This document shows positions 1 through 64,000 of a stretch of 64,000 nt of DNA, piece after piece. The translations under genes were made by a program, and so were the position numbers. Where the stretch lies: assembly GCF_027921745.1 (NCBI RefSeq), contig NC_079239.1, forward strand, positions 1,205,501 to 1,269,500, in the 5' to 3' direction. This DNA is from Schizosaccharomyces osmophilus (lineage: Eukaryota; Ascomycota; Schizosaccharomycetes; Schizosaccharomycetales; Schizosaccharomycetaceae). The first letter of the stretch is position 1; every line of letters begins with the position of its first letter. The notes under the pieces were generated by a model. That model was given only the letters and a program-made list of their open reading frames with translations, searched no databases and was not told where the DNA came from.

Positions 1-54
1 TTAGTGTAATCTAATCTGTTCTTTAATAACTGTGTTACTTTTCTGCACATACAC

Positions 55-86
<32 letters not shown>

Positions 87-594
87 TCTATATTTATATC
101 TATATCTAATATACATGCATGCAAGTATGGATGTCTGTCAGCAATGCAAAGCAAAGCGAAAGAAAGAGATTAAAATAAAACACTCTGCATATGATTTTAT
201 AAATTTTAGCATAAAAAGCAAACGATAAATTCATAGTAGCAACCGCAAACTACACATCCGTCGAACGAAAACAATCAGTAATGCTAAAGCGAGCTAAATT
301 AGCTAAATGAAATAAAAAAAAAAAATCTCAGAAAATATATATATATATATATATATATATCATTAATCGCTCGTATCAAAAATAGCTCAATATGGGGGAA
401 GGAATTGATAGCAGAGAAAAGTAGGAGATATGAATATATATATATTAATAACTAGCTTGTCAGGGAAACGAGCGGATGCTTGGTTGGACATGGGACATGA
501 CAATCATACTATGTAGTATGTAGTATGTAGTAAACGTTACAAACATTCAACAAAAGCATGAAAAAAATTTAGGTAGACAAGTAATCAATCAAGA
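1..594. other. Gene-free AT-rich flank with simple repeats
   Basis: No coding region can be supported. The stretch holds an (ACATAT)n-like tract near 46-86, a (TA)n run near 337-360, and three tandem copies of a GTAGTAT-type heptamer near 513-533. It lies upstream of a tRNA-Arg gene. Confidence 0.7.
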
Positions 595-667
595 GGCCTC
601 GTGGCCCAATGGTCAAGGCGCCTGACTACGGATCAGGAGATTCCAGGTTCGACTCCTGGCGGGGTCA
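595..667 (+). tRNA. tRNA-Arg (ACG)
   Basis: A 73-nt cloverleaf including discriminator A. The seven-pair acceptor stem (GGCCTCG with CGGGGTC) is intact with G-U wobbles. The anticodon loop is CTACGGA, giving ACG, and the T stem CCAGG/CCTGG closes TTCGACT. A T-rich tract suited to RNA polymerase III termination follows. An identical gene body lies on the opposite strand at 17668-17740. Confidence 0.95.
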
Positions 668-2200
668 ATTTCTTTTTGCTTTTTTTTGCTTTCTTTTCTT
701 TTCTTGTTTCATTCCATTTTGTTTTGCTTTTCTTTACCCTTCTATTAGCTAAATGAATAAGTTCGTTCTAAAACATGCAACAGCGAAACGGAATATGAAA
801 ACAATAGATAACAACCGCCCCGTGAGTGTACGTTCATCTTCTTTTCTAGTCTCATATAGTCATCGTACACCTCGGGATGTTGCGCAAAACATCTCATGAC
901 CATTTGTAAATTTCCATATATATAATATAATAATATAATCTTGTGCAGCTTCTTGTCCTTGAGAAACACACATAATCTTCCTGAGGGAACTAAGGAATGT
1001 CTGGTTTGGCGAGGCGGTTCAGTTTGTTCGTGTTATAGATCATAACATGAATTCATTGGACTCGTAAGTTCCTTCTCAATGTAAGAAACCGATCATTTCG
1101 TTACTTTCCATGTGTACAATTTATGATCAAACCTGATTCTGTGAAGTTATGTAGACTCGTCATGGATTTCCTCACACTTCTTAAGGACGATTTATACAAT
1201 ATTTACATGATATTTGTAAGCTTATTAAAAGGGTCAATGAAATGAACAAGTGGAAAGAAAAAATAAAACACAAATATTGAAATGTTTAAGAGAAAGTAAG
1301 AAATTTCCAAAAATCCGCATGAGTATGTCTGAATGACAGATAGAAAAAGTTTCGAATCTAATACGAATCATTTTGATTTACACTCGCCATTATCTTGCAT
1401 GTACGTACGCCCTATACTGTTCTGAAGTACGAAATACGAAATACGAAATACAGTGAGTGGAATTTACAAATCATATGAGGATCATATGAACAATCAAATA
1501 TTTAAATATTCACAAATTTTTCAAACGGATAATTGAACTATTGAGTAGGACTCATAGTGTATTCTATTGCCAAGTGTCATTAATTTCGTAAACGACATCA
1601 GGCTTTTTTATCGTATTGAACGATAGCTGAATTGATTACAATTTTTATTTTGTTTTGACTTAGCTGGTAAAACTGTCTCATTTGAATTGATCCCCGAGTT
1701 GTTAAGCGAAGAATCATTCAGGCTCAATTGATTCTAGCTGGTATGCAATTATTGTTAGTCATGTTGTCATAAAGAGTTGTTGTCTTTACACAGTGCGAAC
1801 ACTACAATAACAAAAAAAAAAAAAAAAAAATTAGCTCACTTATAAAATTTTATTGTGTAAATTTTTTTAAATAAACTTATATAATGAAAAGCTGTAACCA
1901 AATTAATAACTATACGAGTAGTCAACTGGTTAGAATAAGGTTATAGAAAAATATTCTCAATATAACGTGCCATTAATTAATCGTCGAAATTTTTTGTAGT
2001 TTAAAAGCTAGTGGAGGAAGACATACGCTATAAGTGATGCTTAGTAGTAAATTCATCTTTTTAAAAACGTAACTAACCTCGGTTATTTTGCACTTATTGT
2101 GGGACCTGTTCGTTTGTTTTTTACCGAAATATAGTTAGAAGTTCGATTTAATCGTTCGTAGCACGGCCATGGGCGTGAAGTTGATAGCACTCGATACTTT

Positions 2201-2258
2201 GATACGATACGATACGATACGATACGATACGATACGATACGATACAATACAATACAAT
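2201..2258. repeat. (GATAC)n pentanucleotide microsatellite
   Basis: About nine perfect GATAC units run on into AATAC units. The short open frame across it is only an artefact of the repeat. Confidence 0.9.
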
Positions 2259-2392
2259 CAAGCCCACCCACCTACCCACCTGTCAAGTCATTTCTATAGC
2301 TAATTGATTGTTTGCATGATAACGAATTTTAAGAACCTTATGTTTTCTTTTAAGCATGTGGGCATGTGGGATTATGGAAGAAAAGACAGTAC

Positions 2393-2499
2393 AGTGTATA
2401 TAGTGTATATAGTGTATATAGTGTATATAGTGTATATAGTGTATATAGTGTATATAGTGTATATAGTGTATATAGTGTATATAGTGTATATAGTGTATA
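2393..2499. repeat. 9-bp tandem array, unit AGTGTATAT, about 12 copies
   Basis: An almost perfect array of a 9-bp unit. Because 9 is divisible by three it stays open in some frames and would encode a Val-Tyr-Ile repeat, but there is no gene context. Near-perfect copies suggest recent expansion. Confidence 0.9.
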
Positions 2500-2681
2500 A
2501 GAGATGGAAAGTTATGGAATTTTAGTTATGATGGAGAGAAAGGGGGAAGCCGTTCAAGCTTTCCATTCTTCTTTTGCGCAAAAAAAAAAAAAAATTTAAA
2601 CTTACCTCCGTATTTTTCCCCTCTCCTCCCCTCTTCTGACTCTCCTCACGTGAAAATAAAATAAAAAAAAAAGTGAGAGGG

Positions 2682-2800
2682 AGCCTACAGCACCCCGGAT
2701 TCCCATGTTGTCTCCAACCATAGTACTAACGAGGCCCTCAGACGCTTAACTGCAGTGATCGGACGGGAACTGGTGTTTTCGCCTAGGTATGGCCGTAGAC
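2682..2800 (-). rRNA. 5S ribosomal RNA
   Basis: The reverse complement begins GTCTACGGCCATACC and ends GGTGCTGTAGGCT, the standard 119-nt eukaryotic 5S molecule, with the internal box A/C region present. It is transcribed leftwards into an A/T-rich run. A second copy lies at 55709-55827 on the same strand, as expected of dispersed single 5S genes in fission yeasts. Confidence 0.96.
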
Positions 2801-2935
2801 AACTCTGTATCTTTTTTAAGCTATCTATACTATTCATAAGTTACTTTAATAGTATACGGGGTTTGTGTTACACATACGTTTGTCATTGAATTGAATTGAA
2901 TTGAATCCAAACAAAGTAATACGAAATGGCGTTCA
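2801..2935 (-). repeat. 5S upstream flank, duplicated at 55828-55955
   Basis: About 130 bp upstream of the 5S gene is nearly identical to the flank of the second 5S copy. It includes a TATA-like AGTATAGATAG about 30 bp before the start and an ATTGA microsatellite that differs by one unit. The TATA-like element fits the known need for upstream TATA in fission-yeast RNA polymerase III genes. The rest may reflect recent duplication or conversion. Confidence 0.8.
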
Positions 2936-2964
2936 TCTTCCTTCATCATAAGAATGATGAAATA

Positions 2965-2999
<35 letters not shown>

Positions 3000-3332
3000 A
3001 ATGAAAATTGCATATCAGCATGATTTCCCGTCAAATGATTGATATTTTGGTAAAGACGAGATTTTTAATTTGTGAATTTATTTAATTACTCGTCAGGTAT
3101 GGAGTCAGGTCAGTAAAGGGAATAACTTTTCGCTCCAATATTATTTTAAATTTAAATAACCATAACAAACATCAGTACATACATATATATATATATATTG
3201 AGGTAATAACCATTTTTCATGAGCGAATGCATTTGAGAGGTATCATTCACTGGCAGACAGCGCTTTATTTGCAGCAAATAGATAACATTGATACTGTCTA
3301 TCTATACATACAAAACCACCATGATTGTAATA

Positions 3333-3406
3333 GGGCATGTGGTGTAGATGGTTATCACGCTTCCTTAGCATGGAAGAGGTCCCAGATTCGAGTTCTGGCT
3401 TGTCCA
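3333..3406 (+). tRNA. tRNA-Ala (AGC)
   Basis: The anticodon loop TTAGCAT gives AGC. The acceptor stem carries G3-U70, the classic alanine identity pair, and discriminator A. The T stem is CCAGA/TCTGG around TTCGAGT. One U-U mismatch at pair 6-67 and AT-richer stems than usual leave slight doubt whether it is fully active. Confidence 0.88.
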
Positions 3407-5370
3407 AATTTTTTCTTGGTTTTCATTAATAAATAATCACCCAGCCGGTCTCGGAAATATCTACGTGCAAAACATATTACGCTAAAGAAAAAAAATGGTC
3501 GCTATTCATAGGAAATTTCTAAAAGCCTCCTCATAAATAAGCTTTCCATGTTGATTATCAGGCAACCTAAATGTCAACATCAGTGGACCACAAACCTAAA
3601 AGGAACTTCTGCTAGTATGTTAGCAATCAATGCTTTACATAAATTCTGCAAACAAACCATTGATTCTAGACAAGGTCTGTTTTTTGTCAATGCTCCACTT
3701 AATAATTTCTGTTTGGTATTGAAACACTTTTTAACAAGCAAAACTACTATTTATCATACAACGACAACGACAATGCCTATGGCAATGGCAATGGTAGTAT
3801 AAAGTTATATGCTTGAAGATCCATACAGTATATTCAAGTCGTAAATGTGAAAGCAGCATAATACCGTCTGCGGATTTGCAACAGAAATTTTTATTTAGTA
3901 ATTTCTTCTCATTTCTATATTCGTTTTTTGTACAGTTCCACGAATGCCGGTTCCAGTTGATCCATTTATTACATAAAAGCTTTTACTCTTTCAATTTTTA
4001 ATTGGAAGCTGATCATTCGGTTGAAATAATAAAGATTATGTTTCCAATTTCGAAGTACTTTCTATATCTTTATTCGCTTTTCGTATGTATTTTCGGGTAA
4101 TTGAGTGAGTTGCAAATCCTTAATATCTGCATATTCCAATCAACGGATATAGATAATCTAAATATTCTAGTGCGGCACCTATTGCCTTTATCTTTGAGAG
4201 CGTCCAGAAAAGTAGTGCTACGACATGGCTATACGATCAATTTGGTTCTGACCGTCCTCATTTGTGGGTGAGATTGTGGTATATTGTGTCGCAAGCCAGT
4301 CTTCAGCTGTAAAAAATTGCATGTTTTGTTGGAATAATTCAATAAACGATTGTTTTGGGTATGGGGATTAACGTTCTTATGGTCTCCCTTGATATAAAAT
4401 GCTTTCTACCTGACCGCTATACAAAGCTGGAATATTCATATAATAGATTTAGTTAGCCTAAAGAAACTTGTTTACTTCATTAAACCGATTATGTACCAAT
4501 TCTTGCAACACATTTTTTGATATTTTATGCGAGTAATCTTAATTGCTGAAAGCTCTCTCCTTAACAAAAGTATCATTTCAACTCTGAGAAACACTGGGGT
4601 TTCTCCCATTTCAAATGCTTTTCTCTGGTATTTGGGATAGACAGGAAAAACTAATACTATAATGGCAGTCATATAAAGATTTGGTCTATCAAAGGAGCTA
4701 AAAGAAAAGTCAAATACAAGGAAAAACAATCTTTTCTTGCAATAATTAGCCAAAGAATATTTTGTGCTTTAGTGCGTAAACATAGCAATATTAATTATAT
4801 TAAGGTGTAGAATATATCGTGCTGTTAAACTTACAATCACAATATAATAACATGTATCATTTTATTTTGAATATATATAGTAATAATACACTGCAGCTGT
4901 TCGCAGTGCACAGAAGAACACTAAAATATGTTATAATATGTTTATAACAATACATAAAATGGATCAAATCAATGATGAGTGAACGGTCATTCTATTACTG
5001 GCTCTCTGTCCTCTTCTTTCTCCCCATTTGTATTTGCTAAAGGTAATAAGCAGTACGGCAGGTGTGAAAAGGTAATTGAAGTAATGTACGAGATGGAACT
5101 CGTTTGAATATGCGATTCGCTGTTGATTGGCGATCTCAGGGTAGGATGTACTGCACCGAAATGAATTGACAAGATTACAATAAAAATACATACTCTGCTA
5201 TTGGAACTGTCTAACATCATTTTATAAAATAGCGCTTCGATGGCAATGTGAATTTACAAAATCATTAACAAGCTACCAAGGTTCTACACCGTTTTTGCAA
5301 ATTGATTATTTAATAGTTATGACAAAAAAGGATATAGATATAATATTATAACGCAAGGTCTTTTAACAAA
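3407..5370. other. Gene-poor interval with only weak small ORFs
   Basis: Three small open frames are seen and none is recognised. One (3548-3802, +, 84 codons) ends in a CAATGG repeat. One (4472-4753, -) begins at a non-ATG codon. One (4987-5220, -, 77 codons) begins with ATG and has a hydrophobic N-terminal stretch like a signal peptide. Base composition is as AT-rich as the surrounding non-coding DNA. No splice-linked extension could be traced. Confidence 0.5.
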
Positions 5371-5441
5371 TCTTCCTTAGTATAGGGGTAGTACACCAGC
5401 CTGTCACGCTGGCAGCCCGGGTTCGAATCCCGGAGGGAGAG
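5371..5441 (+). tRNA. tRNA-Asp (GTC)
   Basis: The acceptor stem TCTTCCT/AGGGAGA is complete with discriminator G. The anticodon loop gives GTC between CCAGC and GCTGG stems. The T arm is CCGGG/CCCGG around TTCGAAT. A T-run typical of RNA polymerase III termination follows at once. Confidence 0.95.
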
Positions 5442-5809
5442 TGATTCTTTTTTTGTGAATTTTTAATTTTTTGTTTTTTTTTTCGTTTTTTCGTTTTTTC
5501 CTCATACTTGGGTTCTTCCTTGCATTTGAGAACGCCATTCGATTTTGCGTTTCTAATACTGTTTTGTACATGGCTTTCTTCATCTTTGGCTGTTCACTCA
5601 GAGTCATATTCATTAAGTGAAAGTAGATGATGATGATGCATGCTATCAGGTGAAATGAGACAAAAAATTGCTAGTAAACTGACACTAAGCAAACTAAATG
5701 AAACCATCAACAATGAATAGGATAATAGCATAGATGTAGAAAAAAAATAAACATTCATCATCCATTGGATGGTTCAAAAAAAAAGAAAAGTTGAAAAAAG
5801 TGAAGGCTA
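5442..5809. other. Spacer between tRNA-Asp and tRNA-Val
   Basis: T-rich downstream of tRNA-Asp with several TTTTTCG runs, then A-rich upstream of position 5810. No gene is seen. Confidence 0.6.
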
Positions 5810-5892
5810 TGACCGTGCCAAGACTCGAACTTGGGACCGTCTGCGAACATTAAATGTTAAGCAGAAATTATAACCATCTAAACCACACGGCC
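5810..5892 (-). tRNA. tRNA-Val (AAC) with a 9-nt intron
   Basis: The reverse complement starts GGCCGTG and pairs with CACGGTC plus discriminator A. The anticodon stem TCTGC/GCAGA encloses 16 nt rather than 7, so a 9-nt intron lies just 3' of anticodon AAC. A second gene at 41367-41449 (+) has the same mature sequence and differs by one base in the intron. The intron plus anticodon loop is nearly palindromic. Confidence 0.93.
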
Positions 5893-6298
5893 TTCGTTGA
5901 AGTAGATTCTACTTCTGTTTATATTAAGCAAGTTGCTCATAATTACGCCTACATTAGAAGACAATGGTCGATGATATGATAACTGCCATCTTTACAGCTG
6001 GGTTCGAGCAAAGTATGTCTTAGCTTTTTTAAAAAAGCTACCAATAAACATCTCATGTGATCCTTACAAAACAAATATAACAAATAAATAAACCCAAGTC
6101 ATGAAGTAGACCGTTTATTGTCATTATAAATAAGAATATTTTATTTTATCCACTTCTATTGCGACAAATCCACTCACAATTAAAGACCACTGATTCTTTG
6201 TGACTATGTCAGTCATTAATATAAATTACTATATGTTATATATATAAAACAAGGTATTAGGCTAACACTTGACTAAAACTAAATTAAATATGAAAAAA
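5893..6298. other. 3' flank of the permease gene
   Basis: AT-rich sequence between tRNA-Val and the permease stop codon. No gene is seen. This is where the tRNA/5S domain gives way to ordinary coding DNA. Confidence 0.6.
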
Positions 6299-8026
6299 TT
6301 AACAAATACTATGCAGAACTTGTTTTACACGTCCTTTGGCATCCTTAGGCTTTTCATCATCCAAAAGATCCTCAAAAGTATGCAAGCCTGTATCCAAATC
6401 GATGTCATTTAAAGATCGAATATAACTTCTGTCATAAATCTTGTAACCGATAAAAAAGGTGATGACCACGATAGCTGCCAAGTAACCTTGGAAAAAGCTA
6501 CTTGCGTTAGGCTTACCGCCGATAGGAAAAAGTGATACATAAAATTGAGCAATTAAACATAAAATGTTGAAGCCCAAACCGATACATGAGCCCCAGATAC
6601 CCATAGGGGACACAAAACCAAGAGTATCCAAAGAACGACCTTGCTTTTTCATAGCAAGTCTAAAGATAATATGGCACAAGTTAATACTACCCCAAGAAAA
6701 GAAGCTCGAAAGACCAGAGATAGAAAGCAACCAATTGAATACGGTAGTACTTTTATCTTTGGCTTCATTAATATAAGCCAAGAATCCAAAAGAGAGGACC
6801 ACAATCATGGCCATTAAAGGACGACCCAATCGATCGGTATAAGAAAAGAAGGAAGGCGCATTCTTGTTAATAGCAAGGGCGTGCAAGGTACGGCTTGCGA
6901 TATAAGTACAAGAATTGGCGACTGAAATAACGGAAATAATAATAACGGCATTAAACACAGAAGGAAGTCCTTTAATTCCAGCTTCTCTGATAGCAAGCAC
7001 GAATGGAGAAACACTGGCACCACTGCTGTTATTCATCAATTCAGGGTCATCAGGACTAACCAATAAACTAACCATAAGCAAACCGACAACATAGAAAATG
7101 GCAATACGCCAGAAAACTTGGCGTGTAGCGTGGGGTAAGGACTTTCTCGGGTTTTCAGCCTCAGCAGCTGCTAGACCGACAGCTTCGGTACCTGAAAACG
7201 AAAAAGCGGCTGTGGTAAACACAGAACAAAAGCCTTTGAAGCTGTGTCGGAAGGGTTGATGTGAAATAATTTTACCACCGATATAACCTCTGTCATCGGT
7301 AGGTACACCACCACAGTTGATAATGATTGCCAAAATAATGAATCCGGTAGTAGCAATCACCTTAACTGTCGACAAGACAAACTCGACTTCACCATAACCT
7401 TTAATACCAAACAGATTGACAAAAATAATTAAGACTAGAAAAATACTAATCCAAGCAGCACTATTAATTTCCGTCCAATATTTAAAAGTGATAGCGCAAG
7501 TGGTTAATTCTAAAGGAAAAGTGACAAAATAATTAAAAAAATAGTTCCAACCGCAAGCGAAGCCCCAACCAGGGTCGATAAAACGCATGCAATATGTGTA
7601 AAAGCCACCGGCTAGCGGATAAGCGACAGCCAATTCACCTAAAGCGTAGACCGTACAAAACATCATGATACCAATCAAGGTATAATTAATAATGACCGAA
7701 GCAGGCCCACCAGTAGCAAGGGAACTACCAGAACCTACGAAAAGACCTGTACCAATGGCACCACCAATGGCAATCATTTGCATGTGTCGTCCTTTCAGGC
7801 TTCTTTTCAAGCCGACACCGTCATCTCTGACAGATGTTGCAGGTTTAAAATCGTTGATAATGCCTCGGAAAAACCCTTCCTTCTCTGGTTCCAATTCATA
7901 AAGTTCTCCTTCAGCGCTGGTATCTGAGGGACCTAGATCGACCTTCTTTTCATCTTTTGCCTCTTCATAATTCGTTTTGTTGGGAGGGTATTTTTCGAGA
8001 TTGTTTTCGTTAATAGAAGTCGACAT
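6299..8026 (-). CDS. per1: Amino acid permease, APC/YAT family (Per1-like)
   Basis: 575 residues, single exon, ATG at 8026. It imports amino acids across the plasma membrane by proton symport. The hydrophilic N-terminus (about 80 residues, acidic) is followed by the family signature GGAIGTGLFVGSG at the first membrane helix and about 12 hydrophobic segments. A conserved GTEAVGLAAAEAENPRKS loop lies near the middle, and a charged cytosolic tail ends in a cysteine like those palmitoylated in other YAT permeases. The length is normal for the family. It is the first protein gene next to the tRNA/5S-rich left end. From memory, S. pombe per1 sits in the same place beside rpl10 and lys1 near cen1. 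Substrate specificity cannot be read from the sequence. Confidence 0.93.
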   Translation of the reverse strand: MSTSINENNLEKYPPNKTNYEEAKDEKKVDLGPSDTSAEGELYELEPEKEGFFRGIINDFKPATSVRDDGVGLKRSLKGRHMQMIAIGGAIGTGLFVGSGSSLATGGPASVIINYTLIGIMMFCTVYALGELAVAYPLAGGFYTYCMRFIDPGWGFACGWNYFFNYFVTFPLELTTCAITFKYWTEINSAAWISIFLVLIIFVNLFGIKGYGEVEFVLSTVKVIATTGFIILAIIINCGGVPTDDRGYIGGKIISHQPFRHSFKGFCSVFTTAAFSFSGTEAVGLAAAEAENPRKSLPHATRQVFWRIAIFYVVGLLMVSLLVSPDDPELMNNSSGASVSPFVLAIREAGIKGLPSVFNAVIIISVISVANSCTYIASRTLHALAINKNAPSFFSYTDRLGRPLMAMIVVLSFGFLAYINEAKDKSTTVFNWLLSISGLSSFFSWGSINLCHIIFRLAMKKQGRSLDTLGFVSPMGIWGSCIGLGFNILCLIAQFYVSLFPIGGKPNASSFFQGYLAAIVVITFFIGYKIYDRSYIRSLNDIDLDTGLHTFEDLLDDEKPKDAKGRVKQVLHSIC

Positions 8027-9583
8027 TTTTAATATTCAAAATAAAATAATTTAAAAAGAAAAGAAAACAAAGGTTATCGAAGGTATGCTATTAGAAATTT
8101 AAAGGCGTCAAAGACGAGTTCAATGATATAACAAATAAACAAACTGAGGAACGCAATAGTGATCTCTCTCTTCCTTTTGTAGCACGTTTGTTCAGTGGGC
8201 AAAAATGATAGAAACCAATTTTGCAGGACGATTCAATTGGAATGTCAAAAGATCCTTCTAGTTACGGAAAGAGACCTTGAAGGAAATAAAGAGAACGCGA
8301 TTAACTTGCTCAACTATAGGAAAGTGTAATCTTTTCGCTTTTCCTTTTTCTTTCTTCTAATATAAACCAAAAAAAAAGAACAAAAGAACAACGTTTATTT
8401 TTTAAAAACCACCTCTTTTAACTAGTACTGTTCGTACAACACTTTTTTTGGCGACGACAGTCCTCTTATATATAGCACAGACGACAAATATATACACATG
8501 GTTTATGCTCAAGTGCGACGATATAAATATTCAACTCATTGCAGATAAGTGATGGCTTGGACTATCGGCATGATAAGATTAAGCAAGCGTAGGCACGTCA
8601 AGGTTAAGAGGCGGAAACAAGCATTTATTTCGTAACCATTTGTAATATTTAAGTAATCCAAGAAAAGAATTGGATATTATAATTCTTTTTTCTTTCTTTT
8701 CTTTTGTTTTGATTTGACTTAAAAGAAATCCAAATTCTGTTCATGTTCACTTGTTGCGAAAAGGTAAAACACTGTCACCTAGATAGGCAATATCTCTGTT
8801 ACCCATCCTTTATTCCTATCTTCTCAGTCTAAGCAAGTTTCATTGGTTTGATAACCAAAAGTCTTCTTTTGGCACCCCAAAGTCTTAAATCCTGAACCAA
8901 TAAACCGACAGAATATCAATTCGTCGACTTAGCGAATATGTGCCTGTAGAAGTCCATTCAGACACTGGAAAAACAAAAACAAACCATTTCCCAGTGCTTG
9001 CGTTAAACCAATATGAAAGCAACGCAGATACAAGACCAACATAATTGGTACTCTATACTAAAAAGAAAAGATATGGGAAACGAAAAAAATAATAATAGTA
9101 CATTGTATGATCCTTCTGAAAAGTACTATCACAAAAAATTTAATAAATAATTTTTCCGTCCTCCATTTTATTCAAGTTTGTTTGTTTTTTTGAGAGAAAG
9201 AACGTAGTTGCTTAGTTTGAGATTAAGGATGGAAATCATTGGAGTACTTCTATAAATAGAAAGAAAAGAAGTAACTGATCAGAAATGAATAAGGTATGAT
9301 CATTGAACTAGGTGGGTAAACATTTGCCAACCTGTGGTTCACTTTTCATCCAACGACTCTTGTACAATCTAAAAAAGGCGAATTGAATTCCCTCTCAAGT
9401 TGAAAAAAAGGTTTAGAATACTAGTGACGCTTGTTATTTTAGAAGACACAACCTCCGACACCTTACACTCGAAGATTACATTTTACATTTTACGTAGAAA
9501 TTCAACTTCAACTTTTAGTTCATATTTTCCATAAAGTATATCACAAGCATAAAACAGAACATTGTATTTCCTTTTCCTAAGTT
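8027..9583. promoter_or_regulatory. per1 promoter and rpl10 3' region, with paired GATA sites
   Basis: 1.56 kb without a gene. Two GATAAG motifs lie 28 bp apart (8544-8549 and 8572-8577), about 520-550 bp upstream of per1. TATA-like sequences (TATATATA) lie near 8465 and 8489. GATA factors such as Gaf1 control nitrogen-regulated permease genes in fission yeast, so nitrogen control of per1 is a reasonable inference. The right part is the 3' untranslated side of rpl10. Confidence 0.5.
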
Positions 9584-10249
9584 TTAAGCAAGGTTGAAGG
9601 AAGCATCAGGGAAAACCTCAAACTTCTCGTCAAGTCTACCACGCTTGTTCAAGAACTTAGCGTAGCAGCCATCAGGAATGACTTCACCGCGGCTACGCTT
9701 CTCAATGAATTCAGAACGGTTGTATTGAGAGAAACCCCACTTCTTGGAAACAATGATTTTTTGTTGACCAGGGAACTTGTATTGGCAACGACGGAGGGCT
9801 TCAATAGCAGTAGTACGGTTGGAGTCCTTGGTACGGATAGACATCAAGACTTGACCAATTCTCACACGGGCAACCAAACCGTTGGGTTTACCGAAAGCGT
9901 GACGCATACCTTGTTGCAATCTATCGGCACCGGCACAAGAAAGCATCTTGTTGATACGGACAACGTGGTAGGGGTGAGCACGGACACGGAGGTGGAAAGC
10001 ATCCTTACCAGCGATCTTCACCAAGTACTTGTTGGTGGTAATACGAGCAGCTTCGAGAGCTTCGGAGGTGATTTGTTCCAACTCGTTAGAAACCAAGTGA
10101 ATGCACAAGGGGAACTCGTCAACAGTGGCACGCTTACGGCCCAAGTCAAAGATTCTGATCTTGGGATCAGGAACAGCACGGTTGTAACGAGACTTGGGAT
10201 AAGGCTTGTTCTTAATATAACGGTAGCAACGTGCGGGTCTACGGGCCAT
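9584..10249 (-). CDS. rpl10: 60S ribosomal protein uL16 (L10/QM)
   Basis: 221 residues, exactly the family length, beginning [21 protein letters not shown] longer in-frame reading upstream has no ATG and is not used. uL16 sits at the base of the P stalk near the peptidyl-transferase centre and joins the 60S subunit late in cytoplasmic maturation. The loop around residues 100-115 ([13 protein letters not shown]) is intact. Codon use is strongly biased, as expected for a highly expressed gene. HomolE- and HomolD-like boxes lie just upstream at 10298-10343. It is divergent to lys1. By position it corresponds to S. pombe rpl1002, recalled rather than shown. Confidence 0.97.
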
Positions 10250-10824
10250 TTTTAATTCAAAGGCTTTATGGGGTTTTCTGGTTTTTGCCAATTGCTCCCC
10301 TACCCACCTGTTCTTTCCTTTCGATACCTAAAAAACAGTCACAGGAATTGTTGCTTGATTAGGTAACAATATAGTTACGTTTGTACTGTTATTATTTCGT
10401 GTGAAATTTTTGTTTACAATTGAATTAGTTACATTTGAACGTGAAGAAATCAGTACCCACTTTGTTCTAATTTAAATTAAGTGCTGATGTCGAAAAGTAT
10501 ATTATGACATCCTTGAGCTGTAGCGTTAGAAGATTCTCTTATCAATTCTGTTTTGTTTTCATCTATAAGTCAAAGTAGTGCGGTAATGCCCGTATATGAA
10601 GTACGAATTTTCATTACCTGTGAATTGAACGCCTCCATTCGGTGATGAAACGATTGAAGAATTTTTATACACAGTATTTCTATCCATGCAGTAATTCAAG
10701 TACTAAAAGCATCAATTGAGAGGGTTCTTCATCTTATCTTCTCTTAATCTGGTGCTAAATTGTGTCGTCCACAAATTCTCAACCGATCCTAATTTCCCAC
10801 TGCACACCACAACATAACAAAAAT
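10250..10824. promoter_or_regulatory. Divergent promoter region between rpl10 and lys1
   Basis: 575 bp shared upstream region. The rpl10 side carries the HomolE/HomolD pair. The lys1 side has a TATA-like TTTTATACA near 10665. No gene is seen. Confidence 0.6.
10298..10343 (-). promoter_or_regulatory. HomolE-like and HomolD boxes of rpl10
   Basis: CCCTACCC at 10298-10305 is a HomolE-type sequence. CAGTCACA at 10336-10343 is a perfect HomolD box, the element that replaces TATA in fission-yeast ribosomal protein promoters. They lie 50-95 bp upstream of the rpl10 start. Confidence 0.85.
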
Positions 10825-13800
10825 ATGAGCCAGAAGGCTCTAACAACGGAAGAATATGCTCAGCGCCTTGAGCGCTGGTCGGAAAGATTAAAAAATCAAA
10901 CTATTTCTCACCTCCCTGCGGATTATAGCCGCCCCGTTCCTTCCAGGCTAGTGGAAGCTGTTTCCGAAAAGGTTCTAAACGATGAAACCAAGGCTGCATT
11001 GATCAGTATTTATGCTACCGCCCAGACAAAGGGAATTAACGCTACTCCTTTCAATATTTTGCTGACGTTGTTTATCGTCCTTGTAATTCGGTTGACCGGT
11101 GACGAAGACATTAGCATTGGAACTAGTTCAGAGAATGCTATTCCTTTTGTTTTACGGACATTTGCTCAACAAAATGAGTCCTTCTTTGGACTTTTAGAAA
11201 AGGTTGCAGATATTGAGAGCACATGTTCTGCTGACGCTGTAGATTTTACCGATCTGATAAATCATTTAAATAGCAAACTATCGAAACAGGATGAAATTCG
11301 CAAAAGTCTTGCGCATATACGTTTCTACAACGCACCAGATACGCCATCCGAAAGCTTCTTGTCTTCAACCAGCTTAGATGTCGATCTGACTGTTTTAGTT
11401 TCCCTCAAGAAACCTGCGGAAGAACTTTCTTCTTTGCGTTCTTTCACTTTTCCTGATCTACAACTCAAAGTTATTTACAACCAACTTGTTTTCTCCCAAA
11501 ACAGAATTAATATTCTTGCCGATCAGCTTTTCCAACTTGTTATATCTGCCTCCCAAAACATCAATGGCTCCATTGGTTCCTTGGATTTAAAGACGGATTC
11601 TCAAAATCGCGTTTTACCAGATCCTACAATAGATCTTGATTGGTCTGGTTTCCGTGGCCCTATCCAAGATATTTTTGCTCATAACGCTGCTAAATTTCCC
11701 GAAAGGGAGTGCATTGTAGTAACACCTTCGGTGACGGAGAACGCTTCAGCTACTTCTTATACATATCGCCAAATCGACGAATCTTCCAATATACTTGCTC
11801 ACCATCTTGTTCAAAGTGGTATAGAAAGAGGCGATGTTGTTATGGTTTATGCCTACCGTGGTGTCGATTTGGTGGTAGCCGTCATGGGTGTTCTCAAATC
11901 TGGCGCTACTTTCTCCGTTATTGACCCGGCCTACCCCCCAGCTAGACAGACTGTTTATTTGGGAGTTGCCAAACCAAGAGGTTTAGTCTTTTTGGCTGAT
12001 GCTGGTGTTGTTTCTCCTACTGTTGTTGACTATGTAAAGAAAAATTTAGATCTTAAAACGTTCGTACCCTCTTTGAAGTTGTCAAAAGAAGGCGCTTTAA
12101 CTGGTGGTTTTCTGGAAGGTAGCAACACTGATATATTATCGAGTGTTGCTCACTTAAAGAGCCAACAAACTGGAGTAGTTGTTGGGCCAGATAGCACTCC
12201 TACACTTAGTTTTACTAGTGGTAGTGAAGGTATTCCTAAGGGTGTTAAAGGACGTCATTTTAGTTTGGCTTACTATTTTGACTGGATGTCACATGAGTTT
12301 AATCTTTCGGAAAATGACAGGTTCACTATGCTTAGCGGTATTGCTCACGATCCTATTCAGAGAGATATCTTTACCCCTCTGTTCCTTGGTGCATCTCTTA
12401 TTGTACCAACGGCTGAAGACATTGGTACTCCAGGACAGCTTGCCCACTGGGCAAATAAATACCAAGTGACTGTTACCCATTTAACTCCTGCAATGGGTCA
12501 GTTACTTTCCGCTCAAGCTGAAGAACAAATTCCATCCCTCCATCATGCGTTTTTCGTGGGTGATATTCTCACTAAGCGTGATTGCCTTCGTTTACAAGTG
12601 CTTGCTACGAATGTCAATGTCGTCAACATGTATGGTACCACTGAAACACAGCGGTCTGTCTCATATTTTGTGGTTCCCGCTAGATCAAAAGATTCCACAT
12701 TCTTAGAGACTCAGAAAGAAGTCATACCGGCTGGTAAAGGTATGAAAAACGTCCAATTGCTTGTCATCAACCGTCATGATAGTAGCAAGCTTTGCGGTAT
12801 CGGAGAAGTAGGCGAAATTTATTTACGTGCTGGTGGTCTAGCAGAGGGATATCTTGGCAATGAGGAAATGACGTCCAAAAAGTTCTTGCAGAGTTGGTTC
12901 GCTGATCCCTCTAAATTTGTCGATCGCACTCCTGAAGATGCTCCATGGAAAAAATATTGGTTGGGTATTAGAGACCGCATGTATCGTTCTGGTGATTTGG
13001 GACGTTACCTTCCATCCGGTGACGTTGAATGTAGTGGTCGTGCTGATGACCAAGTCAAAATTCGTGGTTTTCGAATTGAACTAGGTGAAATAAATACCCA
13101 TCTTTCTCGCCATCCTAATGTGCGTGAGAATATTACACTTATTCGCCGTAACAAAGATGAAGAGCCTACCTTGGTTTCTTATATTGTTCCTCAAGACATG
13201 GATAAAGATGATTACGCTAGTGGTACCGACACAGACGATTTAGTGGTTCAAGGTCTTCGAAAGTATAGAAAGGTTATTAAAAACATCCGAGAGTACATGA
13301 AGACCAAGCTTCCTAACTATGCAGTTCCCACTGTTATCGTTCCATTAAATCGTATGCCATTAAATCCTAATGGCAAAATAGATAAGCCTGCTTTACCTTT
13401 CCCTGATACGTCTCAATTGGCAGCAGCTTCTATTTCTCGTACTAAGAATGCAAGCACAGAGGCCCTCACCACTGTTGAGCAAGAAATGAAAGATATCTGG
13501 CAAAGTATTATTCCTCATGCTGTCGGTTTAAGTAAGAAAGCTAATTTCTTTGACGTTGGAGGGCATTCAATTTTGGCTACTCGTCTCATTTTCGAGTTAA
13601 GGAAGAGATATGCCGTAAATGTTCCTTTGGGGTTGATTTTTCGTGAACCTACAATTGAAGGATTGGCTAGAGAGATTGGTAAACTCAAATCTGGAGAAAT
13701 GGTTGACCTGTATGATGTTCCTAAGGGAGAACCTGAAGATAAGGAAGTTGCTTATGGCAAGGATGCAGTTCAACTTACAAATGTACTTCCTCAGTCATAT

Positions 13801-15087
13801 CCTACGTTCTCTGGATTGAAGGTTGATGACTGCAAGACAGTATTATTGACTGGTGCCAATGGATACTTGGGTGTGTTTATTCTTCGTGATTTGATGACAC
13901 GTAATTCAAATATTAAGGTTATGGCCTTAATTCGTGCATCTTCCCCAGACCATGGTTTGCAGCGTCTCAGGGATAGTAGTATTGCTTACGGTGTTTGGGA
14001 CGAGAAGTGGATTGAGTCAATATCTGTTGTTAATGGAGACCTTGCATTAGAAAATTGGGGACTTGCCAACGAACAGTGGAACAGCTTATGTGAGGAAGTA
14101 GATGTCGTTATACATAATGGTGCTTTAGTACACTGGGTCTATCCTTATTCCAAACTTAAGGGACCTAACGTTATGGGTACAATCACTGCTCTAAAGTTAT
14201 GTTCTTTTGGTAAGCCGAAATCGTTAGGATTTGTATCCTCAACATCTACTATCGATACAGAATATTATGTTAATCTTTCCAATGAGATTACATCTAAGGG
14301 TGGTAATGGTATCCCCGAGTCGGATTCTCTTTCTGGTTCAGCTGAGAGTTTACAAACCGGTTACGGTCAAAGTAAATGGGTTGCCGAATACTTGATTAAA
14401 CAAGCCGGTTTGCGTGGTTTGAGAGGAGTTATTGTCCGCCCAGGTTACATTTTGGGTGATTCAAAAACTGGAGCTATTAATACTGATGACTTTCTGGTTC
14501 GAATGATGAAGGGTAGCATTGAGTTGGGTCTCTATCCCAACATTAACAATACAGTGAACATGGTTCCTACAGATCATGTTGCACGTGTAACGACAGCTTC
14601 TGCATTCCACCCAGGTGAAGGAGTCACTGTTGCCCACGTTACTAGTCATCCTCGTCTTCGATTCAATCAATTTTTGGCAACATTAAGTAAATTCGGGTTT
14701 GGTACAAAGCAATCGGAATATCTAAGTTGGCGAATTGCTTTGGAAAAATATGTCGTTCATGAATCTCACGACAGCGCGTTGTATCCTTTGCTGCATTTTG
14801 TTCTTGATAATCTCCCAGCCAACACGAAGGCACCTGACTTGGATGATGCCAACGCTCGTGAGATCTTAAAGCGTGATACAGAATGGACCAAGGTTGATGT
14901 ATCCGCTGGAGCTGCTGTACTTGAACGAGAAATGGGACTTTATTTATCTTACCTTGTTTCCATTGGGTTTTTAGCGAAGCCTACTCATAAAGCTGAGAAG
15001 GAGCTACCAAAGATAGAGTTAAATACTTTAACTATGGAAAAGCTTGCCAGCGTCGGGGGACGTGGCGGCGCTCCTGTTACTAAGTAA
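10825..15087 (+). CDS. lys1: L-2-aminoadipate reductase, large subunit
   Basis: 1420 residues starting MSQKALTTEEYAQRLERW; S. pombe Lys1 is about the same length. It reduces alpha-aminoadipate to the semialdehyde in fungal lysine synthesis, using ATP and NADPH, after its carrier serine is phosphopantetheinylated. Domains: an N-terminal condensation-like region; an adenylation domain with SFTSGSEGIPKG at about residue 462 and YRSGDLGRY near 718; a carrier motif DVGGHS with the attachment serine at 915; and a C-terminal thioester-reductase Rossmann domain starting at GANGYLG (about 1005) with the catalytic GYGQSK near 1180. There is no intron or truncation. An in-frame GTG 63 bp upstream is not used. 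S. pombe lys1 is a classic cen1-linked marker. Confidence 0.97.
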   Translation: MSQKALTTEEYAQRLERWSERLKNQTISHLPADYSRPVPSRLVEAVSEKVLNDETKAALISIYATAQTKGINATPFNILLTLFIVLVIRLTGDEDISIGTSSENAIPFVLRTFAQQNESFFGLLEKVADIESTCSADAVDFTDLINHLNSKLSKQDEIRKSLAHIRFYNAPDTPSESFLSSTSLDVDLTVLVSLKKPAEELSSLRSFTFPDLQLKVIYNQLVFSQNRINILADQLFQLVISASQNINGSIGSLDLKTDSQNRVLPDPTIDLDWSGFRGPIQDIFAHNAAKFPERECIVVTPSVTENASATSYTYRQIDESSNILAHHLVQSGIERGDVVMVYAYRGVDLVVAVMGVLKSGATFSVIDPAYPPARQTVYLGVAKPRGLVFLADAGVVSPTVVDYVKKNLDLKTFVPSLKLSKEGALTGGFLEGSNTDILSSVAHLKSQQTGVVVGPDSTPTLSFTSGSEGIPKGVKGRHFSLAYYFDWMSHEFNLSENDRFTMLSGIAHDPIQRDIFTPLFLGASLIVPTAEDIGTPGQLAHWANKYQVTVTHLTPAMGQLLSAQAEEQIPSLHHAFFVGDILTKRDCLRLQVLATNVNVVNMYGTTETQRSVSYFVVPARSKDSTFLETQKEVIPAGKGMKNVQLLVINRHDSSKLCGIGEVGEIYLRAGGLAEGYLGNEEMTSKKFLQSWFADPSKFVDRTPEDAPWKKYWLGIRDRMYRSGDLGRYLPSGDVECSGRADDQVKIRGFRIELGEINTHLSRHPNVRENITLIRRNKDEEPTLVSYIVPQDMDKDDYASGTDTDDLVVQGLRKYRKVIKNIREYMKTKLPNYAVPTVIVPLNRMPLNPNGKIDKPALPFPDTSQLAAASISRTKNASTEALTTVEQEMKDIWQSIIPHAVGLSKKANFFDVGGHSILATRLIFELRKRYAVNVPLGLIFREPTIEGLAREIGKLKSGEMVDLYDVPKGEPEDKEVAYGKDAVQLTNVLPQSYPTFSGLKVDDCKTVLLTGANGYLGVFILRDLMTRNSNIKVMALIRASSPDHGLQRLRDSSIAYGVWDEKWIESISVVNGDLALENWGLANEQWNSLCEEVDVVIHNGALVHWVYPYSKLKGPNVMGTITALKLCSFGKPKSLGFVSSTSTIDTEYYVNLSNEITSKGGNGIPESDSLSGSAESLQTGYGQSKWVAEYLIKQAGLRGLRGVIVRPGYILGDSKTGAINTDDFLVRMMKGSIELGLYPNINNTVNMVPTDHVARVTTASAFHPGEGVTVAHVTSHPRLRFNQFLATLSKFGFGTKQSEYLSWRIALEKYVVHESHDSALYPLLHFVLDNLPANTKAPDLDDANAREILKRDTEWTKVDVSAGAAVLEREMGLYLSYLVSIGFLAKPTHKAEKELPKIELNTLTMEKLASVGGRGGAPVTK

Positions 15088-15150
15088 AAAGAATCTTTGG
15101 TCATTAGTTATTTAGTTATATTAACGTTCTTCAAAAATTTAGTCTATAAG

Positions 15151-17291
15151 TTAGCGATGTTTTTCATCATCTTCTATGCATGAAGTATTGAAATAAATAT
15201 CAGAGTTAAATGCTGGAGATATAGGTATATCCATTGCCAAATCTGCCGGCGATAATGGAGTTTTCTTGCTGTAGTCGTTAAAATGATTAGTATTATAAGC
15301 TGTATTTTGAAAGTCGTAAACAGCAGAAGTTCTCGCAGGTACAGGAGGAGGTGTGCGGTCTTCAGCGACCGGAAATTCTAGCGGGTTGAAAGGGGACGTA
15401 ATGACAGCTTTCTTTTTTAAAATATTTGATAATGCAAAATCATATGTTTTTAGTACCATTAGTTTTACTGTATCAGCTAGTAGAGCAAGTAAGCCCAAGG
15501 CACATACAGCTAACCATAGAAAAATAAACAATAATGACTGTTTGATCTCAGATATCACTGTACCCTCAAGGGTATTAAGAATTTTAGTAAGACCACTGGA
15601 AGTTGTTTGTGAGAAAGTAGAATTTGATGCAAGTGCTCCTTTCAAAGTTTGATTATTGATCGGTTCGCTTAGTACGTCGCCATGAAGTAGTGGAAAGTCA
15701 ATATGAGACTTATTATGAATCCAAGTAGAAACTGAATATGTGTTAGTAAAAGTGAGATTGTAAAAAGCGAACCTTTTTCGAAATCTTCAATCTTATGATA
15801 AAGCAAACAATTCATAACATTTTGGACGGGTTTATTCAATATTGTATCTCCAAAGACGGAGGATATGGTAGAATTTACTTCATTCATGAAAACATTTAAA
15901 GTATTGTTTAAAGAGAGTGCAGTATTTGATATGGACCCAAACATGCCGTCATTAATGCGATTTTGATTTGCCAATATAGCTTGGTTTGTGCTGTTAGACC
16001 ACTCATATGATATGTTTTGTAAAGCATGCTGCATGTCTTGATAGGATACATTAGAGAATGAGCTTTGAGAGGTTTCCAGGTTGCTCAATTTCCGCAAAGC
16101 TAACAATTGACATAAACAAGAACAGAGAGAAGCAATTCCCACGAAAAGTAAAATGGTAGCAGGGGGATAAAAAATGTATGAAATAAACCATCGAAGACGA
16201 AACTTTAGATGTGCAGGGACGGGCAAAAAAGAAATACCTCGTTTTAAATTCCACAGCAAAGGGGATTCTAAATAGGTGACCAAATCCCGAGTATCTTCGA
16301 ACATGTTCTTTTCTATATATTCGTCAATGAGAGAAGCTCTCCGTTTCAATCTATACCACTTCCAGGCCTCGTAAAAAGCATTCACCACAATTAAACCAAT
16401 GATAGAGATCACCAAGCTTATAAGAATTACATATTTTAAAGTAGTTAGTACAGTATAAACCGAGCTTGATGAATTCGTATCATCACCGGAACAAACAGTG
16501 TATTGTGCCTGTTTGGGCTGAGTTATTGACGAACTGTCGAATGTAAAATTCCCGACCTCTTTTAAGATAGAATACCTAGCCAGCTTTAAGGGGCCACTAA
16601 TTGCATTTTCTGTGACGTTTATAGCATGATCAAAATTTATAGAATTGCGAAGACTTTCAAGTTTAGTGTCATAATAAGAGGGGAGACTCAAATTCTTTAA
16701 GGACTGGATTTGGGGAATTGAGATGTTAGGTAAATTTACATCTTCGCCAAGCCAGGAAGCGACTTTTTTAAACGAAGATTCCGCTTTTTGTATTTCACTG
16801 TTAAAGCCGCTAATAGTGTCTTCCATTCCATCAGAAATTGTTTTAAGAGTACTATTTACGACATGTTCTATGTCTTCTCCCACGTCCACCATGGCATCTA
16901 GAGCACCGTTCAAAGCCAATTGCAATAAACATAAATAGGTACCATAAGTGAATTCAATAAAAAAAAAAATAGTCTTTTCAGCAGCTTCAATTGTGTCAAT
17001 TAATCCAGATAAAAGCAAATCCACCGTTGAATTGATGCTTTTCTCCGTGAGCTTAACAACGGCATTCGCAATCATGCCAGGAGAATTGAGAATTGAATTG
17101 ACCTTTTCTTGCATCAATTGACAAGAATAATTTTTAGCCATTGCCTCGGATTTTGAAGCATCCTCTATCTTTGATTGTAAACTTTTGTTGAAGAGAAGGA
17201 ATTGCAAAAAAATGTATAAACAACACAATGTCCAAGGAGTGATCCAGGCTTGAGAAAGCCTTGCCTTTAGGCCCAAGTATGAGTTCTTCAT
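15151..17291 (-). CDS. prm1: Plasma membrane fusion protein Prm1
   Basis: Exons 17291..15773 and 15731..15151 give 699 residues. The 41-nt intron has a TACTAAC branch point and an ATTCAG acceptor, and the frame joins exactly. The start is the ATG before KNSYLGLKARLSQAW, with an in-frame stop just upstream. Prm1 is a multispanning membrane glycoprotein acting at the final bilayer merger in yeast mating. Four to five hydrophobic segments, many N-glycosylation sequons in the long extracellular loops, and a cytosolic proline-rich tail fit the family. A perfect TR-box lies about 67 bp upstream, fitting pheromone/Ste11 induction. The C-terminus of lys1 is 63 bp away in convergent orientation. Confidence 0.93.
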
Positions 17292-17357
17292 CAATAAGTT
17301 CTTGACAGGATTTGGAAGAAGTCATTTTCTAAATTTGGTTGCATATCATAGTGTAGA

Positions 17358-17367
17358 GAACAAAGAA
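17358..17367 (-). promoter_or_regulatory. Ste11 TR-box upstream of prm1
   Basis: GAACAAAGAA on the plus strand is TTCTTTGTTC in the prm1 direction, a perfect match to the TR-box TTCTTTGTTY bound by the HMG factor Ste11. It lies 67 bp before the prm1 ATG. Confidence 0.7.
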
Positions 17368-17667
17368 ACTTTTCTTTCCTTATGGCTTACAGCATTGGAA
17401 TCTCTGACGTAAAGAACAGTTTATAGTGAAAGGAAAAATTTATACCAAAATTCTATGTACAAGATCCATGGAAAAGTTGTCATTTCATAATCTTTGGTCA
17501 GCAATCAAGCAACACTCACAGCCAAGTCGGCGTTGTGATTAATCACATATTAGAGGCTAATAGACGTCTTAAAGGGTACAAAATTAGAAGGAGGTCCTGA
17601 AGGGCCCCTATTTAATTAGTTTTCAGTGTATACTGTTAATTTTAAGAGCATAGGATAAGAAAAAAAT

Positions 17668-17740
17668 TGACCCCGCCAGGAGTCGAACCTGGAATCTCCT
17701 GATCCGTAGTCAGGCGCCTTGACCATTGGGCCACGAGGCC
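17668..17740 (-). tRNA. tRNA-Arg (ACG), second copy
   Basis: The gene body is identical to the tRNA-Arg at 595-667 but on the opposite strand. All stems are intact and an A/T-rich run follows. It sits in the 1.3 kb between prm1 and gua2. Confidence 0.95.
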
Positions 17741-18630
17741 TTTGTTGAAAGTAATAGGCTTAAAGTTTTATTTCAAGAGTTGAACTTTGGAAGTAAACGA
17801 TTTAAAATTCAATTTTGTTGAACGTATCGAAATATTGGTGAAATCGTTGAACAAAATTGAACCAGCTTCGACATTTGACTTGCTAAAAACACAAGATGAG
17901 TGACAGGAATGGCAGCAAGAAAGACCATTCAACTACCAAAAGAGATATTTAAGACAAACAATGTAGTGAGTATTAATTATTCCGTAAAGTATGCATATAA
18001 GCACTATGCAATCGTTACTTGCTTAGGAATCAAGTACAGAAAGGCAAGCACGTTATAAAATCGACTAGGAAGTTTTGACTTGGTTCATCATCCAAAGGGA
18101 AGAAAACAAGTGAGCTCAACTTCATGGATGAAGTTATCTTCAAATGAAACGTAATAAAGAGATTTGAGATAATACTATCATTAAAGACCAGCCTTGATAA
18201 CTATTCTTGAATGATATCCGTGAAGAGCTATTATTTGAAAATACATAGGGGCCAAATTTGCTGAAGGAAACGAAAAGAAAACATTTATTTGATATTTATA
18301 ATTTTTATGGAAATAGTTTGTTTATATGCGAATGCTCGCTAAATCAGGTTTGTGATTTAAACTTATTACAGACGGCTTAAATTGACTAGATTTCGTTTGG
18401 GCGTGTTATCGGATTTAAAAAAAGTTGCATTCTTTGTTCCAATTTTATTTTAGCGTAGATGATAATTCTATAAATATAAACAAGAGCGGTCGCTTCAACT
18501 TGGCATCTTACCTATACTTTCTCTGGGCAATTTTTTTTTTTTTTTTTTGAACATTTAACATAATCCCAATTTAAGGACTCTATTTTGGAAAACACCCTCT
18601 TTCGATTATTTTTTTGAAGTTTCTTTCACC
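17741..18630. other. Upstream region of gua2
   Basis: 890 bp without a gene. Contains a second perfect TR-box-like TTCTTTGTTC at 18430-18439, a TATA-like TATAAATATAAACA near 18471, and an 18-nt T-run just before the gua2 leader. Confidence 0.55.
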
Positions 18631-20396
18631 ATGAGTTCTGTAACAATTCCAGAAGATATTCCTACTTCTGTATGTAAATATGGTTTTGCTTTTGAAAAGG
18701 CGACTAGTTAAAGCTAACGAATTCCCTAGGTTTCTTCTCACTTCGATACCATTTTAATCCTTGATTTTGGGTATGAAACCAAGGTTGTTCTTGCTTGTGA
18801 GCAGAACGCCGATTGACGCATGACTCCTTATTGTAACAATTATTAACATAATTCAGATCTCAATACAGCCATTTGATTGCTCGACGCCTTCGTGAACTCC
18901 ATGTTTACGCTGAGATGTTGCCATGCACTCAAAAGATTGCTGAGCTCCCCTTCAAGCCAAAGGGTGTAATCTTTTCTGGTGGCCCCTACTCTGTCTATGA
19001 TGATTTTGCTCCTCATGTTGATCCCGCTGTTTTTGAACTTGACGTTCCTATTCTCGGTATTTGCTACGGTATGCAAGAGCTTGCTTGGTTGAATGGCCGT
19101 GGTGTCAGCGCAGGCATTGAAAGAGAATACGGACCTGCTATGGTTAACATTACTACCGAAAGCAAATCTGAGGTTTTCCAAAAGTTTTTTGAGTCTATGC
19201 CCAAGGAGTTTGAAGTATGGATGTCCCATGGCGATAAGTTGAATGCTTTACCCACTGGTTTTGAATCTATTGGTCAGACAAAGAACTCTCCATATGCTAT
19301 CATTGCCCACAGCTCAAAGGCTATTTTTGGAATCCAATTCCATCCCGAAGTAACCCATACTCCTTTAGGCTTGCAATTGATTAAGAACTTTGCTCTTGCA
19401 ATTTGTGAAGCTAAGCCAAGCTGGTCGATGGAAAATTTCGTTGACAAGGAGATTCTTCGTATTCGTAAGATGATTGGTCCCGAAGATCATGTAATTGGTG
19501 CTGTTTCCGGTGGTGTTGATTCCACTGTCGCTGCCAAGGTTTTGAAAGAAGCCATCGGCGATCGTTTCCATGCGATTATGGTTGACAATGGCTTGCTGCG
19601 TTTGAACGAAGCTGAAATAGTTCGTGAAAACCTCAAAGAACACTTGGGTATTCGTTTGACCGTCATCGATGCTTCGGACGAATTCCTTCAAAAATTAAGT
19701 GGTGTTTCTGATCCCGAGAAAAAGCGCAAAATTATTGGAAACACTTTTATTCATGTTTTTGAGCGCGAAGCCGATCGTATTTTGAAGACAACTAGCGGTA
19801 AGGTAGAGTATCTTCTCCAAGGTACCCTCTACCCTGATGTGATTGAAAGCATTTCGTTCAAGGGACCTTCTCAAACTATTAAGACCCACCATAATGTTGG
19901 GGGTCTTTTGGAAGACATGAAGCTCAAGCTTATTGAGCCTTTGCGTGAACTTTTCAAGGACGAGGTCCGTTCTCTAGGTGAGCTTCTCGGAATTGAGCGC
20001 AGCCTTGTTTGGCGCCATCCTTTCCCTGGCCCAGGTTTGGGTATCAGAATTTTGGGTGAAGTCAACCGCACTCAACTTGAAATTGCTCGTAAAGCTGACC
20101 ATATCTTCATCACCGAAATCCGCAATCACGGATACTATGACAAGATTTCTCAAGCCTTCGCTGCTCTTTTGCCTGTTAAGGCTGTAGGTGTTATGGGTGA
20201 TCAGCGTACTCATGAGCAAGTTATTGCGTTGCGTGCTATCACTACTTCCGATTTCATGACCGCCGATTGGTTTGATGGATTTAGTGTGAAATTTTTGAAG
20301 TTGGTAAGCTCTCGTATTTGCAACGAGGTTGCCGGTGTCAATCGTGTTCTCTATGACATTAGCAGTAAGCCCCCTGCCACTGTTGAGATGGAATAG
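18631..20396 (+). CDS. gua2: GMP synthase (glutamine-hydrolysing)
   Basis: Three exons (18631..18669, 18730..18770, 18857..20396) give 539 residues, the length of S. pombe Gua2. It converts XMP to GMP using ATP and glutamine in the cytosol. The N-terminal exons restore the family start [16 protein letters not shown]. The class I amidotransferase domain has nucleophile Cys in LGICYGMQ and the His/Glu pair in [12 protein letters not shown]. The ATP pyrophosphatase domain has the P-loop SGGVDSTV (about residue 225). The C-terminal dimerisation domain ends in PPATVE(M)E. Both introns lie within the first 36 codons, a common pattern in fission yeast, and splice phases agree exactly. Confidence 0.97.
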
Positions 20397-20684
20397 ATAT
20401 TGGTGTTAATTCGTTGCTTTCGTTACCCTCACTACTGTAATTATAGTTTTTCTTTCGTTGGAGAAAAAGGTTGGAGATTTAAGGAGTAATAATCAATATT
20501 GGATTTATTGCACTATTAGTAAGTAAGATACTGTGTCATAAATATTCATCAAACAAATTGAAAATAACTTTTCATCACACAAAAAAAATTCGCTTTTAAA
20601 TAGACGTTCAATGGAATTAACTAATCATCAACGGCCAGCCTTTTTCGTTACCGATTAGGCAAACTACCAAGTACAATGTCTTTT

Positions 20685-21597
20685 CTACATGAACATGTCG
20701 CTAGAACCGGGAGGCATAAAGTCATCATTGTCGGGCTCACCAGGAAATCTAAAACCCTGACCAGGTTTTGAACTTCTTTGTGGAAATTGGCCTCCAGATG
20801 GGCCATGTAAAGCTCGCAAGTCACCAGGCGATGTTGGATCATACCGAGCACCAGAAGGTACATAAGGCAAAACTGGAGGTTCTTCTTCACCAGTGTTATT
20901 CGTTCCTCTTTCCGGATGAAATATAGGATGATTCAATGTAGGATGCATTCCCCCATTGTTCCCAGAAGAGGGAGCACCGACGCCAGCTGGGTAAAGATCA
21001 TCGGCACCAATTGATGGAAATAGAGGCTTTTGGCTAGGTAAATTTCCAAATGGTCCTGACATACCAAAGGGAGCATCGCTGGGCTGGACATCTACAAATC
21101 GAGGGTGGACAGTAGATTGCGCTACGTTTCTTGGATTCTCAGATACCGCGACGCCTTGTTCTTGAGCCCGAATATCTTGGTTTGATGGAATTATCTCATC
21201 AATTAAAGACTTCAAATCCAAATCACCTTTCGAATCCTCTTTTTGGAAAGCCCTGGCAGCAGTTATATTTGACGTCGTATTGTGACACAAAAAGTAAAAC
21301 CAATTTTTCCAGTGAACGATCTTCACTGAGACACTGAAAGCGTTATCGTACTTGTAGATAAATTCTGCACCATCTGTATAAGTTTTTGGTACTTGTGTTA
21401 AGACTTCACCGCCTGGCAAAATACATTGTTGAAATGCAGCTCCAGCTTCCAAGAGTGCCTCATGAAATTTTTTTTGAACTTCCTCAAATAATAGGCTCAT
21501 CCTGATAGTAAAGTACAAAAAAGTTACTTCCAAGTGTTAAAAGTGGTAATTTCTGATGCACTTACATTCTTATATCGCCTTCATATTTGTGTGACAT
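20685..21597 (-). CDS. fub1: PI31-like proteasome regulator (Fub1 family)
   Basis: Exon 1 (21597..21566) and exon 2 (21501..20685) encode 282 residues. Exon 1 supplies MSHKYEGDIRM, and a second in-frame ATG at 21500 could also serve. The N-terminal half is a compact FP-type domain. The C-terminal half is proline/glycine-rich and carries the PI31 signature: IGADDLYPAG, GGMHPTLNHPIF, a GARYDPTSP motif and a terminal PDNDDFMPPGSSDMFM. That tail inserts into the 20S proteasome chamber and blocks active sites in PI31/Fub1. From memory, S. pombe has its PI31 gene at the matching place. The 3' end converges on gua2 with 288 bp between stop codons. Confidence 0.92.
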
Positions 21598-21890
21598 ATT
21601 TTAATATGATATTATCTTATAATCCAGTCAGACATGCGTCCAAATTATACCTCGCATAGAATAATAAAATATATAAGTTTGCATACTTTTATTAGAAAAA
21701 TAAAGTTTGAATTGAATACTAAATAAGGCCGACAAGGCACAAATAATGATATTTAATAGGGTTTACACTGCCTGGGAGAATGTACGAAATTCATAGAGTA
21801 GGGATTCAATGATGAAATAAGAACAAAAGGAATCTTCTAAAGAAAGGTGAAGGCCCAAGAGTCTTATCTGTAGTTCCTGCTATTGCAAAA

Positions 21891-22428
21891 CTAGTTGGAG
21901 GTTCCTTGTAATTTAGCAAGCATGGTCGATAATTTTCCGTTGTTACGAAGTCTAGTAAGGTCTGAGTTTCCTAAATTTTAGTTAGTATCTGAAAAAAGAA
22001 CATCCATTTAAAATAGGAGAAAACATTTCAAACATACCCCCAATAAATTCATTTTTGAAAAAAATGCTTGGGACAGTTCCTTGATTCGTCTTTTCCATGA
22101 GGTATGCTAATAAAAGGTAAGAGTAAGAAAGAGTAAAAAAGTCATTGAGTTATATACCTTGTATTTCAGATCCAGAATCTAATGCTTGTTAATATACAAT
22201 ATACCGTTTTGCACCATACGATTGGATTTCTTCACGCTACTCACTGAAGAAGCATCCATTCATATTAAACATACCTAATAAGTCTATCTCATAAGATTTG
22301 AAAGGAGCGGTATAGTCAGTCAAGGTCTTTTTTGCTGCTGAACAATAGGGGCAATAAGATTTGCTGAAGACGGTGACAGGATTACTTGCAATCGCTTTTT
22401 CCACAAATAATTTTGCCAAAGAGCTCAT
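21891..22428 (-). CDS. grx1: Glutaredoxin, dithiol class I
   Basis: Four exons (22428..22275, 22184..22158, 22106..22038, 21970..21891) give 109 residues, in phase throughout. It is a glutathione-dependent disulfide reductase of the cytosol. The active site CPYC follows FSKSY at residues 26-29. TVPSIFF supplies the cis-proline and GGNSD the glutathione-binding loop. The 27-nt second exon is unusually small. The 5' end is the ATG giving MSSLAKLFVEKA. It is compact, single-domain and without a targeting peptide, so most like S. pombe Grx1. Confidence 0.93.
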
Positions 22429-22735
22429 ATCTCTAAATTCTACTTTTCTGAGGAAAAGGTTCGGGCGGATAAAAACAGCTAAAGTGCAGAATACAAAATA
22501 TACGGAGGGTATAGTGTCGCTAAGTAGACCCGATGGATTCTTTTTGTTGAAAGAAAAAAAATACTTACGAGACAGTTATCCCCGATAAAAGTTTGCTAAA
22601 TGGTTTACATAAAAAAAAAAAAAGAAAAAGCAATAATGGAGAGCCATGGAAATTGAAAAAGGGAAGGGTTTACAGATGGGGTCACTTTTTAATGTTATGA
22701 ATGTTGCTAAAACACGATAATACATAATTTATTTT
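22429..22735. other. Spacer between naa10 and grx1
   Basis: 307 bp holding the grx1 promoter (two GT-rich/A-rich tracts, CATGG near 22643) and the naa10 3' end. No gene is seen. Confidence 0.6.
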
Positions 22736-23614
22736 TCAATGGACAGCTAAGCATTGGAGCTTATTAGAAAGCTCAATATTTTGATCATTTTCCACAGGAG
22801 GAAGGCCCAAGTCCTTGCTAGAAAAAGTTAGCATTTGCTTGTTTTAAAGAAAGTAATAAGAAATTTTTTGTCAATTTGGAAAAGGACTTCATCTAATACT
22901 TCTTTCCACGTGTACTTACTGCATTGCGTAGGCGTCTTCTCCATCCGCATAGTATTTACTTTCGATTCCTTGAACACTAGGAAAATTGTTAATAAAAGGT
23001 ATAGATTTCGGTAATAATTATCAACATACTCAAAAGTCAAACTATCGCGGTATAAGTGAAGAGCAGCGCGATTGCTCTTTCTCACATGGAGACTCATATA
23101 CTTTGCACCGTATACCTCAACCATAGCTCTTTCTAAGTAACGTTAGTAATTCAAAAATACCAAAAAGAAGAAAATGGTGAAAGAAGAATTAGATGCTAAG
23201 CTTTTTGTGCTCCGACTTCTCTACATTTAGAGAATTCTACTTACGACTCTGAACCATCATTCGCTTTGCAAGGCCCAATTGTCTATAAGAGCGCATAACG
23301 GATAAGCTAGTGACATGTCCATGGGGAATTCCGTCTTTGGGTTCTTCCTCCATTTTGGCTAATACATATCCGACAATTCTACCTTTTGGATTCGTTGCAA
23401 CATAAGAGAGCATAGGCCAAGATATAGCATGATAAAGATCTAGAATGGATGTTAATATCCATAATTGAAATACAGCCCAAGTTATTTTCCAAGAAACCGT
23501 TCAAATTTGGGATTGTTCCTTACAGTACTTCAATTGATAGTTTTCCGGCAAATTATTAAGATTGCAATGCTGCATCCCCACCAAATCTTCAACGCGAGCA
23601 GGACGGATATCCAT
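22736..23614 (-). CDS. naa10: NatA N-terminal acetyltransferase catalytic subunit
   Basis: Five exons (23614..23524, 23439..23245, 23132..23030, 22976..22920, 22817..22736) join in phase to 175 residues; S. pombe Ard1/Naa10 is 177. It acetylates nascent N-termini after methionine removal, on the ribosome with Naa15. The start [26 protein letters not shown] is typical. The GNAT acetyl-CoA loop region reads [13 protein letters not shown] (canonical Q/RxxGxG/A), and the conserved [13 protein letters not shown] and [11 protein letters not shown] follow. Four introns in so short a gene is notable. Divergent to moa1. Confidence 0.95.
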
Positions 23615-24111
23615 TTTGTCTAAAATTACGGGCTTTCAGCTACAAACGTGTTTTTCTACAACTTGGTGGTTGACTTTAGGTCGTCTGGAGCATCTCAAAA
23701 TGAGGAAGACCACCGAACTTATGTATAAACTATTACCAACAGTTTTTTCTTTCTTTCTTTATATACAAGTAACCTACTAAATGTTTTGAAATCAGAGAGT
23801 AAAAAATCCTCAAGAGGGAAGAAATCGATTTATCTGAAAATTGACAAGGATGGCTAATATCTTTCAAATCCCTATTCGCAGCCATATGGACGCAAACACT
23901 AGGAACGGGTCGAGAAATTGACACTATAAATTGCAAGTCAAATTTCGCTATGAAATGTTCCTTGAAATAAACCAAAGGTTGTTTACTAATATTTTATAGT
24001 GCTTTTCACTAAACGAATAGTGTATGTTTTCGTGAATTTATATGGAAATTAGTGGGTCTTTTTCACTTACAGATATACGTTATTCTCCATTACCAAACAC
24101 GACGAAAATTA
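23615..24111. promoter_or_regulatory. naa10/moa1 divergent promoter with FLEX-like core
   Basis: 497 bp without a gene. TTGTTTAC at 23979-23986 is the reverse of GTAAACAA, the core of the Mei4 FLEX element (full consensus GTAAACAAACA), followed by TTTTATAG 126-110 bp before the moa1 ATG. The match is partial, so meiotic control by Mei4 is only suggested. Confidence 0.45.
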
Positions 24112-24660
24112 ATGGACTGGATGAATAGAAGCAATCAGCTTTACATTTCTTTAGATGCCTTTAAAAGGGTAAAAGTAAATAATAAATATGGAAAGCAACG
24201 AACCAAGAACCCACAAGAATTGGAAAAAAGACAACCACTGCAAGATAAAACGAATCAAATAGCACCAATCCATAAAAACAAAGGGTATCCAGATATTCTG
24301 CCTGATGAAATATCATTTATTAAAACACCAGAACGTAAAGGTCCAGCAAGGTCATTCCAAGAATTGTGCTTTTCGGATATACCGCCGCTGGACCCAGATT
24401 TCTCTAAAACTTTTCAACCTGTTGCAACGTCAACGCCCAAGAAAAAGGATAAAGAGAAACCAGTGCAAGCAAGGGACCAGAAGATTGAAGATGAAAGTGA
24501 ATTTGATGAGTTAGCGATGTGGTTCCAATCTGCCTCTAATTTTAAACTCAACTTTTCTGAAACTTCTAGCCAAAAACAATCAATCTTAAACTGTCAAGAA
24601 GCCATTTTAAACAAATTTGCTCCTTTTGAAACAGAAACCGATGAAATTATTCTGTTTTAA
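24112..24660 (+). CDS. moa1: Meiosis-specific kinetochore protein Moa1
   Basis: 182 residues from the ATG giving MDWMNRSNQL; a longer reading begins at GTG and is rejected. Moa1 acts at meiosis I core centromeres with Rec8 cohesin to make sister kinetochores face the same pole, and recruits polo kinase Plo1. The gene is assigned by place (between naa10 and vps29, as I recall for S. pombe moa1), size (about 170 residues in S. pombe) and a Ser-Thr-Pro motif at 107-109. That motif matches the polo-box docking site known near residue 101 in S. pombe Moa1 and is followed by a lysine-rich stretch. The C-terminus is acidic and hydrophobic (FDELAMWFQ; ends EIILF). Sequence conservation in this family is low, so this rests on context. 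Confidence 0.82.
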   Translation: MDWMNRSNQLYISLDAFKRVKVNNKYGKQRTKNPQELEKRQPLQDKTNQIAPIHKNKGYPDILPDEISFIKTPERKGPARSFQELCFSDIPPLDPDFSKTFQPVATSTPKKKDKEKPVQARDQKIEDESEFDELAMWFQSASNFKLNFSETSSQKQSILNCQEAILNKFAPFETETDEIILF

Positions 24661-25046
24661 ACTTTACACTTATGCACATTGCAGCTCATTGGCAAAGAAA
24701 ACTTAATGTATTCTGCAAGGGAAACATTGTTGGTCTGTTTCCTAAAGATAACTATTGAGTTGCTTGCGTTTAAGCAACTCCAAATGAAAACTATTAGAAG
24801 AAGGTTATTTAAGGTATTTCAAGCTAATTTTTGTTATAAAACTTCGTTCATGTCGTGAAATCGTAAGGAAAGGTTCTTCTGATGGGTCCCATACATTAAC
24901 TAAATTACACACGCCAGTAGTAGGCATAGGTTGGACATTCCAAGCAAACGAAAGGATAAAAAAGCAAATTACGTATTCAAATGACAGATTCAGACAAGTC
25001 CCTGAGGTCGCGTCGAAAGCCGATCATTATAGTTGATAAAACAACT
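24661..25046. other. Convergent 3' region of moa1 and vps29
   Basis: 386 bp between two stop codons. A short hairpin-like AGTTGCTTGCGTTTAAGCAACT lies near 24756. No gene is seen. Confidence 0.55.
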
Positions 25047-25687
25047 TTATTCTGGCTTTCTATACTGCATTTTTTCTACTCGGACTTCTCCATCAAAAAT
25101 CCTGTAAACATATAAGATCAGAACAGCTCCTTGAACATCCATCAGCACGAAGCTGGGTGTTATTTTGGTATCATCATTCGCAGCCGATACGGTTGGTGCT
25201 CCAGTGGCAGAACCCGGATTCACGAAAAAGCAATTGTCCAGTTCAAATGCAGAGAATTTGTGAGTGTTTCCATAAAGAACGATATCAGCATCCATGTCTC
25301 TAGCCAGTATACTTAGAGCTTCAGGACTGTCCTGAGGGACAATTAAATGCCCGCTCGTATATGCCACTTTAAAAGAGCCCAAAGTCAGCTTTCCAGCAAT
25401 CGGCGACTTGCTATCTATATCATAGGCTCCTCTCACCAGTTTAAGGTCTGCGCATACATGCTTTAAATAGTCGTATATAGAGGGACTCGTAAGATTACCC
25501 AAACATATTATCTGATTGATTTTCCCAGGAATCAAAAGCTGCCGAAACTGTAAAAGGTGAGTCAATTAATATTCCAAGGGAAAAAGCAAAAGGCTTTGTT
25601 CCATCCATCCAACATCATACAAACCTTTTCAGATAATTTTGGTGACCGATTAGGAATATGAAAATCACCAATAACTAGTACAAGCAT
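25047..25687 (-). CDS. vps29: Retromer subunit Vps29
   Basis: Exon 1 (25687..25625) and exon 2 (25547..25047) give 187 residues, the S. pombe length. The 77-nt intron has a GTTTGT donor and a TTACAG acceptor. Vps29 is a phosphoesterase-fold scaffold of the retromer coat that returns sorting receptors from endosome to Golgi. Exon 1 restores MLVLVIGDFHIPNR, the first metal-site motif. CLGNL, GAYD and GNTHKF are the other metallophosphoesterase-like motifs, with the usual loss of true catalytic residues. Overlap with neighbours: none. Confidence 0.96.
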
Positions 25688-26024
25688 TTTATACTATTGT
25701 TGGTTCTCTATAAAACTCGCAATTATTCGAGAACTAAGATATTCCTCCCTCTTGTGGTGGTTGTGTACTTATCACGTTGAACTCTGCTTTCAACAAACCT
25801 CCATTCGGTCCTTTTATCTATTCTTTTCTTTTTTTCTTTTTTGTTACGACTATTCATTTAGAGACTTCAACTAGATTTTGATTTGTTTTTTTTTTTTTTA
25901 AAATACATTTCGATCCGTAATCGTGTTGCTTAAGTTGTTTCATAAACAAACATACTTATTAATCACTTACCCAGAATTATTTGTAAAACTAAAGCCAACA
26001 AGTTTTCGTACAATTATACTTCAA
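25688..26024. other. vps29/ect1 divergent promoter region
   Basis: 337 bp between divergent starts, with pyrimidine runs near 25820-25850 and a T13 tract near 25890. No gene is seen. Confidence 0.55.
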
Positions 26025-27185
26025 ATGACAGGAAAATCTTATAATAGAAGACTATGGCTTGACGGTTGCTTGGATTTCTTTCATTATGGTATGATCATTA
26101 TTCTTCATGGGCTTTGACAATAGGTACAGACTAATAACATGCGAATGATAGGACACAGCAATGCTATTTTACAGGCTAAGCAGTTAGGCGACCAGCTAGT
26201 CGTGGGTGTACATTCTGATGAGGAAATTACACTTCATAAAGGTCCTCCCGTGCAAAACTTGAGTGAAAGATGCCTCGCAGCAATTACTTGCAAATGGGTA
26301 AATGAGGTTGTTCCTTACGCTCCATATGTATTTGACCTTGCTTGGATGAGAAAGTACAAATGCCAATTCGTGGTACACGGTGATGATGTATCAACTGACG
26401 CTGAAGGAAATGATTGTTATCGTCATGCAAAGGCTGTTAATCAATACCTCGAAGTCAAGCGTACAGATGGAATCAGCACTACAGAACTACTAGACCGACT
26501 ATTAAACTCAACGCCATTATCAACCTACAGTATTTCTCCATCAAATATAATGACTTATGAATCAATTCTAAGAAGCTTTGCTTCTGCTCCAAACGGAAGA
26601 TATCTGGACGTCAATATTTATATGTATACCCCTAGTGGTCTTGAAGAAATAATTCCTGGCGTTTTTTCGAACAAGGTGAAGCTGGAAAAGTCCGTATTAT
26701 ATCTTGATGGCAATTGGAGTTTATTTACTGGTATGCACATGAAAACGTTAAAGGCATGTGCAGAAACATTTCCGGATTTACCGATAGTCGTCGGACTTTT
26801 TGCAGACGACAAGTGCACCGAAAAACCAGTATTGAATCTTTTAGAAAGGACGCTTAACCTTTTGCAGTGCAAGTATGTTTCGGCTGTAATAATCGATCCT
26901 CCCTCTGCAAAGAGCTATAATATATTAGAATCCTTGAAAGTGAAATTTGGAAGCCTTATTGAAGACGTTTCGTATCCCGATATCTTTGTAAAAGATCAAA
27001 ATACGTATCAAGTCACTTTAAGAGAGGAGCCAACTGAAAGCTTTCATATATTAGACAAGCAAGGATCGGAAGCAATCAAACAGCGGATTTTGTCAAAAAA
27101 GCAGGAGTTTGAAGATCGTCAACGCAAGAAGCTAAAAAAGAACGCAACGGAAAACACCACCATTCACACATGCATTACCCGTTAA
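26025..27185 (+). CDS. ect1: CTP:phosphoethanolamine cytidylyltransferase
   Basis: Exons 26025..26088 and 26152..27185 give 365 residues, the S. pombe Ect1 length. The 63-nt intron splits the HYGH motif and has an ACTAAC-type branch point. The enzyme makes CDP-ethanolamine in the Kennedy pathway for phosphatidylethanolamine. The N-terminal nucleotidyltransferase domain has DGCLDFFHYGHSN and the RTDGISTT signature (about residue 145). The second, repeated domain (from about 185) keeps the fold but reads LFTGMHMKTL where HxGH would lie, so its active site looks degenerate. The C-terminus is a basic KK-rich helix. Confidence 0.95.
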
Positions 27186-27317
27186 TTGATATCTCTAATT
27201 CATTCTACTTTCTTTAGATGTCTCATTTAAAAATCACATTAAGCATATGACTTCCTTATTATTAATGGAAAAACATAATAAACCCCAAATTAGAAAGTTA
27301 AATAAAACACATAGGTA

Positions 27318-29219
27318 TTATACACTCATCTTCATCTTGATAGGCCCCCAAGGTTCGTATCCTTCAATAATAAAATCTTCTATACCGAATTGATCAATTT
27401 TTCCAATGTCACTCGCATCACGTCTAAATGACAATGTAGGAAAAGCTTTTGGAGTGCGAACCAACTGTGTTTGAAGGGCCTCAAAATGGTCGTTGTAAAT
27501 ATGACAATCGCCCATAACATGTATAAATTCAGTAGCTTCATATCCGCACATATACGCAACCATATGGGTCAAAACAGAATAAGATGCAATATTAAAAGGA
27601 ACTCCAAGACCCATATCAGCTGAGCGTTGATACATCATACAAGATAACTCTGGCTTTCCACCAAGTTTACTTGGTTCATTCACATAAAACTGGCAAAAGA
27701 TATGGCATGGGGGTAAAGCCATCTCGGGCATTGCAAGAGGGTTCCAGGCAGACATGATTATACGACGATCATAGGGGTTTGTTTTCAATGTGTGGATTAC
27801 CTTTGCGAGCTGATCTACACCTTTGCCTGTGTAATCGGCATCACAGCCAACATATTCAGCACCAAAGTGCCTCCATTGAAAACCATAAACCGGACCCAAG
27901 TCACCAGCTCTACGGTGATGCAAACCAAGCAGGTCAAGAAATTCTCTACTTCCATTTCCATCCCAAATATGTATACCCTTTTCAGTTAAGTGATTTGCGT
28001 CAGTATCACCACGGATGAACCATAAAAGTTCTTCCAAAACACCACGCAAAAAGACGCGTTTAGTCGTTAACAAAGGAAGTGTTTGATTACGCAAAGAAAA
28101 GCGCAATTGAGGGGGGGCAAACACAGAACGAGTACCAGTACCAGTACGATCAGGGCGAGACCTTCCGTACTGCATAACATAACGAATCAAATCGAGATAT
28201 TGGTTTTCTTCATGACTGGGTTTGGGAGGAGCTCGAACGGAGGATAAACCGGGTTGATGAGGCGATTGATATTGAGCAAGCTGCTCCGAATGTACGCTTG
28301 GAGCGACAAACTTGGCGGACGCTTTCTTGGTCGAAGAAGGCTGGGAAGTAGGGGGTTCTAGGATGGATGAAGAGTTACTAGAAGGCAAAGAGGAGGCTTT
28401 GGGAGTAACGTCGATGTAAGAAGGAGCTGCTTCATCGGTTTCACTATCTTGTCCTTTAGAGTCTTGATCATCATTATCATCGTAATTGGATTCTTCATTA
28501 TCGGTACCGCTAGACTCTTCCTCATCTTGGTTTTCAATGTTTTTCACGGCATTGGGCACTACCTTCTTATGTTCAAGACGCAAGTGTTCCGCAACTTTGG
28601 ATACAATGTTTCGCCATTCAGCCATGCCGCCCATTCCGATGTCTCCGCAAGCAAGGACTTTTTCAATGGGCAAGATAATCTCTGTATTTTTGTAAATACG
28701 GCCAATGGTCTCCATATGTTCTTGGGTAATGGGGTTGGTCCACATCATTGTGTTCATGGCAGGTGCAAGCAGGATCGGTTTATGCAATGCCCAGGCTCTT
28801 ACCAAAGAGGTTAAGAGATTATCACAAATTCCACTAGCGACTTTAGCCATTGTATTTGCACTCAAGGGAGCAATCAATAACAAATGAGCCCAGCGACGCA
28901 ATTCTATATGCGTGATAGGACTATCCAAGCCATTCCAGCAAGTCCAATCATCGGCATTAGTATACACTTTGACTCCAAGAGACGTGAGGGCCTCGGTTTC
29001 CACAAAATTACGAGCTGGATCTGTAAGGATAACTTGCACGTCGACGCCGTCGTAAGTTAAAAGGGCCTTGACAATTAACACCAATTTAATAGCCGCCACT
29101 GAGCCTGTAGCCGCTACCAGAACATGATGCTTGGAATCCGTGAGTTGATGCTCCTTCTCCATAATCATGGGATTCTTGACAGCCCGTGCTGCAAACCTTG
29201 CATGTAAGGGCTGAGTCAT
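27318..29219 (-). CDS. HAL3/PPC-decarboxylase-like domain fused to thymidylate synthase
   Basis: 633 residues, single exon, ATG at 29219. The N-terminal part (about 25-215) is a flavoprotein of the HAL3/PPCDC family. It has a histidine in [11 protein letters not shown] at the catalytic place, PAMNTMMW, and the flexible clamp [13 protein letters not shown] with its cysteine. All residues needed for phosphopantothenoylcysteine decarboxylation in CoA synthesis thus appear present. A low-complexity acidic/serine linker (about 225-335) follows. The C-terminal part (about 340-633) is a full thymidylate synthase with RTGTGT, nucleophile Cys in LPPCH, and [12 protein letters not shown]. This makes dTMP from dUMP. 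S. pombe has the same fusion (SPAC15E1.04 by recall). Confidence 0.96.
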
Positions 29220-29657
29220 GTTGAAAATGAATCCAATCTCAATAAAAAGAAGAAAAAGAGGGAATCTCTATAGTATTTATATCCTAATACTGCCTTGGTT
29301 AAAAAAGGAAGTTACCCTAAACAAGTCTCTTTTAGCGATTTCTTTAACGCCCGCGATATATTGTGCAATTTGCACTGTACTACCGTAAATATATATTTTG
29401 GTACAAACTTTTATAGTGGACATGGTATACAAAGATAAAGCATTCTTTCAAAGACATTCATGATGTTTGCAAGTAAAAACATTACTAATCATGTAGCTCA
29501 GAATCCATAAGCTCACGATGCTCAAAACATTAGAAAGCTGAAAGATATTACAAGGTTGGAAATATACGTAAAAATCCACATTTCACTACAAAACATATAT
29601 TGACACAGTACAATTTTTAACCGCAGAAAGATACAATTCCATTTATTGCTAATAAGC
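29220..29657. other. Promoter of the fusion gene and rpl42 3' region
   Basis: 438 bp without a gene. TATA-like sequences lie near 29276 and 29388. The rpl42 3' untranslated region occupies the right part. Confidence 0.55.
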
Positions 29658-30094
29658 TTAGAATTGGATAGCAGCACCCTGTAAGACTTGTTAGTAAAAT
29701 TTGAACAGACGTCTTTATCTGGGACTGAGCAGCATCCTTGTATGCTTGCGACATTATAAAGGTTATAGAGTTTAAAGCTCGTGGTAAAACATACCTTGGT
29801 CTTCTTCTCACCACCAAGCTCAAAGTGCTTGCAACGCTTCAAGCTGATTTGGTTCTTGTACTTGCAAGCAACACATTCCAAACGAAGGACAACCTTCTTG
29901 GTAACCTTGGCCTTTCTGTGAAAGACGGGCTTGGTTTGACCACCGAAACCACTTTGCTTGCGGTCATAACGACGCTTACCTTGAGCAACCTTAGAGTCGG
30001 GACCCTTCTTGTATTGAGTGACTCTGTGTAAGGTGTGCTTGTGGCAGTTCTTACCAGGACAGTAAGTCTTACGAGTCTTGGGAATGTTCACCAT
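29658..30094 (-). CDS. rpl42: 60S ribosomal protein eL42 (L36a/L44)
   Basis: Exon 1 (30094..29795, 100 codons) and exon 2 (29678..29658, encoding GAAIQF) give 106 residues, the family length. The 116-nt intron has a GTATGT donor. eL42 lines the ribosomal E site. Zinc ligands are present as C12/C17 and a later CxxC (CVAC). Pro56 is present, the residue whose change gives cycloheximide resistance in yeasts, so the product should be the sensitive form. Lys55, the residue methylated by Set13 in S. pombe, is also present. The intron near the 3' end is less usual than a 5' intron. Confidence 0.97.
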
Positions 30095-30828
30095 TTTTTC
30101 TTGTTTACGGTTGCTGGTTGGCGGTGATTAAGAGCTTGACACTTAAAAGTTTCGACTCAAATTGAGTGTTATGCTCATGTGACTGTTTTCATCCATTTTA
30201 GGGTAGGGCCATCCTCTACTGCCTTTCATTCCAGCATCTCATTCCTTACTTTTACCGTGTCTTTCGTTACGTGCACATACCGTAAAGTAGCGCGTTACGC
30301 TACTTGAATATTGTATCATATAAATGCAATACGATGTTAAAATTATATTAGTTGAATACAATAATGGAAACTAAAGTCATGAAATTTCGCTATACCAAGC
30401 GTAGAATGGCTGTTACATAACATTGTGGATGCAAAGCTTGAAATTCAAAAAAAAGAGTATTGCCAATGCTACAAGTCGAACTTTTTACCATCCTCAAACT
30501 ACCAAATCGTCCCCTGAGTAGGTAGGTCAACCTTTCGATGTGATTAATTTGGGTTCTCTTGACTGCAAAAGCCTCTTCTCGTACAACGGGTTCAGTGATG
30601 TAAGTCTTGAAACGATGCGATAAAAATCAATCACCGCTTCCATAAACATTTCCTTTGCTATATTTTACGTCAAGGTGACGACTCGAAGCCGGCTTTATAA
30701 GAAATCCATAAAACGCAAGAAAGTTCCCTTTCTCCATACCAATTCTTCTTGAAGCATTCAACACATACTATAGCCTGTCACTGCTTATAACACCGTTTAC
30801 GAAAAAGTATATTCTTTGTCTTCTCATT
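30095..30828. other. Divergent promoter region, rpl42 and DUF1761 gene
   Basis: 734 bp without a gene. The left part has HomolD/HomolE boxes for rpl42. The right part has a TATA-like TTTATAAGAAATCCATAAAA near 30694. Confidence 0.6.
30178..30208 (-). promoter_or_regulatory. HomolD and HomolE boxes of rpl42
   Basis: TGTGACTG at 30178-30185 is a perfect HomolD box in reverse orientation. AGGGTAGGG at 30200-30208 is a HomolE sequence. Both lie 84-114 bp upstream of the rpl42 ATG, the usual spacing. Confidence 0.88.
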
Positions 30829-31353
30829 ATGTCTTTAGTTTACAGCCTTGTGCCTTACGTTCGTCCTAGTGCAATCGTTTTGGGCGTTGCTTTCGACCAT
30901 GCTGCCTCTTTTTTGGTTTATGGACCCTTGATGGGTGACCTCTGGAAGAAAGCGTAAGTGAAAACCTGTCCTTGTAGCCAATATATGCTATGACTAGGTC
31001 TGCAAATACTAATTTTCAATATTAGAATGGCTCCTGCTCCTCTTCATACTCAACCTTCTAGTCCTGCCAAAAAGGTAGCCACAACCTATACGAGTAATCT
31101 CTTAAGTGCCTGCATTCAAACTTACTCCGTCGCTGCGCTCTTGCAGTTAACTGGAACTGTAAGTATGAAAGGTGCCTTTTATGTAGGGCTTTATGTGTTT
31201 GGAGCATCAGGATTGCCTGATATAGTCGACTACATATTCACAGAGAAACGAGGTTGCTCTTACACATTAGTAAAAACAGTTTCTTCTTTAGTGAAAAGTG
31301 TAGGCATGAGCATGGTTTTATTGGGCTATGGAATCCGCCACAATGAGGTTTAA
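30829..31353 (+). CDS. DUF1761-family membrane protein
   Basis: Exons 30829..30953 and 31026..31353 give 150 residues. The intron has GTAAGT and a TACTAAT branch. Function is unknown. The protein is small and multispanning. It starts MSLVYSLVPYVRPSAIVLG, has a family-like PLMGDLW loop, and has three or four hydrophobic segments. From memory S. pombe carries a DUF1761 gene next to rpl42 (SPAC15E1.02c), which fits. The family assignment rests on topology, size and place rather than on a motif I can prove. Confidence 0.78.
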
Positions 31354-31521
31354 CAAGATTTCTGTACTCTGTTTCCTGTCTTTTTATTCAAAAGCAATAC
31401 ACGAATGAGTTAGTTATGAATAAATACATTTATGAATTTCATACTTTAGTGCAAGTATCTTTTCTTTGTTTTTGATTTATTCATTCTTGATATCAATCAT
31501 ATATTACACTCATACATCAAT

Positions 31522-34500
31522 TTATGTTAGCGAATTATCCTCGTCTTCAGCATCCTGATATGCCTCATAATCATCTGTCGAAATAGTATCATTCCTGCGG
31601 TGATGTCCAACACGGGGAACAGTTCCCTTTTCATTCGTTTCTCTCTCTTCTGTTATCCTAGGACCAGTTGATGGCAAAATAACATCACTAGTATCTCCTA
31701 GTTTTTTTGGCAATTCGCTTGAGACTTTATCATACGCATCGTATGGTTGAGACGGATCAATCCCCTTTTCAGTGGGACCAATCTTTTCTTCAGCGTGATC
31801 AAACCCGAAAAGATTCGTGGTTGATGGTAAATCTACATCGGTACTACTATGATTATCCTCCTGTGACTCGCTTGAGGCATTATGTACTATATCCGTAAGA
31901 GAAGAACCCGTTTCTTTCTCTTCAGCATGACCGGCTTCATCGTGGGTTATAGATGGTGGAACATTACTGTTTTTCATAGCGTCTAGCGAATCACTCGAGG
32001 CATTACGCGCCATATTCATTAACGAAGGGCCCGTTTCTTCCTCTTCAGCATGACCGGCTTCATCGTCGGTTATAGATGGTGGAGCATTACTGTTTTTCAT
32101 AGCGTCTAGCGAATCACTCGAGGCATTACGCGCCATATCCGTAAGAGAAGAACCCGTTTCTTTCTCTTCAGCATGACCGGCTTCATCGTCGGTTATAGAT
32201 GATGGAGCATTACTGTTTTTCATAGCGTCTAGCGAATCACTTGAGACATTACGCGCCATATCCATTAACGAAGGGCCCGTTTCTTCCTTTTCAGCATGAC
32301 CGGCTTCATCGTCGGTTATATATGGTGGAGCATTACTGTTTTTCATAGCGTCCCGCGACTCACTTGAGACACCATCATACGTCGTATCCACTTGGGAAAA
32401 ATTTGGGATTCCAGAATGAGCATTAGTGGGTAAGCTTTTAGCATTGTAATCTCGCTTTTCATCTTCTGTAGATATAGACTTCTCCGTATTATTGAAGGCA
32501 CCTTTCCATAAGAGTTTCCGATTCTGCTCATCTTGCACCAATCGACGACGTTCAATTTCTTCAACACCACCAATCTTTCGTAATCTATCGTCATTAATAA
32601 AATCTTGAATTTCTTTTTCAAACTCGTCCTCGTGTAAGAGAACCTTCTTTCGTTGAAAAGCTTCAAACCGTTCAATAGCCTGAAGTCTGACATCGCTATC
32701 TGGTCTCAATTTTAAAACATCCGTGTGAATCTGTTCACGAATTCCTTTGATGTCCCCTGAAGCAGGCTTCACAGCTAAAGGCTTGCTTTTAATTCCAGAT
32801 TTTGCTTGAAGCTGGGCAATAGCAGAAACATTTGATAAAACAGTTGTAACCGAATCAAAATCTTTATTTAAATCCGCTACAAGGCTCGTATGATTATCCA
32901 AAAACTCTTGTTCTTGCACAATCGCATTCAACTCTTTTTCCCATTGCTTTTTCCATGTTGGTGTTACTTCTTCGATCGACTTTTGCAACGAACGTATATT
33001 ATTCTCAATGAATTCTTTTTCCTTGTTTAAATAAGAAGTCTGATCCAAACCTGGGCGGACTTTTCGAAGTAAAACGTCAGACCTTAAGAGCTCAATTTGA
33101 TCATTAATATCATCAAACCTTTTAACTAAAGATTTAGCGGCAGCTTCAATGGAATCTTTGCTTCTCAGGATGTATCCACGATCAAACCCAAATCCAGAGG
33201 CTTTTCTGTTAATTATATTCATTTGGTTTCTAAAGTCGTTAAGTTGCAAAGGGATCTTCGCGAAAGATGTAGCAAAAACTTGCTTCAAAGAAGCTAGCTC
33301 CAGTTGCATGGACTTGACTTTCTGATAATTGGTAGAATCGGTCACAAGTCTGCCGCGTTTGGAGTCTTTAATAGGAGACGAAAGCTGAAATGGAACATTC
33401 GTAGTATGCTTATTGCCTAATTTCCTTTCTATATTTATTAAACGTTGAAGCAATTCCTGAAATAATGGGGGACTCTCTATTTCTTCGTTTGGAGGTTCTT
33501 CATGGGATCGAGCGGTTTCAACCATCGCTTTAGCACCATTAGCCGGTGATTCTTCTTTGGTTTTCAGTTGTTCTTTCTGAGCTACTACCAATGATTTAGG
33601 TTTCATATCCGAATAGTCTTCCAATAAATAATTCACCTTGGTATCGTAATCTTCAATATAAAATTCAAAGGAGAAATCTATAAACTCATTCCCAAACTTA
33701 GATTGAAAAAGGGCTTCTAACTTCTCCTGCGTATCAACTACTGAAGACGAAACCACTTTATAGGTTTTATTGTTGAACTTTAAATAATAAACGAAACTCC
33801 CGTGATTTCGCTCAAATTCCCTGACGTCTTCTTGCTTGTGCAAGGATTCGTCGTTTTTGTCAGTAAATTCTCGATTGTCTATAGGACGTCTCTCCTCCTT
33901 TGGCATTTCTGAGCGATCATTTGCGACTTCCATATTACCAGAAGGGAGCGGCCGTTCATCAACAGGAGGATATTCGTTTTCATTCTTTTCTTCGTTGATG
34001 GGCGCCTTGGCGCCGCCACCATCTATGTTCAAATTGTTGTTGGTTTTGACCAAACGATCTAATTCTTCAAGTGAATCATGTTTAAACCCTTCGGATATTT
34101 CATTGCTTGATGCTTTAACGTTTAGATCGGCAAATGGATGTTTTGTCTCAGCATCTTCTTCATTCAGGTAATCCCGAGTTTCTCTATTTAGTTTACTTAA
34201 CGTTGAATTCGCACCCATAGGTTGTTGAGGCAAAGAAACCATTTCTATAGTATTGACCTGAGATACTTTGTTCTCTTGTAAACTTTGTGGATCCCGATTA
34301 TGCGTTTCCTCAAGAGACTCAACTGCCCGTGAAGGCGTTTTTATTTCCTGTGGAGTTTCAGATTTTGATTCCAAAGCTGAAGATGCTTCATTTGGAATTG
34401 GGGAAGTGAATGAACGACTTCTAGGTAGTAACACTGGTGTACTAGAGGGTACATATTTGGGAGAAGTAGTTTTATTGGAAGAAAAAGATCTCGTTCCGGA

Positions 34501-35580
34501 AGACGTTGTCATAGATCTTTGAGGGGTTCTTTGATTGTTTTTTGACAAATCGGAAGTATTTTGATTATTCAATTTATATGCGTAAGAAGGATCCCCTGAT
34601 TTTAGAGAATTAGAATTGGGAAAGCCACTATTTGGGCTTCGACCTATATTGAAATCCTTCGTACCATTGTCCTCAGATAAATGATTTAATTTGTCGAAGC
34701 GAGATTCCTCTGTCGGGCTTTTGACAGAAGTATCCAACGACTTAATATCTGCTGCTTGCGAGTCAGTTAGTAAATCGCGCACAGATTCAACAGTTATTTT
34801 ATTTCTCTGGATATCATCATTGGGTCCTTGCTGAACACTTTTATTCATTTTAGATAAGCGTTTACTAGCTCGTCGTTCAAGAGAGGAAGATTGCTTGAGA
34901 GCATTCAAAGCATTTGGCGTATCAGGAAAAGCTGGAGGGCCCAAAAAGCTTTCGAAATTTGTGCTTCGTGTACAGAAAGCATACTCACTACTCCCTTTCC
35001 TCGAAGTGTTTTCTTCCGACCCTCGACTGGCCTGTGATTCTTTGCGAGGTCTTAAAAATCGCGATTTATAGAGGGATTGCTTATATTTTAAGCTCTTAAG
35101 AAGATGCATGATTATTTCTCGGACATGTGGGAGATGACGCTGAAGGGATTCTGTTGAAGGGATTTCGGCTAGCGTCTCTTCAAGTATAGAACGCAATTCA
35201 AATGGGAAATCTTCCAGGTCTAAGCTTTCTATTCCCACTTCTTTAAAAATCCTTATGGTCATATTAAATTCAGTGACGAGTCGAATATAAATAGCTGAGA
35301 CATCGTCCGGTTCTGCAAGTTGTTTGCTCCATTTAGTTAAGCTTTCCAACAATTGTTTTGTTATCACCAGTAGTTTTGTTACAGAAGATTCAATCGAATT
35401 AGCTATGGGCGTGAACTTATCTCCAGAATGATTTCTAGCAGACGTTACGGAAGGTGCCCTTTGCAAATTGCTGACTGAAGGATATCGTTGAGACGAAGAA
35501 TTCATAGAATCTGTTCTCTGTCTTAATAGTTCTGGATTATTTGAACAAGGTAATTCTTGACCATTGTTATGAAAAGACAT
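31522..35580 (-). CDS. bud6: Actin-interacting polarity factor Bud6
   Basis: 1352 residues, single exon, start MSFHNNGQELPCS. Bud6/Aip3 binds the formin For3 and actin monomers at cell tips to promote actin cable assembly. Residues about 45-170 form an N-terminal helical microtubule/tip-binding region. A long Ser/Thr/Pro-rich disordered part follows. The AIP3 domain is at about 640-1080, with coiled coils and a conserved SFAKIPLQLNDFRNQMN segment. The C-terminal tail holds four tandem repeats of about 41 residues (see separate entry) and ends acidic. It neighbours sgo2 in the same orientation, as I recall for S. pombe (bud6, sgo2). Confidence 0.92.
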   Translation of the reverse strand: MSFHNNGQELPCSNNPELLRQRTDSMNSSSQRYPSVSNLQRAPSVTSARNHSGDKFTPIANSIESSVTKLLVITKQLLESLTKWSKQLAEPDDVSAIYIRLVTEFNMTIRIFKEVGIESLDLEDFPFELRSILEETLAEIPSTESLQRHLPHVREIIMHLLKSLKYKQSLYKSRFLRPRKESQASRGSEENTSRKGSSEYAFCTRSTNFESFLGPPAFPDTPNALNALKQSSSLERRASKRLSKMNKSVQQGPNDDIQRNKITVESVRDLLTDSQAADIKSLDTSVKSPTEESRFDKLNHLSEDNGTKDFNIGRSPNSGFPNSNSLKSGDPSYAYKLNNQNTSDLSKNNQRTPQRSMTTSSGTRSFSSNKTTSPKYVPSSTPVLLPRSRSFTSPIPNEASSALESKSETPQEIKTPSRAVESLEETHNRDPQSLQENKVSQVNTIEMVSLPQQPMGANSTLSKLNRETRDYLNEEDAETKHPFADLNVKASSNEISEGFKHDSLEELDRLVKTNNNLNIDGGGAKAPINEEKNENEYPPVDERPLPSGNMEVANDRSEMPKEERRPIDNREFTDKNDESLHKQEDVREFERNHGSFVYYLKFNNKTYKVVSSSVVDTQEKLEALFQSKFGNEFIDFSFEFYIEDYDTKVNYLLEDYSDMKPKSLVVAQKEQLKTKEESPANGAKAMVETARSHEEPPNEEIESPPLFQELLQRLINIERKLGNKHTTNVPFQLSSPIKDSKRGRLVTDSTNYQKVKSMQLELASLKQVFATSFAKIPLQLNDFRNQMNIINRKASGFGFDRGYILRSKDSIEAAAKSLVKRFDDINDQIELLRSDVLLRKVRPGLDQTSYLNKEKEFIENNIRSLQKSIEEVTPTWKKQWEKELNAIVQEQEFLDNHTSLVADLNKDFDSVTTVLSNVSAIAQLQAKSGIKSKPLAVKPASGDIKGIREQIHTDVLKLRPDSDVRLQAIERFEAFQRKKVLLHEDEFEKEIQDFINDDRLRKIGGVEEIERRRLVQDEQNRKLLWKGAFNNTEKSISTEDEKRDYNAKSLPTNAHSGIPNFSQVDTTYDGVSSESRDAMKNSNAPPYITDDEAGHAEKEETGPSLMDMARNVSSDSLDAMKNSNAPSSITDDEAGHAEEKETGSSLTDMARNASSDSLDAMKNSNAPPSITDDEAGHAEEEETGPSLMNMARNASSDSLDAMKNSNVPPSITHDEAGHAEEKETGSSLTDIVHNASSESQEDNHSSTDVDLPSTTNLFGFDHAEEKIGPTEKGIDPSQPYDAYDKVSSELPKKLGDTSDVILPSTGPRITEERETNEKGTVPRVGHHRRNDTISTDDYEAYQDAEDEDNSLT
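31875..32350 (-). repeat. In-frame 123-bp tandem repeat in bud6, about four copies
   Basis: Four copies of a 41-codon unit containing DDEAGHAEE, SLxDMARN and SSDSLDAMKNSN, at about residues 1075-1235. The sequence GTTTTTCATAGCGTC recurs every 123 bp (about 31970, 32093, 32216, 32339). The near identity of DNA, not only protein, shows recent expansion and likely length variation among strains. Confidence 0.92.
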
Positions 35581-36146
35581 CTCGAAATTACATAAAATTC
35601 AAAAAGTCGACGTTATAGTAAAAAACTTAAGCCTTAAGCCAGAAACGATGAATAAATAAATAAACGCATAAGATAAAACAAAAAAAAGCAAAATGTTTAA
35701 GAATGCCTATGAGGGATACAGACTTTGCTATGATCTGAAGATGGTTGTGGTCCCAGCTAGATAAGCTCTCGTGACAGAGAAGGTAAAGGTATTGACGAAT
35801 CTCAGACTTGAGCTATTTGATGTCTTTTAAATGAAGTGCCAAGACAGCAAATTTGTATCCTTTTACCTAAGCGTATATGGGAGTTATTGCGACTTAAAAT
35901 AATTACACTGGTAAAATCAAGTTGGTTACGAACAAAAGATAGGCAAAGGCAAGCCCAATATTAGGTACTTATATATACTCAGCTTTTGGATTATTTATAT
36001 ATATATAGTAGATATGACAATCCCAGAAACCGTGTACAATTCAAACATTAACGTAGCTAGTTAATACAAACGAACCCGAAGATTGGGCATTAAATGACAA
36101 GGATATAAAAGGTTTTGAAATAAATAATAGTAAAGGCAGAAGAACC
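35581..36146. other. bud6 promoter and sgo2 3' region
   Basis: 566 bp without a gene. A TATATATATAGTAG tract lies near 35997. Confidence 0.55.
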
Positions 36147-38131
36147 CTAGCTATCTGGTTCCTCACCCATGGGTTCGGGTGTTTTAGCACGTCTATGCTT
36201 TCGTGGTTTGGAGTGGTCAGTAGGCAAATTAAAATCCCTCCGCATTTTTGTACGAAGTCCTGGAAGGGCATAATTGACACGCTTTCTCTCTCGTCTACTT
36301 CTTCCATCATTTAATTCCTCGGAGGCGGAGCGACTCTGCTGTTCAGGACTACTGGGTACCACTGTTTTATTTGTGCTTCCTGGAGGCCTTCCTCTTTTCG
36401 TTTTTTTTAAGGGTGGTTCTTCCTTTTTTTCCTTTACTATATTTTTTTCATCTTTTGCATGCGTTTCGAAAAACCTCAGATTGGTTACCGTTGACAGCAA
36501 TTGGAGATTGTCATACAGGGACTCTTGATTGTGCTGGTTGTGCGTTGAATTTGGTGTTTTCTTTGATGAAACTCTATTAGGTGACGCACGGTTGTTCAAG
36601 ATTCCCTGAAGCCAAAGCGGATTAGAAGCTGTTGAGTTATCTCCGCTAGTCACCAGTCCACCGTTCCGAGGCGGCTCACTTGAAAATCTACCATTCGAAT
36701 TTTTTAAAGTGCTTAATGGCTCATCGCTCTCCGATGTGTCTGAATTGGCGGGTAGCCTTGATAAGGAGCTTTTCCTCTTTTCAGGAAGAACTTGTGAGTG
36801 CGGATGAGTGTTGACTCTATGTGATTCTTGTAATTTTATGTCGGCTGTATGCGAGTATAACTCCGGCGTAGGGATTGATTGGGAAACTGACTTTTCGGGA
36901 TTTTGTATCATCTCAGAATTAGTAGGATAGGTTGACGGAGTATCAGATTGTTTTGGGGATGAAGGCTGATGTTCTACAGCCCGAGAAACCTGATCTAATG
37001 AACGACTTTTTGTTTGTTGTTGAATAGGATTAGTATCATTACTTATTCCTATTACTTGCGGTCCTGAAGCATTTGATTTACGATTCAGTTTTGCCTCAAC
37101 GGAAGCTTCATTAGTAGTATTGAAAGGAGTGGAGGATGCCATGTGCCGCTCAGCATTAACAGGGACGATATCCGAGTTTCTCGAATTTATATTATTCAAA
37201 GTTCTCGAGCTTAAATCAATTGTTTGGTCGTGCAAGTCATCATGAACATTGATTTCATTCGTTTCGACAGATTTTGGACCGTTGGAAATTAATTGGTATG
37301 ATTTCCTGCCATTTGAGGAATCACGGGTTTCTTCTCTTCGCTCATTGTGAGACCTCGCTTCGGCAGGTCCACCGGTACTTCTTTCTTCGGAAATTTCTTT
37401 CTCTTTGTTTGTTTCGTGGTTCTCAGTAAGTGAACTGGACGCTTTTTTGGAAGCGTTAATCGAATGGTCGTTTTGGTTACCACTATTGTCTAATAAACAA
37501 CTCAAATTTTTTATAGATACGTCCTCATTAGCCTCTTTCAATATATCCTCTGTTTCTTTAACAAAAGTTTCCTAGTAAATTGGTTAGAAGTTTTAGGAAA
37601 CACTATAAACAGTATAACGCCTTACCTCATCAAGATCTTCTTCGTCCGTTTCAACTTCTCTTGTCGACTGAGATTCCCAAGCTTGAAAGAATTCTATTTC
37701 AAGTTAATATATCAGAAATCAAAATGCTGTATTACCTTGAGCATCTTGACGATATTGACTTATTGATTTTATAAAAGTTTCGGCTTCCCCTTGGCATTTT
37801 GACAAAAGTGAATTAACCTTCTCCTGTAGTCCTTCGTTTTTAATCTGCTGAGACTCCAATTGTTCTTCTAAATTGATTGCAACGGATCTAAGGTCAATGT
37901 TTTCCGACAGCAACCGTTCATTTTCCAATTGAAGATCCTTAATACGGGCCGACTGGGCTTTGCTTATTCTGAATTGAGTGTTATTAAACCACTGATGAAT
38001 TTATGAAAACTACTTACCGTATTATTTCCTTGTATTGTCGAAGCTGCTTTTTCTTAGCTAGCAATGTTAGCAGACGTTATTTCATTTCACGTACATTCTT
38101 CCAAACTCAAAGAAGGAGATGCTGTTGACAT
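36147..38131 (-). CDS. sgo2: Shugoshin Sgo2
   Basis: Five exons (38131..38095, 38057..38018, 37968..37736, 37681..37626, 37571..36147) join in phase to 596 residues. Shugoshins protect centromeric cohesin and, for Sgo2, place the chromosomal passenger complex at centromeres in mitosis and meiosis. Residues about 14-105 are a coiled coil (QLRQYKEIIRISKAQ through QYRQDAQ) that binds PP2A or passenger subunits. The middle is Ser/Asn-rich and disordered. The C-terminal SGO box reads RSRRERKRVNYALPGLRTKMRR, which binds phosphorylated histone H2A. The second of two possible shugoshins (Sgo1, meiotic) is excluded by place beside bud6 and by size, both from memory. Confidence 0.93.
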
Positions 38132-38500
38132 TGTCTATTATTTTTTTCAGTCAATTCCATCTACTATTTATTTTTGACCCGAAGTATTCAATATCAAGTG
38201 CTGTGTGCTTGTTTAATGGTGTTGAGGTACAAGCAGTTGACGCTGTCGTCGAAAATGTCAAAGTTGACAGTTTGTGAGGTTTTGAGATTATGAAAGTAAA
38301 TGTAGAAAAAGTTAACTGACTGAGGAATTACAGCGTTTAAAAATAATAATCTATACTTAGTAACGATGAAAGCCATAAAATTACTACTTAGTGGTAAATT
38401 AATAATTATATTAAACTACTAGATTTGTATTCACGTAACTTTAGTATACCATTCTAATTCTTCTTGCTATTATAACGAAAGTAAAAGGAAATGACTAGCC
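38132..38500. other. Spacer between ppk3 3' end and sgo2 5' end
   Basis: 369 bp without a gene, AT-rich. Confidence 0.55.
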
Positions 38501-40942
38501 TTATAATCCCCAATTATTAACTTCGTTGTTTAATTCCTCTTCTACGTTGTCATTGTCGTCCCATTCTTGCATCCACTCTTCATCAAGTTGATCCTCGGTT
38601 TCGACGTCTGAGGGAGCAGCATCAGATCTCTCAAGAGAAAGAATAGTATTTGCAGAGCTCCTTTTTGTCTTTTCACTGTCAAAAGAACCTTGATTTTTAG
38701 GAATTCCTTCAAATTGATTGGCGTTATTTTCTTTTGGTCGAGGTGTGGAAGCCGGACGGAAGAAGATGTTAAGAAACGACTTGCTAGGAACTTCAACTGA
38801 TGTTTCTTCTTCTCCCTCATTAAAATCTTTGATTCGGTTTAGGAATTTCTGAGTGACTTCTTCGGATGATATACGTAAAGACCTACAGTATGGTTAATAA
38901 ACGATCTAACTTATTTAGTTCCATACTCATTATCATCGACCAATAAAGGTACTATGCATGGAAGGAACTTTGTGGCCAGTTCCTTTGCTGAAAAATAGGC
39001 AGCTGTGGCTAACATAACATCCAAAGTAGCTTTTCGGGCATCAGCAATAGGATCTTTCAGTGATTTAGACAATGCGGCTACTAAAACACGTGTTCGAATC
39101 TATTTAAATTAGACATCTTTCATCCATGAAACCCTTACGTGTTGGTCCAAGTATTCCGAAATCTTTCCAAGGCATATGATTGAATTGATCCTAATGGACG
39201 GTTGAGCATCATTCTGTAATAGGGCAAGTGTGCGCAATAGGTCGTTATTCAATGCCTTCTTAGAAATCTGTCACAAAGTTAGAAAGATAATGTTATATAA
39301 TCTGGCTGCTTACTTTCGATGCTATGGCGGAATAAAGCAAAATTGCTGAGAACTTCAGTTTTGGATCATCAAGCCTGACAAAGTTGCAATATAATAGAAA
39401 AGCATCATCACTTGTTAAGGTTGGCGGCAGAAAATCGTTATGCTTATACAGCGCATCCACTAGCAAGGACCGTACTCGATTATTTGCAGTTTTCAGGCAT
39501 GATAAAAGAGGGATTCCAAAATCTTTTTCAAAATCCTTATTATCTTTTATAGTAAATGCTATTGAAAATAAAAGTTCTGAAGCACTAGTAGATGTACCTA
39601 AAACATTAGCTAGCCGCAAAATCAACGATGTCTTCATACCTGACTTCAGGCTCAAAAAAATCACAGGCAAGACTTTTTTTTGAAGATAATTTGGAGATAG
39701 GAAAGTTAAATTGGTTTTTAGTAATCTGTAAAAACAATAAGTAAACAATGCGTAAGCACGTAAAACACATACTCAAAAAGCTTTTGACAATCAGCTGGAT
39801 CCTGGATTTGCATTTTATTTATCATGTCCACCAGGACGATAAAATTGGACCGAAAAAACCCACCAGGTCTTTCACCCAGTCGTAAAAATTCAGATATACT
39901 AATTCTTTGTTTGGAATCCTGTGAAACCAATTTTTTTAATGAGTTGTGTATACTCTGTATTCGTCAGATATTGTTTATCGTGCGTAACGTATGAACGGAA
40001 TACTTACAGCAGGGATATTCTCTCTTTGGTTAAGGTCAACAGCTTTAGTATTAGTTGAATTAAAAACTTGGTAGACCAGATAAGTAAACTCGATGCAATC
40101 TACTTGTGAAAATTCTCTATACACAAGTTAATGCCAAATCAGCGAAGATTTTTGATAGAACTTACCGGTGTAAAACAAGATCCCTCACACCGGAAGAGGC
40201 TAATGAGTTGAAGGGATTTAGTATTTGAAAGTTTTTCTAATCCCGTTAGGCCTGTACAGAAAAAAAATACGTACTTTGAAGGTATTAGGATTAGAGCCAG
40301 CTAGAAAAAAGTCACCCAATACCCATTCGTAACTTTCATTAAGATAAATAGAAGACAGCTGAACATTTCCATGAATTAAATTTTGTTCCTCAAGGAAAAA
40401 CAACGCAGACTGTGAATGAAGGTTAGCAATTAGCTCCAACAGTGCCTTTTTCGCCAACATACAGCTACTCTCCATAAACCGCATATTTTATGGTAATTAT
40501 TAGATGAACTCAACTCATCTATTAATGGTCGGACAACTTCAGTAGCTATGTAAAGTGTAGTAGACTAAGTCAAAAAGTAGATTAGTAAATGAGTTTTACC
40601 ATGTATGGACATACATCCTTATAAGTTGCCAGTATTTTTATTATGCAAGGATGCCGGATAACTTTGAGCTGATCAGCGGATTGTTCAGTAAGCTTTACCA
40701 ACTCGGGATTTGCTGCAATTGGAATAGAAAAGATGCTGCACTGTTCACCCGTTTGCTAAATGATATGTGTAAGTATGGGCAAATATAATAACTCTTATGA
40801 TTATCAGCATGTATACCTTTATTCTTCCGTTATGTAGAGTCCACAACGATCCTATCGCCAATGGTACTTTCTGATCTAAATCATAAGGAAACATAAAGTT
40901 TGCCTTTGAAATGAGTGATGCTGCAGATTTTAAGAAATCCAT
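38501..40942 (-). CDS. ppk3: SCY1-like pseudokinase Ppk3
   Basis: Eleven exons with ten short introns can be traced from ATG at 40942 (MDFLKSAASLISKAN) to the stop at 38501-38503; exon 1 is 40942..40817. SCYL1/Scy1 proteins are Golgi/ER trafficking factors and bind tRNA-export machinery. The kinase-like domain lacks the catalytic set: HRD is replaced by HGN (LIHGNVQLSS) and DFG by GDF. The middle is HEAT-repeat-like (PVIFLSLKSGMKTSLILRLA, IRTRVLVAALSKSL, DARKATLDVMLATAAYF). The tail is acidic and Trp-containing, ending EVNNWGL. Ten introns in 2.4 kb is dense even for fission yeast. It follows sgo2 as in S. pombe by recall. Confidence 0.88.
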
Positions 40943-41366
40943 TTGAATATATTAATGCTCTACAGAATTCAGACGTAAGTAAGCTTTGAAAAAGATTCAA
41001 GTAACGCAGATTCTACGTTTTTGGGAAATAGCAATTTGAAAAGACGTAAATGAAGCAGACTCAAAAATGTATAATTTCTTAAACCACCTTTGAAATAATA
41101 TGATTAGGCAGCTTTGAAAGGCTTCAAAGGTAGTGAGTGTCCTAGCTACCTTACTCGCAAAGTACTATGAGGGTGTTTGCAGATGTGAATACCTTAGAAA
41201 CCAACTCATAGAAAGCCACAAGGCCAAATAGTGATTACCTGTAATCTTCAATCTTTAAAATCAATATTTTTAGGTAAAACAATCCCTATCGTGTAATATC
41301 GCTAGCTGAATATTTTACATTTTTATAATTGATATATATTTTTTATTATCCTTTCGTAGTAACGAA
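40943..41366. other. Spacer between ppk3 start and tRNA-Val
   Basis: 424 bp without a gene. Contains the ppk3 promoter and a TATATATTTTTTATTAT stretch 20-40 bp before the tRNA, in the position of the upstream TATA used by fission-yeast tRNA genes. Confidence 0.55.
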
Positions 41367-41449
41367 GGCCGTGTGGTTTAGATGGTTATAATTTCTGCTT
41401 AACATTAAATGTTCGCAGACGGTCCCAAGTTCGAGTCTTGGCACGGTCA
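41367..41449 (+). tRNA. tRNA-Val (AAC) with a 9-nt intron, second copy
   Basis: The mature sequence is the same as the tRNA-Val at 5810-5892 (-). The intron differs at one base (TTAAA versus TTTAA). The acceptor stem GGCCGTG/CACGGTC and discriminator A are complete. A GAAGGC/GCCTTC inverted pair flanks both copies, and a T9 terminator follows. Confidence 0.94.
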
Positions 41450-41768
41450 TAGCCTTCGTTTTTTTTTTAAGGTTGTACCCGAATGGAAGGTTATATTCGA
41501 GCAATTTATTAAATTTATTTATTAATCGAATTGCACGAAAAGAGAGGTATGTTTTGTAACTGTCGTAGCCATGTTTATACGTTGTATGATTGTATGGCTA
41601 CCAAACTTATTGAGCCAAACCTGTCGATTCTCCTATGCTCGGCTTCTATAGCTTTCTAAATTAAGTTCAGTAATTCATCCTTTTGCCTTTTTCTCTTTAA
41701 ATTCCTGCATCTTCCGTTGCTTAGAAATTGTAATACTCTTTTGTATCATTATAGTACAATTTTCGAAT
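41450..41768. other. Spacer between tRNA-Val and the LTR pair
   Basis: About 320 bp of AT-rich DNA, with the terminator of the tRNA gene at its left end. No gene is seen. Confidence 0.55.
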
Positions 41769-42524
41769 TGTCATAACTGGTATACGATATTACTAATATC
41801 TTGATAATATTATTGTATAAAAATAAGGATTCGTGAATGTAATGAATAAACAAAGAAAATACTATTAGACAAAGACTTTGTTACAAATTATAAAAAATGC
41901 AAATTACCTGGCAAATCTCCAGATTGGAAGATTTGACTGATCTAGCTAAATAAAATTGTTCATACAACTTACTTAGCGAATCAGATCCCTGGAAGCTATT
42001 ACTATTTTTCTATAGTACAAACGCATCCAATCTATAAGTCAAATATACAATTTTATGAATTGTTATTACTTACATCTTTTCCACTGAATACTTATTCTCA
42101 TAACAAGTGAGATTCGTCCTGTGACACTGTCATAACTGGTATACGATATTACTAATATCTTGATATTATTATTGTATAACAATAAGGATTCATGAAAGTA
42201 ATGAATAAACAAAGAAACTCTTGAAACAAAGAGTTGAAAGAAGACAAAGAAAATACTATTAGACAAAGACTTTGTTACAAATTATAAAAAATGTAAATTA
42301 CCTGGCAAATCTTCAGATTGGAAGATTTGACTGATCTAGCTAAATAAAATTGTTCATACAACTTACTTAGTGAATCAGATCCCTGGAAGCTATTACTATC
42401 TTTCTATAGTACAAACGCATCCAATCTATAAGTCAAATATACAATTTTATGAATTGTTATTACTTGCATCTTTTCCACTGAATACTTATTCTCATAACAA
42501 GTGAGATCCATCCTGTGACAGACA
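41769..42524. mobile_element. Tandem pair of retrotransposon LTRs (Tf-like, no internal region)
   Basis: Two closely related units of about 360 and 395 bp lie head to tail. Both begin TGTCATAACTGG (41769 and 42128) and end near TGTGACA. The whole pair is bounded by CGAAT on both sides (41764-41768 and 42525-42529), as in the 5-bp target duplications of fission-yeast Tf elements. No coding region lies between the units. This is an inert remnant, placed about 320 bp downstream of a tRNA gene. High similarity between units suggests moderate age. Family assignment rests on TGTCA/TGACA ends. Confidence 0.8.
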
Positions 42525-42529
42525 CGAAT

Positions 42530-43001
42530 TTAAAAATTATAAGTGGATTTGCAATATATAACAATATGCTTATATTTATAAAGGTAATATTGTTTACAAA
42601 TACATACGCTCATATGCTATAATATAATTTGCTAAATTGTTTTTATTGTTCTAATACTGGTTAAATCTTAAGTTTTGAGCATATGCTTTTAGTTATTATC
42701 ATACCCAGCAGTAGAGCAAGAAGGATAATGAACGATAAAGTATTCCATTTAAATTATTATTATTAAGCATAAACTCCATTTAGTTGGTCTATCTATGCAC
42801 TACATTCTCTCAAACTTTGACTCAAACTATGGAGCACCAAAGCTAGTGTAGTCAATCGAAATGTTTAGTTAAGTAAATATACGATTGTATATTCTTTTTA
42901 TATTCATTGAGAGACTTTTTATATAAAGAAAGCGATACGATTATCATCAACTCGTTTTCTTCACTCTACCTAACTAATTGTACGCCTCTGTCCTTTCACA
43001 A
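42530..43001. other. Promoter region of the TRAPP subunit gene
   Basis: 472 bp, very AT-rich. A TATATAAAG lies near 42920, about 80 bp before the start codon. No gene is seen. Confidence 0.55.
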
Positions 43002-43509
43002 ATGGTTAAACTAAGACTGGTTTTTTTGGCCATTGCAGGACCTAAAAATGAGCAATTGTATCTGGAAGTTTTTGACTCTCTAGAAAAGTCATTATTATCA
43101 AAGTACCAATATTTGAGCGAGCTAAGTCTGGACGTTATTCAAGATTTGGTTCAAAATCCAGAAAGGACTTCCAATGATTGTTTCTTGGGATTATTGGGAG
43201 TAGAAGAGGATATAAGTACATATGCTTTTTGCAGCAACACTAATGTGAAGTTCATTTTGGCAGTTCGTTCATCTGATTTCGTAGTGCGCGAATCAGAAAT
43301 CCGACAGGTAAGAAGAAATCAATAAACAATGCTTTCACTTGTGATCTGTTACTAACACGCTAACTTAGCTTCTTCGGAGAATTTATACTATTCATACTCA
43401 TGCTGTATGCAATCCATTTTCCCTGGAACTGACTCCCGACACTCTTAAGCAATCCCTTTATTTTAATGAGACGTTACAGCAGTTGAGTTTAGACTGGAAC
43501 AATCAATAA
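43002..43509 (+). CDS. tca17: TRAPP complex subunit, TRAPPC2-like (Tca17/sedlin family)
   Basis: Exons 43002..43307 and 43369..43509 give 148 residues from ATG (MVKLRLVFLAIAGPKNEQLY); an in-frame TTG upstream is not used. TRAPP complexes tether vesicles and activate Rab GTPases at the Golgi. The longin-type fold pattern of the sedlin family is visible: beta-rich start with IAGPKNEQLYL, a helix with SLLSKYQYLSELSLDVI, a GLLGVEEDISTYAFCSNTNVKFILAV core, and a helical C-terminal half ending with an NPF-containing stretch. It is more like TRAPPC2L/Tca17 than Trs20 by the GxxGxxE(D)xxxYxFxSNTxxKF pattern. The split between those two is not certain. Confidence 0.83.
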
Positions 43510-43745
43510 GTCTTATATGAATTAAATTGAAGCCACTTTTGTTTCTCTTTCTTTTTAAATGCTTAATACGTCCAGGATGCAGTTTGAATCAGCAAGAAAC
43601 ACTTTTTTCATAAAACTATATGTACATCATTCTATTTCGTGTTATTAACTTAACTTAATTATCACATAACTTTAACTTTCTAAGTAATAAGTAATGGTAA
43701 TAATATAAACTAAAAAAAAAGCAAGATCCATTATACCTTTTATCT

Positions 43746-46700
43746 TCAAGCCATATCATAAACCTGCAATGAGCCTGAATCTCCAGAGCGGGTAATCAAT
43801 GATAAGACCATTTGTCGCAGCCAAGCATTTCGAACTGCATGGTCGTAACGTTTTTGGCTTAAAAATTGAGGACATCCTCGGATTAATCGAAAATCGGTTT
43901 CCCCATGGATGTCTAAATATGGGGCAGGCACGACCATACCGGCACCACTAATTCCGTCTAGAAATAGAATTCCACACATTTTAATTAAAAAGTAAATACC
44001 TATGCCATCAGAGCATTCTCTGGAGTGAACATTACACTCACCAGGCTGTCTTTGTGCTGCAGTAGTAGTTTGGCGAGCGCTAAAACAAACCACACTTCCA
44101 CATTGCAAACACACCGCTGGTAAAATTGGAGTTTTATGACACATGCAGCAAATAGATTCTTGCATTATATCCATCAAATTTTCCAGCCTAGATGGAAGCT
44201 TCAAAAGTTCATATACGCCAGGATATTCCAGTCTTGGCTTACCAATCGATGTGTTGTTTTCAGCAAAATGTTGGCACCAGCCATCGATAATCTGCATTTG
44301 TTCTGGGGACTGTTGACTTCCTAAGCTTGTGTATACTTCATCCAAAGTAGGAAGCTCCATAAGCTCACAAAGTTGCGTAAGTTCGGTCTTTTCATTAAAC
44401 GTGCCATCACCAGAATCCTCAAAATAGACATTCAAAAGACTGTAATAAACCAAAGAGACTCTTCTTAAAAATGGGAGCATAAACTTCTCAACCAGTGTCA
44501 ATAAATTCAAAAGAGCAACGTTGCTTTCTAAGATGTGGCACTTCGCTTCATAGCCGCAAGCACGGAATACATGACTACAGAAATGATAGAATGCACTCTT
44601 AGCAGTATCGCTATACTCAAGCGAAGGTTCGCCAAAAGTATCTATTTGCTCCACACAGGAGCTAGTCTCGACCACAATTTTGCAAATATTAGCAACATAG
44701 TAAAGTCCTGTGTAATAGAAAATGCGACTCTGCTTCTCATTTATAATCATTAGAGCAATAGTTTTAACATACTCATTGAATACATCTGAAGAAAGTAAAG
44801 GTTTAAAACAGCCCGCTTCAAAACTATCCGGATTTTGGAGCATACGTTCCTTAATATCGGATTTCCCGTAAAACAGTTTACAAAGCTGACGATTCTGGGT
44901 TTTAATGAAGTCAGAAGCCGTAGCATCAGAACTAGCAACCTTATAGCATAAGCTTTTCATGACCGTTTCAGCAAATGATAAGAGAAATGCTGAATTGATG
45001 GAACCGATATCGCTTATCCAGATTGGAGCTTCATGACTTTGACTAGTAGGTGTACCACGGTAAATGACTTCTACTGAAGCAAGGCTATAGCTCAACGAAT
45101 CCAACAATTCATCTGGCAAGCTTCCCTTTGATGAATTACCACCATTAAGTTTTGACGCCGAGAATTCCATAACAGAGAAATAGCGTCGTAAAGCGTCCTG
45201 ATTATCGCCCATAAGGTTTTCCTCCTTCGGTATGACAGCACTTTGACTTGTGTTAATCCAAGGACGGTTCAAAGAACTCTCAGCAGCTTTTCTTACAATG
45301 TCACTGCTTGTGGAAGTCATATGATATTCAAAGCTTTCACTATCTTTGACAGAAAAACTACTTAAGAATGCTTCCATATCTTTATCGGCACCAAAGTCGT
45401 TAAGACGAAGACAGAGTCTAGGTGTATGAGCAGTAGGAATTATTACATTTGATAAATAGCCACAAAGAGGGCACATAAAATACCGAGTTGCAGGAGTGGT
45501 TTTATGCTTGTCATTTATATACGTGGAAGGATCACTTCTTCTGAGGAGCCTTGAGTTGGCATATGTGTCAAAACACTGAGTGTGCATAAGATGACCACAA
45601 CTAGAGACATAAATACCTTCAAAATTATGATTCACGGGATACGCTCCTAAAATGCGAGTCTTTGTTTCATGTAAAGCAACTTTTTCAGCTTTTTCGCCAA
45701 ATGGACGGTCAGGCAGTTGGGCGTTAAAATTAGAAGGTATGGTAAGTAACTCTTGAAGAATATGCTTTGTATTCGCTGTCTCTCTTAAAAAGCTGCTTTT
45801 ATTAATGGTGCCTAGCATTCCATATGGTGCTTCTTCATTACAACTTTCTTGGCACAACAAGCAATTTCCACGCAAATGTTCATGTTGTTTGAATGGTTGT
45901 CCATACGTATCCGCAAACTCATCCTCATCATCAATGTTAAAATCCGTATTTTGTGCCATAAAGGAGGCTTGTTGTGCTCGGAATTGCTGCATTATGTTTT
46001 TCTGTTTTTCCAGTGCAATCCGCTTTTTCTCTTCCACGCTCTTTGCTTCATCCATAGCTGGCTGCTCAACTCTCGACCCTTCAGGAATTACCCGAGTATG
46101 TTGTAAGATACTAGCGCAAGTAGTAGTGTCAGATCTTTTCAAAATATTCAAAAAGTGATTGGCCTTTGGATGTAATGATTTTAATTTGGAAGAATTAATG
46201 ATGTCAAGGCACAACTCGGCCAAACAATAGCTTGAATGATCGCTTTCTTGATTATCCGTAGAAATTGGCTGTCCAAGACAATGCTTCGTGTAAAACGTCG
46301 TAGAGCCGGTAAAGTCGTTGATTCTAGAGGCAACTAAACAAAGTTGAAGAGTTTCGTTAATAATGGTTTCACTAACGTCCACATTTTCGTGTTTATTTAA
46401 AATAAGAAGAGCATATTCCAGAGAGCGAAGAAGGGTTAGGTAAAAAACATCAGAGTTTACTAGTGCAAAGAAAATATCTTGACCGTTCTTCTCAAGAAGC
46501 TTAAAATTGGGTTCAATAACGGCAGCCTCCAAGGGGACGCTATATTTATCAGACAAGCGTTTCTTCAGAACAGCCTCGGCCTCTTCCCTTTCATTTTTAG
46601 AATAGTAAGAACTATAAGGATTTATTAAGTCAAAGTATTCATCCTTGAGTGTATATAAACCGAAATCGTGAAGACCATCAGGTGGTTTATAGTTAGTCAT

Positions 46701-49700
46701 TTCTTCTCTAATTGAATCAAATGATGAGTCTTCAACTAAATTGTTTGAAATCTTGTATATGAGTGCCGAATAAGCCAAAGGTCCAAAACATAATTCGTGG
46801 GCTAATCTAACGCGAATTGTGTCTTGAATACTCATTTTCAATAAGCTTTCTCGTTCGGTTGTTAAAGTAATCATAAATTTCAACAATGATCCAAGAAGTT
46901 TAGGTATTTTCTCGGAATCGTAATGTTCATGTTCACTAAATTTTCTATCAAGGACCCAATCGGTAAACTCAAACCTTTGTAGTATAGCCTTCATACCTGC
47001 ATCTGGATTGACTTCCGAAAGTACTTTCTGTATTAAAAGTATGTCTTTGTCAAAAGTATATTCTCTGTTTCCTGGGAAGGGTTCACGAAAATCTTGAAGA
47101 TACACATAGAGCTGACGATAGAAACGAGTAGTAAGCAAGAGATTATGCCCATTTCGAACCCAAAGGTTGGCATCTACCTGCATCAGGAAAGCAACGACTC
47201 TTAAAGGATGATCAATCAATGCAAAAAAGGTACCCTGATCAAATAAATCCAAAATTTCTGAATCACAATTAGAGAGCACCGTCGCCAAAGCCCAATGTAG
47301 AGGATGATTAAGGCTTATAGGGTCGACTGAAACAGAGAAAGGTTTAAGAGGAAGCCGAGAATCATATGAACCATTAGGAATGCAATCCAGTGGTTCACGG
47401 GGATCGGAAACATCATCTTTAGGATCAACAATCGCTTTTACCAAAACTTGAATAGCTTGAAGCAAATCATTGCTTGTTGCAGTTGCATAACAAGAAGCCA
47501 CTTGCTCGCTTAATTCTGCCAATCTGAGCAAAAGAAAAATGTTTTTTAAACGTGTAATATCCCACTGAACATGTGAGTGTGTAGCACGTTTTTGAGGAGA
47601 GTTACCTTGAAAAACGCGTAACAAGTCAACCCATTGGTGGATATAACGAGAATCCTTAGTGACCAATTTCTTAACTTGAGGAACTTGAAGCAAGTACTTC
47701 AAGTCATGGAAAAGATTAAATGTTCGACGGCTCTTTAAAACTTGCTCGTTTAATTTTATCTTTTGCACCCCTTCGGTATCACCAGCACTTGGCTGTACAA
47801 GAAGAGAAACCGCTGCAGAATTTATATCAGTTAACAAATCGTAGTCCTGAACGACGGTCTCAGCAATGCTGGGAGTGGTAAAAAGCTGAACAGAAAGGAA
47901 CATGACTGAACGGTCTGGTTCTCGATCAGCTAGTACGAATGCAGTGGCAAGATGTTTGTAATGAATAGCAAATCGTATACCCATAAGCCTTTTGAAAGCC
48001 AAGTTCCTATTAAACGGAACAACGTAAAGTCGTGATAGTAGAGTCCGCAATTCCTTCCAAAACTTCAAGTCAAAAAGTAATAAATAATCCAAACGAAGAG
48101 TAAGATAAGGAGACTCAGCTACATCTTTAAAATTCGAAGGTTTATACGAATCAGGTTTTTGCCAGTATGAGTTTTGTAGGGGAACCTGAAAAGTCATATT
48201 GGGACGTGGCCTTCGACGTGCAGTAATAATCTGGCGCAAGTTATTTAATAGCTGGGGATTGAATTCTGGTCTTATCGTAACCACGGTCTGACCAGCATTC
48301 GGTGGGGGAGGCAAAGGCGTTCTAGCTTGTTCTGGAGTGGTTTGGTCGGTATTGCCTTGTGCACCATTATGTTCCTGAACACCAGTCTCTCCTTCCTCTT
48401 CTTGTTGCTCTTCTTCTTCTTGTTCGTCATTAACGTCATTCATCGGGGAGTCTATAGCATTTTCGTCATCTAAGTCATTCAGTAGCTCACGCTCAGCTTC
48501 TGAATCCATAGTAATAGCATTTTCATCATCTTCATCATCATTTTCAGGACCAGTAGTTGGATTAAACCCCATTTCAGCCGTTTCTGCTGCCTCAGCTTCA
48601 TTATCTTCGGTTTCCATGGCGGTAATGTCGGTAGGCATATTATTGTTTTCAAGGTTGGCAATAACTCCCAAAAGTTCCTCAGCAGCATAAAATTCATCTT
48701 CACTGTCATCATCGTTCGCAATTTCCAACGGAAGATTGTTAAAATTCAAAGACGGGTCTGTGGGTTTCTCTAAACCAGGAGACCACTGCTTCAACATTTC
48801 ATTGCAAAAGACAGTTTGGATGTAATTTGGAAAATAGCATACATGAGAGTCTAACAAATCCTCAAGCCAATGTAATAAAGTACTGCAGTCGTCCTCGCGA
48901 AAGAAATCTCTAGCAGATCGAACATTAACTGCAAGATTATTGCTGGAAATAATCCTAGCAATTCTCAGTAGCTCTTGAATAGAGGTAGAAGTTTTTATAG
49001 AAAACCTACCGATAGAATCTACACGTTGAGCTACTTGCAAACCAAAGCTTTCGCTAGCAGTATTCACTGCACGTTGAACACAATGAACAACTCCCTCAAA
49101 CGTATTAAACTCGTCATTCCAAAGCATTACGCGGAAAACATCACAGGACTTGTCAACAGCACCATATTTAGCAGTGCTTAAACGTGACGCCTCCTCGTCA
49201 GCCAAAATACCTTCGATGGACTGTTGGGCTTTCAAATTGATAGATGAACAAGAAAAAACATCAAGCACGAAATCAAGTACTATTCGAACTGTCTCAGTAA
49301 TGGATTTTTGTAATTCAGAGGGGATGCACTTTTCAGGAGAAGAGTCATCTTTAATTTCTGAATGACTATGAATTTTACAGGGAAGGTCAACTTTCCAAGC
49401 CTCAGGATCTCCGCAATCACAGACGCCACTGAAAGAAGTTGATATAGAAACGTGCGTTTCATGACCCTCATGATTTGTGGAACGAAAGCAAGGTGCGCAC
49501 AATACACAGGTACTGTCAGCTCCGCAAGTTTTGCAGCGATAGATAACTTCGCCATCTCGAAAGACATGACCGCAAACTTCACTTCCAGTACCCTTGTTTT
49601 GCAATTCATTAAAGTACTCGGGGTCGGCTCGCTGTGCATTTGAAAGAGAAAAACTCGATGTAATGCTCTGTGGCTGATTTTTTAAGAAATATTTCCAATT

Positions 49701-49865
49701 GTTTTCATCGTAATTCAACAAAGATTGATATACTTCCTGTAAAAGATGAGCCTTTGACTCATCGTTGGAATCATATGCGTGTCTTTCTGCACTCTCCAAG
49801 AGATACTTCTGTAACCGACTCGGAGTAGATGGTGCAGTCTGCTGTGAAGGGTTGTGTTCTGTCAT
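43746..49865 (-). CDS. ubr11: N-recognin E3 ubiquitin ligase (UBR1 family, Ubr11)
   Basis: 2039 residues, single exon, ATG at 49865 (MTEHNPSQQTAP); a TTG three codons earlier is not used. It binds destabilising N-terminal residues and ubiquitinates the protein with an E2 of the Rad6 type. The UBR box is at about 98-166 with all Cys/His zinc ligands (CGHVFRDGEV to PCKIHS). A ClpS-like type-2 site is near 250-320 (MLWNDEFNTFEG). A strongly acidic stretch is at about 435-495. The RING is at about 1335-1465 (CLLCQ to CPLCG). The C-terminal autoinhibitory domain ends with CCMCH/CLQCG and WLRQMVLSL. By place next to ppk3 and mde6 it is Ubr11 rather than Ubr1. Confidence 0.95.
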   Translation of the reverse strand: MTEHNPSQQTAPSTPSRLQKYLLESAERHAYDSNDESKAHLLQEVYQSLLNYDENNWKYFLKNQPQSITSSFSLSNAQRADPEYFNELQNKGTGSEVCGHVFRDGEVIYRCKTCGADSTCVLCAPCFRSTNHEGHETHVSISTSFSGVCDCGDPEAWKVDLPCKIHSHSEIKDDSSPEKCIPSELQKSITETVRIVLDFVLDVFSCSSINLKAQQSIEGILADEEASRLSTAKYGAVDKSCDVFRVMLWNDEFNTFEGVVHCVQRAVNTASESFGLQVAQRVDSIGRFSIKTSTSIQELLRIARIISSNNLAVNVRSARDFFREDDCSTLLHWLEDLLDSHVCYFPNYIQTVFCNEMLKQWSPGLEKPTDPSLNFNNLPLEIANDDDSEDEFYAAEELLGVIANLENNNMPTDITAMETEDNEAEAAETAEMGFNPTTGPENDDEDDENAITMDSEAERELLNDLDDENAIDSPMNDVNDEQEEEEQQEEEGETGVQEHNGAQGNTDQTTPEQARTPLPPPPNAGQTVVTIRPEFNPQLLNNLRQIITARRRPRPNMTFQVPLQNSYWQKPDSYKPSNFKDVAESPYLTLRLDYLLLFDLKFWKELRTLLSRLYVVPFNRNLAFKRLMGIRFAIHYKHLATAFVLADREPDRSVMFLSVQLFTTPSIAETVVQDYDLLTDINSAAVSLLVQPSAGDTEGVQKIKLNEQVLKSRRTFNLFHDLKYLLQVPQVKKLVTKDSRYIHQWVDLLRVFQGNSPQKRATHSHVQWDITRLKNIFLLLRLAELSEQVASCYATATSNDLLQAIQVLVKAIVDPKDDVSDPREPLDCIPNGSYDSRLPLKPFSVSVDPISLNHPLHWALATVLSNCDSEILDLFDQGTFFALIDHPLRVVAFLMQVDANLWVRNGHNLLLTTRFYRQLYVYLQDFREPFPGNREYTFDKDILLIQKVLSEVNPDAGMKAILQRFEFTDWVLDRKFSEHEHYDSEKIPKLLGSLLKFMITLTTERESLLKMSIQDTIRVRLAHELCFGPLAYSALIYKISNNLVEDSSFDSIREEMTNYKPPDGLHDFGLYTLKDEYFDLINPYSSYYSKNEREEAEAVLKKRLSDKYSVPLEAAVIEPNFKLLEKNGQDIFFALVNSDVFYLTLLRSLEYALLILNKHENVDVSETIINETLQLCLVASRINDFTGSTTFYTKHCLGQPISTDNQESDHSSYCLAELCLDIINSSKLKSLHPKANHFLNILKRSDTTTCASILQHTRVIPEGSRVEQPAMDEAKSVEEKKRIALEKQKNIMQQFRAQQASFMAQNTDFNIDDEDEFADTYGQPFKQHEHLRGNCLLCQESCNEEAPYGMLGTINKSSFLRETANTKHILQELLTIPSNFNAQLPDRPFGEKAEKVALHETKTRILGAYPVNHNFEGIYVSSCGHLMHTQCFDTYANSRLLRRSDPSTYINDKHKTTPATRYFMCPLCGYLSNVIIPTAHTPRLCLRLNDFGADKDMEAFLSSFSVKDSESFEYHMTSTSSDIVRKAAESSLNRPWINTSQSAVIPKEENLMGDNQDALRRYFSVMEFSASKLNGGNSSKGSLPDELLDSLSYSLASVEVIYRGTPTSQSHEAPIWISDIGSINSAFLLSFAETVMKSLCYKVASSDATASDFIKTQNRQLCKLFYGKSDIKERMLQNPDSFEAGCFKPLLSSDVFNEYVKTIALMIINEKQSRIFYYTGLYYVANICKIVVETSSCVEQIDTFGEPSLEYSDTAKSAFYHFCSHVFRACGYEAKCHILESNVALLNLLTLVEKFMLPFLRRVSLVYYSLLNVYFEDSGDGTFNEKTELTQLCELMELPTLDEVYTSLGSQQSPEQMQIIDGWCQHFAENNTSIGKPRLEYPGVYELLKLPSRLENLMDIMQESICCMCHKTPILPAVCLQCGSVVCFSARQTTTAAQRQPGECNVHSRECSDGIGIYFLIKMCGILFLDGISGAGMVVPAPYLDIHGETDFRLIRGCPQFLSQKRYDHAVRNAWLRQMVLSLITRSGDSGSLQVYDMA

Positions 49866-50524
49866 GAACGACAAGTATAATAGGTATGAAATAGGAAACT
49901 TGCAAAATCCAAAAAGTCGGGGAAAGTAAAGTGACCTAAGTAGTAGTGCTTAAGTACTTTTTCTATATAAAAAAATAAAAATAAAATAAAGGTAACTGGG
50001 TACTACTCAATAGATGTACAGTACAACAGTTTCCAAGTGTAAATTTGAGGTATATTTACCACTTTCCTTAGTATCTACTAAAGGAAGTATAGGAGCGCAT
50101 ACACTGATATCGCTGAACTTAATCCAATCGTCTTAAAAAACTTATCGCTCTTTTTCGCAAAATAAAATTCAATAGAAATTACACAAAATATGCTATCGAA
50201 TTCAATTTTTTTGCTTCCTATTTGACCTTACTCTTTATGGCTAAATGACAATCGTCTTAACCAAGGTAGGAAAGACGTATTATGCTGGGTAACGATGTGA
50301 CTTGAGTGTGCAGTTGAAATTTTCAAAGTGTTTTTATCGGCAATAGAATTAATCAAGTGATATCGAGGATATATAATCTTCTATAAACAAACTGATCATT
50401 TTTGGATTGTTCCTACTAATCAATACAAAATTCACAATGCTTTTAAAAAAAGATATTCTATCAAGCTTTCTTGGTTTGCTTCAACATTGTAGGACAAAAC
50501 GAAAAGTTTAAAAGTTAAAAAAAG
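49866..50524. other. Promoter region of ubr11, up to tRNA-Phe
   Basis: 659 bp without a gene. Slightly repetitive AAATAAA near 49970 and A-rich runs. Confidence 0.55.
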
Positions 50525-50597
50525 TGTCACGAACCGGGATCGAACCAGTGACCAACAGATCTTCAGTCTGTCATGCTCCCAACTACACCACCGCGAC
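50525..50597 (-). tRNA. tRNA-Phe (GAA)
   Basis: The reverse complement has acceptor GTCGCGG/TCGTGAC and an anticodon loop CTGAAGA giving GAA between ACAGA and TCTGT. The T arm is ACTGG/CCGGT around TTCGATC. No intron is seen. 73 nt with discriminator A, followed by a T-rich run. Confidence 0.95.
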
Positions 50598-51048
50598 TTT
50601 CATTAAGCAGTGTAGTATACAGAAAAATCTATAGTAAAACTTATAAATTCAAAAATGCAGTTGCAATAAAAGAATCCCTAACGCTAGAATGAAAAAGTAT
50701 TGCGTTGGTGATTTCTTAAGTTCATAAGGGTGAGTTTTTTTTTTTTTTTTTTTTTTTTTTTATTCTCAAACCTTGCTATTTTATGACATTTTGAATGAGG
50801 ACCAGATAAATTGTTTATTTGGTTTTGAACGTTTTCGAAATGGAGACTGGATTGAACACGAAACCGAAAAAAAGGTTGGGAAAATGAAATTAAAAATAAA
50901 TGCATATGTCACTATTCCATATCAAAAGCTAACCTTTGAATTTGCTTCCTGTACTCGGTTTAGTAAAATCTCAGCATTTGTTTACTACGAAAAAATAAAA
51001 TAAAGATAAAAGAAAAATAAGAAAATGAATTTTAAAATCAAAAACTTA
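50598..51048. other. Spacer between tRNA-Phe and tRNA-Cys
   Basis: 451 bp with a T27-28 tract at about 50733-50760 and an open stretch of 76 codons at 50773-51003 (+) that starts at a non-ATG codon. I cannot support it as a gene. Confidence 0.5.
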
Positions 51049-51120
51049 AGGGCCCAACCGGATTTGAACCAGTGACCTGGGGAGCTGCAATCCCTCACTC
51101 TACCACTGAGCTATGAACCC
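51049..51120 (-). tRNA. tRNA-Cys (GCA)
   Basis: The reverse complement has acceptor GGGTTCA/TGGGCCC, an anticodon loop TTGCAGC giving GCA, and T arm ACTGG/CCGGT around TTCAAAT. 72 nt with discriminator U, the cysteine identity base. No intron. Confidence 0.94.
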
Positions 51121-51571
51121 TTGTCTGATTGGTAACTAAAGAAAAAATATATATAGCTAAAATAGTAAAGCTGAATGAAGCCCGATACAAAACAATAAAT
51201 AATGGAAATTAGAAAGCATTGTTTTGAATGTATATGATACGCCTTCTGTTTAAATTACTTCCTTGATGAGGATAGGTGTAAAGCATTGTGCCATACGCAC
51301 CTGCATCATTCATCAAAGACTGTGGTGTACATTCTTGGCTTTTAAAGATTTCGCGTCTTTTCAAAAATAAGTGCTTACTCCAAATACCTAATTTGAATAA
51401 AATCCTCATATGCTGTAAATCAATTGCATTTTATTACTGTTCGCCTCTTTAATTATACTACAGCTATTTGTACGGGCATCAGTTAACGCTCTTGGTTGTT
51501 ACAACAAAATGGAAAGAAGTCAGTTCATCGTAAGTTTCCAATGTCGGTTTAGTTAATTGATTTTATGAGTT
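51121..51571. other. 3' region of mde6
   Basis: 451 bp. A 66-codon ATG frame on the minus strand (51209-51409) is seen but not recognised, and could be chance. Confidence 0.5.
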
Positions 51572-53881
51572 TTAGAATAGCTCAACCATATTCAATAATG
51601 TGTCACTTGGTATTATTTCATCTTCACAATGAGGAAGAAGGTCACAAATTTTTTCAAAAGTTTCCATCCGAAGTCTCCTTAAATCTTCGAATCCTATTTT
51701 ATCTTTGAAAATACCTGTAATGATTCCAACCCAAAACGTTTGACTTTGTTTAAACTTTGGCTGTAATTCAGTTTGTAGGTAATATACGGCCTCTACTGGA
51801 TCCTTATATTTTAGCTCGTAAAACCTTTCAATGTTAACTTTTGTTTTTACGATTGACTTACCTTTGAATGTACAGTTCTAATAGGATCTGTTCATAAATT
51901 GTATCTTGACCCCATTCTTCGTTGATTTGGAGTTTCCAAAAGTCTTTCAGTTTCATCGGTTTTAAGGGATGGGAGCTAGCATTTCCTCCGGATATGTAAA
52001 ATGTTCCAGTTTCCCAATTGACTGCCAAAGCATGACCGAACCTGTCGTAAATTAGCTCCTTCCTAGAGCAAATAGGTCTTACCTTGCACAAGGATGTGGA
52101 TCACCGATTTTTTCATTTATATCTATAACCTTTTTCCACTGTTTCTGTTCGATATAATAAGCCCATATACTTGGTTGTAATATTTTGTGATACTCCCGTT
52201 GCTCATATCCATAGAAAGCAAAAATCCTCTTGTTTTCTTCATCAAGTGAACTCCTTTGACAAAATGCCGGATAAGGACAATCCTTGTCACGTTGAGACCA
52301 GTCGTAGCTTTGTGCTTCCCAGGTGGAAGTGTCAATGATATGCATGTCTGCGAGAAATTGTTGGTCATGCGTTTGCCCACCGAAGATATAAAGAAGACCT
52401 TCATCTACTGCGTATTCCATACAGTGGCCCATCCTTTCGGTAAGCAATTTCATATTGGCATCCAAAGATTTAAAAGCAATAACCTTTCTTTCCCAAATGC
52501 CATAATCTACATAATATAAATAAAAGGTCTCAAAAACCAAGTCCCCTGGATCCCATTTGCATCCTCCGCAGATATACAGTATATTCTCCTTTTCGTTCAA
52601 GGCCATAGCCTGGTCAAAGATAGCCATTGGACCTAGCATTAAAGACGTGTCTTTCGACAAGCAAGTCCACAATCCTTCTTTTATATTGTATTTCCAAAAA
52701 TCTGGCTTGACGTCTGGGCTTACAAGATTTCCTCCTGCAGTGCCAAAATAGTTACCGAGTAAATAAATACATTGACGCGAAGAATCTAATATCATTCGAT
52801 GACATACACGTTTTCCTGGAGGTCTTAATTGGTTAGCATTATAAAATCAATTACAACCATACTGGTTAGATCCTAAGAGACTCCAACTTTGAGTTTCGAC
52901 GGAGAATTTCCAAAAGTCAGAAAACGTCTCAATTCCGTCCCATCCACCGTAATGGTAAATACACTTGTCCTATTTTGTTTAGCTTAAAAAAAGGGGATAT
53001 ATAAAGAAAACTTACTTGGGAATTATAAACCATCTGGTGTCCACTTCGAGAACCAAATCCACGTCCGAGCTTAGATATCTCCTGAGCAAGTAATTTTGGC
53101 TGCGCTTCCTTCCTCCATTTCTGACTTATTTCCTTCCAGACTTTCTCTTTAAATAAAATAATGGCTTTACACAAGTCGCCTGACTCGCAAATAGCATTGT
53201 AAAGCAGGTTTAATGGCGAAAGCATATACGGAATTTGGTAATGGTGAGCAATAGCTGAACAGACCTGACTGTTGCCTTTATATAAAAAATAAGAAAGCAA
53301 ATATTTTATTGCTTTTGTTTCGAGTTCCTTAACTCGTTGTTTTTCAATCGTCGACAAACAATGGGGAGCATTATATCCATGAAGTTCAACATACCATATA
53401 CTAAGGTTAAATTCAGGAGCGTGTGCCTGTAAAGGAACAATTTTGATATATTTACAAACGAATGGAAAAAGGCTTGGGTTTTCTTTTTGCGACTGAAGGA
53501 TGAAGGCTTCTGTATTTGAGTCATTGGTAAGACCTGCTTTTAAAAGTAGTCGAAGATGCCACTGATCTCTCCCTCCATAGACAGCAAATCTAAATTGTTA
53601 AAATAAGCACTAAAGATTGGGTATTTAAGTTCAGCATACTCTTTCAAGTTACAGAGATGCGGTGCACAGTATTTTCCAAACGAAATGTCCGTGACCACGC
53701 ACGGTTCTTTTAATTTTAACAGAACGTACTGCACATCTAATTTTGAAAAGAATTTTGAGTTTGCGCAACTCCAGCGGCTGTCGACTTTTCGAGGTTCATG
53801 TTTTGCAATATAGTACGGATGATATTTTCCAGAATAACTAGACCAATCATGAATAGTATAAGGGAGAGTTTTCTTTTCCAT
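51572..53881 (-). CDS. mde6: Muskelin-like kelch-repeat protein Mde6
   Basis: Six exons (53881..53640, 53589..53016, 52969..52863, 52823..52083, 52041..51862, 51824..51572) join in phase to 698 residues. Muskelin homologues are beta-propeller scaffolds related to the CTLH/GID ligase family; in S. pombe the gene is Mei4-dependent. The N-terminal discoidin-like domain (HDWSSYSGKY to FNLSIWYVELHG) is followed by a LisH/CTLH-like helical part, then kelch repeats with GGWDG, GNYFGTAGG, ICGGCKWD, FGGQTHD and ISGGN. Introns of 37, 41 and 51 nt are very short. The start at 53881 (MEKKTLPYTIHDWSS) fits muskelin. A longer in-frame ATG at 53983 would put the FLEX site inside the gene. Confidence 0.92.
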
Positions 53882-53960
53882 TAAATCAAGTACTAAATTC
53901 TGGCTTGTTTGGAAGAACCTACCTAACAAGTGGTTTTGTGTAAGTTCTGCAACCGCAAAT

Positions 53961-53974
53961 GTAAACAAACATAG
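53961..53974 (+). promoter_or_regulatory. FLEX element (Mei4 forkhead site)
   Basis: GTAAACAAACATAG matches the FLEX consensus GTAAACAAACAWAM at all but the last base. It lies 80 bp upstream of the mde6 ATG at 53881, and 148 bp upstream of the divergent small gene at 54122. Confidence 0.8.
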
Positions 53975-54121
53975 GAAGTGCATTTACGAAGTGCAGCCGA
54001 TTAATTCTTATGCCTAGGAAATGGGTACTTTTGAAAACTGTTCTATTTTACAAAAGAAAGAAGTATACTTATTAAAACAACGAATTTTCGGTCTTTTTGA
54101 GGTTGTTTACTCAACCACCAA

Positions 54122-54784
54122 ATGAACGAACCAAACCATTCAATTAAGGTAATGAAAACATAAAGCACGAATTTCAAAAAAACTAGAGAAAGAAAGGCTT
54201 GTACTCTTCTTACTCCTTTAGTTCTTTGTAGTTCAGAGCTGTTATTCGTAAATTATTTGATTCTCAAGCAACACAAACCGAAAGCTGCTTTCCGGTTGTA
54301 GACAAGATTAAACAACTAAAAATATAAAAAAGGAATACTTCAAGAGATCCTCCTGCGTACATCTATGCCAGTGTTTACAATGATGATCTCGAAAGGGGTA
54401 CGTACACACCACACATTAAAAAAAACCATTCAATTCAGGTTGGGTCGAAGCCAAATACGAGTTAAAAATTACTATCTCTAATTTCAATTTGGTTGTCAAT
54501 TTTATAAGGAATGGTCACGGCAAACTGTTGGAAAAATTAGATTATAACTTTCCTGATACTTTAGTCAAAAAAGTTTCGTATCATCGAATAACAACAGCAT
54601 TGTTTGCATTAATTAGTAATTTAGTAACATCATACCACTTAGTTATCTGCTACAGGAACTCGTTTTGTTTCTTCACGCTGTTGGTATAACAAGAGATTTG
54701 TTTAAATGTGTAGTATACATGGTTGCATTAACAGCTTTTGACGATGCAGCAATAGTTTCTGCTGCTATAGCAATTTTGTATTAG
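54122..54784 (+). CDS. Unrecognised small gene, five exons (tentative)
   Basis: Not recognised. A set of exons joins in phase: 54122..54148, 54232..54247, 54347..54397, 54439..54623, 54656..54784, giving 135 residues from MNEPNHSIK to a TAG. Middle motifs are PPAYIYASVYNDDLERGW and KYELKITISN. The tail is hydrophobic, ELVLFLHAVGITRDLF then AFDDAAIVSAAIAILY. Donors GTAATG, GTAAAT, GTACGT and GTAACA are weak to fair, and the 16-nt exon 2 is uncertain. The open, protein-like exons 3-5 and consistent phases are the main support. It is divergent from mde6 across a FLEX site, so it may be a meiotic gene with a shared promoter. I recall no S. pombe gene annotated here. Confidence 0.42.
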
Positions 54785-55708
54785 TTGTAGTATTAAGTAT
54801 TGGTGCTGTAAGTTTCACAATTTATAATATTTTTATCTTCTTATATGGAATGGAGATTCAACGCTCAGCAGAACACAATAGTTCGCCAACGCTTCCTAAC
54901 TATCAATAAAGGGAAATAAAAGAACTTTTTCACCGCCAACTATGAATGAAGAAATAGAGATAAGACTAATCCTCCTACTTTAGTTTCTTTCATCCCAAAG
55001 ACAGGGAGTTCTATCTAACCGCGGGAATCAAAATCATAGACTTACTACAACTGTTCTATTAAGTTAGGTATAAATATTTATAATTGAATTTCTTTTTTCA
55101 GATGACTGTACTTTCACTACATACGCATTTAAGTCGCCTTTATTATTCTGTTACTTGTCGAGGAACATCCCACAATAAGGGAATTGAAAAGCATGTCCAC
55201 ACATGAACCAAATTACAAAAGAAAGGATAATTAAGAGGAAAAAATATAGAAAAGTCAATAGTATTAAAGCTTCTCCCGTTGTCCCAACCGTAATACGAAC
55301 GAGATCAACTCTGCCCTACTACTAAAATTCAAACGGTTAACAAACACTTTTTCCTTCTTGACTTTTTGTGTCCTTTGTACATTTACCCTTGCTTTATTCT
55401 ACCAAATTTTCTGTTCTCATGACAATGTTTGGTTTCTCCCTTTCCCTTCGATATTTGCATCTGCATAACGTCCATTTATCCTCACGCTAGTTAGTCTCGT
55501 TTATTTATTAATTGTTTTGCAATACGAATGTTTACTCGTTTTATTTCTATTTTAGATCTTCAATAAGATATTGATTGGTGTTTCAAGAAATGCTGTGAAT
55601 GCATTGCTTCCCTTCGTATACGCTCAATTCAAGGACATGAAAGTAAAAAAAAGTACAACTATGAAATGAAACATTCTTAAGGATAAATCAAAAAGAAAAA
55701 TGAGAGGA
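54785..55708. other. Gene-free interval before the second 5S gene
   Basis: 920 bp of AT-rich DNA in which I see no coding region or structured RNA. Confidence 0.5.
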
Positions 55709-55827
55709 AGCCTACAGCACCCCGGATTCCCATGTTGTCTCCAACCATAGTACTAACGAGGCCCTCAGACGCTTAACTGCAGTGATCGGACGGGAACTGG
55801 TGTTTTCGCCTAGGTATGGCCGTAGAC
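55709..55827 (-). rRNA. 5S ribosomal RNA, second copy
   Basis: A 119-nt copy identical to 2682-2800 within the transcribed region as far as I can compare by eye. The same strand and same upstream flank are kept. Confidence 0.96.
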
Positions 55828-55955
55828 AACTCTCTATCTTTTTTAAGCTATCTATACTATTCATAAGTTACTTTAATAGTATACGGGGTTTGTGTTACAC
55901 ATACGTTTGTCATTGAATTGAATTGAATCCAAACAAAATGATACGAGACGCCGTC
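55828..55955 (-). repeat. Duplicated 5S upstream flank
   Basis: Nearly identical to 2801-2935, with the ATTGA run one unit shorter. Similarity stops abruptly at both ends of the roughly 260-bp block. Confidence 0.8.
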
Positions 55956-56624
55956 CATTCCTGCTGAATTGTTAACACCTTGAAATGTATCGAACTTCAC
56001 TTCTTGAGAAATGAATGCAGGAAATTTGACAATTAATGTGGAAACCTAATTTCGTGATTGTTATTTTGCTTGCGTTTTCGTGAGTAGACATTTTTTGTTG
56101 AACAAATAACCAAAGTACATTCAAACTTATGATTTAACATTAGGTCCGTTCAAATTTCTTTACTCACATTTACGCGATTAAAATGAAAGTTAAGTCTTTT
56201 TTTTCTTTTTATGGATTTTATGCCGACGGATTGTTTGTGTTTAGAAGACGACTTGTTTACATTTTGTCACCCCGGCAACCATTATTGTTTAATTAAAAAG
56301 TAAGCGCAGGACTTTTTACTATAAACAAAGCAACCCATTAAATTCTTTGAAGGATATTTGAGCCATTCAAACGTGTCATCACAGCCGAAAAGCTTCATTA
56401 TTCAATTGCTTTCACATTGATTCAGTAACCTCGGTTTACAACTAAGCATTTCATACCTACGCTTATTTTCCTGCATTTCCCCTTCTTGCTTAGTATTGTA
56501 TTCCTTTTGACTCGATTTCCTTCTTTTTAAATTAGTATCTTCAACTTTCGTTTACAAGGGTTTCCTTCGTCAGCTACTTCATAGAAACATTCACTGCCTT
56601 CGTTTCTAACTGCTGTTAAAAAAG
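55956..56624. other. Upstream region of pun1
   Basis: About 670 bp. A TTGTTTAC (FLEX-like core) lies near 56265. No gene is seen. Confidence 0.55.
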
Positions 56625-57482
56625 ATGGGACTCAAAATACTCAAATTTGTGTTTATGGCTGCGGCCGTCTTGTGTACTGCGGTAGGCGGTCTTTTATCCA
56701 TTCTTTGTATAATTAACCAAACACAACATAATACTGCCTTTCAAAATATATACTTCGTTCAGCTCAACACTACCTCGTTGTTTTCAGTCAATAATGCTAC
56801 CGAGCTCGCACAGTCAATAGGAGACCAAATACAAGGCGATTTAGCAAATCAACTAACCCAAATTATTGAAAAGGACAACTCGCAGATTCAAGCTGCCATT
56901 ACACAGCTAGAAAAGCAAATGAAGGAGATTTCAGGTGTTCCCGATTGGTATTCAGTCGGTCTTTGGAATTACTGTGAAGGCAAGGCCGATGACTATACAA
57001 ATCCTACTTATTGTAGTAAGCCTTCGTCGAAATATTACTTCAATCCTGTAAAAATGATCGAAAATGATCTATCAGACGCTGCCAACACCCAAATTAGTCT
57101 CCATTTATCTGATGAAGCTGAATATGGTTTAAAAATTTCAAAAGGTATATGTTATGCTCTGCGAGCTATGTATATTTTAGGATTCATGTTTTTCGTTTTT
57201 ACACTTGCTTCTGTATTAGTTTCTGGGTGCCCCTTCTTTGGCCCTCTATTGGTCTCTGTGTGCTGCTTCTTTGCTACAGTCTTCACATTAGTAGCTGCAT
57301 GTATGGCTGTTGCTTTTTATCGGGTTGTTATTTCTAAACTTGAGGAACACCTAACCATGTTAAATATCCCAATGGTTTTGGGGAAAAAAATATTCGCATA
57401 TTCTTTTATTTCCGCAGCTGCTGGTATAGCAGCCCTTATTTTGTTCTTTATTGCCAACTTGACTACGTACTCCCCTGTTTAG
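56625..57482 (+). CDS. pun1: SUR7/PalI-family plasma membrane protein Pun1
   Basis: 285 residues, single exon. SUR7-type proteins are four-helix membrane proteins of eisosome-like and stress-responsive patches. The first helix is at about 5-28. The extracellular loop holds the claudin-like Gly-Leu-Trp-x-Tyr-Cys motif (GLWNYC, about residue 110) and paired cysteines. Three more hydrophobic segments follow at about 182-205, 208-230 and 260-280. N-glycosylation sequons (NTT, NAT) lie in the loop. Place between mde6 and ain1 agrees with S. pombe pun1 from memory, and function in cell-wall integrity and nitrogen stress is inferred from that. Confidence 0.88.
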   Translation: MGLKILKFVFMAAAVLCTAVGGLLSILCIINQTQHNTAFQNIYFVQLNTTSLFSVNNATELAQSIGDQIQGDLANQLTQIIEKDNSQIQAAITQLEKQMKEISGVPDWYSVGLWNYCEGKADDYTNPTYCSKPSSKYYFNPVKMIENDLSDAANTQISLHLSDEAEYGLKISKGICYALRAMYILGFMFFVFTLASVLVSGCPFFGPLLVSVCCFFATVFTLVAACMAVAFYRVVISKLEEHLTMLNIPMVLGKKIFAYSFISAAAGIAALILFFIANLTTYSPV

Positions 57483-57731
57483 TTCTGTATATCATTCACG
57501 TTGGTCTGTCTTTTATGGAATGGTTCCTTATTTCTGAAACAGCCACCTTTCGTTACTCTCTTACCATGAGTAGTCATTTATTGATTACAACTCTTTCATT
57601 TTGTTTTGCATATTGTTTAATTTTCTTTGATTATAATTAATTATTCAGCACAAAATTCCTATAAAAAAGCTTAAATTGCAAAAAAAAACATTGTATCAAA
57701 AGAGCGTATCTGAAATGAATGGGTATTCTGT

Positions 57732-59815
57732 TCATGGGAATTCTTTGTCTTCTGCAATCAATTCTCTGATCCAAGTTAAGTAATCCATTCCCTTGTTATC
57801 TTTCTTCATGTTTGTTTCCAAAAATTTCACAAAATTTGGACGAACTTGACTTTTCATTAAATCATCGACTGTAACATAGGACTTTCCATCAGCAACATCG
57901 CAAAAGGCGTACAAAACTTGACGGGCGCTGTCACGATCTTCTAGTTCCTCCATCACAACTTCTGTGAAACGTTCACATGTTACTCCCTCTTCACCGTTCG
58001 ATGCTCTCTCAAATAAGGCCGTACCTTCTTCCGAGTCATAAACTAAACCCAAAGAAGCCAATGCGGCATAAAATTCCATCTCATTCAACAAATTTGACTT
58101 TTTCTTCTCAAAATGACGGAAGACGGTTGCTATACCATCCAATTCTTGCTTCGAGAGGGTTCGTTTCTCTCTTTCCAAAATTTCGTTCTGTAAGTACTTT
58201 ATTTTATGAGCAATAATTTCAGCTGTGACACCGAACTCATGTTCCAAATCGTCATAGGAAAATAAAGTGTAATCATTTTCTTCAATACCTGCTTCCCTAC
58301 AGTTGTCTGAATGGACCTTCACGCTGGCTAACTCAATTTCCAATGGACCTAAATGTTCTTGTAAAAACTCAACATGGTCTAGTTGATCCCTCCATTCTCC
58401 CTGAAGGTTAGAAATCTCATTTGAAATGGTTGAAAGCATTTTTGAAAAACTGTTTGCGCGTTCTGCGAAAGATATACGCATATTTTCTTTAATCTCTCTC
58501 ATACGGGTATTTATTAACTTAGAGCGATCTGCTTCTTCGGTCAGAAAATCCTTCCATTCACGTTCCAAGTCCACAATTTTCAAGCCAGCAGGAGGCTCAT
58601 ACATTTGAAGTTGGTAGGTTTTTAGACTTGTCTGAATTGTTGCGAGGAGGGATTCAAGGTCAATTTTCTCCTTTACCCATTCTCGTTTTTCAGCTGCCTT
58701 GAAACCAACAAAATCTCGAGAATGAGCTTTAACATCAGAATATGTGTTCTCAAAAGTAGATGCCTTCCAGTATTCACGAACTCGAGAAATGCTCTCTAAA
58801 AGTCGTTTCATACGAGTTTCATAGTCTTCCTGCATCGAGCGCGTTGACATCAAAACTTCCGTAAATCTCTCAACTCTTCTAGCAGCAGTCTCGACCTTAT
58901 CCAGGGTAGAAAAAGCATGAAAGTATTCCGCAATATAAGTCATGATACTGCGTTCATCGGGACGATCGACATCGCAAACATCCTCGACGTCGATTAAACG
59001 AGGGATACCGATATGCTCTTGAGCAATATCAAAAGCAAGCTGCATATTTTTTCGATTGTCTTTTTTGTCTAGTTCGTGATAGTTCAACAGGTCAGGTCGA
59101 TGCTTGTGAATTAAAGCACAGAATGCCAAGCCATTCGTCCAACTTCTTGAGAAATCATGAATTTCCACCTCTGGACGATACTTTGCAGTTTTCCGCTGAC
59201 ACCATAGAAGCAAACCTTCCTTAGCAGTCAAACCTTCTTCATTAATATCAGCAATTGTGAATCTTAAAATCAAAGTCCAAATTAAACCAAGGATTAATTT
59301 GAGGTTTCCATCAACGATGTCTAGAACCAGTTAATTTTCTATTATAGAACAAATAGATAATATCTTTTACTCTTTTGATAATGCCAACTCCCTTCAGTTA
59401 CAGTCCCTTCATGTAAACAAAGTACTAAACTTTTGCAGAACCTTATGGAAAGAAAGCTTTATTACCAAAGTATTCTTAAATTTTCATACCAGCTGGACCA
59501 ATGTTTGTTAAAGGCATCCCTTTACTCTTGATGTACTCCAAAGCCTTATTGACATTTTCGAGTTTGTGCAAACGGAGACGAGGCTTCCGATTGTATTTCC
59601 CTAATTGTTCATCGCCAATGATTTCTAATAGCTGAATTAAGAGTATTCCGTCTGATAAATCTTTCCCCAGGTTTAAAACCGTAGGTAAATCGTGTAATGA
59701 AAGTTTTGTGTTAAACCTATATTTGTTTCGCTTGTTAATCCATATTTTCCTTCGTTCTTACTTACCATTTTGTAAAAGTTCTATTTTGTACGTTCTGCCA
59801 TTGATTTGCTTGCAT
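57732..59815 (-). CDS. ain1: Alpha-actinin
   Basis: Exons 59815..59766, 59716..59490 and 59320..57732 give 621 residues, the size I recall for S. pombe Ain1. It cross-links F-actin in the cytokinetic ring. The first exons restore the actin-binding start VQNRTFTKWFNTKL and the first CH domain. The second CH domain has LLLWCQRKTA and FSRSWTNGLAFCALIHKHRP. Only two spectrin-like repeats (about 245-480), not four, form the rod, as in fission yeast. The EF-hand domain (about 490-615) lacks a clear canonical calcium loop. The introns of 49 and 169 nt sit in the CH1 region. Confidence 0.96.
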
Positions 59816-60498
59816 CAAAGGTAACTTCTTCGTGACAACTATGTTTCGGTGGGAGTAAATATTACAAGAAATCAGCTCTATAAGTTAAGGGAGGTTACAA
59901 GCTATACTTGCTTGATGAGCGTTACATTTGAAATTTGTGAAAATACACTTATTGAATTATTATTATTGATCTATGAAGCTTTTCAAGCTTGTGGAAAACA
60001 AGCAGCGTTTATTTCCAGCTCCAAAATTTTAATATGTAAAAATCCTGAATCCTACAGGTTTCTTTTTATTTTCTTACTATTACTATAGTAGTTGATTGAA
60101 CATTCTCTAAAAGTCATAGTTAACAATTTTTTTCAGGCTCTGCCAACCAAAGATACAATAATTGGTTTATTAGCAGAAGGAAATAAATACAAATTATGTG
60201 TCATAAATATCATTTCTATGTGAAATTATTTCATAAAAATTCGTTTTCCATCAAATGAATGCATTTCATTTGGATTGGATACAAGTTACACCCTTGAAAA
60301 CATGCTTTTGTATAGTCGCAATAATGAAATTACCTATAAAACAGCAAGCTTGCTTGTCAACGCATTTCGCCAGTTTACTTTCAGGAGTTTCTGTGAGAAA
60401 AGAAAGGAAAATTCAATTTACCAGTAACCTTTCGAAGTACGAGCATAATCGTTTCATGGGTTAAAGGCCTCAAATTAAATAATGCAAGCACATAAAAA
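59816..60498. other. ain1 upstream region with possible small exons on + strand
   Basis: 683 bp. An open stretch at about 59890-60056 (+) ends near a potential donor, and a 28-codon open stretch follows a TTTTTTTCAG acceptor at about 60136. They may form a small gene starting at ATG 59841 or 59914, but the first ATG lies only 26 bp from the divergent ain1 ATG and phases fit only in part. I list it as unresolved. Confidence 0.3.
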
Positions 60499-60996
60499 TT
60501 AAGGGATTACTAACTTCTGTCCCTCTGGTAATTCAAACTTGGTCTCTGAAGCTGCCCCTTGAAAGTCATCATCGGCGTTCGTAGAGTTAATGCCAAACTT
60601 TATGAACAATCCGGTCCATTTAGCTTCATCATCTTGCTCCTCGTTCATCTGGGCTTTGGCCAATGTCTTAATCCTTTGTCTTAAAGGTACTTTCTCCCAA
60701 GACAAAAAGCAATGTTCGTCGGCAGAAACAGGGACTGACAGGAATGATTCCAATGGAATAGATACGTTTTCTTCTAAAATACGAAGTTCAACTCCATCAG
60801 GCACGTCGATCGGGAGTAAAAGCACGTTTTTCTGAAATGTGAACACTTGAGATGTTCCTTCTTCTGCAAAAAGATCACTTTCTGCCAGATCGCAAACAAA
60901 TGTGTTGTCATCAAACTCTGCGGATATGCTGGAAGCAAATTGTTCGCATATACCCTTCAATTCTTCTTGTTCTACGGGCCTAAAGTTCAAAGACAT
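60499..60996 (-). CDS. Unrecognised 165-residue acidic protein
   Basis: 165 residues, ATG at 60996 (MSLNFRPVEQEELKG), single exon. I do not recognise the family. The sequence is hydrophilic and acidic, with regular beta-like segments (VFTFQKNVLLLPIDVP, VELRILEENVSIPL), a conserved-looking SWEKVPLRQRIKTLAKAQ and a soluble tail. There is no signal peptide or membrane segment. Codon use and the compact frame look real. It sits between ain1 and the Na+/H+ exchanger. Both neighbours are on the same strand, with 200 bp from the exchanger stop codon. Confidence 0.72.
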   Translation of the reverse strand: MSLNFRPVEQEELKGICEQFASSISAEFDDNTFVCDLAESDLFAEEGTSQVFTFQKNVLLLPIDVPDGVELRILEENVSIPLESFLSVPVSADEHCFLSWEKVPLRQRIKTLAKAQMNEEQDDEAKWTGLFIKFGINSTNADDDFQGAASETKFELPEGQKLVIP

Positions 60997-61196
60997 ATTT
61001 TTGGTTGTTGAAGCACTACGCTGTAAAATGTAGCAAATGGTTATAACATTTTTTATATGGCATAGAAATTAGCAAAACAAAAACAGGTAGCAACTCTTTA
61101 ACATTCTTTAGTTATTTACAAAGGACATATACACATAGAACTTATACTCTCAGAATCATTATGGCATTACTATAAAAATGATCGACAATGAGGCTT

Positions 61197-63173
61197 TCAC
61201 TTTCTTGGGCTACTTTTTGAAACGTCCCGTTCCAGTAAAACAGGTTTAATAACCTCTTCATCAAAGCGTGAAAACCATTGGGCTTGATCATCTCTAGATG
61301 CATGGAAAAAATGGTTGAATGCTCCGGCAGCTCTTTGGTATTGCTCAAAAGTATTAGAAATTTTCTTTGAAGGACTAGCCTCAGAGAATACCTCTACATT
61401 CTCATAATCATCTGGCACAATTGGTCGATCAGGGGCAGCAGCTGGAGAATCAAGAGACGCATTGGAAAGCTCCATAGCTCCATTCTCTAAATCATAGTCA
61501 GCCGTAGCCTGCCATGGAAGCATGGAGAATTCGGTATCGCTATCCACATCGGCAGCTACACCAGTTTCGATGTTTAAAATTTCAAGCATACGAGAAGTAG
61601 TTCCACCGAAAATGATAAGTGTCAGTACAACTACAACAAGTGTTGTGGCCTTGAGTGTCTGAGCATTTTCACCTTCGAAACCAGCGGCTAAAGCGACACC
61701 TACGGCACCACGAAGACCAGCCCAGAAAAGCATCATTTGATAACTATATGGGATATGGTCTATGAGAGTTCCGTCCTTTTGGCGATGAAATTTGTTCATT
61801 AGTTTACTCAAAGGAAAAACGTTCATATATCTAGAAGCAGTTACCGCAATCTATACATCATTAGTACATTTCCCGGGTGAGCCATGCCAACAGCTTATAC
61901 ATACCGTGGTAATCAAAATAAATATAGGTTTATAGACTAGATCAACTTGAGTGAATAAGGACATTCCCAAATAAATAAATATAAAGTTCTCAGACAACTG
62001 AGCCAAAACTCGAAACACATATTTCGTGCTCAATTTTGCCTTGTAAGACATATTATAGAAAGCATAATGTTTCAAAGTTATTCCGCAAAACAATAGTGAG
62101 ACAACGCCAGACATGTGACATCCATTGGAAAAAAAATAAGAGGCATATGCCATGAGCAAGATAATGCAAGATTCAATGTGAGGATAACGTCGCAAATAAG
62201 AATATTTCAAAAGTAAAGCAGTCATAAGCCCGACGGAAACGCCAATTAACAGACTTACGAAAAACGTAATTATAAAAATAGTTATACCGTTAAATAGGGT
62301 AAACAAATGAAGTTGTTTTCCTTGAAATTTTTGCAAAGTTTCAAACATAACAATTGCAACTGCGTCATTTAGAATACTCTCACCGAAAATAATGGTGTAA
62401 AGCTTTTGATCCACTCTATAAGAATTGAAAATCGCAAGAACAGTGACGGGATCCGTGGCCGATAAAGTAGCGCCCATGGACAATGCTTCTACAAAGGACA
62501 TGTGGAAGTTTTCAAAGTTTAAAAATGAGAATATGTATACGAGGATTCCCAAAGTAACGGCGGATATAAAAGTACCGGCAAAAGCAAAAGTAAGGATTGT
62601 GCCTATATTTCGAAAGAAATTTGACTGTTCCGAGTTAGCACTTCGTACAATGAATGGATTTAAGTAGCAGCGCATGACTACGAGGAAGAAACATACCTGA
62701 TGCAATTCATACCCCGAATTGAGAATGATAGGCGGAAGTAAGACGTTGAAAAAATACGTAGAGTGAAAAGAAACCATATTTTGAATAATCAATCCTGGAG
62801 AAACCCGAATGATCAGGCCGACAACCATACCGACAAAGACGGAAATGACGGTTTCATGAATGGCTCGAATCTTTTTTGATTGAACATAATAGCTAGTAAG
62901 AAGGGCACCAATCAGGAGAACGAGAAGAATAAACAGAGCCCAACTTGAGTACAGCTCTTGTAAAGCTGGATCTTGATCATCATCCTCATCGCCATCAGCT
63001 CGTCTGATAACTAAAATATGTTAGATTTAGCACGACTTAAAGAATAATTTCCAAGAGTAAAAAAAAGTTATTGACTGCCAAATCGAGGAGTTTAATGATT
63101 AACAAACAGTCAAAGCTTGACTACCAGAACTTCGTGGTTCATACTCACCATTAATTATGGAAGCAGCATCCAT
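61197..63173 (-). CDS. Na+/H+ exchanger, endosomal NHX type
   Basis: Four exons (63173..63149, 63010..62697, 62624..61905, 61850..61197) give 570 residues in phase. CPA1 exchangers swap Na+ or K+ for H+, here probably on endosome or prevacuolar membranes. The N-terminus MDAASIIN precedes an acidic cytosolic part and about 12 helices. Signatures are FFNVLLPPIILNSGYELH (amiloride-type region), ATDPVTVLAIF and FGESILNDAVAIV (carrying the ion-binding ND), and WAGLRGAVGVALA near the end. The tail of about 150 residues is cytosolic and acidic. S. pombe has an exchanger gene next to ain1, by recall. Confidence 0.94.
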
Positions 63174-64000
63174 GAGAGTACAGAAAAGAGTTAGTTTGAA
63201 TGCGATAGCACTTTTTCGTGGACGAATTCAACGGCTGTGAAATCACAGTAGTGAGCGAACAGATTTCCCTCAAGTGTTAATGAAAACGACAGCTTTTAAA
63301 CTTATATAAGCTTTATAGAAAGAGTTACTTTCATCAAAATGCACGAATATGTACAAAATATTGAATGGATTTCTGATAACAATTCTCCGTATAGAAGCTT
63401 CACTGTTCACGAAATATATTTGTTACTTCTACCGTGTTACTTTGTTCCTTGTCTGTAGGCGGTTTATCATTGCCAGATTTTAAAATGTAAAATCCTTGGT
63501 ACCTGGGTTATGCATGGGTTTGAAATCATTACTGCAAGTTTAATTCATTAAGTTTCTTATTCAACAATAGTGACAGATGGTTCTGTAAGTGTGTCTGTAA
63601 TATACTTTTTTGACCAATGTTGTTTGATATGTAGAACACACAGAAAAGTCACTATGGAATGATTCTTATTGTAAGGCTCAGATTGTGTTAAATAGAATTC
63701 ATTTCACTTTGACTTTCTATATGTGCTTTCGCGAGTTGAAATCAAAGCTACCGAAGAGCGAGGTTACTCGAGTATGACAGATTTTCCTGTTCACAAAAAA
63801 TCATGGGAATAAACCCATAACTGACTATATCAAAAAAAGAATGTAAGTATTCAGAAGGAATATACGTATATATTTAGGGGATACTTTGTAAGAAGCCAGC
63901 TTCAACACAGTTCGGCAAAGGTATTTAACAACCATGATTTCCAAATGAAAATAAAAAAGGGACCAGTCAATACCGATACCATTGGTTTATTTTTACAACC
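63174..64000. other. Upstream region of the exchanger gene
   Basis: 827 bp to the window end. A TATATAAGC lies near 63303. No gene is seen, so the next gene must lie outside the window. Confidence 0.55.

Follow-up and report, generated by a model that had tools for sequence, protein, structure and literature searches.

Pol III genes, coding content and repeats at the left end of the window

The window, by which we mean the whole 64,000-nt stretch of Schizosaccharomyces osmophilus DNA analysed here, opens with a strip (1-6298) in which five Pol III genes of different kinds, four for tRNAs and one for 5S rRNA, lie within 5.3 kb. From left to right, these are tRNA-Arg(ACG) at 595-667 on the forward strand (Rfam 61.4 bits), the 5S rRNA gene at 2682-2800 on the reverse strand (108.7 bits), tRNA-Ala(AGC) at 3333-3406 on the forward strand (54.6 bits), tRNA-Asp(GTC) at 5371-5441 on the forward strand (62.6 bits), and tRNA-Val(AAC), with a 9-nt intron, at 5810-5892 on the reverse strand (48.4 bits). 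The tRNA genes were typed with intron-aware ARAGORN; run without the intron search, the program mistyped tRNA-Val as Ser and its second copy, at 41367-41449, as Leu. At the gathering score, Rfam listed three of the five Pol III genes, and a laxer run listed all five, each of them above the gathering score. Over 1-8000, the lax search returned nine matches, the five genes plus four below the gathering score that we read as chance. All five Pol III genes named in the original prediction, each of a different kind, are thus recovered intact by ARAGORN and Rfam, and the fifth is indeed tRNA-Val once ARAGORN allows introns.

The genes also carry most of the expected signals. A TATA motif starts at -29 to -32 in four of the five (5S, -29; Ala, -30; Asp, -32; Val, -31), against a background of 0.14 for a 16-nt stretch of the strip, and none was found at -36 to -24 of tRNA-Arg. 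Counted over the entire window, a TATA at -36 to -24 is present in 8 of 10 Pol III genes. All five genes have a T run at most 40 nt downstream (longest run, 6-10 T), and among the four tRNA genes the A-box pattern is present in every one and the B-box pattern in three, being absent in tRNA-Ala.

Protein genes are not detected in the strip by ORF, codon or Pfam scans, in agreement with the earlier view that these 6.3 kb hold no convincing one. There is no ATG-initiated ORF of at least 150 aa in 1-6298, and the longest stop-to-stop stretch, of 116 aa, spans tRNA-Ala. In six-frame codon scoring, 2 of 205 stretches of the strip exceeded a score of 5, both overlapping tRNA genes, compared with 80-98% of the stretches of per1, lys1 and the UBR gene, which were themselves in the training set. 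Since regions of spliced genes reach this score in only 7-17% of their stretches, a small spliced gene in 1-6298 may have been missed. A Pfam search of 10 of the 68 stop-to-stop stretches of at least 40 aa gave weak matches in three, none reaching the curated cut-off.

Tandem repeats were annotated with TRF and include a GATAC microsatellite of 11 copies at 2201-2255 and a AGTGTATAT repeat of about 12 copies at 2393-2499. Six of the eight non-coding tandem arrays of the window fall inside the strip, which makes up 21% of the non-coding bases (P = 0.0015, with approximate non-coding lengths and with a coding array at 31.9 kb left out), so the dense microsatellites that had been pointed out are over-represented here. 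Non-coding GC content is slightly lower in the strip than in the other non-coding DNA (0.315 vs 0.334). Elsewhere in the window, the open frame with the Bud6/Aip3 domain holds four tandem 123-bp units (41 codons) at 31871-32368.

Arm genes beside the strip and the position of a probable centromere edge

The strip is directly followed by the first gene of the arm, an amino-acid permease gene at 6299-8026 on the reverse strand, which matches Pfam AA_permease with 496 bits and is named per1 from its position. Next come rpl10 (uL16), at 9584-10249 on the reverse strand, recognized by Pfam, and lys1 (L-aminoadipate reductase), at 10825-15087 on the forward strand, which is named from its position and from the order of its AMP-binding, PP-binding and NAD_binding_4 domains. 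This is the gene succession per1-rpl10-lys1 that had been predicted. Beyond lys1 lie a frame without a Pfam match and then genes for GMP synthase, PI31 and cytidylyltransferase domain proteins. Farther along the arm, the Pfam matches are to domains of thymidylate synthase with flavoprotein, eL42, Bud6/Aip3 and a UBR-box E3, and the last-listed proteins have kelch, SUR7 and alpha-actinin domains. The best solved-structure matches of uL16 (8eug_I) and eL42 are both to chains of 8eug, which we take to be an S. pombe structure, a result that agrees with the genus. The genes of the window presumably keep the order and strands that they have in S. pombe on the left-arm side of cen1 (SPAP7G5, SPAC15E1, SPAC15A10).

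The left boundary of S. pombe centromere 1, IRC1L, has per1 about 2 kb and lys1 about 10 kb outside it (PMC4450266); the original prediction had named lys1 as a cen1-linked marker. PMC10659198 places per1 about 3 kb distal to irc1L, and emc5 is reported to adjoin IRC1R of the same centromere (PMC4682641). Because per1 and lys1 are close to IRC1L in S. pombe, the window very probably opens at the ortholog of S. pombe cen1L, where arm and centromere meet, and the centromere itself would lie beyond the left end of the window.

Clusters of tRNA genes at centromere extremities are a kind of structure already known from related species. In S. octosporus and S. cryophilus, Tong et al. (2019; PMC6538654) describe them close to the extremities of every centromere, where they part heterochromatin from euchromatin; the original prediction had called the centromeres of both species rich in tRNA and 5S genes. 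As in the window, the tRNA genes described there lie between arm genes and centromere, with the same Asp-Val pair outermost, Ala inside it ('A-DV') and 5S genes nearby. The Asp-Val gap in the window is 368 bp, within the 1000-bp clustering rule of that paper, and Ala and Arg are more distant. The order published for S.oct-cen1 and S.cry-cen3 is AIR-RKL-E-T-T-L-DVAIR-RKLEF-A-DV (PMC6538654), and the window, read from the inside out as Ala, Asp-Val and per1, reproduces the end of RKLEF-A-DV. The likeness stops at the next gene inward, where the published order has RKLEF beside A-DV, with Phe by Ala, whereas the window has Arg; an inverted cluster or a species difference could explain this. Published ChIP-seq data exist for S. 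octosporus and S. cryophilus (GEO GSE112454), and the edge in the window is described here from its sequence.

For S. osmophilus itself, PMC10085805 describes centromeres that are likewise rich in tRNA and 5S genes, poor in other genes and flanked by conserved protein genes, and one of the edges would presumably match that of the window. The same paper reports a swap between centromeres, located at RIA clusters on the sides of emc5 and chk1. If per1 flanks S.oct-cen1, one would expect the swap at the AIR end and per1 at the A-DV end, a deduction made after the window had been seen. The swap is assigned to the AIR end because PMC6538654 gives the full string for S.oct-cen1 as well as for S.cry-cen3.

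Could the strip instead be an intergenic stretch of the arm like any other, with dispersed Pol III genes clustered there by chance? The 6.3-kb strip has five Pol III genes and the remaining 57.7 kb has another five. PMC10085805 gives centromeric counts of 96 tRNA genes (33%) and 13 5S genes (13%) for S. osmophilus and sizes of about 56, 57 and 72 kb for its three centromeres (1.6% of the contigs), from which the density of Pol III genes works out at about 0.025 per kb in the arms and 0.59 in the centromeres. At these densities, 0.16 genes are expected in the strip for an arm (P = 7e-7 for the observed five) and 3.7 for a centromere, where five would be nothing unusual. Five genes in the strip are also improbable at the Pol III gene rate seen beyond it (P = 2.6e-4), as is the presence of 5 of the 10 genes of the window inside its first 6.3 kb (P = 0.0015). 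In favour of chance, the five genes along the other 57.7 kb themselves exceed the published arm average (P = 0.015), and a control in which 10 genes were scattered randomly, counting any five within 5.4 kb, gave only P = 0.034. Taken alone, the Pol III cluster is moderately surprising, and it is therefore synteny that carries the argument for a centromere edge. Chance clustering in the arm is very improbable, since it has against it the synteny with the cen1 edge of S. pombe, the absence of any detected protein gene over more than 6 kb, the departure from arm density and the microsatellite excess.

We consider it likely that 1-6298 is the arm-side rim of a regional centromere at the cen1-left ortholog, with Pol III complexes serving as a barrier. 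Similarity between the strip and the rest of the window is confined to Pol III genes and their close flanks and reveals no centromeric repeat in 1-6298, which speaks against this reading, as do the random-scatter control, the slight GC difference, the Arg gene beside A-DV and the weak boundary that a tRNA pair formed in an S. pombe reporter. As a position, the predicted arm-to-centromere boundary at the left end holds up on the per1-rpl10-lys1 synteny and on the tRNA clusters at centromere extremities in sister species. The finding places the window on its chromosome, and indicates that a centromere edge can be located from sequence when conserved gene order is read together with that of the Pol III genes.

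Dispersed copies of the strip genes

Three of the five Pol III genes have near-identical copies elsewhere in the window. The 5S gene with its flanks (2656-2936) recurs in the same orientation at 55683-55958, as an arm 5S gene 53 kb away (94% over 281 bp), whereas the copies of tRNA-Val at 41361-41465 (97% over 105 bp) and tRNA-Arg at 17660-17741 (99% over 82 bp) are in the opposite orientation. The gene bodies of Arg and of 5S show no difference between copies, and those of Val differ by one intron base. The segment shared by the two 5S genes extends 136 bp upstream of the gene, a pattern that would fit exchange among dispersed 5S genes; alternatively, conservation of the promoter would explain the nearer part of this segment. 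Recombination mediated by 5S genes has been proposed for the centromeric repeats of S. osmophilus (PMC10085805). Compared with the 5S-associated centromeric repeat (FSAR, CenA), which is 0.6-4.2 kb long and common to the centromeres, what recurs around the 5S gene of the strip is 281 bp in a comparison made within the window.

Two tandem LTR-like repeats, 1 bp apart at 41769-42126 and 42128-42520, lie some 320 bp downstream of the second tRNA-Val gene. They are 97% identical over 277 bp and 96% over 90 bp, and the second carries 35 extra bases. Both start with TGTCA and end with TGACA, as PMC10085805 describes for the ends of Tcry1 and Tosmo LTRs. The pentamer CGAAT precedes the first repeat and is also found behind the second, after an extra GACA. 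With these two stretches as queries, no LTR fragments were found in 1-6298 at E 0.01.

Possible barrier function and boundary type

If the edge works as known tRNA-gene barriers do, TFIIIC/TFIIIB/Pol III complexes assembled on the five genes would interrupt the nucleosome chain, this interruption would stop H3K9 methylation spreading from putative outer repeats on the left, and per1 and lys1 would thereby stay active. Several weak barriers in series might do what one alone does poorly, so that five genes would make a sturdier edge. That the Pol III genes of the strip may act as a heterochromatin barrier is suggested by experiments in S. pombe. A centromeric tRNA gene of that species blocks heterochromatin through the full Pol III complex and in either orientation, mutations in the TATA or A-box weaken such barriers, and two non-centromeric tRNA genes were also reported to block heterochromatin (PMC2040200). 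Of these S. pombe-type barrier parts, the tRNA genes of the strip have a TATA near -30 in three of four cases (Arg lacks it) and T runs in all four. The tested S. pombe tRNA-Ala barrier, as described, sits between outer repeat and central core, whereas the genes in the window would stand at the arm edge. In a tethered-Clr4 assay, a cen1 tRNA gene pair was a weak boundary and a left-cen1 IRC fragment gave no boundary (PMC4502379).

A TFIIIC-only B-box boundary, of the mating-type IR type, was also considered. No strict B-box was found outside the tRNA genes in 1-6298, and loose matches outside them number four in 6.3 kb, compared with 0.47 per kb elsewhere in the window; with no B-box excess outside the tRNA genes, a TFIIIC-only boundary is therefore not indicated, and this candidate was ruled out. 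At position 60785, there is a strict B-box (RGTTCRANTCC) without a surrounding tRNA gene.

A centromere edge at this place does not by itself make the Pol III genes its boundary. They could be passengers, present as a supply of tRNA and 5S genes or through recombination, while another element, Pol II transcription or per1 itself forms the boundary. The near-identical copies described above would fit dispersal by recombination, and PMC4682641 describes the S. pombe IRC1 edges, which serve at cen1, as having no flanking tRNA genes. On the other side, Tong et al. propose that the tRNA clusters at centromere edges act as boundaries (PMC6538654), and the S. pombe tRNA genes discussed above do block heterochromatin. 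We regard the passenger role as unlikely, and a barrier formed by the Pol III genes remains the reading that we prefer.

The edge shares its adjacent arm genes, per1 and lys1, with the left edge of S. pombe cen1 (IRC1L), in a genus where tRNA barriers are known. Because the IRC1 edges of S. pombe are without flanking tRNA genes, unlike the edge in the window, the same edge seems to be marked in different ways in the two species. More tentatively, the type of boundary could have changed at a fixed per1 address, from or to the IRC inverted repeat of S. pombe on the one hand and five Pol III genes, one of them for 5S, on the other; exchange of 5S and tRNA copies with the arm could then reshuffle the edge, as with Arg by A-DV. 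This is possible, though we hold it to be doubtful. If the boundary type does differ from that of S. pombe, the two loci would form a clean pair for studying the evolutionary turnover of heterochromatin boundaries.
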